From the NCBI RefSeq assembly GCF_013415305.1, contig NZ_JACBXU010000002.1:372001-436000 (forward strand): 64,000 bases of DNA. Direction: 5' to 3'. A model generated the notes under the pieces. The model ran no database searches, was not told the DNA's origin, and worked only from the letters and a program-made list of their open reading frames with translations. The DNA is from Pantoea sp. WMus005 (GTDB taxonomy: Bacteria; Pseudomonadota; Gammaproteobacteria; Enterobacterales; Enterobacteriaceae). Shown here in pieces: positions 1 to 64,000 of the stretch. Each line of letters opens with the position of its first letter. Position 1 is the first letter of the stretch. A program made the position numbers and the translations under genes.

Positions 1-210
1 TTTGCGGTGGATGAAAACAATCTGCCCGCGAACCTGCGTGTAACCCACATTTCGTTGTTCGATAAAACCGTTCAGGGCATTCACCGCACTGACAAGCCAG
101 CATTCAGCTTCCAGGGACACCCTGAAGCCAGCCCGGGTCCCGGTGATGCTGCGCCGCTGTTTGACCACTTTATTGAATTGATTGACGCATTCCGTCTGCA
201 AGCGAAGTAA
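1..210 (+). CDS. carA: Carbamoyl-phosphate synthase small subunit, 3' end only
   Basis: C-terminal about 70 residues of the glutaminase subunit of carbamoyl-phosphate synthetase; the reading frame is open to the left edge, so the gene starts outside the window. The visible part is the end of the class I glutamine amidotransferase domain. It contains the stretch [13 protein letters not shown], whose His and Glu are the last two members of the Cys-His-Glu triad that releases ammonia from glutamine. The ammonia is passed to CarB for synthesis of carbamoyl phosphate, the precursor of arginine and pyrimidines. carB follows 14 bases downstream, as in the usual carAB operon. Confidence 0.97.
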
Positions 211-224
211 TCAGGAGCTAATTC

Positions 225-3200
225 ATGCCAAAACGTACAGACCTAAAATCCATCCTGATTCTTGGTGCCGGTCCGATTGTGATCGGCCAGGCCTGCGAAT
301 TTGATTATTCCGGTGCGCAGGCGTGTAAAGCGCTACGTGAAGAGGGTTACCGCGTCATTCTGGTGAACTCCAACCCGGCGACCATTATGACCGACCCGGA
401 AATGGCTGATGCGACCTACATTGAGCCGATTCACTGGGAAGTGGTGCGTAAAATCATCGAAAAAGAGCGTCCGGATGCGGTATTGCCAACGATGGGCGGA
501 CAGACAGCGCTGAACTGTGCGCTGGAGCTAGAACGTCATGGCGTGCTGGAAGAGTTTGGCGTCACCATGATTGGCGCGACTGCTGATGCGATCGATAAAG
601 CAGAAGATCGTCGTCGTTTCGACGTGGCGATGAAAAGCATTGGCCTCGATACCGCGCGCTCCGGCATTGCACACACCATGGAAGAAGCGCTGGCCGTAGC
701 GGAAGATGTTGGCTTCCCGTGCATTATCCGTCCCTCCTTTACCATGGGCGGCACCGGTGGCGGCATCGCCTACAACCGCGAAGAGTTTGAGGAGATTTGC
801 GAACGCGGTCTCGACCTCTCACCGACCAACGAGTTACTGATTGATGAGTCGCTGATTGGCTGGAAAGAGTATGAGATGGAAGTCGTGCGTGATAAAAACG
901 ACAACTGCATCATCGTCTGCTCAATTGAGAACTTCGACGCGATGGGGATTCACACCGGTGACTCCATCACGGTTGCGCCTGCCCAGACGCTGACCGACAA
1001 AGAGTATCAGATCATGCGTAACGCCTCGCTGGCGGTACTGCGTGAAATCGGTGTTGAAACCGGCGGCTCCAACGTGCAGTTCTCGGTTAACCCGAAAGAT
1101 GGCCGTCTGATTGTCATCGAGATGAACCCACGCGTGTCGCGCTCCTCGGCGCTGGCGTCAAAAGCGACCGGCTTCCCGATTGCTAAAGTGGCGGCCAAAC
1201 TGGCGGTCGGCTATACCCTCGACGAGCTGATGAACGATATTACCGGCGGTTTAACGCCAGCCTCGTTCGAGCCTTCAATCGACTACGTCGTCACCAAGAT
1301 CCCACGTTTCAACTTTGAAAAATTTGCCGGTGCCAACGATCGCCTGACCACGCAGATGAAGTCGGTCGGTGAAGTGATGGCGATTGGGCGCACATTCCAG
1401 GAATCCATGCAGAAAGCGCTGCGCGGCCTGGAAGTGGGTGCTAATGGCTTCGACCCGAAAGTACACCTTGACGATCCGGAAGCGTTAACCCGCATCCGCC
1501 GCGAGCTGAAAGATGCCGGTTCAGACCGCATCTGGTACATCGCAGACGCTTTCCGTGCAGGTATGTCAGTGGATGGCGTATTCAACCTGACCAATGTGGA
1601 CCGCTGGTTCCTGGTGCAGATTGAAGAGCTGGTGAAACTTGAAGATCAGGTGGCCCGCGAAGGCGTGAACAGCCTGGATGCGACCTTCCTGCGCACGCTG
1701 AAGCGTAAAGGCTTTGCCGATGCACGGCTGGCGACGCTGGCGGGTGTGGCAGAGAGCGAAATCCGCAAGCTGCGTCAGCAGTTTAACCTGCACCCGGTCT
1801 ATAAGCGCGTAGATACCTGTGCTGCAGAATTCGCGACGGATACTGCCTACATGTATTCCACTTATGAAGAGGAGTGCGAAGCCAACCCAAGTCAGGATCG
1901 CGAAAAAATCATGATTCTGGGTGGTGGGCCCAACCGTATCGGTCAGGGTATCGAATTCGACTACTGCTGCGTTCACGCTGCCCTGGCGCTGCGTGAAGAT
2001 GGTTATCAGACCATTATGGTCAACTGTAACCCGGAAACCGTCTCGACCGATTACGACACCTCTGATCGCCTCTACTTCGAGCCGGTCACGCTGGAAGATG
2101 TGCTGGAGATTGTGCGCATTGAGCAGCCAAAAGGCGTCATCGTGCAGTATGGCGGTCAGACCCCGCTGAAACTGGCGCGTGCGCTGGAAGCCGCAGGCGT
2201 ACCGGTTATCGGTACCAGCCCGGACTCAATTGACCGTGCTGAAGACCGTGAGCGTTTCCAGCAGGCGGTCGATCGCCTGAACCTGAAGCAACCGGCTAAC
2301 GCCACAGTTGCGACGCTGGAGCAGGCGGTGGAGAAAGCGGCTGGCCTGGGTTATCCGCTGGTGGTGCGTCCTTCTTATGTGCTGGGCGGCCGTGCCATGG
2401 AAATCGTCTACGATGAGATTGACCTGAAACGCTACTTCCAGACTGCAGTTTCGGTTTCCAATGATGCGCCGGTGCTGCTGGATCGCTTCCTGGATGATGC
2501 GGTTGAAGTGGATGTGGATGCGATTTGCGACGGGGAGCGGGTGCTGATTGGTGGCATCATGGAACACATCGAGCAGGCTGGCGTTCACTCCGGTGACTCC
2601 GCCTGTTCACTGCCGGCCTACACCCTGAATCAGGAGATTCAGAATGTGATGCGCCAGCAGGTTGAGAAACTGGCGTTCGAACTGAACGTTCGCGGTCTGA
2701 TGAACGTCCAGTTCGCGGTAAAAGACAACGAAGTCTACCTGATCGAAGTGAACCCACGTGCGGCGCGTACCGTGCCGTTTGTCTCTAAAGCGACCGGTGT
2801 CCCGCTGGCGAAAGTGGCCGCGCGCGTGATGGCAGGTAAAACGCTGGCAGAGCAGGGCGTCACTGAAGAAGTGATTCCGCCTTACTACTCTGTTAAAGAA
2901 GTGGTGCTGCCGTTCAACAAGTTCCAGGGCGTTGACCCGATTCTGGGGCCAGAAATGCGCTCTACCGGTGAAGTCATGGGTGTGGGCCGCACGTTCGCTG
3001 AGGCATTCTCTAAAGCGATGCTGGGCGCGCAGAGCAACATGAAGAAGTCGGGCCGCGCGCTGCTGTCGGTGCGTGAAGGCGACAAGAAACGTATCGTTGA
3101 CCTGGCCGCTAAGCTGCAGAAGTTTGGTTTCGAACTGGATGCGACTCACGGCACGGCGGTTGTGCTGGGCGAAGCGGGTATCAATCCGCGCCTGGTGAAC

Positions 3201-3452
3201 AAGGTACATGAAGGTCGTCCGCACATTCAGGACCGTCTGAAGAATGGTGAGTATAGCTATATCGTCAATACCACGGCGGGTCGTCAGGCGATTGAAGATT
3301 CTAAGCTGATTCGCCGCAGCGCACTGCAGTATAAAGTGCACTACGACACCACGCTGAACGGTGGCTTCGCGACTGCAATGGCGCTGAATGCAGACCCGAC
3401 GGAACAGGTTATCTCCGTTCAGGAAATGCATGCCCAGATAAAGGCCATGTAA
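225..3452 (+). CDS. carB: Carbamoyl-phosphate synthase large subunit
   Basis: 1075 residues, the normal size for the family (E. coli about 1073). CarB makes carbamoyl phosphate from bicarbonate, two ATP and CarA-derived ammonia. The two homologous synthetase halves are visible: each begins with a glycine-rich segment ([17 protein letters not shown] near residue 15, [15 protein letters not shown] near 565). Each carries an ATP-grasp domain with a glycine-rich loop and an (M/V)NPR motif ([36 protein letters not shown]). The last ~140 residues form the MGS-like allosteric domain that binds UMP and ornithine in the family. Start chosen at the ATG preceded by CAGGAG. A strong terminator follows the stop, so carAB ends here. 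Confidence 0.98.
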
Positions 3453-3466
3453 GGTGATGTGATGCG

Positions 3467-3498
3467 AAAAACGGCTCCTTCGGGAGCCGTTTTTTTTG
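3467..3498 (+). terminator. Rho-independent terminator of carAB
   Basis: Perfect stem ACGGCTCC / GGAGCCGT with a TTCG tetraloop at 3471-3490, flanked by A residues and followed by a run of eight T. It lies 14-45 bases after the carB stop. The arms are identical to those of the hairpin after the next gene (4852-4871). Confidence 0.93.
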
Positions 3499-3703
3499 CC
3501 GCTTCATTGGCGATAATCTGAAAGTCAGGTCCAGAAAGAGTCTGGAGTTTGCGTTAAAGTATCTGATTTGGCTTAATTTTTTAGCTATAGGTGCGAATGG
3601 GGCCGGTTCGCACAAATTTATAATATAAACACTTCCTGTGCGGATTTTTCGCCAGTACTATGCCTGCCGCTCATCACTGGAGCGTATCGGGACATATATA
3701 AAA

Positions 3704-4843
3704 ATGAAAATGCGTACTTTTTCTCTGAGTGCAGTGGCTGCACTGATGGCTATTCTTCCTTTCGCCAGCCAGGCGGAAGTGACGCTGTTAAAACAGGATC
3801 CGCAGGCGGGCGATCCGCTTAGCCGTCTTAACTTTGCGGTTGGCGGCAGCGTTCGTGCTCAGTTCAATCATCAGACTGGTGTAGATGACAAATCCTACAA
3901 GCGTGACGGTTTTGATGGCGGCACCCGTTTCCGTTTCGGCGCTGACTATTACCTCTTTGATGATGTCAGCTGGATTAGCTACTACGAGCTGGGCGTTAAC
4001 GTTCCGGCCGTCTTCAGCTGGGATCGTCACTATGCGGACGGTGCCAATAAGACTACGCGTCGCCAGCTCTACACCGGTCTGAAAAGCAAAACCTGGGGTC
4101 AGCTTACCTTTGGTCAGCAGAACAGCGTCTATTACGACACCGTCGGGGCGAAGACCGATATCTGGGATTACGACATGGTCGGCCAGGCGCCGGGCAACGG
4201 AATCAACGGCGACTACGACGGATCTTACCGTTCACGTAAGCAGCTGAAGTACAAAAACACCTTCGGCGATGCGGATATCTACGCTTCTTATCTGTTCGAC
4301 GATAACGAGTATCTGCCGGGCAACGGTCTGCGCTATAAGCGCAAAGGCGGCGGCTCGCTGGGCGTGGATTACCACATCACAGACGATCTGAGCTGGGGCA
4401 CTGCGTGGAACTACACCCGCGCGGCGATGCGTAACCCGAACAATGGCGACAGCCGCGACTACGATCAGAACATTTACGGCACTGCATTAAGCTGGACACC
4501 AGGCAACTGGACGTTGTCAGCCGGTGGTGGCTGGTATCAGAACTTCATGACGACCAAACGCAAAGATGTGCATGACTACTTTGCTGGCGATGCGTGGGGT
4601 GTTGAATATTTTGCCGGTTACAAAATCCCGGTGGCGCAGTATGGTCTGAAAGCAGTGCAGCCTTATGTTATGGGCGATCGCATTGAGGTCATGACAGGCC
4701 GTGATTACCAGCGCATCGACAACGGTCTGGGTGTAGTGCTGTTCCTCGACTATGGTTTCCGTGTTGATTACGAACATGTCTTCACCTCCAGCACTAATAA
4801 CCTGGGTGATATGAATCTGGTGCGTGTGCGCTACGACTTCTGA
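3704..4843 (+). CDS. Outer-membrane porin, specificity unknown
   Basis: 379 residues. The N terminus is a clear signal peptide (MKMRTFSLSAVAALMAILPFASQA, written here only as a landmark, cleavage before EVTLL near residue 25). The rest is rich in alternating aromatic/hydrophobic strands with Gly/Asn/Asp-rich turns and ends in ...VRVRYDF, the terminal Phe expected of a BAM-assembled beta-barrel. Segments such as YTGLKSKTWGQLTFGQQNS and the Tyr/Asp-rich loop after it resemble general Gram-negative porins, but I cannot name the ortholog or substrate. I used the internal ATG because it starts the signal peptide; the frame is open further upstream without a leader-like sequence. It is monocistronic between two terminators, in the place where E. 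coli has the cai, fix and kef genes. Confidence 0.8.
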   Translation: MKMRTFSLSAVAALMAILPFASQAEVTLLKQDPQAGDPLSRLNFAVGGSVRAQFNHQTGVDDKSYKRDGFDGGTRFRFGADYYLFDDVSWISYYELGVNVPAVFSWDRHYADGANKTTRRQLYTGLKSKTWGQLTFGQQNSVYYDTVGAKTDIWDYDMVGQAPGNGINGDYDGSYRSRKQLKYKNTFGDADIYASYLFDDNEYLPGNGLRYKRKGGGSLGVDYHITDDLSWGTAWNYTRAAMRNPNNGDSRDYDQNIYGTALSWTPGNWTLSAGGGWYQNFMTTKRKDVHDYFAGDAWGVEYFAGYKIPVAQYGLKAVQPYVMGDRIEVMTGRDYQRIDNGLGVVLFLDYGFRVDYEHVFTSSTNNLGDMNLVRVRYDF

Positions 4844-4851
4844 TAACCCTG

Positions 4852-4877
4852 ACGGCTCCTGTGGGAGCCGTTTTCTT
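4852..4877 (+). terminator. Rho-independent terminator of the porin gene
   Basis: Stem ACGGCTCC / GGAGCCGT with loop TGTG at 4852-4871, followed by TTTCTTTT. It begins 9 bases after the porin stop codon. The arms match the carB terminator exactly; only the loop differs. Confidence 0.9.
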
Positions 4878-5077
4878 TTGCGCATGCTTATTGTGCCAGC
4901 CAGAGGCCATTCACTGGCGAGCTGCAGCAAACTGACGCGATTACGCGGTGAAAAACGCTGCACAGGCCGCGAAAAACGGCATCATGAAAAGCTTTACGCA
5001 AATAGACCTTTCCCCCTATCGACGAAAGTTTCACCTTTACGTATCATGGCGCCAATTTTTTTCAGTGAGTGGTTAAC

Positions 5078-5560
5078 ATGATTAGTCTTATCGCGGCATT
5101 AGCAACAGATCGCATTATTGGAATGGAGAACGCCATGCCGTGGGACCTGCCTGCAGATCTGGCGTGGTTCAAACGCAATACGCTGAAGAAACCGGTCATT
5201 ATGGGTCGACTGACCTTTGAATCCATTGGTCGCCCGTTACCTGGTCGACTGAACATCGTAGTCAGCAGTAAGCCTGGCACCACGGATGGCGTCACCTGGG
5301 TTACTTCACTGGATGAGGCGATACAGGCAGCCGGTGATGCTGAAGAGATCATGGTCATTGGCGGTGGACGCGTCTATGAACAGATGCTGAAGCGTGCCGA
5401 TCGGCTCTATCTGACGCACATTGATGCGGAAGTTGAAGGTGATACGCAGTTCCCGGACTACGAGCCGGATGAGTGGCAGTCCACGTTCAGCGAGTTTCAC
5501 GACGCTGATGAGCAGAACTCCCACAGCTACTGTTTTGAGATCCTCGACCGCCGTCGCTAA
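5078..5560 (+). CDS. folA: Dihydrofolate reductase
   Basis: 160 residues, NADPH-dependent reduction of dihydrofolate to tetrahydrofolate; the trimethoprim target. The classic active site is present: Trp22, Asp27, Leu28 and Phe31 in [12 protein letters not shown], the [10 protein letters not shown] segment, and the [12 protein letters not shown] nucleotide-binding motif. Start taken at the ATG giving MISLIAALA, in line with the E. coli protein; an in-frame start three codons upstream has no better ribosome site. Relative to the E. coli enzyme as I recall it, the conserved MGRHTWES reads MGRLTFES here (Leu45, Phe47). Single gene, facing PhoX downstream in the same direction. Confidence 0.97.
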
Positions 5561-5650
5561 TCCTCCCGCTGCCAGGTTGTAACCTGGCTGTCATCTCTAT
5601 TCATTAGCATTGCTTCTTTTCTGGGATCGTCATAAAGGAAGCAATCAAAA

Positions 5651-7534
5651 ATGAAAACCGAACTCTCCGCATTAAGCACTGACCGTCTGCGTGATCCTCT
5701 GCGTCGTAAATTCATTGCCGGTTCCGGCGCTCTGGGTCTGACTGGCTTTCTGAGCGGTGGCCTCACGCTCTCAGGAAGCGCACTGGCGCAGGAGAAGCCA
5801 GCGGGCAGCTCATTGCTGGGCTTTCAGGCGATTGCCGCATCCACCGCCGATGAGGTTGTGGTGGCTCCCGGCTATCGCGCAGACGTGTTGATCTCATGGG
5901 GAGATCCGCTGGTGAATGGCGCAGTCGCATTTGATCCCCAGGGCAATAACAGCGCGGAAGATCAGGAAAAGCAGTTCGGTGACAACAACGATGGGATGAG
6001 CTTCTTCGCGATTGATGACCATCGTGGCGTCATGGCGATCAACAATGAATATGTGAATGAGCCGACGCTGTTCGCCCACGGCGGCAACAAAGCGACCAGC
6101 CTGGAAGATGTGAAAAAGTCGCAGGCGGCGCACGGCATCTCCATCGTTGAAGTCAAACGGGGTGAGAACAACCGCTGGCAGGTGGTGCGTCCTTCTGACT
6201 ACAACCGCCGCATCACCGCCAATACGCCTATGCGTTTTTCCGGTCCGGCAGCGGGCGATAAAGCGCTGCAGACCGCCGCCGATCCACAGGGTATGAATGT
6301 ACTGGGCACCTTTGGTAACTGCGCCAACGGTAAAACGCCGTGGGGCACTTATCTCACCTGTGAAGAGAACTACGACACCTACTTTGGCACCCATCAGGCG
6401 GACTTTACGCCGACGCCGCAGCAAAAGCGCTATACCCTGAATGCCGCCGAGCCAGAGCGTAACTGGGCCGACTTTGATCCCCGTTTCGACATCGCCAGAA
6501 ACCCCAATGAATTTAACCGCCACGGCTGGATTGTCGAAATCGATCCCTTTGATCCACGCTCAGTGCCGATCAAACGTACCGCGCTGGGCCGCTTTAAGCA
6601 TGAAAATGCCGCCGTTACGGTGGCTAAAACCGGCCAACTGGTGGTTTACATGGGCGATGATGAGCGCGGCGAATATATCTATAAATATGTCTCAGATGAC
6701 AAGGTCATCCCGGATGATGCCAAAGCCAATCACGGACTGCTGGATAAAGGCACGCTCTATGTGGCGCAGTTCAATGGCGATACGCAGGGCACACCGCTGA
6801 AAGGCTCCGGGCGCTGGCTGGCACTGAAGTGGGGCGAAAATGGACTCACCGCTGAAAAGGGGTTTAACAGTCAGGCTGATATCCTGATTAATGCGCGAGC
6901 GGCGGCTGATGTGGTTAACGCCACGCGGATGGACCGGCCGGAATGGATTGCCGTTAACCCGCATGATGGCCGTGCTTACTGCACGCTGACCAATAACAAC
7001 AAGCGCGGTAATGAAGGCATGCCGGTCAATGCGGCGAATCCGCGACCTAAAAATATTTACGGCCAGATTATCCGCTGGGATGAGAAGGGCGATGCCACCG
7101 CGCAGGCATTTGAGTGGGATATCTATGCGTTGTGCGGCAATCCGATCGCGCATCCTGAGGGAATCTATCGCGGCACGCCTAACATCACCGCTGAAAACAC
7201 CTTTAACAGTCCCGATGGTCTGGGGTTTGATGCGCACGGGCGGTTATGGATCCTGACCGACGGTAAATACAGTAACAAAGAGGATTATCAGGGGCAGGGG
7301 AACAATCAGATGCTGGTGGGGGATCCTGACAGCGGCGAGATCCGCCGGTTTATGGTCGGCCCCAAATCGTGCGAGCTGACCGGCATCACCTTCACGCCCG
7401 ATTACAAAACGCTGTTCGTGAATGTGCAGCATCCCGGCGAGGAGGGTGACTCGCACTTTCCCAATAACAGTCCGCGTCCCCGGTCATCGGTGGTTATGAT
7501 CACCCGCGAGGATGGCGGCATTATCGGCGCATAA
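5651..7534 (+). CDS. PhoX-family (DUF839) phosphatase, Tat-exported
   Basis: 627 residues. The N terminus has a twin-arginine signal: Arg18-Arg19 in LRRKFIAG, a hydrophobic stretch of about 20 residues and an Ala-Leu-Ala cleavage site near residue 46, so export folded to the periplasm through Tat is expected. The mature part matches the PhoX / DUF839 family: a CANGKTPWGTYLTCEENYDTYFG-like block (Cys and Glu residues characteristic of the family), GRFKHENAAV, and FNSPDGLGFDAHGRLWILTDG near the C terminus. Family members such as PhoX are calcium/iron alkaline phosphatases acting on phosphate esters; whether this one is phosphate-regulated cannot be seen, and I found no Pho box. Start preceded by AAAGGAAG. 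It is inserted between folA and apaH, which are neighbours in E. coli. Confidence 0.88.
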   Translation: MKTELSALSTDRLRDPLRRKFIAGSGALGLTGFLSGGLTLSGSALAQEKPAGSSLLGFQAIAASTADEVVVAPGYRADVLISWGDPLVNGAVAFDPQGNNSAEDQEKQFGDNNDGMSFFAIDDHRGVMAINNEYVNEPTLFAHGGNKATSLEDVKKSQAAHGISIVEVKRGENNRWQVVRPSDYNRRITANTPMRFSGPAAGDKALQTAADPQGMNVLGTFGNCANGKTPWGTYLTCEENYDTYFGTHQADFTPTPQQKRYTLNAAEPERNWADFDPRFDIARNPNEFNRHGWIVEIDPFDPRSVPIKRTALGRFKHENAAVTVAKTGQLVVYMGDDERGEYIYKYVSDDKVIPDDAKANHGLLDKGTLYVAQFNGDTQGTPLKGSGRWLALKWGENGLTAEKGFNSQADILINARAAADVVNATRMDRPEWIAVNPHDGRAYCTLTNNNKRGNEGMPVNAANPRPKNIYGQIIRWDEKGDATAQAFEWDIYALCGNPIAHPEGIYRGTPNITAENTFNSPDGLGFDAHGRLWILTDGKYSNKEDYQGQGNNQMLVGDPDSGEIRRFMVGPKSCELTGITFTPDYKTLFVNVQHPGEEGDSHFPNNSPRPRSSVVMITREDGGIIGA

Positions 7535-7539
7535 GACAG

Positions 7540-7564
7540 GATGCTGGCCTTAATGGCCAGCATC
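7540..7564. terminator. Hairpin between convergent phoX-like gene and apaH
   Basis: Ten-base perfect inverted repeat GATGCTGGCC / GGCCAGCATC with loop TTAAT, placed exactly in the 34-base gap between two converging stop codons. No T-run of note on either side, so it is a candidate bidirectional terminator or 3'-end stabiliser rather than a textbook terminator. Confidence 0.55.
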
Positions 7565-7568
7565 ACCG

Positions 7569-8426
7569 TTATAGCGCAGGTGGTGCCAGACTTTCGCTGG
7601 AGGCCAGCGCTTTTTCGCGATTGGAAGGCTGCACCACATAGCGCTGCGTTTCCCAGTGCAGCAGGGTCAGCGTTCCACCCCAGCAGCAACCGGTATCAAG
7701 ACCGATAATGCCCTCTGGCGTCCCTTTGCCTTCCAGCGAGGCCCAGTGACCAAACACGATGGTGTAGTCACGTGCGACCGGCCCCCCAATGTTAAACCAG
7801 GGTTTCAGCGGCGGAAGGGCAGATTCAGGGGCATCTTTACAGATCATGTCCAGCTGACCATTGGGGAAGCAGTAACGCATGCGGGTCAGGGCGTTGGTGC
7901 TGAAGCGCAGACGTGCCAGGCCGGTCAGATCTTCGCTCCAGTTGTTCGGCATGTCGCCATACATGGCATCCAGAAACAGCGGATAGCTGTCGCTGGCGAG
8001 AACCGCTTCAACTTCACGCGCGCACTTTTTCGCGGTCTCGATATCCCATTGCGGCGTGATACCGGCGTGTCCCATCACCAGCTTTTTCTCTTCATCAACC
8101 TGTAACAGCGGCTGACGACGCAGCCAGTTGATCAGCTCATCCGCATCGTCTGCTTCCAGCAAGGGTGTCAGGCGATCTTTGGGCTTATTACGGCTGATCC
8201 CAGCATAGACCGCCAGCAGGTGTAAATCGTGATTGCCCAGCACCAGCCGCACTGCGTCGCCCAGCGATTTTACGTAGCGCAGAACCTCAAGTGAGCCCGG
8301 ACCCCGCGCCACCAGGTCGCCGGTCAGCCACAGGGTGTCCTGCTCAGGATTGAAATCAACCTGTTGCAACAAGGCACGTAATTCGTCGTAACAACCGTGA
8401 ACGTCGCCAATCAGGTATGTGCTCAT
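7569..8426 (-). CDS. apaH: Diadenosine tetraphosphatase (symmetrical)
   Basis: 285 residues. ApaH cleaves Ap4A symmetrically to two ADP and also removes Np4 caps from RNA in enterobacteria. The metallophosphatase signature is complete: Asp8 and His10 in [35 protein letters not shown], and the later GHAGI and [10 protein letters not shown] histidines. The C terminus runs a few residues beyond the E. coli protein with a low-complexity Ser/Ala/Pro tail ([10 protein letters not shown]). Last gene of the lptD-surA-pdxA-rsmA-apaG-apaH series; a 53-base gap separates it from apaG. Confidence 0.97.
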
Positions 8427-8479
8427 AACGTTTTATCCATCAGGAAGGTGCCCGACTTAACGGGCAGAAAGCGTGTGAA

Positions 8480-8857
8480 TCAATGAATGTGGGTCTGAAT
8501 GGCGAGGCGGAACACCGGGATCTCGACGTGGAAGGTGTCACCCTGTTCGTCGACCATTACATAGTGGCCCTGCATGGTGCCCATCGGTGTTTCGATCACG
8601 GCACCGCTGGTGTACTGAAATTCATTGCCCGGTGTAATAAGCGGCTGTTCACCGACGACACCTTCACCCTGAACTTCCGTTTCACGGCCGTTACCGTTGG
8701 TAATCAGCCAGTAACGTCCCAGCAGTTGCACGGAGGAACGGCCCAGATTGCGAATCGTAATGGTATAGGCGAAGACGTAGCGATCATCATCCGGTGAGGA
8801 TTGTGAAGCAACGTACTGGCTTTGCACATGGACGGAGACGCGGGCCGTTTCACTCAT
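8480..8857 (-). CDS. apaG: ApaG-domain protein
   Basis: 125 residues, full length. ApaG is a small fibronectin type III-like beta-sandwich protein; its biochemical role is unsettled (linked by operon to ApaH, and homologous to a domain of some F-box and polymerase-interacting proteins). Visible family features are the VSVQSQYV-like N terminus ([17 protein letters not shown]), [25 protein letters not shown] with its pyrophosphate-binding-like Gly-rich loop, and [15 protein letters not shown] near the end. The ATG lies three bases after the rsmA stop, indicating translational linkage. Confidence 0.96.
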
Positions 8858-8860
8858 GAC

Positions 8861-9682
8861 TTACTCCTGCGATTTTCCCTGATGATTCGCCAGCCAGTTC
8901 GCCAGCTGACAATATTGCGCGACGGAGACGTTCTCGGCACGCAGGGTTGGATCTATGGATAACTCTTCCAGCGCACCGGCAGCCACCATGTGGCTCAGAC
9001 TGTTGCGCAGCGTTTTGCGACGCTGACCGAACGCTTCTGTAGTAATACGGCTCAGGATACGCACATCACTGACCGGGTACGGCGGCTCAGGATAGGGCAC
9101 CAGACGCACCACGGCAGAGTCCACTTTCGGTGGCGGTGTAAAGGAGTGCGGAGGCACTTCCAGCACCGGAATGATCTGGCAATAATACTGCGCCATTACC
9201 GTCAGACGACCGTAGGTTTTGTTACCCGGGCCGGCGACCAGACGATTGACCACCTCTTTCTGCAGCATGAAGTGCATATCTTTGATCGAACCAGTATAGC
9301 TGAAAAGGTGGAACATCAGCGGGGTCGAAATATTGTACGGCAGGTTACCAAATACCCGCAGCGGCTGGCCTCTCTCCTGCGCCAGCGCGGCGAAGTCGAA
9401 AGTCATGGCATCCTGCTGGAAGATAGTCAGCTTCGGACCAAGAAACGGATGGGTTTCCAGACGCGCAGCGAGATCGCGGTCCAGTTCTATCACCGTTAAT
9501 TTATCGAGGCGATCGCCAACCGGCTCGGTTAAGGCACCCAGGCCTGGACCGATCTCGACCAGCGCTTCATCGCGCTGTGGATGGATGGCGGAGACAATGC
9601 TGTCGATAATGTACTGATCGTTCAGGAAGTTCTGCCCGAAACGTTTACGGGCGTAGTGCCCCTGATGGACGCGATTATTCAT
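8861..9682 (-). CDS. rsmA: 16S rRNA (A1518/A1519) N6-dimethyltransferase
   Basis: 273 residues. RsmA (KsgA) uses four SAM to dimethylate the two adjacent adenosines in the 3'-terminal hairpin of 16S rRNA, a late checkpoint in 30S assembly; loss gives kasugamycin resistance. Motifs: RKRFGQNFL near residue 12, SAM motif [14 protein letters not shown], and the catalytic [13 protein letters not shown] motif typical of N6-adenine methyltransferases. C-terminal helical domain includes [12 protein letters not shown]. Its start overlaps the pdxA stop by eight bases. Confidence 0.98.
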
Positions 9683-10673
9683 TACTGCTCTTGATCATAG
9701 TGATGGCGAGGTTAAGCGCCGTGATGAAGCTGCCCGGTTCAGCCTGACCCAGACCGGCGAGTTCAAGCGCGGTGCCGTGGTCAACTGAAGTCCGGATAAA
9801 GGGCAGGCCCAGGGTGATATTAACCGCCCGGCCAAACCCCTGAAATTTGAGTACTGGCAGGCCCTGGTCGTGATACATCGCCAGCACCGCATCGGCATGT
9901 TGCAGATATTTAGGCTGGAAAAGGGTATCCGCAGGCAGCGGGCCGGTCAGTTTAATGCCCTGCTGACGCAGTTCATTGAGTGCGGGCGTGATGGTCTCGA
10001 TCTCTTCGCGACCCATGTGGCCGCTTTCGCCCGCATGAGGGTTAAGACCACAGACATAAATATGCGGCTCGGCAATGGCAAACTTCTGCTGCAGATCACG
10101 ATGCAGAATTGTAATCACTTCATGCAGACAGTCGCGCGTTACCGCAGCGGACACATCTTTCAGCGGCAAGTGGGTAGTGGCCAGCGCGACGCGTAATGCT
10201 TCTGTCGCCAGCATCATCACTACCCGATGGCCGCCTGCGCGATCGGCGAAGAATTCGGTATGGCCGGTAAAGGCGATGCCGGCATCATTGATGACGCCTT
10301 TGTGCACCGGGCCGGTTATCAGGGCAGCGAATTCACCGTCGAGACAACCGTCACACGCGCGCGCCAGCGTGGCCAGCACATAGTCGCTGTTAGCGACGCA
10401 AAGCTCGCCGGGCGTGACCGGCGCTGCCGTGTCAATCGGCAGGATAGTCAGCGTACCCGCCTGCTGTGGCTCTGCTGCCACGCCAGGCAGGTAGGGTCGC
10501 AGGGTCAGCGGCAGACCGAGTTGCGCCGCACGCTGCTGCAACAGGGCTGGCGAGGCGCAGACCACCAGTTCAACCGGCCACGACTGCTGGGCCAGCTGAA
10601 CGGTAAGGTCGGGACCAATCCCGGCAGGTTCGCCGGGCGTGATCACTACACGGGCACTACTGCGCATTGCCAT
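9675..10673 (-). CDS. pdxA: 4-hydroxythreonine-4-phosphate dehydrogenase
   Basis: 332 residues. PdxA oxidises 4-phosphohydroxy-L-threonine with NAD(P) to give the aminoketone substrate of PdxJ in the DXP-dependent pyridoxal 5'-phosphate pathway. Motifs seen: [13 protein letters not shown] at the N terminus, [14 protein letters not shown], the metal-binding His in [24 protein letters not shown] and [16 protein letters not shown]. The start is ambiguous between two ATGs two codons apart; both lie inside the end of surA and neither has a strong ribosome site, consistent with coupling to surA translation. Confidence 0.97.
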
Positions 10674-11952
10674 CCAGAATCTTCACGTAGGCACTGGCGC
10701 GTTGTTCCTGCATCCAGGTCTGTGCTTCTTCCGCGAACTTACGATTAAACAGCATACGGTAAGCACGCTCTTTCTGAGCAGCATCGGTTTTATCGACCTG
10801 ACGGGTATCCAGCAACTGAATCAGATGCCAGCCGAAAGAGGAGTGAACCGGCTGGCTGGTCTGGCCTTTTTTCAGGCGCAGCAGCGCGTCACGGAAGGCC
10901 GGATCAAAGACTTCCGGAGAGGTCCAGCCAAGATCGCCGCCCTGATTCGCTGAACCCGGGTCATCAGAGTATTGCTTAGCCGCCGCCGCAAAAGTGGTTT
11001 TACCACTGCGGATATCGTTAGCAATCTGCTCCAGCTGTGCGCGTGCCTGCTCGTCTGTCAGGATTGGCGATGGCTTCAGCAGAATGTGACGCGAATGAAC
11101 TTCGGTGACCGAGACATTTTTGCTCTCGCCACGGAGGTCGTTTACTTTCAGGATGTGGAAGCCCACACCAGAGCGGATTGGACCGACGATATCGCCTTTT
11201 TTGGCGCTCGACAGTGCCTGAGCAAACAGGGTCGGTAACTCTTCGATTTTACCCCAGCCCATGTTGCCGCCTTTCAGCGCCTGGGAGTCGGCAGAGTAGG
11301 TCACGGCCATCTTGCCGAAGTCAGCGCCATTTTTTAGTTCGCCAACCAGCTGTTTCGCCAGCGTTTCCTGTTCATCAACCTGTTGTTGCGTCGGGTTTTC
11401 CGACAGCGGCAGCAGGATATGACTGACGTTCAGCTCGGTGCCCTGACTATTCTGAGAACCGATCTGAGTGGCAAGCGTATCAACTTCCTGCGGCAGAATA
11501 GTCACGCGACGACGCACTTCATTGTTGCGCACTTCAGCGATGGCCATCTCTTTGCGGATCTGAGAACGATAAACGCTGTAGTTCATGCCGTCATAAGCCA
11601 GACGGCTACGCAGCTGGTCAAGGCTCATCTTGTTCTGCGCAGCGATGTTCTGAATAGCCTGGTCCAGCTGCTCGTCGCTGATCTGAACTCCCGCTTTATC
11701 ACCCATTTGCAGAATGATGTTGTCCATGATCTGACGTTCCAGAATCTGATGGCGTAGCGTTTTATCATCCGGCAACTGCTGACCTGCCTGCTGGGCCTGA
11801 GATTTAACGGTGCTCATCATGCCGTCCACGTCACTCTCAAGAACCACGCCGTTATTGACCACGGCTGCAACTTTATCAACGACTTGTGGTGCTGCGAACG
11901 CGGTGTTGGCACTGATTGCCACACCAAGAATCAGCATTCTCCAGTTCTTCAT
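10657..11952 (-). CDS. surA: Periplasmic chaperone / peptidyl-prolyl isomerase SurA
   Basis: 431 residues. SurA escorts unfolded outer-membrane proteins across the periplasm to the BAM complex. There is a signal peptide of about 20 residues (cleavage after AFA in [13 protein letters not shown]), an N-terminal chaperone domain, and two parvulin domains beginning near [10 protein letters not shown] (about residue 175) and [10 protein letters not shown] (about 285), each with the GG(D/N)(L/M)GW core. A C-terminal helix completes the chaperone module. It sits directly downstream of lptD, whose product is a major SurA client. Confidence 0.98.
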
Positions 11953-12006
11953 ACTTTATCCATTGTTGGTTCCGCACTGCGGGATTGCCTGTCAAACATC
12001 ACAACA

Positions 12007-14397
12007 TCAGAAAGCAGGCTGGTAAGGGATAATGCCCTGACGCAGCATATCGTTGGTGCCTAAGCCATAGTTCGGACTCAGACCACGTAGCTCAATGTTG
12101 AATGAGATTTGGTTGTCGTACTTACTTTCACTACTGTTGATTTCCAAACCGTTGATTTTGCGCTCGTAACCGACCCGGACAGCGTAACAGCATGAGCTGT
12201 ACTGCAGGCCAACCAGCTGCGACGCCGGACGCTTGTTGCGGGTATCGTAGTAGTAAGCACCTACCACAGACCATGCATCGGCAATCGGCCAGCTGGCCGT
12301 GGTGCCCACCTGTGAAATCCCATTTTTGTAGATAGGATTCGTCACCGGGTTGCCATTAGTCAGCTGGTCTAGTGCAGTCGCCACATATTCCGGGCTACTG
12401 TAACGGTAGCTCAACTGCACCATGCGGTCGGCATCTCGACGGTATTCCAGTATGGTATTGCCCTGGGAGACGTTGTCGAGTTTGGTGTCATATTGCAGCC
12501 CACCCCGGACGCCCCAGCGATCGCTGATTTTCCAGTATGTATCGCCAGCCCAGATCAGGCTGCCGGTGTCATCTTCTTTGCTGGTTTCATTCACACCAGT
12601 ACGAGAAGGGGTGAACGAGTAGATTTGACCTACAGAAACGTTAAAACGTTCAACCAGATCGGTATCATAAATACGCGAGGTGACACCGGTGGCCACTTCA
12701 TTGGCGGAAGCGATGCGATCCAGGCCGCTATAAGTGCGATCGCGGAAAAGACCGGTGTAGTCGGTTTGCAGCAGCGTAGAGTCGTACGGATAGATATTGC
12801 TCTGATTGCGATACGGAATGTAAAGGTACTGCACACGCGGTTCCAGCGTCTGGGTATAACCCACCGCGGAGTCCATATCGCGGTCGAACACCAGCCGGCC
12901 ATCCACTTTAAACTGCGGCAGGGTGCGGTTGACGGACTCATCCAGTTCGCCACTTTTGGTTCCCCTGAGACCATTAGCCGCGTTGTTGTAGTAATCAACG
13001 TCAGTCTGCTGGTAGTGGGTCGCCAGGAACTTCGCTTCGGTATCCAGGCTGGCCCAGCCATTAGACAGCGGCAGGTTCAGCGTTGGCTCAACGTGCAAAC
13101 GTGTCGCTTCAGGATAGCGGCTATTAACGTTGGAGAACTTTACCGCCTGGGCATAAACCCGGCCATCAAATGGACCGATGTCGTTCTGATAGAGATTGAC
13201 GTCCAGCTGCGGCATGGCGCGGTAGACGTTATTGCTGGTGGTATCGCCGAACACCTGGAAATCTTTGGTGGAGAGCGTGGCATCCCAGTTGGTGTCCGCA
13301 TAGCCAATGCTGAATTTCTGCGTGGCGTAGTTGTCGGTCGAGCTGTAATACTTCGAGTCGAGATCGTTGAAGTAGTATTTATCACTGACCTTGGTGTAGT
13401 CCGCGCTGAAACGCCAGTTCTGGTCATAAACGCCAGCGTGACGCCAGTAGAATAGCCAGCGATCGGAGTCAGCACTTTCGGCGATGCCGCGCATTGATTT
13501 GTCATTATCGTACTGTTTATCTGAGCCGAGGTAGTCGAATTCGACCAGTCCGGCCCCCAGCGTCGTCAGATAACGGAATTCGTTCTGGAACTGCATGCCG
13601 CGCTTGCTCATGTAGTGCGGCGTGATGGTCGCATCGGCCTGCGGCGCGATGTTCCAGTAATAAGGCAGCATGAACTCAAAGCCATTGTTGCTGCCATATT
13701 TTGCATTCGGAATCAGGAAACCGGACCGACGACGATCGCCAATCGGTAATTGCAGATAGGGACTGTAGAACACGGGAACCGAACCGATCTTAAAGCGGGC
13801 GTTCCAGATTTCCGCCACTTCCTCTTCGCGATCCTGAATTACTTCTGAACCGACCACGCTCCAGCTGTTGGAGCCGGGCAGGCAGGAGGTAAAGGTGCCG
13901 TTTTCCAGAATGGTGTAGCGGTTATCCCCACGCAGCTTCATCTGATCGGCGTCACCGCGTCCCTGACGATCCACCATCTGGTACTGACCGTTCCAGACGT
14001 TGGTATCTTTGCTGTTAAGGTTTGACCAGGCTTTCGGACCTTTCAGGATGACCTGATTGTCATCGTAGTGCACATTACCCAGGGCATCGACGGTACGAAC
14101 TGGCGCGGTCTGGCCCTCTTGCTGACGCTGATGAAGCTGAACTTCATCGGCCTGCATACGGCTGTTACCCTGCTCAATATTCACATTGCCGGTGAAGACC
14201 GCATCATTGGGATAGTTCCCTTTGGCGGCGTCGGAGTGAATAGTAACAGGCATCTGGTTGGTATCGCCGTTCACCAGCGGGCGGTTATAACTCGGCACGC
14301 CTAACATACACTGCGACATCAAATCGTCGGCAAAGGCTTGCTGGCTAATGGCTGCGCCGATCAGTGTGGCCAGCAGGGTAGGTATATGTTTTTTCAT
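12007..14397 (-). CDS. lptD: LPS-assembly protein LptD
   Basis: 796 residues. LptD with LptE forms the outer-membrane translocon that inserts lipopolysaccharide into the outer leaflet. A signal peptide ([20 protein letters not shown], cleavage near AFA|DD) precedes an OstA-type beta-jellyroll and then a large 26-strand barrel. The four cysteines used for the two interdomain disulfides in the family are present: one in [10 protein letters not shown], one in FTSCLPGS, and the adjacent pair in [11 protein letters not shown] chose the ATG opening the signal peptide; upstream in-frame starts would add 12 residues before it. First gene of the series that continues with surA. Confidence 0.97.
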
Positions 14398-14579
14398 ACG
14401 CGGTATCGAGAATTCCATGAAAACTGGCATCATGCCGACAATCGGGTCAGAGACTAACTTACTGCCCGGCGTTGCGCCAGTGTTAATCCTGGTCTGTCAG
14501 CGTTGCCGTTAGGCGCTGAGATAAATGACAGGTATGATAATGCAATTTTCAGCCGCAAGCATGGCGAATTGAGGAGTTT

Positions 14580-15389
14580 ATGCGCTACTGGGGAAAAGTT
14601 GTGGGTCTGACGGTGGGATTACTTTCCGGCGCAGGCTTTTGGGGTATTGTGATCGGTTTGATCATTGGCCATATGATTGACAAAGTACGCGGCGCACAAG
14701 GCAAGGCTTACTTCTCAAATAATCAGACCCGACAGACACTGTTTTTCAGCACGACCTTTCAGGTGATGGGCCATCTGACCAAGTCAAAAGGGCGCGTCAC
14801 GGAAGCGGATATTCAGATTGCTTCGCTGTTAATGGAGCGGATGCAGCTGCACGGTGACTCACGCACGGCTGCCCAGCGCGCGTTCCGCGAGGGTAAGCAG
14901 GCGGATTACCCGTTGCGCAGCAAGCTGCGTGAACTGCGCAGCGCCTGCTTTGGCCGCTTCGATCTGATTCGGATGTTCCTGGAAATACAGATTCAGGCCG
15001 CCTTTGCCGACGGTTCACTGCATCCCAATGAGCGTCAGGTACTTTATGTGATTGCCGAAGAACTGGGTATCTCGCGCGGTCAGTTCGATCAGTTCCTGCG
15101 CATGATGGAAGGCGGTCAGCAGTTTGGCGGGGGGCAGCGTAGTTCAGGCGGTTTCCAGCAGGCGCAACGCGGCCCAACGCTGGAAGATGCCTGTAGCGTG
15201 CTGGGTGTGAAGAGCAGCGATGACGCCACCACGATTAAACGTGCCTACCGTAAACTCATGAGCGAGCATCATCCGGATAAGCTGGTGGCGAAAGGGTTAC
15301 CGCCAGAGATGATGGAGATGGCGAAGCAGAAAGCGCAGGAAATCCAGGCGGCTTACGATCTGATTCGCAAAGAAAAAGGCTTCAAGTAA
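14580..15389 (+). CDS. djlA: Membrane-anchored DnaJ-type co-chaperone DjlA
   Basis: 269 residues (E. coli 271). A type III membrane co-chaperone: one Gly-rich N-terminal transmembrane segment (about residues 7-30, with the GxxxG-like repeats important for dimerisation in the family), a TerB-like central domain, and a C-terminal J domain. The J domain holds the essential HPD tripeptide in [12 protein letters not shown], which stimulates DnaK ATPase. In E. coli it influences the Rcs pathway and capsule synthesis. Start preceded by GAGGAG; divergent from lptD, with about 180 bases between them. Confidence 0.97.
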
Positions 15390-15401
15390 TCATCCAGCCC
15401 T

Positions 15402-15430
15402 GTGGCCTCTTCTGCAACAGAGGAGGCCAC
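15402..15430 (+). terminator. Long hairpin between djlA and rluA
   Basis: Thirteen-pair stem GTGGCCTCTTCTG / CAGAGGAGGCCAC with loop CAA and a single T-G wobble, 13 bases after the djlA stop and before the converging rluA stop. No T-run follows, so a candidate bidirectional 3'-end structure. Confidence 0.55.
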
Positions 15431-15452
15431 GGCGACAGTCCTGGAGTAAACC

Positions 15453-16106
15453 TTAAAAATCGGCGGGCTGGCGAAACGTCATGGCATTACCAAATGCCGG
15501 ATGGGTAATGGTCAGTGACTCCGCATGCAGTAGCAAACGGGGTGCCATCGCTTTGGCCTCCGGATGCGCATAGAAGTTATCCCCCAGAATCGGATGGCCC
15601 AGCGCCAGCATATGCACGCGCAGCTGGTGCGAGCGGCCTGTGATCGGTTTCAGCGAAACGCGCGCACTGTTATCTGTACGGTATTCCAGCACCTGATATT
15701 CCGTCTGTGCGGCTTTGCCGGTCTCGAAGCAGACCCTCTGCTTCGGACGGTTTGGCCAGTCACAAATCAGCGGCAGATCAACCAGTCCCTCTTCCTTCTC
15801 CGGATGACCCCAGATGCAGGCCACGTAGGTCTTGGAAGGCTCGCGCTCACGGAACTGTCGTTTCAGCTCGCGTTCCGCCGCCTTGGTCAGTGCCACCACC
15901 ATCACGCCGCTGGTCGCCATATCCAGTCGGTGGACAGATTCGGCCTGCGGGAAATCACGCTGAACCCGCGTCATCACGCTATCTTTGTGCTCCTCCAGCC
16001 GACCGGGTACCGAGAGCAGACCGCTGGGTTTGTTCACCACCATGATGTGCGCATCCTGATAAAGGATGTGCAGCCAGGGTTCACGCGGTGGATTGTAAGG
16101 TTCCAT
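15453..16106 (-). CDS. rluA: Dual-specificity rRNA/tRNA pseudouridine synthase
   Basis: 217 residues. RluA isomerises U746 of 23S rRNA and U32 of several tRNAs to pseudouridine. The catalytic Asp lies in SVHRLDMATSGVMVV; other RluA-family motifs are MVVNKPSGLLSVPGR and the substrate-binding KPITGRSHQLRVHM. I start at ATG (MEPYNPPREPW); the only in-frame alternative is a TTG four codons upstream. The rapA terminator lies just upstream, so rluA is probably expressed by readthrough or from its own promoter. Confidence 0.96.
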   Translation of the reverse strand: MEPYNPPREPWLHILYQDAHIMVVNKPSGLLSVPGRLEEHKDSVMTRVQRDFPQAESVHRLDMATSGVMVVALTKAAERELKRQFREREPSKTYVACIWGHPEKEEGLVDLPLICDWPNRPKQRVCFETGKAAQTEYQVLEYRTDNSARVSLKPITGRSHQLRVHMLALGHPILGDNFYAHPEAKAMAPRLLLHAESLTITHPAFGNAMTFRQPADF

Positions 16107-16114
16107 GGGGCTTT

Positions 16115-16141
16115 CCAAAAATAAGGGGCCATGCGGCCCCT
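16115..16141 (-). terminator. Terminator of rapA, abutting the rluA ribosome site
   Basis: On the minus strand AGGGGCC-GCAT-GGCCCCT followed by TATTTTT. It starts five bases after the rapA stop, and the T-run ends about ten bases before the rluA start codon, overlapping the place of the rluA ribosome-binding site. Confidence 0.85.
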
Positions 16142-16145
16142 GAGC

Positions 16146-19052
16146 TTACTGGTGTGTCACCACAATCAGGCGCAGCGCATCGAGACGCCAGTTGGCCTCA
16201 TCAAGACTTTCCAGCACCTGTTCACGATTGCTTTCCAGCGCTTCGATTTCATCTTCACGGATGTTCGGGTTAACGGCCTTCAGCGCGTTGAGACGCGAGA
16301 GTTCTGCGCCCAGCTTCTCATTCGCTTCGGCACGCGCCGCATCAATCACCGCACGCGCTTCGCTGACGACGCTCTGTTCACCCTGGGTCAGAATCGCATG
16401 CACATCCTGCTGTACCGCATTCACCAGTTTACTGGCGGTATGACGGTTAACCGCATTCAGCTGACGGTTAAAGCTTTCGAACTCCACTTTGCCCGCCAGG
16501 TTGGTGCCTTTGGTATCCATCAGCAGACGAATTGGCGTCGGCGGCAGGAAGCGGGTCAGTTGCAGATGCTTCGGTGCCTGCGCTTCAACCACATAGATCA
16601 GCTCGACCAGCAGCGTTCCCACTGGCAGCGCCTTGTTTTTCAGCAGTGACAGCGCGCTGCTGCCGGTATCGCCCGACAGAATCAGATCCAGGCCGTTGCG
16701 AATCAGCGGATGTTCCCAGGTAATGAATTGGGTATCTTCGCGTGACAGCGCCTGATCGCGGTTAAAAGTGATGGTGCAGCCATCTTCCGGCAGGCCAGGG
16801 AAATCAGGCACCAGCATGTGATCGGAAGGGGTCAGCACAATCAGGTTATCGCTACGATCTTCCTGATTGATACCCACGATATCAAACAGATTGAGCGCGA
16901 AATTCACCAGGCCGGTGTCGTTATCCTGCTCGCTGATAGCATTAGCCAGCAGCTGAGCCGATTCACCACCGTTAGAGTTCAGCTCCAGCAGGCGGTCACG
17001 ACCTTGTTCCAGCTGCAGTTTTAGCGTGTCATGCTGTTTGCGGCAGTCGGTGATAAACGCATCAAAGCCTTCATTGTTTTCGGGTGCGGCCAGATAGCCG
17101 ATCAGCTGTGAATGGACGCTGTCATAGATTGTCCGGCCGGTCGGGCAGGTGTGTTCAAAGGCGTCCAGCCCTTCGTGATACCAGCGCAGCAGCACCGCCT
17201 GTGCGGTCTGCTCCAGCCACGGTACCAGAATCTGAATATCGTGCGCCTGACCGATACGATCCAGACGACCAATACGCTGCTCCAGCAGGTCCGGGTTAAA
17301 CGGCAGATCGAACATCACCAGACGGCTGGCAAACTGGAAGTTACGGCCTTCTGAACCAATCTCAGAGCACAACAGCACCTGCGCGCCGTTCTCTTCTGAG
17401 GCGAACCAGGCGGCAGCACGGTCACGTTCAATGATCGACAGACCTTCGTGGAACACCGCAGCGCGGATGCCTTCGCGCTCGCGCAGTACCTGCTCCAGCT
17501 GCAGCGCGGTGGCTGCTTTGGCGCAGATCACCAGCACTTTCTCTTTACGGTTAGTCGTGAGATAGCCCATCAGCCATTCCACGCGCGGATCGAAGTTCCA
17601 CCAGGTGCCGCTGTCGCCTTCAAATTCCTGATAAATCTGCTCCGGATAGAGCAGGTCCCGCGCCCGCTCTTCTGCGCTTTTGCGTGCGCCCATAATGCCG
17701 GAGACTTTAATTGCCGTCTGATACTGCGCAGGCAGCGGCAGGCGGATTTGATGCAGTTCGCGTTTCGGGAAGCCTTTAACCCCATTACGGGTGTTTCGGA
17801 ACAGCACGCGGCTGGTGCCGTGGCGATCCATCAGCATGGAGATGAGTTCCTGACGCGCTTCCAGCTTGCCTTCGCGGTCGCTGTTGGCGACCTGCAGCAG
17901 CGGCTCGATGTCCTGCTCACCGACCAGGTCGTTGATTCTGTTCATCTCCTCCTGGGAGATTGATTTATCCGCCAGCAGCGCGGTAACGGCATCGGCAATC
18001 GGACGGAAATGCTGCTGCTCTTCAACAAAGGCTGCGAAGTCATGGAAGCGATTAGGATCAAGCAGGCGCAGACGGGCGAAATGACTCTCCATGCCCAGCT
18101 GCTCAGGCGTCGCAGTCAGCAGCAGAACGCCGGCGGTTTTCTCAGCCAGCTGTTCGATAACCTGATATTCACGGCTTGGCTCACCTTCTGACCAGGCCAG
18201 ATGGTGCGCTTCATCGACAACCAGCAGATCCCATTCGGCATCGGCCAGCATCTCAAGACGCTGCTTGTTACGGCGCACGAAGTCGAGCGAGCAGATAATC
18301 AGCTGCTCCGTTTCAAACGGGTTATCACTGTCGTGCTGCGCTTCGGTATAGCGGTCATCATCGAACAGCGCAAAGCGCAGGTTGAAGCGACGCAGCATTT
18401 CCACCAGCCACTGATGCTGTAAGGTTTCAGGCACCACGATCAAAACGCGGTCAGCACGGCCAGCCAGCAGCTGCTGCTGGATGATCATCCCGGCTTCAAT
18501 GGTTTTACCCAGGCCCACTTCATCTGCCAGCAGCACGCGCGGCGCATGGCGACGGCCCACATCATGGGCGATGTGCAGCTGGTGAGGAATCAGGTTGGTG
18601 CGCATGCCGCGTAAGCCGCTGATCGGCAGGCGGTACTGCTCACTCTGGTATTTACGGGCGCGGAAGCGCAGGGCAAAACGATCCATCCGGTCGAGCTGGC
18701 CGGCAAACAGACGATCCTGCGGCTTACTGAACACCAGCTTGCTGTCGAGCATCACTTCGCGCAGCATCACTTCGCTTGCTTCGGTATCCAGACGCGTACC
18801 GATATAGGTCATCAGGTCATTTTCGTTGCGTACTTCATCGACGCGCATCTGCCAGCCTTCGTGGCTGGTGATGGTATCACCCGGATTAAAGATGACGCGG
18901 GTAACCGGCGAATCGTTGCGGGCGTAGAGGCGGTTTTCCCCCGTGGCCGGAAACAGCAGGGTGATCATGCGGGTATCGATCGCCACCACGGTGCCCAGTC
19001 CCAGTTCACTTTCCGTATCACTAATCCAGCGCTGACCTAATGTAAAAACCAT
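16146..19052 (-). CDS. rapA: RNA polymerase-associated helicase-like ATPase RapA
   Basis: 968 residues, identical in length to the E. coli protein. RapA (HepA) is a Swi2/Snf2-family ATPase that binds RNA polymerase and promotes its recycling after transcription. Visible parts: N-terminal Tudor-like domains ([19 protein letters not shown]), Walker [15 protein letters not shown], motif [12 protein letters not shown], motif [13 protein letters not shown], then the C-terminal RecA lobe with [14 protein letters not shown] and [11 protein letters not shown], and a long C-terminal coiled region. Separated from polB by about 150 bases that hold no further gene. Confidence 0.98.
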
Positions 19053-19204
19053 ATATTTTTTGCTCGAATTTTAACGTTTTTAGAGGTGTTCCCAAAGCTC
19101 AGGCAATAGCGTTACCGCCAGACAACAAGGTCTGGGGCGGCTGTAAGAGCAGTGAGTTTCAGGAAGGGCGCTATGGTACTGGATGGCAGGGCGTTCGTCA
19201 CCTG

Positions 19205-21559
19205 TCAAAAAAGCCCCAGCTGCCCGGTAATCAGTGTAGCAAAGTCCCCTTCGACAAAGGGCAAAATCCCCTCTGCGACCGGCTGAAGTTGCTTCGTCAC
19301 GTAGTGGTCATAGTCCAGCGGTGTGCTGCGCGCCTCCAGTGGCTCAGGGCCTGCCGTAGCAATGACGTAACGAATCCGGCCACCATTCTGGTACTGTAAA
19401 GGCCGGTTTAATTTGCGATTCTGCTCATCGGCCAGCCGGGCGGCGCGCACGTGCGGGGGCACATTTCGTTCATATTCCTTCAGCGGACGTCGCAGACGCT
19501 TTTTGTAGATCAGCTGATCGTCAAGTTCACCCGCCAGCAGCTGCGCCACGGTGGTGCGGATGTAGTCCTGCCACGGCTCGCGGTGGAAGATACGGTGATA
19601 GAGCTGCTGCTGAAACGCTTTTGCCAGCGGCGTCCAGTCCGTCCGCACCGACTCCAGCCCCTTAAAGACCATGCGCTCACCGGCGGCGTCACGAATCAGT
19701 CCGGCGTAGCGTTTTTTGCTGCCCTGTTCCGCGCCACGAATGGTCGGCATCAGAAAACGACAGAAGTGGTTTTCATATTCCAGCTCCAGTGCACTGGTCA
19801 GCCCATGTGTCTGCTGCAGGAGGTCGCGCCACCAGGCATTCACTTTCCGCACCAGTTGCTGACCAATCGCGGCGGCCTGTTCTTCGCTGTGGGCGGATTT
19901 GAGCCAGACAAAGGTGGAGTCTGTGTCGCCATAGATGACGTCATAGCCTTCCGCCTCAATCAGCGTGCGGGTCTGCTGCATGATGGCGTGACCGCGCAGG
20001 GTAATCGAGGAGGCGAGACGCGGATCAAAGAAGCGGCAGGCACTGGTACCCAGCACGCCGTAAAAGGCGTTCATGATGATCTTCAGTGCCTGTGACAGCG
20101 GCTGGTTTTTCTGCTTTTTCGCCGCTTCACGACCCAGCCAGATCTGCTCTACGATCGCAGGCAGGCAGTGGGTATGCCGGGAGAAACGCGCTTCGCGAAA
20201 ACCTTCAACCGAATCGGCATCATCAGGATGGGCCAGTCCTTCGACCAGCCCTACCGGGTCGATCAGGAAGGTGCGGATAATCGACGGATAGAGACTTTTA
20301 TAATCCAGTACTAGCACCGAGTCATACAGGCCGGGGCGCGAATCCATCACATAGCCGCCCGGACTGGCTTCAGGGGCGACATCACCCATGTTCGGGGCAA
20401 CAAAACCGGCACGATGCATCCGCGGAATATAGAGGTGACCAAAGGCCGCTACCGAACCGCCGTGACGATCGACGGCCAGGCCATTGACCGCTGCGCGTTC
20501 CAGCAGAAAAGGCATTATCGCCGTTTTGTGAAAAATGCGCGTCACCAGCTCGCAATCTTTCAGGTTATAACGTGCCAGCGCGGGCTTATCGTTGGCAAAT
20601 CGCCAGTTAATCTCCTCCATGCGCTGCCAGGGATTATCGATCGCTTTGCCTTCACCCAGCAGCTGTTGCGACACCGCTTCCAGGCTGAACGACGGGAAAT
20701 CCCAGAATGCCGATTTCAGTGCGTCGATGCCGTCGATGATCAACCGGCCGCTGGCCTGAGCGAAAAAAACGCCGGGCTTGAAGCCATGTTCACGCCACTC
20801 CAGTGCGGCCTGCTGACGGCCAAGACGTAGCGGAATACCGTAGCGATCGGCATGCTTTTGCAGCACGCGCAGATCAAACTGCACCACGTTCCAGCCAATC
20901 AACACGTCCGGATCATGATCGGCAAACCACTGGTTCAGCGCCTCAAGCAGCTGTGGGCGGCTGTCGAGATAGATCAGCTCAAAATCCAGCGTGCTGGCAT
21001 CGCCGTTGGCGGGGCCAAGCATGTAGACCTGGCGCTGACCGCAGCCCTCCAGCCCGATGCAGTAAAGCTCGCCATGCTGCGTGGTTTCAATGTCCAGCGA
21101 GACCCACTTCAGTGGCGGGCGATAGTCGGGATGGGGCTTGAGGCGCGCATTGACCACACTGTCGCCGTGCTGCTCGCCGTCAAACCAGACGGGCGCGGTA
21201 ATAAAACGCTCCATCAGGTAGCGCTCCGGCGGGCGGATATCCGCCTCATAAACCGGAATACCCTGTTCGCGGAGCCGTTTTTCGATGCGCTGTAGCTGAC
21301 GGTTCTGTGAGCAGTAGAGGCCAAACACCGGACGACGGCGGAAATCTTTTAGCGCCAGGGACTGAATCCGAAACTGACGTTCATCTTTGAGGAGTTCGCT
21401 GACCTGCGACTGAAATTCCTCGGGAATAAACGCGACGGACTCCTGTACCGGCAGCACCACGCGCTGTGCACCGGCATCAGTGGCGAGCCAGAGGATAATT
21501 TCGGTGCCATGCGGGCTGTCGCGCCAGTGGCGGGTGAGCAGAAAACCTGCGCGGGGCAT
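19205..21559 (-). CDS. polB: DNA polymerase II
   Basis: 784 residues. Family B polymerase with 3'-5' exonuclease, involved in replication restart and translesion synthesis; an SOS gene in E. coli. Exonuclease motifs: [11 protein letters not shown] (Exo I), [13 protein letters not shown] (Exo II) and [11 protein letters not shown] (Exo III). Polymerase motifs: [14 protein letters not shown] (motif A), [12 protein letters not shown] (motif B) and [11 protein letters not shown] (motif C with both catalytic aspartates). It ends with TGQLGLF, matching the beta-clamp-binding tail of the E. coli enzyme. A degenerate LexA-like site lies 58-73 bases upstream of the start. Confidence 0.98.
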
Positions 21560-21616
21560 ATTCAGATGTTCTCCGGACTCAGCAATTCAGGGGTGAGAAA
21601 ACGGCTTAAGTATATC

Positions 21617-21632
21617 ATGGATATTTATACAG
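21617..21632 (-). promoter_or_regulatory. Degenerate LexA (SOS) box before polB
   Basis: On the minus strand CTGTATAAATATCCAT. The first half (CTGT plus AT-rich core) fits the consensus CTGT-N8-ACAG, and the core resembles the E. coli polB box; the second half-site is CCAT instead of ACAG. Position relative to polB is right for an operator. Functional status is inferred. Confidence 0.45.
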
Positions 21633-21734
21633 TTCCCGCCGCTGCGTTTTGTCAACATTGTCCTACAATTCTTGCCTTGACGCTGTGTGGCTGGCTCTGG
21701 ACAATCCAGCCTTCTGCTTTTACTTAGGATGATT

Positions 21735-22499
21735 ATGGAAGCCTGGATTCAACAACTGATTACGCAGTCCCTGGAGTGGGCGCTGTTTGCCGTTGCACTG
21801 GTGACGTTTCTGGAGTCGCTGGCGCTGGTCGGGCTGTTGCTGCCAGGTACAGTGATGATGGCCAGCCTGGGCGCACTGATCGGCAGTGGCGAACTGGGCC
21901 TTTATCCTGCCTGGGCGGCAGGATTTGCGGGCTGTCTGATTGGTGACTGGGTTTCCTACGGCATCGGCTGGAAATTTCAGGGGCCGCTGCACCGCTGGAA
22001 ATATCTGCAAAAGTATAAAGGTCTGCTGGATAAAACTGAGCACGCCCTGCATCAGCACAGCATGTTTACGATTCTGGTCGGACGCTTTGTGGGGCCTACG
22101 CGTCCGCTGATCCCGCTGGCGGCCGGTATGCTGGAGCTGCCGGTGCGTAAGTTCCTGCCGCCGAACCTTATCGGCTGCATTCTCTGGCCGCCGCTCTATC
22201 TGCTGCCCGGTATCCTGGCGGGTGTGGCGATCGATGTGCCGAAAGCCGCGCAGGGCGGCAGCTTTAAATGGCTGTTACTCGGCGCAGCATTGCTGATCTG
22301 GCTGGGTGGCTGGTTATGCTGGCGCTGGTGGCGCAGCGGCAAGAGTCGCGACTGGGCCACCGCCTGGCTGCCACCTGAGCGCCTGCGCTGGGCAGGACCG
22401 CTGGGGCTGGTGATCGCCGTCGCGGCGTTCGCTGGTATTCAGTTCCATCCGATGATGCCCATTTTCCGTCATCTGCTGTGGCAGGTTTTCTTCGCCTGA
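21735..22499 (+). CDS. yabI: DedA-family inner-membrane protein (YabI type)
   Basis: 254 residues, same length as E. coli YabI. DedA (VTT/SNARE-associated) proteins are inner-membrane proteins tied to envelope integrity and undecaprenyl-phosphate or lipid recycling; the specific role of YabI is not known. Visible: hydrophobic N-terminal re-entrant region with FLESLALVGLLLPGTVMM, GCLIGDWVSYGIGWKF, and the family motif GRFVGPTRPLIPLAAGM with the conserved Arg, plus C-terminal transmembrane helices. Start taken at the ATG five bases after AGGA; another ATG lies two codons upstream. Its stop is three bases from the converging thiQ stop. Confidence 0.92.
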   Translation: MEAWIQQLITQSLEWALFAVALVTFLESLALVGLLLPGTVMMASLGALIGSGELGLYPAWAAGFAGCLIGDWVSYGIGWKFQGPLHRWKYLQKYKGLLDKTEHALHQHSMFTILVGRFVGPTRPLIPLAAGMLELPVRKFLPPNLIGCILWPPLYLLPGILAGVAIDVPKAAQGGSFKWLLLGAALLIWLGGWLCWRWWRSGKSRDWATAWLPPERLRWAGPLGLVIAVAAFAGIQFHPMMPIFRHLLWQVFFA

Positions 22500-22502
22500 C
22501 AC

Positions 22503-23204
22503 TTAACGACGCGGGATGCCGAGCACTTCGGCCTCCCGCGTGTCGCCCGACAGCAGTTGTCGGGTCTCGCCATCCCAGTAAACCCGTCCATCCACAATCA
22601 CTACGCTGCGCGGTGCAATCTGCTGTGCATCTTCCAGACTGTGCGACACCATCAGCAGCGTAATGCTGCGCGCTTCGCATACCGAACGCACCAGTTGCAG
22701 CATCTCGCCACGCAGGGCGGGATCCAGCGCAGAAAAAGGCTCATCCAGCAGCAGCACCGGACGGTCACGCAGCAGGCAACGTGCCAGCGCCACACGCTGT
22801 CGCTGCCCACCCGACAGCGCGCCCGGCAGGCGAGCCAGCAGATCGCCTAATCCCATCTGATCGGCCAGTTCGGCCAGTTGCTGGCGCTGTGCAGTACTGA
22901 GTTTTAATCCCGGATGCAGTCCCAGCGCCATGTTCTGCTGCACGCTGAGGTGCGGAAACAGGTTGTTCTCCTGAAACAGCATGGAGACCGGTCGTCTGGC
23001 CGGGACGCTGTGGGTGTGATCCTGGCCGTCAATCATCAGCGTGCCCTGTTTTACCGGCAGGAAACCGGCGATCAGACTCAGCAGAGTGCTTTTACCCGCC
23101 CCGCTTGGGCCAAGAATCGCGATGCGCTCACCGCGCGTGGCAGTGAGGCTGAAGCGCATCGGCAGATGCTGATAAAAGTAAGTGAGGTTATCAAGAGTCA
23201 GCAT
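22503..23204 (-). CDS. thiQ: Thiamine/TPP ABC transporter ATP-binding protein
   Basis: 233 residues. ATPase of the ThiBPQ importer for thiamine, thiamine monophosphate and TPP. Motifs: Walker [11 protein letters not shown]-loop in [14 protein letters not shown], signature [14 protein letters not shown], Walker [14 protein letters not shown] and switch His in [10 protein letters not shown]. The start overlaps the thiP end by 14 bases. Expression depends on the upstream TPP riboswitch. Confidence 0.97.
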
Positions 23205-24798
23205 GGCGGCCTGGTAATTTTTCCATTAGCGTGAACAGCAATAAGCAGAGCAACAGCAATAGCAGGGCGGTGACCGCGCCATCTGCGCCGCGATAGGCGC
23301 CAATCTGCTGATAAAGGTAGAACGGCAGTGTACGGAAGTCGGCACTGCCAAACAGTGCCACCACGCCGAAATCACCAATCGACAGCACGCAGGCAAAGGC
23401 CAGCGCCTGGGCCAGTGGACGTCTCAGCGCCCGCAACTCAATCAGGCGCAGCCGGTTCCAGCCGTGGATGTCCAGTGAATCGCAGAGTCTGCCGTAGCGC
23501 TCTGCGACATCCCGCATCGGGTTTTCCAGCACTTTCAGCGCATAGGGAATGGCGATCAGCGCATTGGTAAAGATCACCAGCCCTTCTGCCGAATCAGGCA
23601 GGCCAACAGTGGCGTTAAACAGCAGGAAAAAGCCGGTGGCGAGCACAATGCCTGGCATCGCCAGAATCAGCATGCCGCTGGTGTCGATCAACTGTGCCGC
23701 CGCCGGACGCTGGCGCAGACGCAGTTCCCGACTGCTCCACAGCAGCATCATGGTCAGCACCACACAGATCAGACCGGCACCGATGGCGATGCGCAGTGAA
23801 GTAAAGGTGGCCTGCCACAGTGCAGGCTGCGCCAGCGCGCCGCGCAGTCCGCCATGCAGACCATCGACGATGACCGCCGCCAGCGGGGGCAGCAGCAGAA
23901 TCAGCGCCAGCCCGATCAGCAGCGCATCGACCCGCTGTGCCCCGCGTGAATCCTGCGGATCACGCCAGCCGTTAAGCTGGCTGCTTCCGGCGGGAATCGC
24001 CTTGCTGAAGCGCTGGCTGAGCAGCACCAGCGTCAGACAGCAGCTGAGCTGGATCAGCGCCAGCAGCGCTGCGCGTCCGGGATCGTAGTCATAACTCAGC
24101 GCCTGGAATATCGCCAGCTCAATGGTGGTGGCCTGCGGACCGCCGCCCAGCGACAGTACAGTGGCAAAGCTGGCGAAACAGAGCATAAAGATCAGCGCAC
24201 CGGTCGGCAGCAGCTGACGCCGCAGCCATGGCCACTCCAGCAGACGAAATTGATGCCAGCCACGCAGGCCGAGCTGTGCCGCCAGCTGGCGTTGTTCTGC
24301 GGGGATGCTTTCCAGCGCCTGCAGCATCAGGCGGGTCGCCAGCGGCAGGTTAAAGAAGACGTGCGCCAGCAGGATGCCTGGCAGACCATACGGGGAGAAG
24401 TGATAACCCATCCCTGCCAGCTGGCACAATTGCGCCAGCCAGCCATTGCGACCATAGACGGTCAGCAGGCCGAACACCGCGACCAGCACCGGCAGCACCA
24501 GCGTCATGGCGCACAGGCGCAGCAGCAGCAGACGGCCAGGGAAGCGGCGTCGATAGAGCGCCCGCGCCAGCGGCACCGCAGGCAGCAGTGACAGCAGGGC
24601 GGAGAGCAGGGCCTGACCGAAAGAGAACGCGATAACGTGATGCAGGTAGTCATCCTGCAGCACGCCGCGTAAGTCCGTATCCGGCGCGGCGCTCCAGAGT
24701 GCACCGAACGCCATGAATGCCACAATGGTCAACAATATCGTGGCGAGGGAACCGGGAATCAGCCAGCGCGGCATCAGCGGCTGACGGCGCGTTGCCAC
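23191..24798 (-). CDS. thiP: Thiamine/TPP ABC transporter permease
   Basis: 535 residues, one polypeptide carrying two fused permease domains of about six transmembrane helices each. Both have the EAA-type cytoplasmic loop ([22 protein letters not shown]-like in the first half, [18 protein letters not shown] in the second) that contacts ThiQ. N terminus [16 protein letters not shown] matches the family. Overlaps thiB by 25 bases. Confidence 0.97.
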
Positions 24799-25760
24799 TG
24801 GCTAATCCAGTTCGAACGCTGGCTGGCCACTTCTTCCGGCGAGAACTGCAGGGCAGTAGAAGGCACGCTGAGCGTCGCGAAGCCCGCTGGCAGCGGCGTG
24901 TCGATCACCGGGTACATCCAGTTGCCGGTGGGGATGGTGCGCTGGAAGTCAGGTGAGACCATAAACTTCATGAACTGCTGTGCCAGCGCCGGCTGTTTGC
25001 TGCTGGCTAACTGCGCGGCAACTTCGACCTGCAGATAGTGACCCTCAGCAAAGGGTGCAGCGGCGTAGTTCTCTTTCTTCTCTTCGATGATGTGGTAAGC
25101 CGGAGAGGTAGTGTAGCTCAGCACCAAATCGGCTTCGCCCTTGAGAAACAGGCCATAGGCTTCACTCCAGCCTTTGGTGACCGTCACGGTTTTCTGCGCC
25201 AGCTTTTGCCACGCCTGCGGAGCCTGATCGCCATAGACTTTCTGCATCCAGAGCAGCAGACCTAAGCCGGGCGTGCTGGTGCGGGGATCTTCGTAGATCA
25301 CCCGCCACTTCTCCGGACTGTCGACCAGCTCTTTCAGGCTTTTTGGCGGATTTTTCAGACGGGTTTTGTCATAGACAAAGGCGAAGTAGCCATAATCGAA
25401 CGGCACGAAGGTGGTGTTGTGCCAGCCATCGGGCAGCTTTAGTTTCGATGTGTCGACCTGACTTTCGGCAAACAGACCTGTTTTCTGCGCGGCCTGCACC
25501 AGATTGTTATCCAGCCCCAGCACCACATCGGCTTTACTGTTTTTGCCTTCCATCCGCACGCGGTTCAGCAGCGACACGCCATCTTCCAGCGTGACGAATT
25601 TCAGCTCGCAGTTGCACTGTGCTTCAAAAGCTTTTTTAACCGCCGGGCCAGGGCCCCAGTCGGCGGAGAAGGAGTCGTAGGTGTAGACCGTGAGAACCGG
25701 CTTAGCCGCCAGAACGGGGGCGGAGAGTAACAGCAGCACCGGCAGAACTTTGTTTAACAC
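24774..25760 (-). CDS. thiB: Periplasmic thiamine/TPP-binding protein
   Basis: 328 residues. Substrate-binding protein of the ThiBPQ importer. Start taken at a GTG (giving MLNKVLPVLLLLSAPVLAA, signal peptide, cleavage near ALA/AKP) because AAGGAG stands seven bases before it and the length then equals the E. coli protein. The frame is open 21 codons further upstream, but that would run into the riboswitch. Mature part: VLTVYTYDSFSADWGPGP, NSKADVVLGLDNNL, EDPRTSTPGLGLLLWMQKVYG and LSYTTSPAYH, all characteristic of ThiB. Confidence 0.96.
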   Translation of the reverse strand: MLNKVLPVLLLLSAPVLAAKPVLTVYTYDSFSADWGPGPAVKKAFEAQCNCELKFVTLEDGVSLLNRVRMEGKNSKADVVLGLDNNLVQAAQKTGLFAESQVDTSKLKLPDGWHNTTFVPFDYGYFAFVYDKTRLKNPPKSLKELVDSPEKWRVIYEDPRTSTPGLGLLLWMQKVYGDQAPQAWQKLAQKTVTVTKGWSEAYGLFLKGEADLVLSYTTSPAYHIIEEKKENYAAAPFAEGHYLQVEVAAQLASSKQPALAQQFMKFMVSPDFQRTIPTGNWMYPVIDTPLPAGFATLSVPSTALQFSPEEVASQRSNWISQWQRAVSR

Positions 25761-25820
25761 TTTGCGCTCCTTCAGGAGAATAGGGGATGAGTCGCAAAGG
25801 ATCTGAGCACAGAGGCCTCT

Positions 25821-25908
25821 CAAATCCCTACGTCGGTATTAACCGAATCAGGTTCGACGGGTCTCTCTCAGCGGCTTGCTTGTAGCAGGCCGCACCCCGT
25901 TGAGAACG
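25821..25908 (-). ncRNA. TPP riboswitch (THI box) of thiBPQ
   Basis: On the minus strand the conserved elements occur in order: CTCAACGGGGTGC, a variable hairpin (GGCCTGCTACAAGCAAGCC), GCTGAGAGAGACCC, GTCGAACCTGATTCGG, TTAATACCGACGTAGGGA. These are the pyrimidine- and pyrophosphate-sensor arms of the thi aptamer. It ends about 60 bases before the thiB start and is expected to repress the transporter when TPP is abundant. I see no clear intrinsic terminator between aptamer and start, which suggests control at translation initiation. Confidence 0.95.
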
Positions 25909-25912
25909 TCAC

Positions 25913-25941
25913 ATTCTAGTCATTTCAGCGCCGGGGCGAAA
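25913..25941 (-). promoter_or_regulatory. Candidate thiBPQ promoter
   Basis: Minus strand TTTCGC, 17 bases, TAGAAT. Placed so that transcription would begin a few bases before the riboswitch aptamer. It occupies the short gap between the sgrR stop codon (25945) and the aptamer. The -10 is good, the -35 weak. Confidence 0.45.
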
Positions 25942-25944
25942 GCA

Positions 25945-27606
25945 TCACAACACCGGTGGTGCGAACCAGGCCGATTTAAAATCGAACCAGCCCAGCGTAT
26001 TCATCCGCACGCCGCGCATGCTGCGCTGTCCTTCAAGCAGCAGCCAGTGGTGAAACAGCGGATGCAAACCGGCTTCTTCGACCAGCTGTTTGCTCCATTC
26101 GGCCAGCGGCAGCGTTTTCTCGCGCCAGCGGGCCGCATCGCCGTGCCAGTCGATGGCCAGACAATGATGCAGCAGCGGGATCTCATAAAGCTGCGCGAAC
26201 AGTGAATAATTCAGCGGCAGGGTAAAGTTCACGCTTCCCAGCCAGATATCACTCTCCGCTTCGCCCTGATACCAGCTTTCGTAGCTGATCTCACGGGTCT
26301 CCAGCGTGACGCCATGCTCTGCCAGCAGGGGACGCAGCGCATTCGCGATGCCTTCATGCTCCACGTGCTGGCTGTACCAGGTCAGCGTCAGATGGGTTAA
26401 GCCAGGCGGTTTTTGCACTGGCGTCAGGTCACGGCGATGATGCCAGCGTGGCAGCAGGCCATACGCCGGGAACCAGTAGCGCTGATAGCCCACACCCGCG
26501 TGATTGAGCAGGGCGATGGGGTTAAACAGGTAGCTGACCCAGCGCCGGACTGCCTCGCTGCAGCCCTGCTCTGAACGCTGGTCGAACAGCAGATAGTAGC
26601 AGCCCTCTTCGAGACGGCTCTCTTCCTGAACTTCATCGGCGCTGTCGCCCTGCAGACGAACCCCGGCATAGACCAGCTCATCACTGATGTCGGGCAGTAC
26701 CCAGATAGAGACATCATCAATCAGGGCGCGAAAACCAAAATAGTCATCAAAGGCTTCGATCTTGAGCTGGCTCTCCTGATTGCGGATCACCCGGTAAGGA
26801 CCGGTGCCAACTGGCTGGCGGGCAAAGTCGTGCAGCGTGGGCCATTCGCGCGGCAGGATCATTGCACTGACGCTGCCCAGTAACCAGGGCAAACCCTCGT
26901 CGGGCTGACTTAAACGGATATCCAGCGTCCAGGGGGCAGGCGAGTCGATCTGCGCAATATGGGAAAAGAGCGGATGCGGGCGCTGACGCTCCAGCGTGGC
27001 GAGCACATCCTCCATCTCCAGTTCTCTGCCATGATGGAACCGAATCGCCGGACGCAGGAAGAAGCGCCAGTGAAGCGGGGAGATCTGCTGCCAGTGGTGC
27101 GCAATATCGGGTTCGATTTCCCCGTTTTCCTCATTTATCCGCGTCAGACCGTTGAAAATCTGTCGGGCAATGTGGGTTTCCGAGCGCCGCAGCGGCGAGC
27201 CGGGCAAAAGGTTGAGCAGCGGACGATAGTAGAGCACCCGCAGGATATGCTTGCCCTGCCGGAAACTGCGCCCCAGGTGCGCGCTGATCATCTGCCGCAC
27301 CTGGTTTTTATCGCCTACCAGCCGGACCAGCTGATCGATGCGATCCTGTTCCAGCAAATCCTCGGCACGCTGCTGCTGCAGGGCCAGACCGGTGTAGCAG
27401 AAGATAAGCTGCGATCGCTTGCCGCGTCCGGCTTCAGCCTGCCAGGTCAGCCAGCCTGCGGCCTGCATCCGGTTGAGCAGATTGCGCATATGGCGGCGCG
27501 AGCAGTGCAGCAGATCAGCCAGTTCGCTGAGCGTGATCGCCTGCGTCTGGCCCTGACAGCTCTGCCACAGGCGGATGAACTGCTGCTTCAGACGTGATGA
27601 GGACAT
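25945..27606 (-). CDS. sgrR: Transcriptional activator of sgrS, SgrR
   Basis: 553 residues. SgrR senses glucose-phosphate stress and activates sgrS. N-terminal winged helix ([17 protein letters not shown], then [21 protein letters not shown]-like helices, here [15 protein letters not shown]) and a C-terminal domain related to periplasmic solute-binding proteins of ABC transporters (SBP_bac_5; [52 protein letters not shown]). Start at ATG with GGGAG upstream. Divergent from sgrS/setA, as in E. coli, and upstream of thiBPQ. Confidence 0.96.
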
Positions 27607-27661
27607 AAAAGGGGAACTCCCTGTGAAAAGCGCTCTGTTTTTCCTGCCCTATTTTAAGAGC

Positions 27662-27796
27662 AAACTTTACGCGGTGGGAAGAGCGGGAGGCATTCACAGT
27701 GAATGGCGTTCAACCCTCACTGCGCTGTTCAGCGGAGTGCTTTTCTGAGTAGGGTGCATTTACACCGCCAGCAGATGATCTCTGCTGGCTTTTTTC
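27662..27796 (+). ncRNA. sgrS: SgrS small RNA (5' end not determined)
   Basis: Position between divergent sgrR and setA is that of sgrS. The 3' part matches the conserved end of SgrS: seed CTGAGTAGGGTG (27745-27756; E. coli CTGAGTATTGGTG), a small hairpin GGTG-CATTTA-CACC, then the terminator GCCAGCAGA-TGATC-TCTGCTGGC with TTTTTT (27767-27795), which also serves Hfq binding. SgrS base-pairs with ptsG mRNA and other sugar-transport messages during glucose-phosphate stress. The 5' end given assumes a TATTTT -10 at 27650-27655 and is a guess. No protein resembling SgrT is evident. Confidence 0.82.
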
Positions 27797-27859
27797 ATGT
27801 TGCACGGTATCGTCTACCCTTCTTTTTTCCCCTCTGTTTGTTCTGTAAGGGATTTCGCT

Positions 27860-29038
27860 ATGAAATCGCTGTTAACGCGGCAGCGCCGTATCAATCCGGT
27901 TTACCTCGCCTTTATGGTCGCCTCGTTCATGCTGGGCATCGCGGGCGCACTGCAGGCGCCGACGCTCAGCCTGTTTCTGACGCGCGAGGTGCAGGCGCGG
28001 CCCTTCTGGGTCGGGCTGTTTTTCACCATCAATGCGGTGGCCGGTATCGTAGTGAGTATGCTGGTGGCAAAGCGCTCAGACAGCGTCGGCGATCGTCGTC
28101 ATATCATTCTCTTCTGCTGTCTGATGGCGCTGATCAATGCGCTGCTGTTTGCCTTTACCCGCGATTATCTGACCCTGCTGACGCTCGGTGTGCTGCTGTC
28201 GGCGCTGGCCAGCGTCTCAATGCCTCAGCTGTTTGCGCTGGCGAGAGAGTATGCCGATCAGTCGGCGCGTGAAGCGGTGATGTTCAGTTCGGTGATGCGT
28301 GCGCAGCTGTCGCTGGCGTGGGTGATCGGGCCGCCATTATCGTTCGCGCTGGCGCTGAACTACGGCTTTGTGACGCTATTTATGGTGGCTGCGTTACTGT
28401 TTCTGCTCTGTATTCTGCTGGTCTGGTTTACCCTGCCGTCGGTGCCACGCTCGCAGCCGCTGATGCAAAGCGGCGGGCTGCCGTTGAGCGGCTGGCGCGA
28501 TCGCGACGTGCGTTTGCTGTTCCTGGCTTCAGTCGCGATGTGGACCTGTAACACCATGTATATCATCGATATGCCGCTCTATATCAGCACCACGCTGGGT
28601 CTGCCGGAGAAGCTGGCCGGTCTGCTGATGGGAACGGCTGCCGGGCTGGAGATCCCGGTAATGCTGCTGGCGGGTCATTACGCGCGCCGCTTCGGTAAGC
28701 GGCGGTTAATGCTGATTGCGGTGGCGGCGGGCGTCCTGTTTTATCTGGGGCTGGTGCTGTTCAATTCCCGCACCTCGCTGATGGTGTTACAGCTGTTTAA
28801 CGCGGTGTTTGTCGGGATTATAGCGGGCATAGGGATGCTGTGGTTCCAGGATCTGATGCCAGGACGACCGGGTGCTGCGACCACCATGTTCACCAATTCG
28901 ATCTCAACGGGCATGATTCTGGCGGGGGTTATTCAGGGAACGCTGAGTGAGCGACTGGGTCATGAGGCGGTTTACTGGCTGGCATTCGGGCTGGCGATAG
29001 TGGCGCTGGTGATGTCGGCGCGGGTGCGCGACGTATAA
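27860..29038 (+). CDS. setA: Sugar efflux transporter SetA
   Basis: 392 residues, the length of E. coli SetA. Twelve-helix major facilitator protein that exports glucosides and lactose analogues; with SgrS it belongs to the response to sugar-phosphate stress. Features: FMLGIAGALQAPTLSLFLTREV in helix 1, cytoplasmic AKRSDSVGDRRH loop, SVMRAQLSLAWVIGPPLSF, MWTCNTMYIIDMPLYIS and MLWFQDLMPGRPGAATTMFTN. Start at the ATG preceded by TAAGGG; the frame extends 21 codons upstream, over sequence just after the sgrS terminator. Ends near the convergent leuD stop. Confidence 0.95.
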   Translation: MKSLLTRQRRINPVYLAFMVASFMLGIAGALQAPTLSLFLTREVQARPFWVGLFFTINAVAGIVVSMLVAKRSDSVGDRRHIILFCCLMALINALLFAFTRDYLTLLTLGVLLSALASVSMPQLFALAREYADQSAREAVMFSSVMRAQLSLAWVIGPPLSFALALNYGFVTLFMVAALLFLLCILLVWFTLPSVPRSQPLMQSGGLPLSGWRDRDVRLLFLASVAMWTCNTMYIIDMPLYISTTLGLPEKLAGLLMGTAAGLEIPVMLLAGHYARRFGKRRLMLIAVAAGVLFYLGLVLFNSRTSLMVLQLFNAVFVGIIAGIGMLWFQDLMPGRPGAATTMFTNSISTGMILAGVIQGTLSERLGHEAVYWLAFGLAIVALVMSARVRDV

Positions 29039-29044
29039 AGAAGA

Positions 29045-29071
29045 AGGGCGACCCGATGTCGCCCTGCTTTA
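29045..29071. terminator. Bidirectional terminator between setA and leuD
   Basis: Stem AGGGCGAC / GTCGCCCT with loop CCGAT at 29045-29065, in the 39-base gap between converging stops. GCTTT follows on the plus strand and TCTTCTTT on the minus strand, so it can end both setA and leuABCD transcripts. Confidence 0.8.
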
Positions 29072-29077
29072 ACGCAA

Positions 29078-29683
29078 TCAGCGCAGGAAGGCGGGCTGAT
29101 TCTGCTCATACTGCGAAATAGAGGCTTCATGCTGCAGCGTCAGGCCGATGCTGTCGAGGCCATTAATCATGCAGTGGCGACGGAAGCTGTCGAGTTCAAA
29201 CGAATAGACTTTGTCGCCTGCCGTCACCGTCTGTGCTTCCAGATCGACCGTGAAGCTGATGCCTGGCTGGGCTGCAACCAGTCTGAACAGCTCATCCACT
29301 TCCTCTTCGCTTAATTTCACCGGCAGCAGTTGGTTGTTGAAACTGTTGCCATAAAAGATATCGGCGAAGCTCGGCGCAATTACCACGTGGAAACCGAAAT
29401 CGGTCAGTGCCCAGGGCGCATGCTCACGTGAGGAGCCGCAGCCAAAGTTCTCGCGCGCCAGCAGGATGCTGGTCCCTTTAAACTCCGGCTTGTTCAGCAC
29501 AAAGCCAGGCGTCGGCACCGTACCGGCGTCATCTTCAAAACGCCAGTCGTGGAACAGGTGCTGACCGAAACCGGTGCGGGTGACCTTCTGCAAAAACTGC
29601 TTAGGAATGATTGCGTCCGTGTCGACGTTCGCGGCATCCAGCGGCGCAACAATCCCGGTATGCTGAGTAAATTTATTCGCCAT
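29078..29683 (-). CDS. leuD: 3-isopropylmalate dehydratase small subunit
   Basis: 201 residues. With LeuC it isomerises 2-isopropylmalate to 3-isopropylmalate in leucine synthesis. This is the swivel domain of the aconitase fold: [12 protein letters not shown] near the N terminus, the conserved active-site loop [19 protein letters not shown] and [20 protein letters not shown]. Starts three bases after leuC; last gene of the leu operon. Confidence 0.98.
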
Positions 29684-29686
29684 GAC

Positions 29687-31093
29687 TTAAGCTCCTGTCG
29701 TCAGTTCACGGATGTCGGCAAAGTGGCCGGTCACGGCAGCCGCCGCGGCCATGGCCGGGCTGACCAGATGCGTACGTCCACCACGGCCCTGACGGCCTTC
29801 AAAGTTACGGTTGCTGGTAGAGGCGCAACGCTCGCCCGGATTCAGACGATCATTGTTCATCGCCAGACACATTGAGCAGCCTGGCAGACGCCATTCAAAG
29901 CCCGCTTCCAGGAAGATTTTATCCAGACCCTCCGCTTCAGCCTGCGCTTTTACCGGGCCGGAACCTGGTACCACCATGGCAACCACGCCAGGCGCGACTT
30001 TACGGCCTTTGGCGATGGCGGCGGCGGCACGCAGATCTTCAATGCGTGAGTTGGTGCAGGAGCCGATAAACACTTTATCAATTGCGACATCGGTCAGTCT
30101 GATGCCCGGCTGCAGGTTCATGTAGGCCAGCGCTTTTTCCGCTGAGGCGCGCTCAACCGGATCGGCGAACGAGGCTGGATTCGGGATCACCTGATCAACG
30201 GCAATGACCTGACCCGGGTTGGTGCCCCAGGTGACCTGCGGTGCGATATCTTCAGCATGCAGCGTGACCACCGCATCATACTTCGCGCCTTCGTCAGATT
30301 TCAGGGTGCGCCAGTAATCGACTGCCTGTTCCCATTTCTCGCCCTCAGGTGAGAACTGACGACCTTTCAGATAGTTGAAGGTGGTCTCATCCGGGGCCAC
30401 CAGGCCCGCTTTTGCCCCCATCTCAATCGCCATATTGCACAGCGTCATACGACCTTCCATGCTCAGCGCCTGAATCGCAGGGCCGCAGAACTCAACGACA
30501 TAGCCGGTGCCGCCTGCGCTGCCGGTTTTACCGATGATCGCCAGCACGATATCTTTTGCTGTAATGCCGGTGGATGCCTGGCCCAGCACTTCAATCTTCA
30601 TGGTTTTCGCCCGACCCTGTTTCAGGGTTTGAGTGGCAAACACATGTTCCACTTCGGAGGTGCCGATACCAAAGGCCAGTGAGCCAAATGCGCCGTGCGT
30701 CGCAGTGTGCGAGTCGCCGCACACAATGGTCATGCCCGGCAGCGTCATGCCCTGCTCAGGGCCGATAACGTGGACGATACCCTGGAACGGGTGATTCAGG
30801 TCATAGAGCTGTACGCCAAACTCTGCGCAGTTCTTCATCAGCTCCTGCATCTGAATACGCGCCATTTCGCCCGACGCATTAATATCTTTGGTCTGCGTAG
30901 AAACGTTGTGGTCCATGGTGGCAAAGGTTTTGCCCGGCTGACGGACTTTACGTCCGTGCGCACGCAGACCATCAAAGGCCTGTGGTGACGTCACTTCATG
31001 GATCAGATGGCGATCAATATAGAGTAACGGGGTTTCTTCTGGCGTTTCGTGGACGACATGTGCATCAAATAACTTCTGGTATAAGGTTTTCAT
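29687..31093 (-). CDS. leuC: 3-isopropylmalate dehydratase large subunit
   Basis: 468 residues. Carries the 4Fe-4S cluster: the three ligand cysteines are in [14 protein letters not shown] and [11 protein letters not shown]. Other aconitase-family motifs: [34 protein letters not shown]. The start is the ATG opening [12 protein letters not shown], preceded by GAGG; the frame continues upstream into leuB without support. Lies four bases after leuB. Confidence 0.98.
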
Positions 31094-31097
31094 TTTT

Positions 31098-33754
<2,657 letters not shown>

Positions 33755-33794
33755 CGTATTCATCCTTATGCTTTTTCTGGCCTGGCAACGAGCA

Positions 33795-33823
33795 TAAAAA
33801 AACCCGCGACAGGCGCGGGTTTT
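33795..33823 (-). terminator. leu operon attenuator
   Basis: Minus strand AAACCCGCG-CCTGT-CGCGGGTTTTTTT, between the leader peptide and leuA. A strong terminator upstream of a biosynthetic gene and just after a leucine-rich leader peptide is the classic transcription attenuator. Confidence 0.93.
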
Positions 33824-33843
33824 TAACTTTCAGCAGGTTTGAA

Positions 33844-33927
33844 TCAGTGTTTGATTCCGCCCACAAGTCTACCGCGCAAGCTGAGTGCGTTTAGTAGTAG
33901 ACCGAGAAGGCGAACAGAACGAAACAT
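33844..33927 (-). CDS. leuL: leu operon leader peptide
   Basis: 27 codons, too short for most gene finders. The peptide starts MFRSVRLLGLLLNALSL and ends RGRLVGGIKH; the ending and the LLLNA core match E. coli LeuL. Eight of 27 codons are leucine, including three consecutive CTA, a rare codon, so ribosome stalling when charged leucyl-tRNA is scarce would prevent formation of the attenuator downstream at 33795-33823. The ATG is preceded by TAAGG. Confidence 0.93.
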   Translation of the reverse strand: MFRSVRLLGLLLNALSLRGRLVGGIKH

Positions 33928-33963
33928 GGATTCAAACCTTATAAAATTGTTGTGCTGTACATA

Positions 33964-33992
33964 TTGGTACTGGAATCACTCAGGGATGTCAA
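33964..33992 (-). promoter_or_regulatory. leu operon promoter
   Basis: Minus strand TTGACA, 17-base spacer (TCCCTGAGTGATTCCAG), TACCAA. Sequence and spacing align with the E. coli leu promoter as I recall it (TTGACATCC...ATCCAG then the -10). It is 37 bases or more upstream of leuL. Confidence 0.75.
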
Positions 33993-34658
33993 CCTTCAAT
34001 GCAGGGGTATTCTCTGGGGCGCCAGAGGAAGATATTCTGTTATTCATCGGTCAGGCAGCGTAATAAGCAGCATGGTCTTGCTGCGGTCGCAATCAGCACC
34101 CCTGAATGCATGCCTGGAGACGTACTTTTTAGTGTATTTAATTGATATTTATGAATTTTATTGAATTTATACTTTGCGCTATCACAACATTTATCACCTG
34201 TTAGTTAGCATAATCCAATGCGCTTTAGAGGTTTACTGGTTAATTACGCCAGAAAAGAAAAGTGTCAGGCGATTGTAGGCTATTGCAGTCGGTAATAAGT
34301 TTTCGTTATTTCTTAGATCACGCTGAAAATAATTTCTTACCCAGCATTTTCCTCTGCGGTTCTGCCGCGTAATTAGTTTAATCCGCGCAGTCAATTCTTA
34401 TCGGGCAGAGCCTTTACGTCCCTGCCTTTTAATTTACGCGGGTTTGCGGTTTGCCTGCCCGGTTAACAGCGGTTATGGTAATCGACCTACTCTCAGAAAA
34501 ATAAACTCAACAGATTTCTCTGTAACCGGACAGCGGCAGATGTTTCCGCTGTCGTGCATAAACATAAGTTTTTGATTGGCAAAGCAGGCACCAGGGCAAC
34601 GTGATACGCACAAACGGGCGTAATTACAGAGTCGGGTCCTCAAGCCTGGAGGCAGAAG
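33993..34658. other. Long AT-rich intergenic region, leuO absent
   Basis: About 670 bases without a credible gene between the leu promoter and ilvI. In E. coli this place holds leuO, a LysR-type regulator gene of more than 300 codons; nothing of that size or kind is here on either strand. The AT-rich tracts at 34120-34400 and the stretch before ilvI are where Lrp-type control of ilvIH acts in E. coli; individual sites could not be assigned by eye. Confidence 0.7.
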
Positions 34659-36383
34659 ATGGAGATGTTGTCAGGAGCCGAGATGGTCGTCCGTTCGTTA
34701 ATCGATCAGGGCGTTAAGCAGGTATTCGGTTATCCGGGTGGCGCAGTCTTAGATATCTATGATGCGCTGCAAACCGTCGGGGGTATCGATCATATTCTGG
34801 TGCGTCATGAGCAGGGCGCAGTGCATATGGCTGACGGCCTGGCGCGCGCCACTGGCGAAGTCGGCGTGGTGCTGGTCACCTCAGGACCGGGTGCAACGAA
34901 TGCGATTACCGGTATCGCCACCGCCTATATGGACTCGATTCCGCTGGTGATTCTGTCGGGTCAGGTTCCCTCGTCCCTGATTGGCTATGACGCCTTTCAG
35001 GAGTGCGACATGGTCGGCATCTCTCGTCCGGTGGTGAAGCATAGCTTCCTGGTGAAAAACACCGAAGAGATTCCAACCGTGTTGAAAAAGGCTTTCTGGC
35101 TGGCTTCCACCGGCCGTCCGGGACCGGTGGTGATCGATCTGCCAAAAGATATTCTCAACCCGGCCAACAAACTGCCTTATCACTGGCCGGAGTCAGTGAG
35201 CATGCGCTCCTACAACCCGACCATTCAGGGCCATAAAGGGCAGATTAAACGCGCGCTGACCACATTGCTGGCTGCGAAGAAGCCGGTGATCTACGCGGGT
35301 GGCGGTGCCATTACCGCAGGCTGCGAAGCGGAACTGTTACAGCTGGCAGAAAGCCTGAATATTCCGGTGACGACCTCGCTGATGGGACTGGGCGCGTTCC
35401 CTGGCACCCATCGTCAGTGCGTTGGCATGCTGGGTATGCACGGCACCTATGAAGCCAATATGACGATGCACAACACCGACCTGATTTTTGGTATCGGTGT
35501 TCGCTTTGATGACCGTACCACCAACAATCTGGCGAAATATTGTCCTGACGCCACGGTGATGCACATCGATATCGACCCGACCTCTATCTCCAAGACGGTG
35601 TCGGCGGATATCCCGATTGTGGGTGATGCAAAACAGGTGCTGCAGCAAATGCTGGAGTTGCTGGCGCAAAGCGACACCCCATCGCGCGTGGAGAGCCTGC
35701 ACGACTGGTGGCAGGCAATTGAGGGCTGGCGCGGTCGTCACTGCCTGGAGTTTGATCGCACCAGCGACAAAATTAAACCGCAGGCCGTGATTGAAACCAT
35801 CAGCCGTCTGACCAAAGGCGATGCCTATGTCACGTCAGATGTGGGTCAGCACCAGATGTTTGCTGCGCTCTATTATCCTTTCGACAAACCGCGCCGCTGG
35901 ATCAACTCTGGCGGTCTGGGCACCATGGGCTTTGGCCTGCCTGCTGCGCTGGGCGTGAAGATGGCGCTCCCGGAAGAAACCGTGATCTGCGTAACGGGCG
36001 ATGGCAGTATCCAGATGAACATTCAGGAGCTTTCCACCGCGCTGCAGTACGACCTGCCGGTGCTGGTGCTGAACCTGAATAACCGGGTGCTGGGCATGGT
36101 GAAACAGTGGCAGGATATGATTTATTCTGGCCGTCACTCCCAGTCTTATATGGAGTCGCTGCCTGACTTCGTGCGTCTGGCGGAAGCCTATGGTCACGTC
36201 GGGATCGCGATTGAGCATCCGGCTGAACTGGAAGAGAAGCTGACGCTGGCGCTGGAAACGCTGGCGAAGGGGCGTCTGGTCTTTGTGGATGTTACCGTTG
36301 ACGGTAGCGAGCATGTTTACCCGATGCAGATTCGCGGTGGCAGCATGGATGAGATGTGGTTGAGCAAAACGGAGAGGACATAA
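34659..36383 (+). CDS. ilvI: Acetolactate synthase III, large subunit
   Basis: 574 residues, the length of E. coli IlvI. Thiamine-diphosphate and FAD enzyme forming acetolactate or acetohydroxybutyrate, first common step of valine, leucine and isoleucine synthesis. N-terminal TPP-binding Pyr domain with [15 protein letters not shown] and the catalytic Glu in [13 protein letters not shown]; central FAD domain; C-terminal PP domain with [20 protein letters not shown] and metal ligands. The substrate-lining segment reads [14 protein letters not shown], Val where E. coli IlvI has Tyr as far as I recall. Start preceded by TGGAGG. Confidence 0.97.
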
Positions 36384-36385
36384 TT

Positions 36386-36877
36386 ATGCGTCGTATTTTA
36401 TCAGTTCTGCTGGAGAACGAATCCGGCGCATTATCCCGTGTCGTCGGCCTGTTCTCACAGCGCGGCTACAACATTGAAAGCCTCACCGTGGCACCGACGG
36501 ACGATCCGACGCTGTCGCGGATGACCATTCAGACGGTGGGCGATCAGAAGGTGCTGGAGCAGATTGAAAAGCAACTGCACAAGCTGGTGGATGTGCTGCG
36601 CGTCACCGAGCTGGGGCAGGGCGCCTACGTTGAACGCGAAATCATGCTGGTGAAGATTCAGGCCAGTGGTTATGGTCGCGAAGAGGTGAAGCGTAACGCC
36701 GAGATCTTCCGTGGTCAGATCATCGATGTGACTCCGACGCTGTACACGGTTCAGCTGGCAGGCACCAGCGACAAACTGGATGCCTTCCTGAGCACTGTCC
36801 GCGATGTTGCCGAAATTGTTGAAGTGGCGCGTTCCGGTATCGTGGGCGTTTCACGCGGCGATCGCATCATGCGTTAA
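36386..36877 (+). CDS. ilvH: Acetolactate synthase III, regulatory subunit
   Basis: 163 residues. Regulatory subunit giving valine feedback inhibition. N-terminal ACT domain ([36 protein letters not shown]) contains the Gly and Asn residues of the valine site; C-terminal domain with [21 protein letters not shown]. Begins two bases after ilvI at the ATG preceded by GGAGAGG; an in-frame start ten codons upstream lies within ilvI. Confidence 0.98.
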
Positions 36878-36906
36878 TCACGCTGTGGCATCATAAATCC
36901 TCACCT

Positions 36907-36933
36907 AACCCGGCGAAATGCCGGGTTTTTTTA
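36907..36933 (+). terminator. Rho-independent terminator of ilvIH
   Basis: Stem AACCCGGC / GCCGGGTT with loop GAAAT, followed by a run of T (TTTTTATTTTTT), 29 bases after ilvH. Confidence 0.93.
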
Positions 36934-37073
36934 TTTTTTATGCGCCAGGCGGGTTACATTCAGAAAAGCGGTTGCTCCGCGCACTTTTCTGCTGTTAGAT
37001 GATAGACATGAGTTATCCATAGCTTAACTGCGGCTATTTCTGCCGTAAAAGCGGATTTGATGGTGGGGTTATC

Positions 37074-38084
37074 GTGAAACTGGATGAAATTGCGCGTTTG
37101 GCAGGCGTGTCGCGCACCACGGCCAGTTATGTGATCAACGGAAAAGCGCGGCAGTATCGTGTCAGCGACAAAACCGTTGAAAAAGTCATGGCTGTGGTTC
37201 GTGAGCATAATTATCACCCTAATGCGGTGGCTGCCGGGCTGCGTGCCGGGCGTACACGCTCAATTGGGTTAGTGATCCCGGATCTGGAAAATACCAGTTA
37301 TACCCGTATTGCAAACTATCTTGAGCGACAGGCGCGTCAGCGTGGCTATCAGCTGCTGATCGCCTGTTCTGAAGACCAGCCCGATAACGAGATGCGCTGC
37401 ATTGAACATCTGTTGCAGCGGCAGGTCGATGCAATCATCGTTTCCACCTCGCTGCCACCCGAGCATCCTTTCTATCAGCGCTGGATCAACGATCCTCTGC
37501 CAATTATTGCATTAGACCGCGCGCTGGATCGTGAGCATTTCACCAGCGTAGTGGGTGCCGATCAGGACGATGCGCAGACGCTGGCCGCTGAACTGCGTCA
37601 GCTTGAAGTTAAAAACGTGTTGTTCCTCGGTGCGTTACCTGAGTTGTCAGTAAGTTTTCTGCGCGAGATGGGATTCCGCGATGCATGGAAAGACGATCCC
37701 CGTCCGATTGACTATATCTACTGCAATAGTTTCGAACGTACTGCCGCCGCAGCACTCTTTGAAAAGTACCTTGAAGAGCACCCGATGCCCGAGGCACTGT
37801 TTACCACCTCATTTGGTCTGCTGCAGGGTGTGATGGATGTGACGCTGAAACGAGACGGCCGTCTGCCGACCGAGCTGGCGATTGCCACTTTTGGCGACCA
37901 TGAATTACTGGACTTTCTTGAGTGTCCGGTTCTGGCGGTTGGTCAGCGTCATCGTGACGTGGCCGAGCGCGTGCTGGAATTAGTTTTAGCCTCGCTGGAC
38001 GAACCCAGAAAACCGAAACCGGGATTAACCCGCATCCGCCGTAATTTATACCGTCGCGGGCAATTAAGCCGACGCGTTAAATGA
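37074..38084 (+). CDS. cra: Catabolite repressor/activator Cra (FruR)
   Basis: 336 residues. LacI-family regulator that switches between glycolysis and gluconeogenesis genes; its DNA binding is relieved by fructose 1-phosphate (and reportedly FBP). GTG start, as in E. coli, giving [25 protein letters not shown], the helix-turn-helix with hinge [21 protein letters not shown]. The effector domain (residues about 60-330) has [20 protein letters not shown] and [19 protein letters not shown]. It stands alone between ilvIH and the dcw cluster. Confidence 0.97.
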
Positions 38085-38089
38085 TTAAC

Positions 38090-38115
38090 GGGCAGTATTA
38101 CACTGCCCAGTCATT
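38090..38115 (+). terminator. Candidate terminator of cra
   Basis: Perfect seven-base stem GGGCAGT / ACTGCCC with loop ATTAC, six bases after the cra stop, followed by AGTCATTTTATTT. The T-rich tract is interrupted, so moderate support. Confidence 0.6.
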
Positions 38116-38487
38116 TTATTTCGCAATTTAACTGATTAAATAAACAGGTCGACGTAAAAAAGCGTAAATTCTGCTCATCAAATCTAACAAAGCAGAAAGG
38201 CTTATTTTTATTATCTGCTTACAACTTCAACAAACTTCCTTTCCCGTCTGGCCTGAAGCCGCTGGGCTTCCTTTCGGAAATCCCCTAAAATGCCGCCGCT
38301 GTCTCAGAAACCAGGATAAATATTTAGCCCTTTACATTGTTTCATTTTTAGTCGTTTTTCCACGGGCTGTTTTTTTTATTCAGGTATTCATTGGTTTAAT
38401 TTTTACTTCCCTCTTTTATTCGATTATATCGTCGCCAGACTTTAATTCTGCGCCTTGTAAAGAGTGATATTCAACTACCGCTCCGGC
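38116..38487. other. Intergenic region before the dcw cluster
   Basis: About 370 AT-rich bases between the cra hairpin and the mra promoter. No open frame with a plausible start and ribosome site was seen. It may carry further upstream promoter or activator sites of the dcw cluster, but none can be named from the sequence. Confidence 0.6.
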
Positions 38488-38517
38488 TTGACAAGGATTT
38501 CATGGGATCCTTAAACT
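38488..38517 (+). promoter_or_regulatory. mra promoter of the dcw cluster
   Basis: TTGACA (38488-38493), then TTAAAC at 17 or TAAACT at 18 bases. It lies about 60 bases upstream of mraZ and directly before the MraZ repeats, the arrangement of the E. coli Pmra promoter that drives the first dcw genes. Confidence 0.75.
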
Positions 38518-38523
38518 CGTTTC

Positions 38524-38558
38524 GTGGTAAAAAGTGGGATAAAGTGGCGCAAATGGGT
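38524..38558 (+). promoter_or_regulatory. MraZ operator repeats
   Basis: Direct repeats of a TGG(G/N) core: GTGGT at 38524, GTGGG at 38534, GTGGC at 38544 and TGGGT at 38554, spaced 10, 10 and 9 bases. MraZ is known to bind TGGGN repeats at this place and repress its own operon. The repeats begin seven bases after the -10 element, so binding would cover the start of transcription. Confidence 0.8.
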
Positions 38559-38578
38559 AATGAGGAGAAGAGACTGGC

Positions 38579-39037
38579 ATGTTCCGCGGAGCAACGTTAG
38601 TCAATCTCGACAGCAAAGGGCGACTCGCCGTACCCACGCGATATCGCGATTTGCTGATTGGGGAGTCTCAGGGGCAGATGGTCTGTACCATCGACCTCCA
38701 CCAGCCATGCCTGTTGCTTTATACCCTGCCCGAATGGGAAATCATTGAAAAAAAGCTGGCACGCCTTTCCAGTATGAATCCACTTGAGCGCCGCGTGCAG
38801 CGTTTGCTGTTGGGGCATGCCAGTGAATGTCAGATGGACAATGCAGGCCGCCTGCTGCTGGCAAATACGCTTCGGCAGCACGCAAAATTAACCAAAGAAG
38901 TGATGCTGGTTGGACAGTTCAATAAGTTTGAGCTGTGGGATGAACAGACCTGGTATCAACAAGTCAGGGACGATATTGACGCAGAACAGTCGGCTCAGGA
39001 ACCTTTATCTGAGCGGTTGCAGGACTTGTCGCTATAG
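38579..39037 (+). CDS. mraZ: Transcriptional regulator MraZ
   Basis: 152 residues, same length as the E. coli protein. First gene of the dcw cluster; a ring-forming DNA-binding repressor of its own promoter, built from two AbrB/SpoVT-like halves. The half motifs are [16 protein letters not shown] near residue 9 and [17 protein letters not shown] near residue 85. The ribosome site GAGGAGAAG precedes the ATG. Two bases separate it from rsmH. Confidence 0.97.
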
Positions 39038-39039
39038 CT

Positions 39040-39981
39040 ATGCAGGAAAATTTCAAACATACCACCGTGCTGTTGGATGAGGCGGTTAACGGCCTCAATA
39101 TCAGGGAAGACGGTATTTACATCGACGGCACATTTGGTCGTGGTGGCCATTCACGCCTGATTCTTTCGCAACTGGGAGAGAAGGGAAAACTGATCGCCAT
39201 CGATCGTGATCCGCAAGCTATCGCTGCTGCTGGTGAGATTACCGACCCGCGTTTTTCAATTATTCATGGCCCTTTTTCCGCGCTGGCAGAGTATGTCTCT
39301 GAACGGGAATTAGTCGGAAAAATTGACGGCATTTTACTCGACCTGGGAGTTTCATCGCCGCAGCTGGATGACGCCGAACGTGGCTTCTCCTTTATGCGTG
39401 ACGGACCACTGGATATGCGTATGGACCCTTCACGGGGTCACTCCGCCGCAGAATGGTTACTGCACGCAGAAGAGGCGGATATCGCTTTCGTCCTGAAGAC
39501 CTACGGTGAAGAGCGTTTCGCTAAGCGTATTGCCCGGGCCATTGTTGAGCGCAACCGCGAGCAGCCCATGACCCGCACCCGTGAACTGGCTGAAGTTATC
39601 TCCATCGCCATGCCGGTGAAAGATAAGTTTAAGCATCCGGCCACGCGCAGCTTCCAGGCGATTCGTATCTGGATTAACAGCGAGCTGGAAGAGATCGACA
39701 TTGCACTGAAAGGGGCTGTTGAAGTACTGGCCCCGCAGGGGCGTCTCTCTGTTATCAGCTTCCATTCACTGGAAGATCGGCTGGTGAAGCGCTTTATGCG
39801 CGATCAGAGCCGCGGGCCGCAGGTGCCGCCTGGGATTCCCATGACTGAACATCAGCTGCGCGCCCTGGGCGGACGTGAACTGAAGTTGCTTGGCAAAATG
39901 TCGCCGGGTGATGCTGAAGTCTCTGAAAACCCACGCGCGCGCAGCTCGGTATTACGTATCGCGGAGAAAACCGACGAATGA
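39040..39981 (+). CDS. rsmH: 16S rRNA (C1402) N4-methyltransferase
   Basis: 313 residues. RsmH (MraW) adds the N4-methyl group to C1402 at the ribosomal P site, together with RsmI (2'-O). SAM motif [14 protein letters not shown] near residue 32; further motifs [48 protein letters not shown] and [16 protein letters not shown]. The ATGA at its end overlaps the ftsL start. Confidence 0.98.
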
Positions 39982-40298
39982 TCGGTAATGAGCGTCACAG
40001 CCTGCCTGCCGTCATCGGCGGGGATCTGCTGAGAAAAGGCAAGATTCCGGTGCTGTTGCTGATCGCGGTGGTGGTGTCTGCCGTGCTGGTGGTGACTACC
40101 ACCCATAAAACACGATTGTTAACCGCGCAGCGCGAACAACTGGTGCTGGAGCGTGACGCGCTGGATATCGAGTGGCGCAACCTGATTCTGGAAGAGAATG
40201 CGTTGGGCGACCACAGCCGTGTTGAACGCATCGCCACCGAGAAGCTGCAGCTGCAGCACGTTGATCCTTCACAAGAAAATATCGTGGTGCAGAAATAA
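39978..40298 (+). CDS. ftsL: Cell division protein FtsL
   Basis: 106 residues. Bitopic protein of the FtsQLB complex that links early and late divisome and activates FtsWI. Cytoplasmic tail of about 20 residues, one transmembrane helix (about 22-42, [19 protein letters not shown]) and a periplasmic leucine-zipper-like coiled coil ([21 protein letters not shown] onwards) nearly identical to E. coli. The cytoplasmic tail is about 15 residues shorter than the 121-residue E. coli protein, although both start at an ATGA overlapping the rsmH stop. Confidence 0.95.
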
Positions 40299-40314
40299 GG
40301 ACCTCAGTTAGCGA

Positions 40315-42084
40315 ATGAGCGGCACAGGCAGAACGCTGAAGTTGAAGAAACCGGAAGATAAAGCCAGCTTTGTAAGCTGGCGTTTTGCGTTGCTGTGCGG
40401 CTGTATTTTACTGGCGCTGGGTGGATTGCTTTCACGTGTTGCCTGGCTGCAGGTAATCAATCCTGGCAAGCTGGTCAAAGAGGGCGATTTACGCTCGCTG
40501 CGTGTTCAGGCAGTGCCGACCTCGCGCGGGATGATCAGCGATCGCGCCGGACGTCCACTGGCAGTCAGTGTACCGGTTAATGCCATCTGGGCTGATCCTA
40601 AAGAGCTGCACGCCGGTGGCGGCGTCACGCTGGACAGCCGCTGGAAGGCACTGTCCGATGCACTCTCTATTCCCCTTGATCAGCTGGCCGCGCGCGTGAA
40701 TGCCAATCCTAAAGGCCGCTTTGTCTATCTGGCACGTCAGGTCAATCCGGCCATCGGCGAATACGTCAAAAAACTCAAACTTCCTGGTATTCATCTGCGC
40801 GAAGAGTCGCGCCGTTACTATCCTGCCGGGCAGGTTACCTCCCATCTGATTGGTTTTACCAACATCGACGGGCAGGGCATCGAAGGTATAGAGAAAAGCT
40901 TTGATAAATGGCTGACCGGCGCGCCAGGCGAGCGTACGGTGCGTAAAGATCGCTACGGTCGCGTCATCGAAGATATCTCCTCTGTGGACAGCCGCGCCGC
41001 CCATAACCTGACCCTAAGCATTGATGAGCGGCTACAGGCCCTGGTCTACCGTGAACTGAATAACGCCGTAGCCTTTAACAAAGCGGAATCGGGTACGGCG
41101 GTGCTGGTGGATGTCAATACCGGTGAAGTGCTGGCAATGGCCAACAGCCCGGCTTACAACCCTAACAATCTGGGTAATACGCCAAAAGATCTGATGCGTA
41201 ACCGCGCCATTACCGACATTTTCGAGCCTGGCTCGACTGTGAAACCGATGGTGGTGATGGCGGCGCTGCAGCGCGGCGTGGTCAAAGAAAACAGCGTTCT
41301 GAATACCGTGCCGTACCGCGTCAATGGTCATGAGATCAAAGATGTGGCGCGCTACAACGAATTGACCCTGACAGGGGTTTTACAGAAGTCGAGTAACGTC
41401 GGTGTTTCACGTCTGGCGTTAGCGATGCCCTCCTCAGCGTTGGTAGAAACTTACGCGCGCTTTGGACTGGGTAAACCGACCAATTTGGGGCTGGTCGGGG
41501 AAAGCAGTGGCTTATACCCTAAAAAACAACGGTGGTCTGACATAGAGAGGGCCACCTTCTCTTTCGGCTACGGGCTAATGGTAACGCCGTTACAGTTAGC
41601 GCGAGTCTACGCAACAATTGGCAGCTATGGCATTAATCGCCCACTGTCGATTACCAAAGTGGATCCGCCCGTCGCGGGACAACGCGTTTTCGATGAGTCA
41701 CTGGTGAAAACCGTGATGCACATGATGGAAAGCGTGGCGCTGCCCGGTGGCGGTGGTGTCAAAGCGGCCATCAAGGGTTATCGCATTGCGATAAAAACCG
41801 GTACGGCGAAAAAAGTCGGGCCGGATGGACGCTACGTCAACAAATATATTGCCTACACCGCAGGCGTTGCGCCTGCCAGTCATCCCCGATTCGCGCTGGT
41901 GGTGGTGATCAACGATCCCCAGGCTGGCAAGTATTACGGCGGTGCGGTTTCTGCACCGGTGTTTGGTGCCATCATGGGTGGCGTACTGCGTACCATGAAC
42001 ATCGAGCCCGACGCTTTACCGACGACCAATGACAAGAATGAGTTGGTGACTAACAGAAGTGAGGAATCTAGTGACAGATCGTAA
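40315..42084 (+). CDS. ftsI: Peptidoglycan D,D-transpeptidase FtsI (PBP3)
   Basis: 589 residues. Septal class B penicillin-binding protein, cross-links peptidoglycan in partnership with FtsW; target of aztreonam and cephalexin. Short cytoplasmic tail, one transmembrane helix ([22 protein letters not shown]), pedestal domain, and the transpeptidase with the catalytic Ser in EPGSTVKPM (SxxK), the KSSNVGVSR motif (SxN) and [10 protein letters not shown] (KTG). The C terminus carries the hydrophilic tail that is removed by Prc in E. coli. Ends inside the start of murE. Confidence 0.98.
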
Positions 42085-43558
42085 CCTGCGCGACTTACTC
42101 GGCCCCTGGGTGCCAGGTGCGCCGGCGCGCCCACTACGCGACATGACCCTGGATAGCCGCATTGCGGCTTCTGGCGATCTGTTTGTTGCGGTTGCGGGCC
42201 ATCAGGTCGATGGACGCCGTTTCATTCCGCAGGCTATTGCGCAGGGCGTCGCCGCCGTGGTGGCTGAAGCTGAGGGCGAAGCGGCCGACGGCGAAATCCG
42301 TGAAATGCACGGCGTACCGGTTATTTATCTGGCGCAGTTGAATCAGCGTCTTTCGGCCTTAGCAGGCCGGTTTTACCAGCAACCGGGCGAGAAGCAGACG
42401 CTGATTGGCGTCACCGGCACCAACGGTAAAACCACCACGACCCAGTTGCTGGCGCAGTGGGCGACGCTGCTGGGTGAAACCAGCGCGGTAATGGGCACCG
42501 TTGGCAATGGGCTGGTGGGGCACTTATCCGCTGCAGAAAATACCACCGGTTCAGCGGTTGATGTTCAGCATCTGCTGAACGATCTTGCGGAAAAAGGGGC
42601 GACCCTGACCGCAATGGAAGTCTCGTCACATGGCCTGGTTCAGCATCGCGTCGCGTCGCTGCCGTTTGCCGCAGCGGTCTTCACCAATCTCAGCCGCGAT
42701 CACCTCGATTATCACGGTGATATGCAGCGCTATGAGTCAGCCAAATGGCTGCTGTTTTCTGAGCATCAGGTCGGGCAGGCAATTCTTAACGCTGATGACG
42801 ACGTTGGCCGTCGCTGGCTGGCCCGCTTACCGGATGCTGTTGCCGTCACCATGGAGGATAACCTTCAGCCGGGCTGCCATGGCCGCTGGCTGAAAGCCGA
42901 TGCGGTGGACTATCACGATAACGGCGCGCACATCTGTTTCAGCTCCAGCTGGGGCAACGGCGAAATCGACAGCCCGCTTATGGGCGCCTTCAACGTCAGC
43001 AATCTGATGCTGGCGCTGGCAACACTGCTGTCACTGGATTATCCACTGGCGATGCTCATCCGCGTTGCACCGCAGTTGCAGCCGGTCAATGGGCGTATGG
43101 AAGTGTTCAGCGCCGCAGGAAAACCAACGGTCGTGGTGGATTATGCCCACACGCCGGATGCACTGGAAAAAGCGCTCGAAGCGGCACGCCTGCACTGCAA
43201 AGGCAAACTGTGGTGCCTGTTCGGCTGCGGCGGCGACCGTGACAAAGGCAAGCGTCCCTTAATGGGGGCGATTGCTGAGCAGTATGCGGATGTGGTGGTG
43301 ATTACAGATGACAATCCGCGCAGCGAAGACCCGCAGGCGATTGTAAAAGATATTCTGACCGGTCTGCTGGATCCAGGCCGAGCCCGCGTGGTGGCTGGTC
43401 GTGCGCAAGCGGTCACTAACACCATCATGCAGGCGCAGCCCGACGATATCGTGCTGGTGGCCGGTAAAGGTCACGAAGATTATCAGATTATTGGCAACCG
43501 TCGTCTCGACTATTCCGATCGTGCCACGGTTGCGGCACTGATGGGAGGCGCAGCATGA
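42071..43558 (+). CDS. murE: UDP-MurNAc-tripeptide synthetase (meso-DAP adding)
   Basis: 495 residues with the GTG start, equal to E. coli MurE; GAGGAAT stands before this GTG, while the GTG four codons upstream lies inside the ribosome site. Adds meso-diaminopimelate to UDP-MurNAc-L-Ala-D-Glu. ATP loop [13 protein letters not shown] near residue 110; carbamylated-Lys and metal region; the DNPR motif ([10 protein letters not shown]) that selects meso-DAP rather than lysine is present. Overlaps ftsI by 14 bases. Confidence 0.97.
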
Positions 43559-44913
43559 TTCCGGTTTCATTAAAGACTCTGGCGGAGATCACGGGCGGTA
43601 TGCTGCACGGCAGCGATTTAACCCTGAGTGACGTGACCACCGATACCCGCAAAGTAACGGCGGGCAGTCTGTTTGTCGCGCTGGTGGGCGAACGTTTTGA
43701 TGCCCATGACTTCGCTGAAGATGCGATTGCCCGTGGTGCGCAGGCGCTGTTGGTCAGTAAGCACTTACCTGTCGCGGTTCCTCAGGTGGTGGTTGAAGAT
43801 ACCCGTATCGCCTTTGGCAGGCTGGGTGGCTGGGTCCGTCAGCAGTCGACCGCCCGCGTCGTAGCGCTGACCGGATCCTCAGGCAAAACCTCAGTGAAAG
43901 AGATGACGGCAGCGATTCTGCGTCAGTGCGGCGAAACGCTCTACACCGCAGGTAATCTCAACAACGATTATGGCGTGCCGATGACGCTGCTGCGTCTGAC
44001 CACAGAACATCAGTATGCGGTTATTGAGCTTGGTGCTAATCATCAGGGTGAAATTGCCTATACCACTGACTTAGTTAAACCGGAAAGTGCGCTGGTGAAT
44101 AACCTGGCGGCAGCACATCTGGAAGGCTTTGGTTCGCTGGCGGGTGTCGCTAAAGCTAAAGGTGAAATCTTCCAGGGCTTGCCGGCTAACGGCATTGCGA
44201 TTCTTAACGAAGAGAGCAACGACTGGCCAAACTGGCAGACCACGCTGCAGGATAAAACCGTGTGGCGTTTCTCACCGCAGGCGGAAGAGTGTGATTTCAC
44301 TGCCCGTGATATTCGCATTGCGCAGGACGGCACCCATTTTGTGATGAAGACACCGCGTGGCGAAGCTGAGATCGTGCTGCCATTACCGGGTCGGCATAAC
44401 ATCGCCAACGCACTGGCCGCAGCGGCACTGGCCCTGTCAGTAGATGCCCCGCTTAGCGCCGTCCAGCAGGGGCTGAAAGACCTGCAATCGGTGCCAGGTC
44501 GTCTGTTCCCGGTGCGCCTCTCTGCGCATCAGCTGCTGCTGGATGACAGCTACAACGCTAACGTCGGTTCGATGACCGCCGCCGTCCAGGTCCTGTCGGA
44601 GATGCCGGGTTATCAGGTACTGGTCGCGGGGGATATGGCGGAACTGGGCGACGAGACCGAAAGATGTCACCGCGAAATCGGTGAGGCGGCACGTGAAGCA
44701 GGCATTGATTGCGTGCTCAGTTGCGGAAAATTCAGCCATCTCATCAGTGAAAGCAGCGAAGTTGGTGAACATTTCAGCGATAAGACAGCGCTGACTGAAC
44801 GTTTGCGTCAGTTGTTGTCCGAACACTCAGAAATTACCGTCCTGATTAAAGGCTCACGTAGTGCCGCCATGGAGCAGGTAGTACTGAGCTTAAAGGAGAA
44901 AGGAACATGTTAG
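43555..44913 (+). CDS. murF: UDP-MurNAc-tripeptide:D-Ala-D-Ala ligase
   Basis: 452 residues. Attaches the D-Ala-D-Ala dipeptide, made by Ddl, to complete UDP-MurNAc-pentapeptide. Mur-ligase domains: N-terminal substrate domain ([28 protein letters not shown]), ATP loop [12 protein letters not shown] near residue 106, and C-terminal domain with [13 protein letters not shown]. The start overlaps the murE stop in ATGA. Confidence 0.98.
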
Positions 44914-45989
44914 TTTGGCTGGCCGAGCATCTGGTCGCTTTTTATTCAGGCTTCAACGTCTTTTCCTATCTGACGTTTCGCGCCATTGTCAGCCTGCTGA
45001 CTGCACTATTTATCTCTCTCTGGATGGGGCCGCGTCTGATCGCGTGGCTGCAGAAATTACAGATTGGCCAGGTTGTCCGTAACGATGGCCCGGAATCGCA
45101 TTTCAGTAAGCGCGGGACGCCGACGATGGGCGGCATCATGATCCTGACCTCCATCACTATCTCGGTACTGATGTGGGCGTATCCGTCGAATCCGTATGTC
45201 TGGTGTGTGCTGTTCGTGTTAATCGGTTTTGGCATCATCGGCTTTGTCGATGACTACCGCAAAGTGGTGCGTAAAGATACCAAAGGGCTGATCGCCCGCT
45301 GGAAATATTTCTGGATGTCGGTGATCTCGCTGGGTGTCGCGTTCGGGCTTTATGCCGCAGGCAAAGATACCCCCGCGACCCAACTGGTCGTGCCCTTTTT
45401 CAAAGACATCATGCCGCAGTTAGGTCTGTTTTATGTGCTGCTGGCCTACTTTGTGATTGTTGGAACGGGTAACGCGGTCAACCTGACTGATGGTCTGGAT
45501 GGCCTGGCGATTATGCCAACCGTCTTTGTTGCCGCGGGCTTTGCGCTGGTCGCCTGGGCAACCGGTAACGTGAAATTTGCAGAATATCTTCACATTCCTT
45601 ATCTGCGTCACGCCGGTGAGCTGGTGATTGTCTGTACCGCCATCGTCGGGGCAGGGCTGGGTTTCCTGTGGTTCAACACCTATCCGGCTCAGGTCTTTAT
45701 GGGCGATGTCGGCTCACTGGCGTTGGGCGGCGCATTGGGCACCATCGCGGTGTTACTGCGTCAGGAATTTTTACTGGTGATCATGGGCGGTGTGTTTGTG
45801 GTTGAAACGCTGTCAGTGATCCTGCAGGTGGGATCGTTTAAGTTGCGCGGCCAGCGTATTTTCCGCATGGCGCCGATCCATCACCATTATGAACTCAAGG
45901 GCTGGCCGGAACCGCGCGTCATTGTGCGCTTCTGGATTATTTCGCTAATGCTGGTGCTGATTGGCCTGGCCACGCTGAAGGTGCGTTAA
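44907..45989 (+). CDS. mraY: Phospho-MurNAc-pentapeptide transferase
   Basis: 360 residues, equal to E. coli. Integral membrane enzyme with about ten transmembrane helices that transfers phospho-MurNAc-pentapeptide to undecaprenyl phosphate, giving lipid I. Conserved motifs: [14 protein letters not shown], the acidic [34 protein letters not shown] and the HHH cluster in [14 protein letters not shown]. Overlaps murF by seven bases. Confidence 0.98.
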
Positions 45990-45991
45990 TC

Positions 45992-47308
45992 ATGGCTGAC
46001 TATCGGGGTAGAAAAGTGGTCATCATTGGGCTGGGCCTTACCGGGCTCTCCTGTGTTGATTTCTTTTTAGCGCAGGGCGTAACGCCTCGCGTAATGGATA
46101 CCCGTGTCTCGCCGCCGGGGCTGGATAAGCTGCCCGGGCAGGTTGAACGCCACCTGGGCGGCATCAACGGCGACTGGCTGCTGGCGGCCGATCTGATTGT
46201 TGCCAGCCCTGGCGTCGCACTGGCGCATCCGATTCTTAGCGAAGCCGTTGAAGCCGGAATTGAAATTGTCGGTGACATTGAGCTGTTCTGCCGCGAGGCG
46301 CAGGCACCTATCGTGGCGATCACCGGCTCCAACGGTAAAAGCACCGTCACCACGCTGGTGGGTGAGATGGCGAAAGCTGCAGGCTGGCAGGTGGGTGTCG
46401 GCGGCAATATTGGTCTGCCCGCGCTGAGTCTGCTGCAATCACCGGCGCAACTTTATGTACTGGAGCTTTCCAGTTTCCAGCTTGAGACGACGCACAGTCT
46501 GAAAGCGGCTGCGGCAACCGTGCTTAACGTCAGCGAAGATCACATGGATCGTTATCCACTCGGTATGCAGCAGTATCGTGCCGCCAAGCTGCGGGTCTAT
46601 GAGAATGCGCAGATCTGCATCGTTAACGCCGATGACGCGCTGACGATGCCGGTACGCGGCGCAGATACCCGCTGTGTCAGCTTTGGTGTCGATTTCGGTG
46701 ACTACCATCTCAACAAGCAGCAGGGCAGTATCTGGCTGCGGGTGAAGGGCGAGAAAGTGCTGAACACCGCTGAAATGAAGATGGTGGGACAGCATAACTA
46801 TACCAACGCGCTGGCGGCGCTGGCGCTGGCCGATGCGGTCGGTCTGCCACGTGCCTCAAGCCTGGCAGCTTTAACGCACTTTAACGGTCTGGCGCATCGC
46901 TTCCAGCTGGTCCATGAGCATCAGGGCGTACGCTGGATCAATGACTCCAAAGCCACCAACGTCGGCAGCACTGAAGCGGCGCTGAATGGCCTGCAGGTTC
47001 AGGGAACACTGTGGCTGCTGATGGGCGGTGATGGTAAGTCAGCCGATTTTACGCCACTGATCCCCTGGTTGCAGGGTGACAATGTGCGTCTGTATTGCTT
47101 TGGCCGCGATGGCGATGAACTGGCCGCGCTGCGTCCTGACATCGCCGTGCGCACGGAAACCATGCGACAGGCGATGGAGCAGATCGCGCCGCAGGTTAAA
47201 GCAGGCGATATGGTTCTGCTGTCGCCGGCCTGCGCCAGCCTTGACCAGTTCCGTAACTTTGAGCAGCGCGGTGAGCAGTTCGCGCAACTGGCGAAGGAGC
47301 TGAGCTGA
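45992..47308 (+). CDS. murD: UDP-MurNAc-L-alanine:D-glutamate ligase
   Basis: 438 residues. Adds D-Glu to UDP-MurNAc-L-Ala. N-terminal Rossmann-like domain ([19 protein letters not shown]), ATP loop [19 protein letters not shown] near residue 111, and C-terminal domain with [26 protein letters not shown] and [11 protein letters not shown]. Two bases after mraY; the final A of its TGA is the first base of the ftsW ATG. Confidence 0.98.
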
Positions 47309-48522
47309 TGCATATTCCTGGTGCCGGACTGGCGGGATATTTCTCAGGACGCCTGAAGGATTGGGTCATGGGCGCACGCGAAAGTGATGACTCTTCGCTG
47401 GTGCTTTATGACCGCACATTGCTATGGCTCACGCTGGGCCTGGCGGTGATTGGTTTTGTGATGGTGACGTCGGCGTCAATGCCGGTGGGTCAGCGTCTGA
47501 ATGACGATCTCTTCTACTTCGCCAAGCGTGATGCCTTCTACATCGTGCTGGCTCTGGGTATGGCGCTGGTCACGCTACGGGTTCCAATGGATTTCTGGCA
47601 GCGCTACAGCAACGTGATGCTGATGGTCACGGTGGCGATGCTGCTGATTGTTCTGGTGGTGGGTAGCTCGGTAAACGGTGCATCGCGCTGGATTGCACTG
47701 GGTCCACTGCGTATCCAGCCTGCGGAGTTGTCAAAACTTTCCCTGTTCTGCTACCTCGCCAGCTACCTGGTGCGCAAAGTTGAAGAGGTGCGTAACAACT
47801 TCTGGGGCTTCTGTAAGCCGATGGGCGTGATGGTCGTGCTGGCCGTGTTACTGCTGGCGCAGCCGGATCTCGGTACGGTAGTTGTGCTGTTCGTAACGAC
47901 GCTGGCGATGCTGTTCCTGGCGGGCGCCAAGCTGTGGCAGTTCATGGCCATCATCGGCTCCGGTATCTTTGCGGTGATTCTGCTGATCATTGCAGAACCC
48001 TACCGTATGCGCCGTGTGACGTCGTTCTGGAACCCGTGGGAAGATCCCTTTGGTAGCGGCTACCAGCTAACCCAGTCACTGATGGCATTTGGCCGCGGTG
48101 AATTCTGGGGGCAGGGGCTCGGTAACTCCGTGCAAAAGCTGGAATATCTGCCGGAAGCGCATACCGACTTTATTTTCGCCATCATCGGGGAAGAACTCGG
48201 CTACGTCGGTGTGGTAATGGCACTTTTAATGGTATTCTTCGTCGCTTTTCGTGCGATGTCGATTGGCCGTCGTGCTCTGGAACTGGATCAGCGTTTTTCC
48301 GGCTTTTTAGCCTGTTCGATTGGTGTCTGGTTCAGTTTCCAGGCGCTGGTTAACGTCGGGGCTGCCGCCGGTATGTTACCGACCAAAGGTCTGACCTTAC
48401 CGCTGATTAGTTACGGTGGGTCGAGTCTGATCATTATGTCGACCGCCATCGTCTTTTTATTACGCATAGATTATGAAACGCGCCTGGCGAAAGCGCAGGC
48501 GTTTACCCGAGGTGGTCGATGA
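47308..48522 (+). CDS. ftsW: Septal peptidoglycan glycosyltransferase FtsW
   Basis: 404 residues. SEDS-family polymerase with ten transmembrane helices that works with FtsI at the septum. Motifs: [49 protein letters not shown] (with the catalytic-region Asp/Glu further on), [40 protein letters not shown] and [19 protein letters not shown]. The N-terminal tail before helix 1 is about ten residues shorter than in E. coli and differs in sequence. Confidence 0.97.
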
Positions 48523-49577
48523 GCGGTAAGCGATTGATGGTGATGGCAGGCGGAACCGGTGGACATGTCTTTCCCGGTCTGGCTGTCGCCCATCATCTGA
48601 TGGAACAGGGCTGGCAGGTTCGCTGGTTAGGCACCGCTGACCGTATGGAAGCCGATCTGGTGCCAAAGCATGGCATCGACATCGACTTTATCCGCATCAG
48701 CGGACTACGCGGTAAGGGCATGAAAGCGTTGCTGCTGGCACCGTTGCGCATCTTCAATGCATGGCGTCAGGCGCGTCGCATCATGAAAGCGTGGAAGCCG
48801 GATGTCGTGCTGGGCATGGGCGGCTACGTTTCCGGTCCTGGCGGCTTAGCGGCCTGGAGCTGCGGTATTCCGGTTGTGCTGCATGAGCAGAACGGTATTG
48901 CCGGTCTGACCAATAAATGGCTGGCGAAAATCGCCACCAAAGTTTTGCAGGCGTTTCCGGGCGCATTTCCTGCCGCCGACGTGGTAGGAAATCCGGTTCG
49001 CACTGATGTTCTGGCACTGCCTTTACCCGCGCAACGTCTGGCAGGTCGTCATGGCCCGATTCGGGTGCTGGTGATTGGCGGAAGTCAGGGCGCACGGATA
49101 CTGAACCAGACGTTACCGCAAATTGCGGCGCTGGTGGGTGATGAGATCACCCTGTGGCATCAGACCGGTAAAGGCGCGTTGCCCGAAACAGAGAAAGCGT
49201 ATCAGCAGGTTGGTCAGACGCAGCATAAGGTGACCGAATTTATTGATGATATGGCTGCTGCCTACGCCTGGGCTGATGTAGTGGTATGCCGCTCCGGCGC
49301 ATTAACCGTGAGCGAAGTCGCTGCTGCCGGTTTACCGGCGATTTTCGTGCCGTTTCTGCATAAAGATCGTCAGCAGTACTGGAACGCGCTGCCGCTGGAG
49401 AAAGCGGGCGCCGCCAGAATTTTTGAGCAGCCGCAATTTACTGCGGAGGCTGTAGCGGATCAGCTACGCCACTGGGATCGTGCAACATTGCTGACGATGG
49501 CTGAACAGGCCCGTCAGGTGGCGATCCCCGATGCGACTGAACGGGTCGCTCAGGAAGTGGCTCGCGCCGCAAAGTAA
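48519..49577 (+). CDS. murG: Lipid II synthase (UDP-GlcNAc transferase)
   Basis: 352 residues. Peripheral membrane GT-B glycosyltransferase that adds GlcNAc to lipid I. G-loops: [19 protein letters not shown] near residue 10, [26 protein letters not shown]; the C-terminal donor site has [24 protein letters not shown] and KDRQQYWNA. Its start overlaps the ftsW stop in ATGA. Confidence 0.98.
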
Positions 49578-49647
49578 TCATTCCGGTCAGCGCGTCTGAC
49601 CTGTACCCGGACTGGGTACAAACTGAAAGAGCAGGTAACAGAGATCG

Positions 49648-51126
49648 ATGAATACACAACAATTGGCAAAACTGCGTTCTATCGTGCCCGAGATGCGTCG
49701 CGTCCGGCACATCCACTTTGTCGGCATCGGCGGTGCAGGCATGGGCGGTATTGCCGAAGTGTTAGCAAATGAAGGCTACCATATCAGCGGTTCAGATCTG
49801 GCCCCTAACCCGGTGACGCAGAACCTGATTGCGCTGGGTGCCACCATTTATTTTAACCATCGCCCCGAAAACGTGACCGATGCCAGCGTGGTGGTGGTTT
49901 CCAGCGCCGTTTCGCAGGATAACCCCGAACTGGTCGCGGCACGCGAACAGCGTATCCCGGTGATCCGTCGTGCGGAGATGCTGGCTGAACTGATGCGTTT
50001 CCGTCACGGCATCGCCGTCGCGGGTACGCATGGCAAAACGACGACTACGGCGATGGTGTCGAGCATTTATGCGGAAGCGGGTCTCGATCCGACCTTCGTT
50101 AACGGCGGACTCGTCAAAGCAGCAGGCACCCATGCCCGTCTGGGTAACAGCCGGTATCTGATTGCTGAAGCAGATGAGAGCGATGCATCGTTCCTGCATC
50201 TGCAGCCAATGGTGGCGATTGTGACCAACATCGAAGCTGACCATATGGACACCTATCAGGGCGATTTCGAAAACCTGAAACAGACGTTTATTAACTTCCT
50301 GCACAACCTGCCGTTTTACGGTCGTGCGGTGATGTGTGTCGATGATGCGGTTATTCGTGACCTGATCCCACGCGTGGGCCGTCATATCACCACATACGGT
50401 TTTAGCGATGATGCGGATTTACGTATTGAAAACTACGAGCAGAGCGGTGCGCAGGGACATTTCACCCTGATCCGTCAGGACAAAGCGCCGCTGCAGATTA
50501 CGCTGAACGCACCGGGTCGCCACAATGCCCTGAACGCGGCAGCTGCTGTCGCTGTCGCCACTGAAGAGGGCATTGAAGACAATGCTATCCTGGCTGCGCT
50601 GGAGAGTTTCCAGGGGACGGGGCGTCGCTTTGATCTGCTGGGTGAATTTCCGACAGAACCGGTCAACGGACAGCCGGGCACCGCGATGCTGGTGGATGAT
50701 TACGGTCATCACCCCACCGAAGTGGACGCGACGATTAAAGCCGCGCGGGCTGGCTGGCCGGATAAAAAACTGGTGATGGTGTTCCAGCCGCACCGTTATA
50801 GCCGTACCCGCGATCTGTTTGATGATTTCGCTAACGTGCTGTCGCATGTCGATGTGTTACTGATGCTGGATGTTTACTCCGCCGGTGAGACCGCGATTCC
50901 AGGCGCTGACAGTCGATCGCTCTGCCGTGCCATTCGTAACCGGGGCAAGGTCGATCCGATCCTGGTGCCGGAACATGATGCACTGCCGGAGATGCTGGCG
51001 CCGCTGCTGTCGGGTAATGACCTGATTCTGGTACAGGGTGCCGGTAACGTCGGCAAGGTTGCCCGCAAGCTGGCGGACACTAAGCTCCAGCCGGAACGCA
51101 AAGCGGAGGATCGTCATGGTGGATAA
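49648..51126 (+). CDS. murC: UDP-MurNAc:L-alanine ligase
   Basis: 492 residues. First of the ATP-dependent amino acid ligases, adding L-Ala to UDP-MurNAc. N-terminal UDP-binding [25 protein letters not shown] loop [18 protein letters not shown] near residue 123, and C-terminal [18 protein letters not shown] and [17 protein letters not shown] 70-base gap after murG is one of the longer ones in the cluster. It overlaps ddlB by 11 bases. Confidence 0.98.
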
Positions 51127-52036
51127 AGTGGCAGTGTTAATGGGCGGTACCTCGGCAGAGCGCGAGGTTTCACTCAACTCGGGTCAGGCAGTGATTGCCG
51201 GATTGCGGGAAATGGGCATTGATGCGCATGGCATCGATACCCGCGATGTCTCCGTCATGACGCTGAAAGAGCAGGGATTCACCAAAGCCTTTATCGCGTT
51301 GCATGGCCGGGGCGGTGAAGACGGCACGATGCAAGCGGTGCTGGAGTTCCTGCAACTGCCTTACACCGGCAGCGGCGTGATGGCCTCGGCGGTGACCATG
51401 GATAAGTTGCGCACCAAGCTGCTGTGGCAGGGGCGCGGTTTACCGTCAGGAAAGTTTGTCTGGCTGACGCGTCAGCAGTTTGAGGCCGGCCTGGATGAGG
51501 AGAGCAACGCGGCGATTGCAGCGCTTGGCCTGCCATTATTTGTGAAGCCAGCCTGTGAAGGCTCCAGCGTAGGCATCAGCCGGGTTAACGATCTGAGCGC
51601 GCTGCCAGCGGCACTGGAGACGGCGTTTAAGTTCGACAATGACGTACTGGTCGAGGCGTTTCTCAGTGGCGCAGAGTACACCGTCGCGATTGTGGGCGAT
51701 CGTATTCTGCCCTCCATTGAAATAAAGAGCGCCAGTGAGTTCTATGACTATGAAGCTAAATACATTTCTGACGATACTCAGTACCTGTGTCCGGCCGACT
51801 TAAGCGCTGAGCGTGAAGCTGAATTACAGCAGCTGGTGCTGGCCGCCTGGCGTGCACTGGGCTGTCGTGGCTGGGGACGGGTTGATGTGATGACCGACGG
51901 GGAAGGGCGCTTTCAGTTACTGGAAGCTAACACCTCGCCGGGCATGACCAGCCACAGCCTGGTTCCTATGGCAGCGAAACAGGCGGGCATGAGTTTCCCG
52001 CAGTTGGTCGCCCATATTCTGGAGCTGGCCGTCTGA
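51116..52036 (+). CDS. ddlB: D-alanine:D-alanine ligase B
   Basis: 306 residues, equal to E. coli DdlB. ATP-grasp enzyme making the D-Ala-D-Ala substrate of MurF; cycloserine target. Motifs: [50 protein letters not shown] and [17 protein letters not shown]. Start is the ATG five bases after GGAGGA inside the murC end; the frame is open 26 codons further upstream within murC and is not used. Confidence 0.97.
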
Positions 52037-52037
52037 T

Positions 52038-52877
52038 ATGTCACAGGCGGCGATGAGAGTTCGAAACCGTGAACCGCAGGAGCGTATTCGCACCGGGCGC
52101 AGTAACGGTGCCCGATTGTTCGGCATTTTTTTCCTGCTGATCGTTATCGGGATTATGGTTGCTGGCGGACTGGTGGTGCTGAAATGGATGAACGATGCAT
52201 CCCGGCTGCCACTGTCAAAGCTGGTGGTGACAGGACAGACGCACTACACCACCCATGACGATATTCGTCAGGCGATTTTGTCGCTGGGTCCGCCGGGGAC
52301 ATTTATGTCTCAGAACGTGGACATTCTGCAGCAGCAGATTGAGCGGCTGCCGTGGATTAAGCAGGTCAGCGTGCGTAAGCAGTGGCCGGACGAACTGAAG
52401 ATCCATCTGGTGGAATATACGCCGGTGGCGCGCTGGAACGATTTGCATATGGTGGACGCTGAAGGTAACGCCTTCAGCGTACCCGCCAGTCATGTCGGCA
52501 AGGAGACACTGCCGATGTTGTACGGGCCTGAAGGGAGTGAGAAAGAGGTCCTTGCGGGCTATCACAGCATGGATGATGTGCTGAAGGCCCGGAAGTTTAC
52601 CCTGAAGGTGGCGTCGATGACGGCGCGTCGTTCATGGCAGCTGGTCACCAGCGATGATGTACGTATCGAACTGGGACGCAGCGACACCATGAAACGACTG
52701 AATCGCTTTATTGAGCTCTACCCGGTGCTGCAGCAGCAAGGTCAGAATGAGAGCAAACGTATCAGCTACGTGGATTTGCGATATGACTCTGGCGCTTCTG
52801 TTGGCTGGACGCCGGTCGTGATGGAGCCACAGGACAGTAATCAGCAACAGAACCAGGCACAGGCTAAACAACAATGA
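52038..52877 (+). CDS. ftsQ: Cell division protein FtsQ
   Basis: 279 residues. Bitopic divisome protein, anchors the FtsQLB complex. Cytoplasmic tail rich in Arg (about 1-30), one transmembrane helix ([21 protein letters not shown]), POTRA domain ([24 protein letters not shown]) and beta domain with [26 protein letters not shown] and [13 protein letters not shown]. The tail is Gln/Asn-rich. Its end overlaps the ftsA start in ATGA. Confidence 0.97.
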
Positions 52878-54130
52878 TCAAGGCAACGGACAGAAAACTG
52901 GTAGTTGGACTCGAAATCGGCACTGCGAAGGTTGCCGCCCTGGTTGGGGAAATTCTGCCCGATGGTATGGTCAATATTATTGGGGTGGGCAGTTGTCCTT
53001 CCCGCGGTATGGATAAAGGTGGCGTAAACGACCTTGAGTCGGTGGTGAAATGCGTTCAGCGCGCCATCGATCAGGCTGAGTTGATGGCAGACTGCCAGAT
53101 CTCCTCTGTCTACCTTGCTTTATCGGGCAAACATATCAGTTGTCAGAACGAAATCGGGATGGTTCCGATTTCCGAAGAGGAAGTGACTCAGGATGATGTA
53201 GAGAACGTCGTGCATACCGCCAAATCGGTGAGAGTGCGTGACGAGCATCGCATCCTGCACGTGATTCCTCAGGAATATGCCATCGACTATCAGGAAGGGA
53301 TTAAAAATCCGGTCGGGCTTTCCGGCGTGCGTATGCAGGCGAAAGTGCACCTCATTACCTGCCACAACGATATGGCGAAGAACATCGTTAAAGCGGTTGA
53401 GCGTTGCGGACTGAAAGTGGATCAGCTGATTTTTGCCGGGCTCGCCTCCAGTTTTGCCGTGTTGACTGAAGACGAACGTGAGCTGGGCGTGTGTGTTGTC
53501 GATATTGGTGGCGGTACAATGGACATAGCCGTATATACCGGCGGCGCTTTACGGCACACTAAGGTGATTCCGTATGCAGGTAACGTTGTCACCAGCGATA
53601 TCGCCTATGCGTTTGGCACACCGCCAACGGATGCTGAGGCGATCAAAGTACGCCATGGTTGCGCGCTGGGCTCGATTGTCGGCAAAGATGAGAACGTTGA
53701 GGTGCCAAGCGTGGGCGGACGTCCTCCGCGCAGCCTGCAGCGTCAGACGCTGGCTGAAGTGATCGAGCCGCGTTACACCGAACTTTTGAATCTGGTCAAT
53801 GACGAGATTCTGCAGTTACAGGAACAACTGCGTCAGCAGGGCGTAAAGCATCATTTAGCCGCAGGCATCGTCCTGACTGGTGGTGCAGCGCAAATCGAAG
53901 GACTGGCGGCCTGTGCGCAACGCGTATTCCATACGCAGGTGCGTATCGGACAGCCGCTGAATATTACCGGCCTGACTGACTATGCGCAGGAATCGTACTA
54001 CTCCACTGCCGTGGGACTGTTGCATTACGGCAAAGAGTCGCACATGAACGGTGATGCAGAGACCGAAAAACGGGTTTCAGTAGGTAACTGGTTCAAGCGT
54101 ATTAACAGTTGGTTAAAAAAAGAGTTTTAA
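52874..54130 (+). CDS. ftsA: Cell division protein FtsA
   Basis: 418 residues. Actin-like protein that tethers FtsZ filaments to the membrane and recruits later divisome proteins. ATPase elements: [17 protein letters not shown] (phosphate 1), [19 protein letters not shown] (phosphate 2) and [13 protein letters not shown] (adenosine). The C terminus [14 protein letters not shown] is the amphipathic membrane-targeting helix. A 71-base gap leads to ftsZ. Confidence 0.98.
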
Positions 54131-54201
54131 TTTTTGTGAAAGGGGATCATGCTGTTTTCTTTAGTGATCTCCAGGCGACAGGCACATAACGGAGAGAAAT
54201 C

Positions 54202-55356
54202 ATGTTTGAACCTATGGAATTAACCAACGACGCGGTGATTAAAGTCATCGGCGTCGGTGGCGGCGGCGGTAACGCCGTAGAGCACATGGTACGCGAACGT
54301 ATCGAAGGTGTGGAATTCTTTGCTGTGAATACCGACGCGCAAGCGCTGCGTAAAACAGCTGTCGGCCAGACCATTCAGATCGGTAATAACATTACCAAAG
54401 GTCTGGGTGCGGGTGCGAATCCGGAAGTAGGCCGTAACTCTGCAGAAGAAGATCGCGAAGCACTGCGGGCTGCGCTGGAAGGGGCAGACATGGTCTTCAT
54501 CGCAGCAGGCATGGGCGGCGGTACCGGTACCGGTGCAGCACCTGTGGTCGCTGAAGTGGCCAAGGATCTTGGTATCCTGACGGTGGCGGTTGTCACCAAG
54601 CCGTTCAACTTCGAAGGCAAAAAGCGCATGGCGTTTGCCGAGCAGGGGATCGCTGAACTCTCTAAGCATGTCGATTCACTGATCACTATTCCAAACGACA
54701 AGCTGCTGAAAGTGCTGGGCCGTGGTATCTCCCTGCTGGATGCATTTGGTGCTGCTAACGACGTGCTGAAAGGCGCCGTTCAGGGTATCGCCGAGCTGAT
54801 TACCCGTCCGGGCCTGATGAACGTCGACTTTGCTGACGTGCGTACTGTGATGTCCGAAATGGGCTATGCGATGATGGGTTCAGGCGTTGCGTGCGGTGAA
54901 GATCGTGCGGAAGAAGCGGCTGAAATGGCGATCTCCAGCCCACTGCTGGAAGATATCGACCTGTCAGGCGCGCGTGGCGTGCTGGTCAACATTACTGCGG
55001 GCTTCGATCTGCGTCTGGATGAATTTGAGACCGTGGGTAACACTATCCGTGCTTTCGCTTCTGACAACGCGACTGTGGTTATCGGGACCTCGCTGGATCC
55101 GGAAATGAATGACGAACTGCGCGTTACTGTGGTAGCAACCGGTATCGGCATGGACAAGCGTCCAGAAATCACGCTGGTCACAAACAAACCAGCCAGTCAG
55201 CCAGTGATGGATCATCGTTACCAGCAGCACGGTATGTCACCGCTGCCGCAGGAGCAGAAACCTGCTGCCAAAGTCGTTAACGACCAGGCTGCGCAGTCGA
55301 ACAAAGAGCCTGACTATCTTGATATTCCGGCCTTTTTACGCAAGCAGGCCGACTAG
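54202..55356 (+). CDS. ftsZ: Cell division GTPase FtsZ
   Basis: 384 residues. Tubulin homologue that forms the Z ring. N-terminal [17 protein letters not shown], tubulin signature [18 protein letters not shown]7 loop [17 protein letters not shown]; variable linker rich in Gln/Pro/Ala after residue 315; conserved C-terminal peptide [14 protein letters not shown] that binds FtsA and ZipA. Good GGAGAG ribosome site eight bases before the ATG. Confidence 0.99.
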
Positions 55357-55457
55357 GATTAACCCTATAATTGGGATTGTCCGCTCTTTGTGCTAAAGTG
55401 TCTGTCCGCTGGTAAAGTATACTGGCGGTCGGAAAGGTGATACTGCGAGATAATGCG

Positions 55458-56375
55458 ATGATCAAACAAAGGACATTAAAACGTATTGTTCAGGCGACTG
55501 GTGTCGGTTTACATACCGGCAAAAAAGTCACGCTGACATTACGCCCTGCGTCGGCTAATACCGGGGTCATCTATCGTCGCACCGACTTGAATCCACCGGT
55601 AGATTTTCCGGCTGATGCAAAATACGTGCGCGACACCATGCTAAGTACCTGCCTGGTGAATGATGAAGGCGTGCGTATTTCAACGGTTGAACACCTCAAT
55701 GCCGCCCTGGCGGGTCTGGGTATTGACAACATTATTGTTGAAGTTGATGCGCCAGAAATCCCGATCATGGATGGTAGCGCAGCACCGTTTATCTATTTGC
55801 TGATGGATGCCGGTATCGAGCAGCTCAACAGCGCGAAGAAATTTGTGCGTGTTAAGCAGACCGTGCGTGTGGAAGAGGGTGACAAATGGGCTGAGATCAA
55901 ACCGTATAACGGTTTCTCTCTTGATTTCACCATCGACTTCAAACACCCGGCTATTGATTCCAGTTCACAGCGCTATGCGATGAACTTCTCTGCTGACGCG
56001 TTTGTTCGTCAAATCAGCCGGGCGCGTACATTTGGCTTTATGCGTGAAATCGAATATCTGCAGTCTAAAGGCCTGTGCCTGGGCGGTAGTTTAGATTGTG
56101 CGATCGGCCTGGATGATTTCCGCGTACTGAATGAAGAAGGTCTGCGTTTTGAAGACGAGTTTGTCCGTCACAAAATGCTGGACGCGATTGGCGACTTGTT
56201 TATGTGTGGTCATAACATCATTGGCGCATTTACTGCTTTCAAATCAGGCCATGCACTGAACAACAAGCTGCTGCAAGCGGTTCTGGCGAAGCAGGAAGCC
56301 TGGGAATGGGCAACCTTCGAAGACGAAGCTGAACTGCCAGTGGCATTCAAAGCACCGAATCTGGTTCTGGCTTAA
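55458..56375 (+). CDS. lpxC: UDP-3-O-acyl-N-acetylglucosamine deacetylase
   Basis: 305 residues. Zinc deacetylase, committed step of lipid A synthesis; turned over by FtsH in E. coli. Zinc His in [17 protein letters not shown] (about residue 79) and the pair in [15 protein letters not shown]; catalytic Glu in the same N-terminal motif. Start at [15 protein letters not shown], equal in length to E. coli; the frame opens seven codons earlier at a GTG. The C terminus ends in hydrophobic residues (NLVLA), the type of tail recognised for proteolysis in E. coli LpxC. A terminator follows. Confidence 0.98.
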
Positions 56376-56390
56376 CTACCCCAGAACGTG

Positions 56391-56444
56391 AAACGGCTGG
56401 TTATGCTGACACCCTCTCCGGTCAGCGGCACCAGCCGTTTTTTT
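56391..56444 (+). terminator. Terminator at the end of the dcw cluster
   Basis: Two-part stem: AACGGCTGG ... CCAGCCGTT enclosing GCTGAC ... GTCAGC, followed by TTTTTTT. Lies 15 bases after lpxC. Confidence 0.9.
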
Positions 56445-56676
56445 ATTGCCTCCAGTAACACGCCTGAAGACTGCAACCTCGCTCGCAACGCATTGTCTGT
56501 TCTGCTGAATTGCTGAACAATCACACACCTTTTCTCACGCCGCCACTTTAATCCCAGGTGTGGATGCCCCACATTAATGTTACTATCTGTGGCGCTTTTA
56601 CAGGCCGAAATCCGTTGCGGCTCGCGGCGGGTACACGAAAACAAAAGCGCAACAGAGCGTGCGCGATGGAAAGGTT

Positions 56677-57183
56677 GTGATCGGGATTCTTCTGCGCTGG
56701 CGACAATTAGGTAGACGCTACTTCTGGCCTCATCTCCTGTTAGGGATGGTAGCGGCCAGCTTTGGCCTGCCGGCCTGTGCGCAAAGCTCTGAACTCAACG
56801 CGTCGTCTGAATCGCCAGCCAGCAGCCTCTTTCTTGGCAATGCCACACGCTTTGATCACTTAATCCGGCTTCAGGAAGCATCCCGACGCCCGAGCTTCAG
56901 CGTGGATTACTGGCATCAGCACGCCATCCGCACCGTTATTCGTCACCTCTCTTTCACGTTGTCGCCCCAGGCGCAGGCGGAGCAACAACAGTTACCGCTG
57001 GCGGCCCAAAAGCTGGCGCTGATCGACTCGCTGCATAATTTACTGACATCACATTCTGCGCAACATACCTCTTCGCAGCAGATGACAACACCGCCTCTCT
57101 TCATGGTCGTTACCCGCTCATGGGTAGAATGGCATGCCCGCGTGCATGGCATTCGCGCCGGACCCACCCGATTGTTCTGCTAA
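56677..57183 (+). CDS. secM: Secretion monitor SecM, diverged arrest motif
   Basis: 168 residues with the GTG start (GGAAAGG upstream), as in E. coli. SecM is exported and its C-terminal peptide stalls the ribosome unless pulled by the Sec machinery, thereby exposing the secA ribosome site. N-terminal RWRQLGRRYFWPHLLLGMVAA and the internal DYWHQHAIRTVIRHLSF are well conserved. The arrest region reads RSWVEWHARVHGIRAGP, ending at Pro163. GIRAGP and the Trp six residues before it are kept; the essential Phe and Ile of E. coli (F150, I156) correspond to Arg147 and His153. The middle of the protein is otherwise poorly conserved. Confidence 0.93.
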   Translation: MIGILLRWRQLGRRYFWPHLLLGMVAASFGLPACAQSSELNASSESPASSLFLGNATRFDHLIRLQEASRRPSFSVDYWHQHAIRTVIRHLSFTLSPQAQAEQQQLPLAAQKLALIDSLHNLLTSHSAQHTSSQQMTTPPLFMVVTRSWVEWHARVHGIRAGPTRLFC

Positions 57184-57257
57184 TAGTATTGGTTCTACTC
57201 ACTCTTTTTAGATTTCGCAGCCCGGAATGCCCCGGCTGAATTGAGAATATATTTATT

Positions 57258-59963
57258 ATGTTTAGCAAAATATTAACCAAGGTTTTTGGTAGCAGTAACG
57301 ATCGTACACTGCGTCGTATGCGCAAAGTGGTGGACGTCATCAATAAGATGGAGCCCGATTTTGAGAAGCTCACTGACGATGAACTGAAAGCCAAAACCGA
57401 CCTGTTCCGCGAGCGCCTGAAAAAAGGTGAAACGCTGGAAAGTCTGATCCCGGAAGCGTTCGCGACCGTGCGTGAGGCGAGTAAACGTGTGTTCGGAATG
57501 CGTCACTTCGACGTGCAGCTGATCGGTGGCATGGTGCTGAACGACCGCTGCATTGCTGAGATGCGTACCGGTGAAGGTAAAACACTGACCGCAACGCTGC
57601 CAGCCTACCTGAATGCGCTGTCCGGCAAAGGCGTTCACGTGGTTACCGTCAACGACTATCTGGCACAGCGTGATGCGGAAAATAACCGTCCACTGTTTGA
57701 GTTCCTGGGTTTAAGCATTGGTATCAACATGTCGGGCCTGCCGGCTGTGGCGAAGCGTGAAGCTTACGCAGCAGACATCACCTACGGTACCAACAACGAA
57801 TATGGCTTCGACTACCTGCGCGATAACATGGCTTTCAGCCCGGAAGAGCGCGTACAGCGTAAACTTCATTATGCGCTGGTGGATGAGGTAGACTCCATCC
57901 TGATCGATGAAGCGCGTACGCCTTTAATCATCTCCGGTCCGGCAGAAGACAGTTCTGATCTCTACACCAAAGTTAACAAGATCATCCCTCATCTGGTTCG
58001 CCAGGATAAAGAAGATACTGAAACCCATCAGGGCGAAGGTGACTTCTGGATCGATGAGAAAGCGCGTCAGGCGCACATGTCTGAGCGCGGTCTGGTAAAA
58101 GTGGAAGAGCTCCTGGTCAGCCAGGGCATCATGGAAGCGGGCGAGTCACTCTATTCACCGACCAACATCATGCTGATGCACCACGTCACTGCAGCACTGC
58201 GTGCGCACGCACTCTTTACCCGCGATGTTGATTACATCGTTAAAGATGGCGAAGTCGTGATCGTTGATGAACACACCGGCCGTACCATGCAGGGGCGTCG
58301 CTGGTCAGATGGCCTGCATCAGGCGATTGAAGCCAAAGAAGGCGTAGAGATTCAGAATGAGAACCAGACGCTGGCCTCTATCACCTTCCAGAACTACTTC
58401 CGTATTTACGAGAAGCTGGCCGGTATGACCGGTACTGCGGATACCGAAGCGTTCGAATTCAGCTCTATTTACAAGCTCGATACCATTGTCGTGCCGACTA
58501 ACCGTCCAATGGTGCGTAAAGATCTGGCTGACCTGGTCTACATGACTGAGAAAGAGAAGATCGATGCGATTATCGAAGATATCCGCGACCGCACAGCCAA
58601 TGGCCAGCCGGTGCTGGTGGGGACCATCTCGATTGAAAAATCAGAAGTGGTTTCTAACGAACTGACCCGAGCCGGTATTAAACATAACGTCCTGAACGCC
58701 AAATTCCATGCCCGCGAAGCGGATATTGTTGCGCAGGCTGGTCAGCCAGGCGCGGTCACTATCGCGACCAACATGGCAGGACGTGGTACGGACATTATGC
58801 TGGGTGGTAGCTGGCATGCTGAAGTGGAAGAGCTGGAGGAGCCGACTGAAGCGCAAATCCAGGAGATTAAAGCGGCCTGGCAGATTCGTCATGATGCGGT
58901 TCTGGCGTCAGGGGGTTTGCACATCGTGGGTACTGAGCGTCACGAATCCCGTCGAATCGATAACCAGCTGCGTGGTCGTGCAGGCCGTCAGGGTGATGCC
59001 GGTTCTTCACGCTTCTACCTGTCAATGGAAGATGCGCTGATGCGTATTTTCGCCTCAGACCGCGTGTCGAATATGATGCGTAAATTGGGCATGAAGCCAG
59101 GTGAAGCGATTGAGCATCCGTGGGTGACGAAAGCAATTGCCAACGCACAGCGTAAAGTTGAAAGCCGTAACTTCGATATTCGTAAGCAACTGCTGGAGTA
59201 TGATGATGTGGCTAATGACCAGCGTCGCGCCATCTACAGTCAGCGTAATGAGCTGCTGGATGTGTCTGACGTTAGCGAAACCATCAACAGCATTCGCCAC
59301 GATGTCTACAAAGCCACTATCGATACCTACATTCCGCCACAGTCGCTGGAAGAAATGTGGGACGTGCCAGGCCTTGAAGAGCGTCTGCGTACTGACTTCG
59401 ATCTGAACCTGCCGATAGCAGAGTGGCTGGATAAAGAGCCTGACCTGCATGAAGAAGTGCTGCGAGAGCGCATCATGACTCATGCCATGGAAAGCTATGC
59501 AGAGAAAGAAGAGATCGTTGGCGCGGAAATGATGCGCAACTTCGAAAAAGGCGTGATGTTGCAGACGCTGGATTCGTTGTGGAAAGAGCATCTGGCAGCG
59601 ATGGACTATCTGCGTCAGGGCATCCATCTGCGCGGCTATGCGCAGAAAGATCCGAAGCAGGAGTACAAGCGTGAATCCTTCGCCATGTTCGCTGCAATGC
59701 TTGAATCACTGAAATATGAAGTGATCAGTACGCTAAGCAAGGTGCAGGTGCGTATGCCTGAAGAAGTTGAAGCGATGGAGCAACAGCGTCGTGAAGAAGC
59801 TGAACGTCTTGCACAGCAACAGCAACTGAGCCATGTAGAAGAAGATCTGCTGGCAGAAGAGCCTGTGTCGGAGCAGAGTGGCGAACGCAAAGTGGGCCGC
59901 AACGATCCCTGCCCATGTGGTTCCGGTAAAAAGTTTAAGCAGTGTCATGGCCGCATCGCCTGA
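57258..59963 (+). CDS. secA: Protein translocase ATPase SecA
   Basis: 901 residues, same as E. coli. Motor that drives preproteins through SecYEG. Walker [21 protein letters not shown] near residue 102; [15 protein letters not shown] (DEAD motif); [41 protein letters not shown]-terminal zinc site [14 protein letters not shown] that binds SecB and phospholipid. Weak ribosome site TGAGA at a long distance from the ATG, in keeping with control by SecM; a short hairpin (57218-57238) lies just before it. Confidence 0.99.
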
Positions 59964-59979
59964 GACTGAATGCAGATAA

Positions 59980-60006
59980 AAAAGGAGCCGCTGGCTCCTT
60001 TTTTTA
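59980..60006 (+). terminator. Rho-independent terminator of secA
   Basis: Stem AAGGAGCC / GGCTCCTT with loop GCT, preceded by A residues and followed by TTTTT, 18 bases after the secA stop. Confidence 0.93.
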
Positions 60007-60117
60007 TGGTTCTGGCCAGCGCAGTGTGTGCACCAGCGCTGAGCTAAAGCGGTTAACTTCCGCGACTGCATGCTCTAAAATCAGCCTTCATTCATCTATT
60101 ACTACCGGATAGTTTCC

Positions 60118-60513
60118 ATGAAGCACCTGCAGGTTGCAGTTGGCATCATTCGCAATGCCAATAAACAAATTTTCCTTGCCCAGCGCGCGGCGACCTCTTA
60201 CATGGCGAATAAGTGGGAGTTTCCTGGCGGTAAGATCGAAGCGGGCGAAAGCGCCGAACAGGGACTGATAAGGGAGCTACACGAAGAGACCGGCATTGAC
60301 GTCACCGAGGCTCGCCCGATTGGTCATGCAGACCACAGTTATGACGATCTGCGCGTGACGCTGCACTTCTTTCTGGTTGAAGGGTGGAAAGGAGAACCCT
60401 GGGGCAAAGAGGGTCAGCCGCAGCGCTGGGTTGATCAGCATTCGCTGGTGGCAGAAGAGTTTCCGCCCGCAAATCATCAGCTGATTGCGCGTCTGATCGC
60501 TGGCGAACTCTGA
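60118..60513 (+). CDS. mutT: 8-oxo-dGTP diphosphatase MutT
   Basis: 131 residues (E. coli 129). Nudix hydrolase that removes 8-oxo-dGTP from the nucleotide pool, preventing A:T to C:G transversions. The Nudix box GGKIEAGESAEQGLIRELHEETGI is intact from about residue 38 (landmark residues G..E..REL..EE.G). N terminus MKHLQVAVGIIRNANKQIFLAQRA. Separated from secA by a terminator, so it has its own promoter; converges with yacG. Confidence 0.97.
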   Translation: MKHLQVAVGIIRNANKQIFLAQRAATSYMANKWEFPGGKIEAGESAEQGLIRELHEETGIDVTEARPIGHADHSYDDLRVTLHFFLVEGWKGEPWGKEGQPQRWVDQHSLVAEEFPPANHQLIARLIAGEL

Positions 60514-60515
60514 GC

Positions 60516-60538
60516 GGATGGGGCAGCGTGCCCCATCC
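60516..60538. terminator. Hairpin between convergent mutT and yacG
   Basis: Ten-pair stem GGATGGGGCA / TGCCCCATCC with loop GCG, beginning three bases after the mutT stop. T-runs are short on both sides; probable bidirectional 3'-end signal. Confidence 0.6.
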
Positions 60539-60543
60539 TGCTA

Positions 60544-60741
60544 TCAACGATCTTCTTCACTCCAGTTGTCACTGTCATTCATATCGTCGCTGCTGGGAAT
60601 ACGTTTTTCTTCTGCAGCCCACTCACCTAAATCGATAAGCTGACAGCGCTTGCTGCAAAAGGGGCGCCACGGGCTGAGCTCATCCCAGATCACATCTTTG
60701 CCGCACTGCGGACAGGAAACGGTCATCACTTCTTGCTGCAT
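60544..60741 (-). CDS. yacG: DNA gyrase inhibitor YacG
   Basis: 65 residues. Small zinc protein that binds GyrB and inhibits gyrase in E. coli. Zinc ligands in SCPQCGKDV and [15 protein letters not shown] (Cys4). The acidic C-terminal tail ([14 protein letters not shown]) is typical. I start at the ATG after GAGG; an in-frame TTG five codons upstream lies before the ribosome site. Eight bases separate it from zapD, so they are co-transcribed. Confidence 0.95.
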
Positions 60742-60749
60742 GTTTACCT

Positions 60750-61493
60750 CTAACAACAGGCCAGTTGGAAGTTAAGGCGGGCCGGAACTTCACCGCGCTC
60801 ACTATCAAGTGGCATAAAACGAATGGCGTAGCGGCTTTTATGTCCGGACACCTGTGGATAGAGCGCATCGTCCAGCGACAGCTGTAGTCGCAACAGATCG
60901 GCACCCTCGGCATTATCCTGATAAAAACCATTGAGGCTGGTCTGCATGTGGAACGCGCCGGACTGGCGGATCAAATCCAGTATCATCGCCAGCGCATGAT
61001 GCATTGGCTCCAGCGTATACATCCAGGCCTCGACCTGCGCATCACGTGTTTCCTGCGGCAGGTGAAGCCAGATGTGCAGGCCCGGTAAATCAAAGCTGCA
61101 GCAGCCGCCAGGGATGCTCAGCCGCTGGCGCACCAAAGCAATCAGACGATCCTCGCGGAGTTGCTGGCCCATACGCGGCGCATTCATTAACTGCGTTGAC
61201 TGAATTTTGAGTTTATCACGCAGGGCATCCACCAGCGTCATGTCGACACCGGGCACATCAGCCCAGGCGCGTAACTTTTGCTGCTGACGCTCCAGCTCTT
61301 TTAACAGTTCTGTCCGCATATCGCCGCGCTCGAAAATATCGAGCAACTCGCCAATCAGGCGAAAAAAGGTCAGCGCATTAACGGTTTTATCCAGTGGAGT
61401 CGTTTCATCTAACTGATTAATCAAAAATTCAACCCGTAACCAGGTTCGCATTTTTTCATTCAGTGGGTGTTCAAACAGAACGGGTGTGCTCAT
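60750..61493 (-). CDS. zapD: Z-ring-associated protein ZapD
   Basis: 247 residues, equal to E. coli. ZapD (YacF) binds the FtsZ C-terminal tail and bundles filaments. Recognised by [20 protein letters not shown] at the N terminus, [49 protein letters not shown] and the ending NFQLACC. The frame is open for 61 codons upstream over coaE sequence; the ATG at [10 protein letters not shown] is the supported start. Four bases after coaE. Confidence 0.96.
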
Positions 61494-61497
61494 GGTA

Positions 61498-62106
61498 TTA
61501 ATCCTGTTTCGTTGCCGCCAGCCTGAGATAGCGCTGATGGAGTTCGGCAACCTGTGGCAAGGCGTCGTCGGGCTCACCACTGTTATCAATAATATCATCG
61601 GCACAGGCGAGGCGCTGCTGGCGCGTAGCCTGTGCGGCAAGAATACGTTTCGCCTGATCGGTGGAAAGATGGTCACGCTGCTGAGTCCGCGCTAACTGCG
61701 TTGCCTCATCGACATCCACCACCAGTACCCGATCAGCCTGGTGCTGTAACTGATTTTCCACCAGTAATGGCACCACCCAGAGCACATAAGGTGAGGTGGC
61801 CTGGGCGATCAGTTGTCGTGTCCGGGCGTTTATCAGCGGATGGAGCAGCGCGTTTAGCCAGCTTTTCTCTTCCGGCTGCTGGAAAATAATGTCGCGAAGT
61901 CGGGCACGATCAAGTATCCCCTGTTTTGTCACTATAGACGCACCATAGCGCGCCTGAATGGCTTGCAAAGCGGGCGTGCCTGGTTCAACAACTTCACGGG
62001 CGATCAGGTCAGCATCAATAATTTCCACGCCAGACGCAGCGAATGCCTGGGCAATCGTACTCTTTCCACTGCCGATTCCCCCTGTAAGCGCGACGATATA
62101 GGGCAT
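61498..62106 (-). CDS. coaE: Dephospho-CoA kinase
   Basis: 202 residues. Last step of coenzyme A synthesis, phosphorylation of the 3'-hydroxyl of dephospho-CoA. P-loop [18 protein letters not shown] at residue 4-21, [19 protein letters not shown] with the catalytic Asp, [14 protein letters not shown] and VPLLVENQL. Start taken at [10 protein letters not shown]; a long in-frame extension upstream (72 codons) covers the intergenic region and is not supported. First gene of coaE-zapD-yacG. Confidence 0.97.
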
Positions 62107-62339
62107 GTTTCTCACCTGACTTCTTTTTTGGCATGAGTTCAGGGTAATGATCTGGTTAAAAAACGCAAAAATGCGCGTCAGATCACACCGATAAAGCACA
62201 ACTAAATTTAAAGGATTGTAGCGTAAATAAAGTGAAATTCGCAGTCTTGTCGTGCAGCGAAAGGCGCGTATCATAACGCCACTGGAGCTGTGCTTACTTC
62301 GTGAACGACGATTCGTTGCCACTTACCAGGACACTGTTT

Positions 62340-63380
62340 ATGCGTATTGAAGAAGATCTGAAACTGGGCTTTAAAGATGTATTAATCCGCCCCAAACGCT
62401 CCACGCTGCAAAGTCGCTCACAGGTTGAGCTGGAACGCAGCTTTACCTTCAGACACTCGGGCCTGAGCTGGAGCGGCGTACCTATCATCGCCGCCAACAT
62501 GGATACCGTCGGCACATTTTCGATGGCCGAGGCGCTCGCCAGCTTCAATATCCTCACGGCTGTCCACAAGCATTACAGCGTAGATGACTGGCGCGCGTTT
62601 ATTCAGCGGATACCTGCATCGGTACTGAAACATGTGATGGTTTCAACCGGCACCTCAGAGGCCGATCTTAATAAACTGGTCGCGATTATGGCCCTGTCAG
62701 ACGATTTGCAGTTTATCTGTATCGACGTTGCCAACGGTTATTCACAGCATTTCGTCGATTTTCTGCAGCGCGCGCGTGAAACTTTCCCGGCTAAAACCAT
62801 CTGTGCCGGTAACGTGGTCACCGGCGAAATGGTGGAAGAGCTGATCCTCTCCGGTGCGGATATCGTCAAAGTCGGCATTGGTCCGGGATCGGTCTGCACA
62901 ACCCGTGTAAAAACCGGCGTAGGTTATCCGCAACTTTCTGCCGTCATTGAGTGTGCCGATGCTGCGCATGGCTTAAGCGGGCAGATTGTCAGCGATGGTG
63001 GCTGTTCTGTGCCGGGCGATATCGCCAAAGCCTTTGGCGGCGGCGCAGACTTTGTGATGCTCGGTGGCATGCTGGCGGCGCATGATGAGTGTGAAGGGCA
63101 GGTCGTTGAAGAGAATGGCGAAAGTTTTATGCTCTTTTACGGCATGAGTTCCGAATCAGCGATGAAGCGTCACGTCGGTGGTGTTGCCCAATATCGTGCC
63201 GCAGAAGGTAAAACGGTGAAACTGCCATTGCGGGGTCCGGTTGCTGACACCGCGCGCGATATTCTGGGTGGGCTGCGATCTGCCTGTACTTACGTAGGGG
63301 CAGAGCGACTGAAAGAGCTGACCAAGCGCACGACCTTTATCCGGGTTAACGAGCAGGAGAACCGTGTTTTCAATCGATAG
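62340..63380 (+). CDS. guaC: GMP reductase
   Basis: 346 residues (E. coli 347). NADPH-dependent reductive deamination of GMP to IMP. IMPDH-like TIM barrel: [21 protein letters not shown] at the start, [18 protein letters not shown], catalytic Cys in [20 protein letters not shown], and [11 protein letters not shown]. Start at the ATG with AGGA eight bases before; a GTG 13 codons upstream is in frame. Divergent from coaE with a 233-base gap, convergent with hofC. Confidence 0.97.
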
Positions 63381-63387
63381 CCATGTG

Positions 63388-63407
63388 GGGCGCTGCGCGC
63401 GCCCTTT
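63388..63407 (+). terminator. Candidate guaC terminator
   Basis: Stem GGGCGC / GCGCCC with loop TGCGC followed by TTTAA, eight bases after guaC and touching the hofC stop codon on the other strand. Short T-run. Confidence 0.45.
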
Positions 63408-64000
63408 AATGCATCGCATCACCCAGCCCGAACACGGGTAAATACATCGCAATCACCAGCGTGCCGACAATGCCGCCAATCACCACCATCATCATCGGTT
63501 CCAGCGAAGCTGCCAGTGCGTCAGCGCGCTCTCGCGTTTCTGCCTCGTGCCATTCCGCCAGTCTTGCCAGCATTAAATCCAGAGCGCCCGCCTCTTCCCC
63601 GACCCGAATCAACTGCCCACATAAGGGTGTGAACAACGGATGATGCATCAGAGCCTGATGCAGAGGACTTCCCTGCGCAATGTGCTGCTGTAGCCCTGCC
63701 ATCGCTTCCCGCCACAGCAATGAGGAGAGCGTCACTTCAACGGCTGCCAGCCCCTGTAACAGGGTTAATCCGGCGCGCTGCGTGAGATTCAGAATGGTAT
63801 AGATCTGCGTCAGTTGAGTGCCGCGCCACAACCCGGAAAGCAGTGGGATGCGCAGAAAAAGTGCCTGCTCACGACGTTGCCAGTCCGCAGAACGTTGCCG
63901 CAGCTGATGCCAGCCAACCAGCATAAGTGAAACTCCAAAGGCTAACACGCCTCCCCATTCCTGAAGCGCCGCTGATAACTGCATTACCGCTGCTGTAAAA
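63406..64000 (-). CDS. hofC: Type IV pilus-like inner membrane assembly protein, C-terminal part
   Basis: C-terminal 198 or so codons; the frame is open to the right edge, so the 5' part is outside. PilC/GspF-family inner membrane protein. Features: transmembrane helix near the window edge (VLAFGVSLMLVGWHQ), FLRIPLLSGLWRGTQLTQIYTILNLTQRAGLTLLQGL, VGEEAGALDLMLARLAEWHE and a final membrane segment PMMMVVIGGIVGTLVIAMYLPVF, all standard for the family. Placement next to guaC identifies it as HofC by synteny; the pilus function of hof genes is mostly silent in E. coli. Confidence 0.9.
   Translation of the reverse strand, partial: FTAAVMQLSAALQEWGGVLAFGVSLMLVGWHQLRQRSADWQRREQALFLRIPLLSGLWRGTQLTQIYTILNLTQRAGLTLLQGLAAVEVTLSSLLWREAMAGLQQHIAQGSPLHQALMHHPLFTPLCGQLIRVGEEAGALDLMLARLAEWHEAETRERADALAASLEPMMMVVIGGIVGTLVIAMYLPVFGLGDAMH

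Follow-up and report, generated by a model that had tools for sequence, protein, structure and literature searches.

SecM is a small protein believed to arrest the ribosome that translates it, and so to switch on the secretion motor SecA. It is a standard arrest peptide for ribosome tunnel work and for nascent-chain force measurements, and its motif is quoted as FxxxxWIxxxxGIRAGP. A short form of SecM is found in the Pasteurellales, to which Mannheimia belongs.

In E. coli SecM, F150 stacks on U2609, and T152, P153, I156 and I162 surround A2058 (PMC10951299); in an earlier structure, F150 lay at uL22, and W155 lay either at R61 of uL4 or at A751 (PMC4737659). F150, W155, I156, G161 and I162 have been graded as partially required for stalling, and R163, G165 and P166 as essential (PMC4737659). 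Stalling is reported to be abolished by alanine at either residue 150 or residue 156 but to remain at about half in F150Y and I156L, and W155 is intolerant to alteration and more essential than I156 (PMC6340945). The P153A substitution partly restores stalling of other motif alanine mutants, except R163A and G165A (PMC6340945). I162, R163 and P166 were the sole invariant positions among the SecM homologues then sequenced (Yap and Bernstein, 2009, as cited in PMC10951299), and in a collection of 626 SecM proteins the residues IRAGP were called critical (PMC10987492).

ApdA and ApdP, arrest peptides of the RAPP type, share with E. coli SecM the core conformation at the peptidyl transferase centre (PMC10951299; PMC12992588). 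Their genes, however, are unrelated to secM and lie upstream of secDF2 (PMC10987492), their core is RAPP rather than RAGP, and unlike SecM they have a short N-terminal requirement (PMC12992588). The short SecM of the Pasteurellales and that of Mannheimia succiniciproducens (core RGSP) are SecM homologs, among them an active relative whose core is related (PMC10987492).

The secM locus

The window is the whole stretch of 64,000 nucleotides of Pantoea sp. WMus005 DNA that was analysed. It contains lpxC, secM and secA in this order, all on the + strand (Table 1), with 74 nt between the secM stop and the secA ATG; the gene order in E. coli K-12 is identical. The longest open reading frame listed for secM starts with a GTG at 56659 (174 aa). 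The residue numbering of the initial annotation fits the inner GTG at 56677, which aligns with the start of E. coli SecM and is used here.

The secM product matches the Pfam family PF06558 (SecM; E=2.8e-43, 147.8 bits, cut-off 25) and the long-form NCBIfam model NF002799 (186.1 bits, E=5.2e-55, cut-off 100), and scores 27.7 with the short-SecM model NF038363, under its cut-off of 45. The short forms have a short spacer and an altered core, whereas the window protein carries RAGP. Like E. coli SecM, it has a DYWHQHAIRTVIRHLSF block in the mature region, W155 and GIRAGP, and the I-R-A-G-P core stands near the stop codon. Its N-terminus, LLRWRQLGRRYFWPHLLLGMVAASFGLPACAQS, is similar to that of E. 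coli SecM and is a candidate Sec signal sequence. When the whole window genome was searched with a degenerate codon pattern for GIRAGP, in which arginine was represented by CGN codons alone, one match was found, and the reversed control gave none on either strand. Judged by its sequence, the gene is a retained SecM ortholog.

Table 1. Features of the lpxC-secM-secA region, in positions of the window
Feature	Position	Strand	Remark
lpxC	55458..56375	+	ORF from 55437; start set at the inner ATG of MIKQRTL
secM CDS	56677..57183	+	Start at the GTG that matches the E. coli start; 168 aa
Phe at site 145	57100..57102	+	Same residue throughout the clade, from two codons (TTC 9 / TTT 7)
Arrest segment, E. 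coli residues 150-166: RSWVEWHARVHGIRAGP	57115..57165	+	
Arg at the F150 site	57115..57117	+	R in 16/16 clade members (CGC 14 / CGT 2)
Second Trp, at the T152 site	57121..57123	+	TGG in 16/16 clade members
Trp at W155	57130..57132	+	W in 55/59 genus members
His at the I156 site	57133..57135	+	CAT in 16/16 clade members
GIRAGP core	57148..57165	+	IRAGP in 59/59 of the genus
Pro codon of the core	57163-57165	+	A-site codon expected in the stalled ribosome, by analogy with E. coli (PMC10951299)
Five-residue tail TRLFC past the critical proline	57166..57180	+	
RNA hairpin directly ahead of the secA ribosome site	57218..57238	+	Compensatory changes across the genus
GAGA, presumed secA ribosome-binding site	57243-57246	+	First base 15 nt ahead of the ATG
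secA, presumed regulated gene	57258..59963	+	

The arrest segment of the window protein

The window SecM ends RSWVEWHARVHGIRAGPTRLFC, and its C-terminal stretch ...TRSWVEWHARVHGIRAGPTRLFC is closed by a stop at 57183. Residue numbers are those of E. coli K-12 SecM (locus L262), transferred by an alignment anchored on GIRAGP. In this numbering the end reads R150, S, W152, V, E, W155, H156, A, R, V, H160, G, I, R, A, G and P166, followed by TRLFC. Relative to E. coli, F150 is thus replaced by R in the window protein, T152 by W, P153 by V, V154 by E, I156 by H, S157 by A, Q158 by R, A159 by V and Q160 by H, so that F150 and I156 of the E. coli motif are lacking. The tail past P166 has five residues, and that of E. 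coli has four (QRLT).

The initial annotation had reported these features, namely Arg and His in place of F150 and I156, a second Trp and an upstream Phe (sites 152 and 145) and the longer tail, and all of them are borne out by the alignment. Its description of the peptide was correct, but the peptide that it quoted begins at 57115, two bases ahead of the start given for it. It further called F150 and I156 essential, which is too strong in view of the partial grade of both residues in PMC4737659 and of the stalling left in F150Y and I156L (PMC6340945), even though alanine at either site abolishes it there.

Variation in the genus

SecM was detected in 59 of 61 genus genomes (58 relatives and the window strain), and the tails of all 59, window included, were read. 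I162, R163, A164, G165 and P166 are kept in every one of them. Residue 150 is highly variable (H 17, R 17, N 6, T 6, F 3, S 3, Q 2, L 2, P 2, Y 1), and residue 156 is H in 23, Q in 20, L in 8 and R in 8. The initial annotation had considered that relatives with F and I at these sites would mark a loss specific to this sequence; F150 occurs in 3/59 and I156 in 0/59, so that no such loss is indicated. Proline is found at site 153 in none of the 59, the window having Val, and H160 in 47. The tail after P166 has five residues in 37 and three in 22.

The other SecM proteins of the genus are like that of the window in the core, in the polar residue 156 (51 of the 59) and in H160, but form several dialects, with 30 distinct 150-166 segments among 59 rows; rows are related by descent, the 180 rows of genus and family together holding 130 distinct segments. 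Dialects besides that of the window include H..ADWQAAIHGIRAGP, N..AFWLSALQGIRAGP and T..ADWRSKTHAIRAGP, and some forms are without W155, such as DGHGKVHGIRAGP. A group of seven species (L161, L162, L164, L165, L166, L168, L169) has Ala for Gly161 together with Arg156 (WRSKTHAIRAGP) in 7/7.

In a tree of the lpxC and secA flanks, the window lies inside a group of 16 species (SH-aLRT 83, and 97 for 13 of them), all of which carry RSWVEWHA[RS]VHGIRAGP. Viewed as a single sequence, the window peptide might have been taken for a strain-specific loss or a sequencing error, a reading for which nothing beyond that view speaks; the presence of the R150/W152/H156 set in 15 further species refutes it and leaves it with a negligible probability.

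Two genus genomes differ in another way. In G043, a 1.4-Mb genome, secA and its GAATTGAGA ribosome site are kept (L299, about nt 1263-1443), and upstream of secA no intact SecM frame was found, SecM-like remnants alone being present; in our reading these would be a secM pseudogene. In G052 neither SecM nor secA was found, and since secA is likewise missing there, the absence of SecM is probably due to an assembly gap.

The E. coli motif in the family

In a family sample of 198 genomes, 126 had SecM, 124 of these outside the genus; 122 of the 124 loci were taken in (G135 and G111 were left out) and 120 were aligned (L237 and L229 yielded no RxGP tail, L237 because of its altered core and L229 because its true frame is interrupted by a stop and another frame was read). 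With the 59 genus members and E. coli, the alignment comprises 180 SecM proteins. In a cross-check by secA-anchored extraction, used for this purpose only, 81 of the 261 loci yielded no secA, and many of these do not carry SecM.

Outside the genus, residue 156 is L in 66, I in 35, V in 18 and M in 1 of the 120 aligned, so that with E. coli counted it is aliphatic in 121/121, whereas His, Gln or Arg is found in 51/59 inside. A polar residue at this site is thus confined to the genus of the window among the 180. At least four changes are needed on the family tree and suffice for this distribution, which points to few events rather than many. Residue 150 outside the genus is mostly F (57), H (38) or Y (13), with others in the remainder of the 120. 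The idea that a planar residue is kept at 150 for stacking was rejected for the genus: F, H, Y or W occupies the site in 109/120 elsewhere, yet N, T, S, Q, L and P occur in the genus.

The complete FxxxxWIxxxxGIRAGP motif is present in 32/180 SecM proteins, E. coli included, and in 0/59 of the genus, and therefore defines a subset and not the family. The initial annotation had implied that the window sequence is peculiar, and this does not hold, the absence of F150 and I156 being genus-wide and the full motif being a minority form in the family. W155 is missing in 11/180, of which 4/59 are in the genus (G, C or R) and 7/121 elsewhere (R or L); such a loss could mean that the upstream half of the peptide is being let go. 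The W155-less proteins with intact IRAGP are L152, L160, L156 and L167 in the genus and L206, L225, L227, L231, L233, L235 and L249 elsewhere.

Counts for R163, G165 and P166 hold by construction because the tail filter requires R, G and P (RxGP), and the exception hidden by this filter is L237 alone. Altered cores are GNRADP in L237 (G128) and GTRAGP in L232 (G249, same genus) and L221 (G175); these three are candidates for a true loss or change of arrest. At L229 / L300 (G086), secM has an in-frame TAG and an intact C-terminal GIRAGP.

H160 accompanies a polar residue 156 in 45/51, a pairing that may stem from few events, polar 156 taking only four changes on the tree. P153 occurs in 15/180, and 11 of these 15 carry both F150 and I156; the coupling is suggestive but lineage-bound.

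The ribosomal side of the tunnel

A change in the peptide might be matched by a change in the ribosome. The 23S rRNA was read in eight relatives in the genus because the window genome holds just a 62-nt piece of it; four of the eight (G002, G014, G016, G057) are from the clade of the window. Thirty of the 56 copies listed were fetched, two of which are partial. In the 28 full-length copies, 22/22 tunnel sites, including 751, 2058, 2062, 2503-2506, 2585 and 2609, are the same as in E. coli. On the protein side, the comparison was made for uL22, uL4 being visible over its last 17 residues only. The uL22 of the window strain is 96% identical to that of E. coli (4/110 residues differ); residues 82-110 are identical, and the S81T substitution adjoins the loop. 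Ribosomal compensation was rejected accordingly, with no difference at the 22 rRNA sites or in the uL22 loop. Within the parts checked, it is thus the peptide that has changed and not the ribosome.

Rates of change and selection in the arrest segment

Changes per site were counted by parsimony, as the fewest required, on trees built without SecM. The linker sites 122-148, used as background, have a mean of 13.1 changes in the genus and 49.3 elsewhere in the family. Site 150 has 16 changes in the genus (1.22 of background) versus 24 elsewhere (0.49), and so drifts like the linker in the genus. At site 156, 5 changes (0.38 of background) and no more than four states were counted in the genus, which suggests that it is constrained, but to another residue class. 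Site 155 has 3 changes in the genus and sites 162-166 have 0. In uncorrected binomial comparisons of the genus with the rest of the family at five sites, the rate shift gave p=0.006 for site 150, a rough value because parsimony saturates on the deeper tree, p=0.037 for 158, p=0.066 for 155, p=0.66 for 156 and p=0.83 for 160.

In the 16-species clade, codons 150-166 have a pN/pS of 0.013/0.244 (dN/dS 0.044), and the adjacent linker codons 125-149 one of 0.144/0.428 (dN/dS 0.252). Within the segment, site 158 alone varies (R/S), codons 150-160 contain seven extra synonymous codons, and codons 161-166 contain four with unchanged amino acids (dN/dS 0). Residues 150, 151, 153, 154 and 159 are invariant despite synonymous changes. 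The invariance of residues 152, 155, 156, 157 and 160 says less because each has one codon only, 152 and 155 being encoded by the single Trp codon; as all 16 members have CAT at 156, selection on H156 is inseparable from that on the segment. The contrast holds relative to the adjacent linker and not relative to the whole gene, because conservation is as high elsewhere in SecM: the SecM body has a dN/dS of 0.056, and 34 of 162 eleven-codon stretches of secM vary as little as codons 150-160. With this scope, the codon comparison shows a signature of purifying selection on the arrest segment in the clade of the window.

These rates bear on the possibility that SecM in the genus is weakened, in that the core would still pause the ribosome but the stall would be short without F150 and I156, resulting in a leakier sensor for secA. 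Such a weakening would fit the loss of stalling by F150A and I156A in E. coli (PMC6340945), the background rate of evolution at site 150 and the absence of W155 in 4/59; against it, R150, S151, W152, V153, E154, W155, H156, A157, V159 and H160 are unchanged in the 16 clade species, and site 156 changes slowly between four states in the genus, whereas a merely relaxed site should drift. Weakened stalling is thus considered unlikely. The initial annotation had left the choice between a variant arrest code and weaker stalling; the former fits better than decay, given IRAGP in 59/59 and the selection on codons 150-166.

The leader RNA between secM and secA

The initial annotation noted a weak ribosome site for secA. 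This site, presumably GAGA, is real but no peculiarity of the window, as GAGA is invariant among the 58 distinct leaders of the genus. In the hairpin immediately upstream, 94.6% of the cells of the alignment pair, and 49 cells are changed on both sides versus 16.9 in shuffles (0/500 as high); in slid versions these two values are no higher than 51.8% and 11. Two of five measures are less clear, namely pairs changed on both sides (8/500 shuffles as high) and further pair types (73/500). The E. coli fold has a small hairpin at a similar place beside the secA site.

The secA ribosome site is predicted to be masked by RNA structure. In single minimum-energy folds, which are weak evidence, its partner in the window is a CUCA that lies 33-36 nt beyond the P166 codon, and in E. 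coli the P166-Q167 codons; the tail codons of the window pair elsewhere. Since the pairing arm differs, the switch of E. coli might not operate in the window. When a stalled ribosome was simulated, the mean pairing of the secA site in the 58 sequences of the genus was 0.64 as compared with 0.61 before, with a decrease in 6 and an increase in 9; E. coli, taken as the control, showed no response in this test (0.76 to 0.73).

In the consensus fold by RNAalifold, GCCGGA of codons 164-165 pairs with early secA codons. Codons 167-171 of the tail have a pS of 0.031 in the clade and some amino-acid change; with synonymous change nearly absent and amino-acid change present, these five codons suggest a constraint on the RNA rather than on the peptide. 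Arrest might thus have been lost and the last codons of secM kept for the structure of the secM-secA leader RNA, a possibility to which the low pS of the tail, the pairing of codons 164-165 and the covarying leader hairpin would all be congenial. But no pair between codons 164-165 and secA is changed on both sides, codons 150-166 do change synonymously (pS 0.24, pN 0.013), the four extra synonymous codons in 161-166 leave every amino acid as it is, and truly changed cores look different (GNRADP in L237; GTRAGP in L221 and L232). A role of these codons in RNA alone is accordingly given a very low probability.

A possible arrest mechanism in the genus

The window gene is probably a working, orthologous SecM with a lineage-specific upstream contact code. 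A point to the contrary is that His, Gln or Arg at 156 is a non-conservative change. In such a SecM, the stall would end when the chain is pulled by the Sec machinery, and translation of secA would be favoured up to that point. The upstream half of the arrest peptide would position the core or tune the position of R163. In the genus, the contact of F150, made with U2609 in E. coli, would no longer be required, and His, Gln or Arg would take the place of the aliphatic contact of residue 156, made with A2058 in E. coli. The clade of the window has the set R150/W152/V153/E154/W155/H156/H160 fixed, perhaps with F145, a candidate substitute contact. For the individual contacts, and for a non-proline, flexible residue at 153 as the likely permissive step, these roles are what we infer: flexibility at 153 may have allowed the change, because P153A partly rescues stalling in E. 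coli and Pro is found in 0/59 of the genus.

More specifically, the genus might run a different arrest code, in which U2609 stacking is dropped, a polar residue 156, with His160 and acidic 154, engages A2058 and its neighbours, and Phe145 and Trp152 serve as anchors in the clade. This fuller scheme is quite possible, although we stop short of calling it probable. If true, selection would have arrived at a natural solution which point mutagenesis in E. coli would call dead.

Meaning of the variant motif

In a literature search of open-licence papers, including those on Erwinia and Pantoea, no publication on the SecM motif of this genus was found among the titles listed. The novelty is modest because plasticity outside I162, R163 and P166 is already in print, and the logos in PMC10987492 (626 SecM) may already show part of this variation. 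Three points look new, namely the switch of residue class at 156, the relaxation of site 150 and the identity of the tunnel sites with those of E. coli, and the polar residue 156 is a testable new point.

As far as comparative sequence data can tell, the window protein is a genuine SecM of the ordinary kind, and its departure from the upstream motif of E. coli is a trait of the whole genus. The motif of E. coli is itself just one of several local dialects, and one genus has swapped an otherwise always-aliphatic residue for polar ones, with the checked parts of the tunnel unchanged. The variants of the genus are thus ready-made natural peptides for asking which upstream contacts arrest needs, and would be usable on E. 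coli ribosomes without ribosome engineering.
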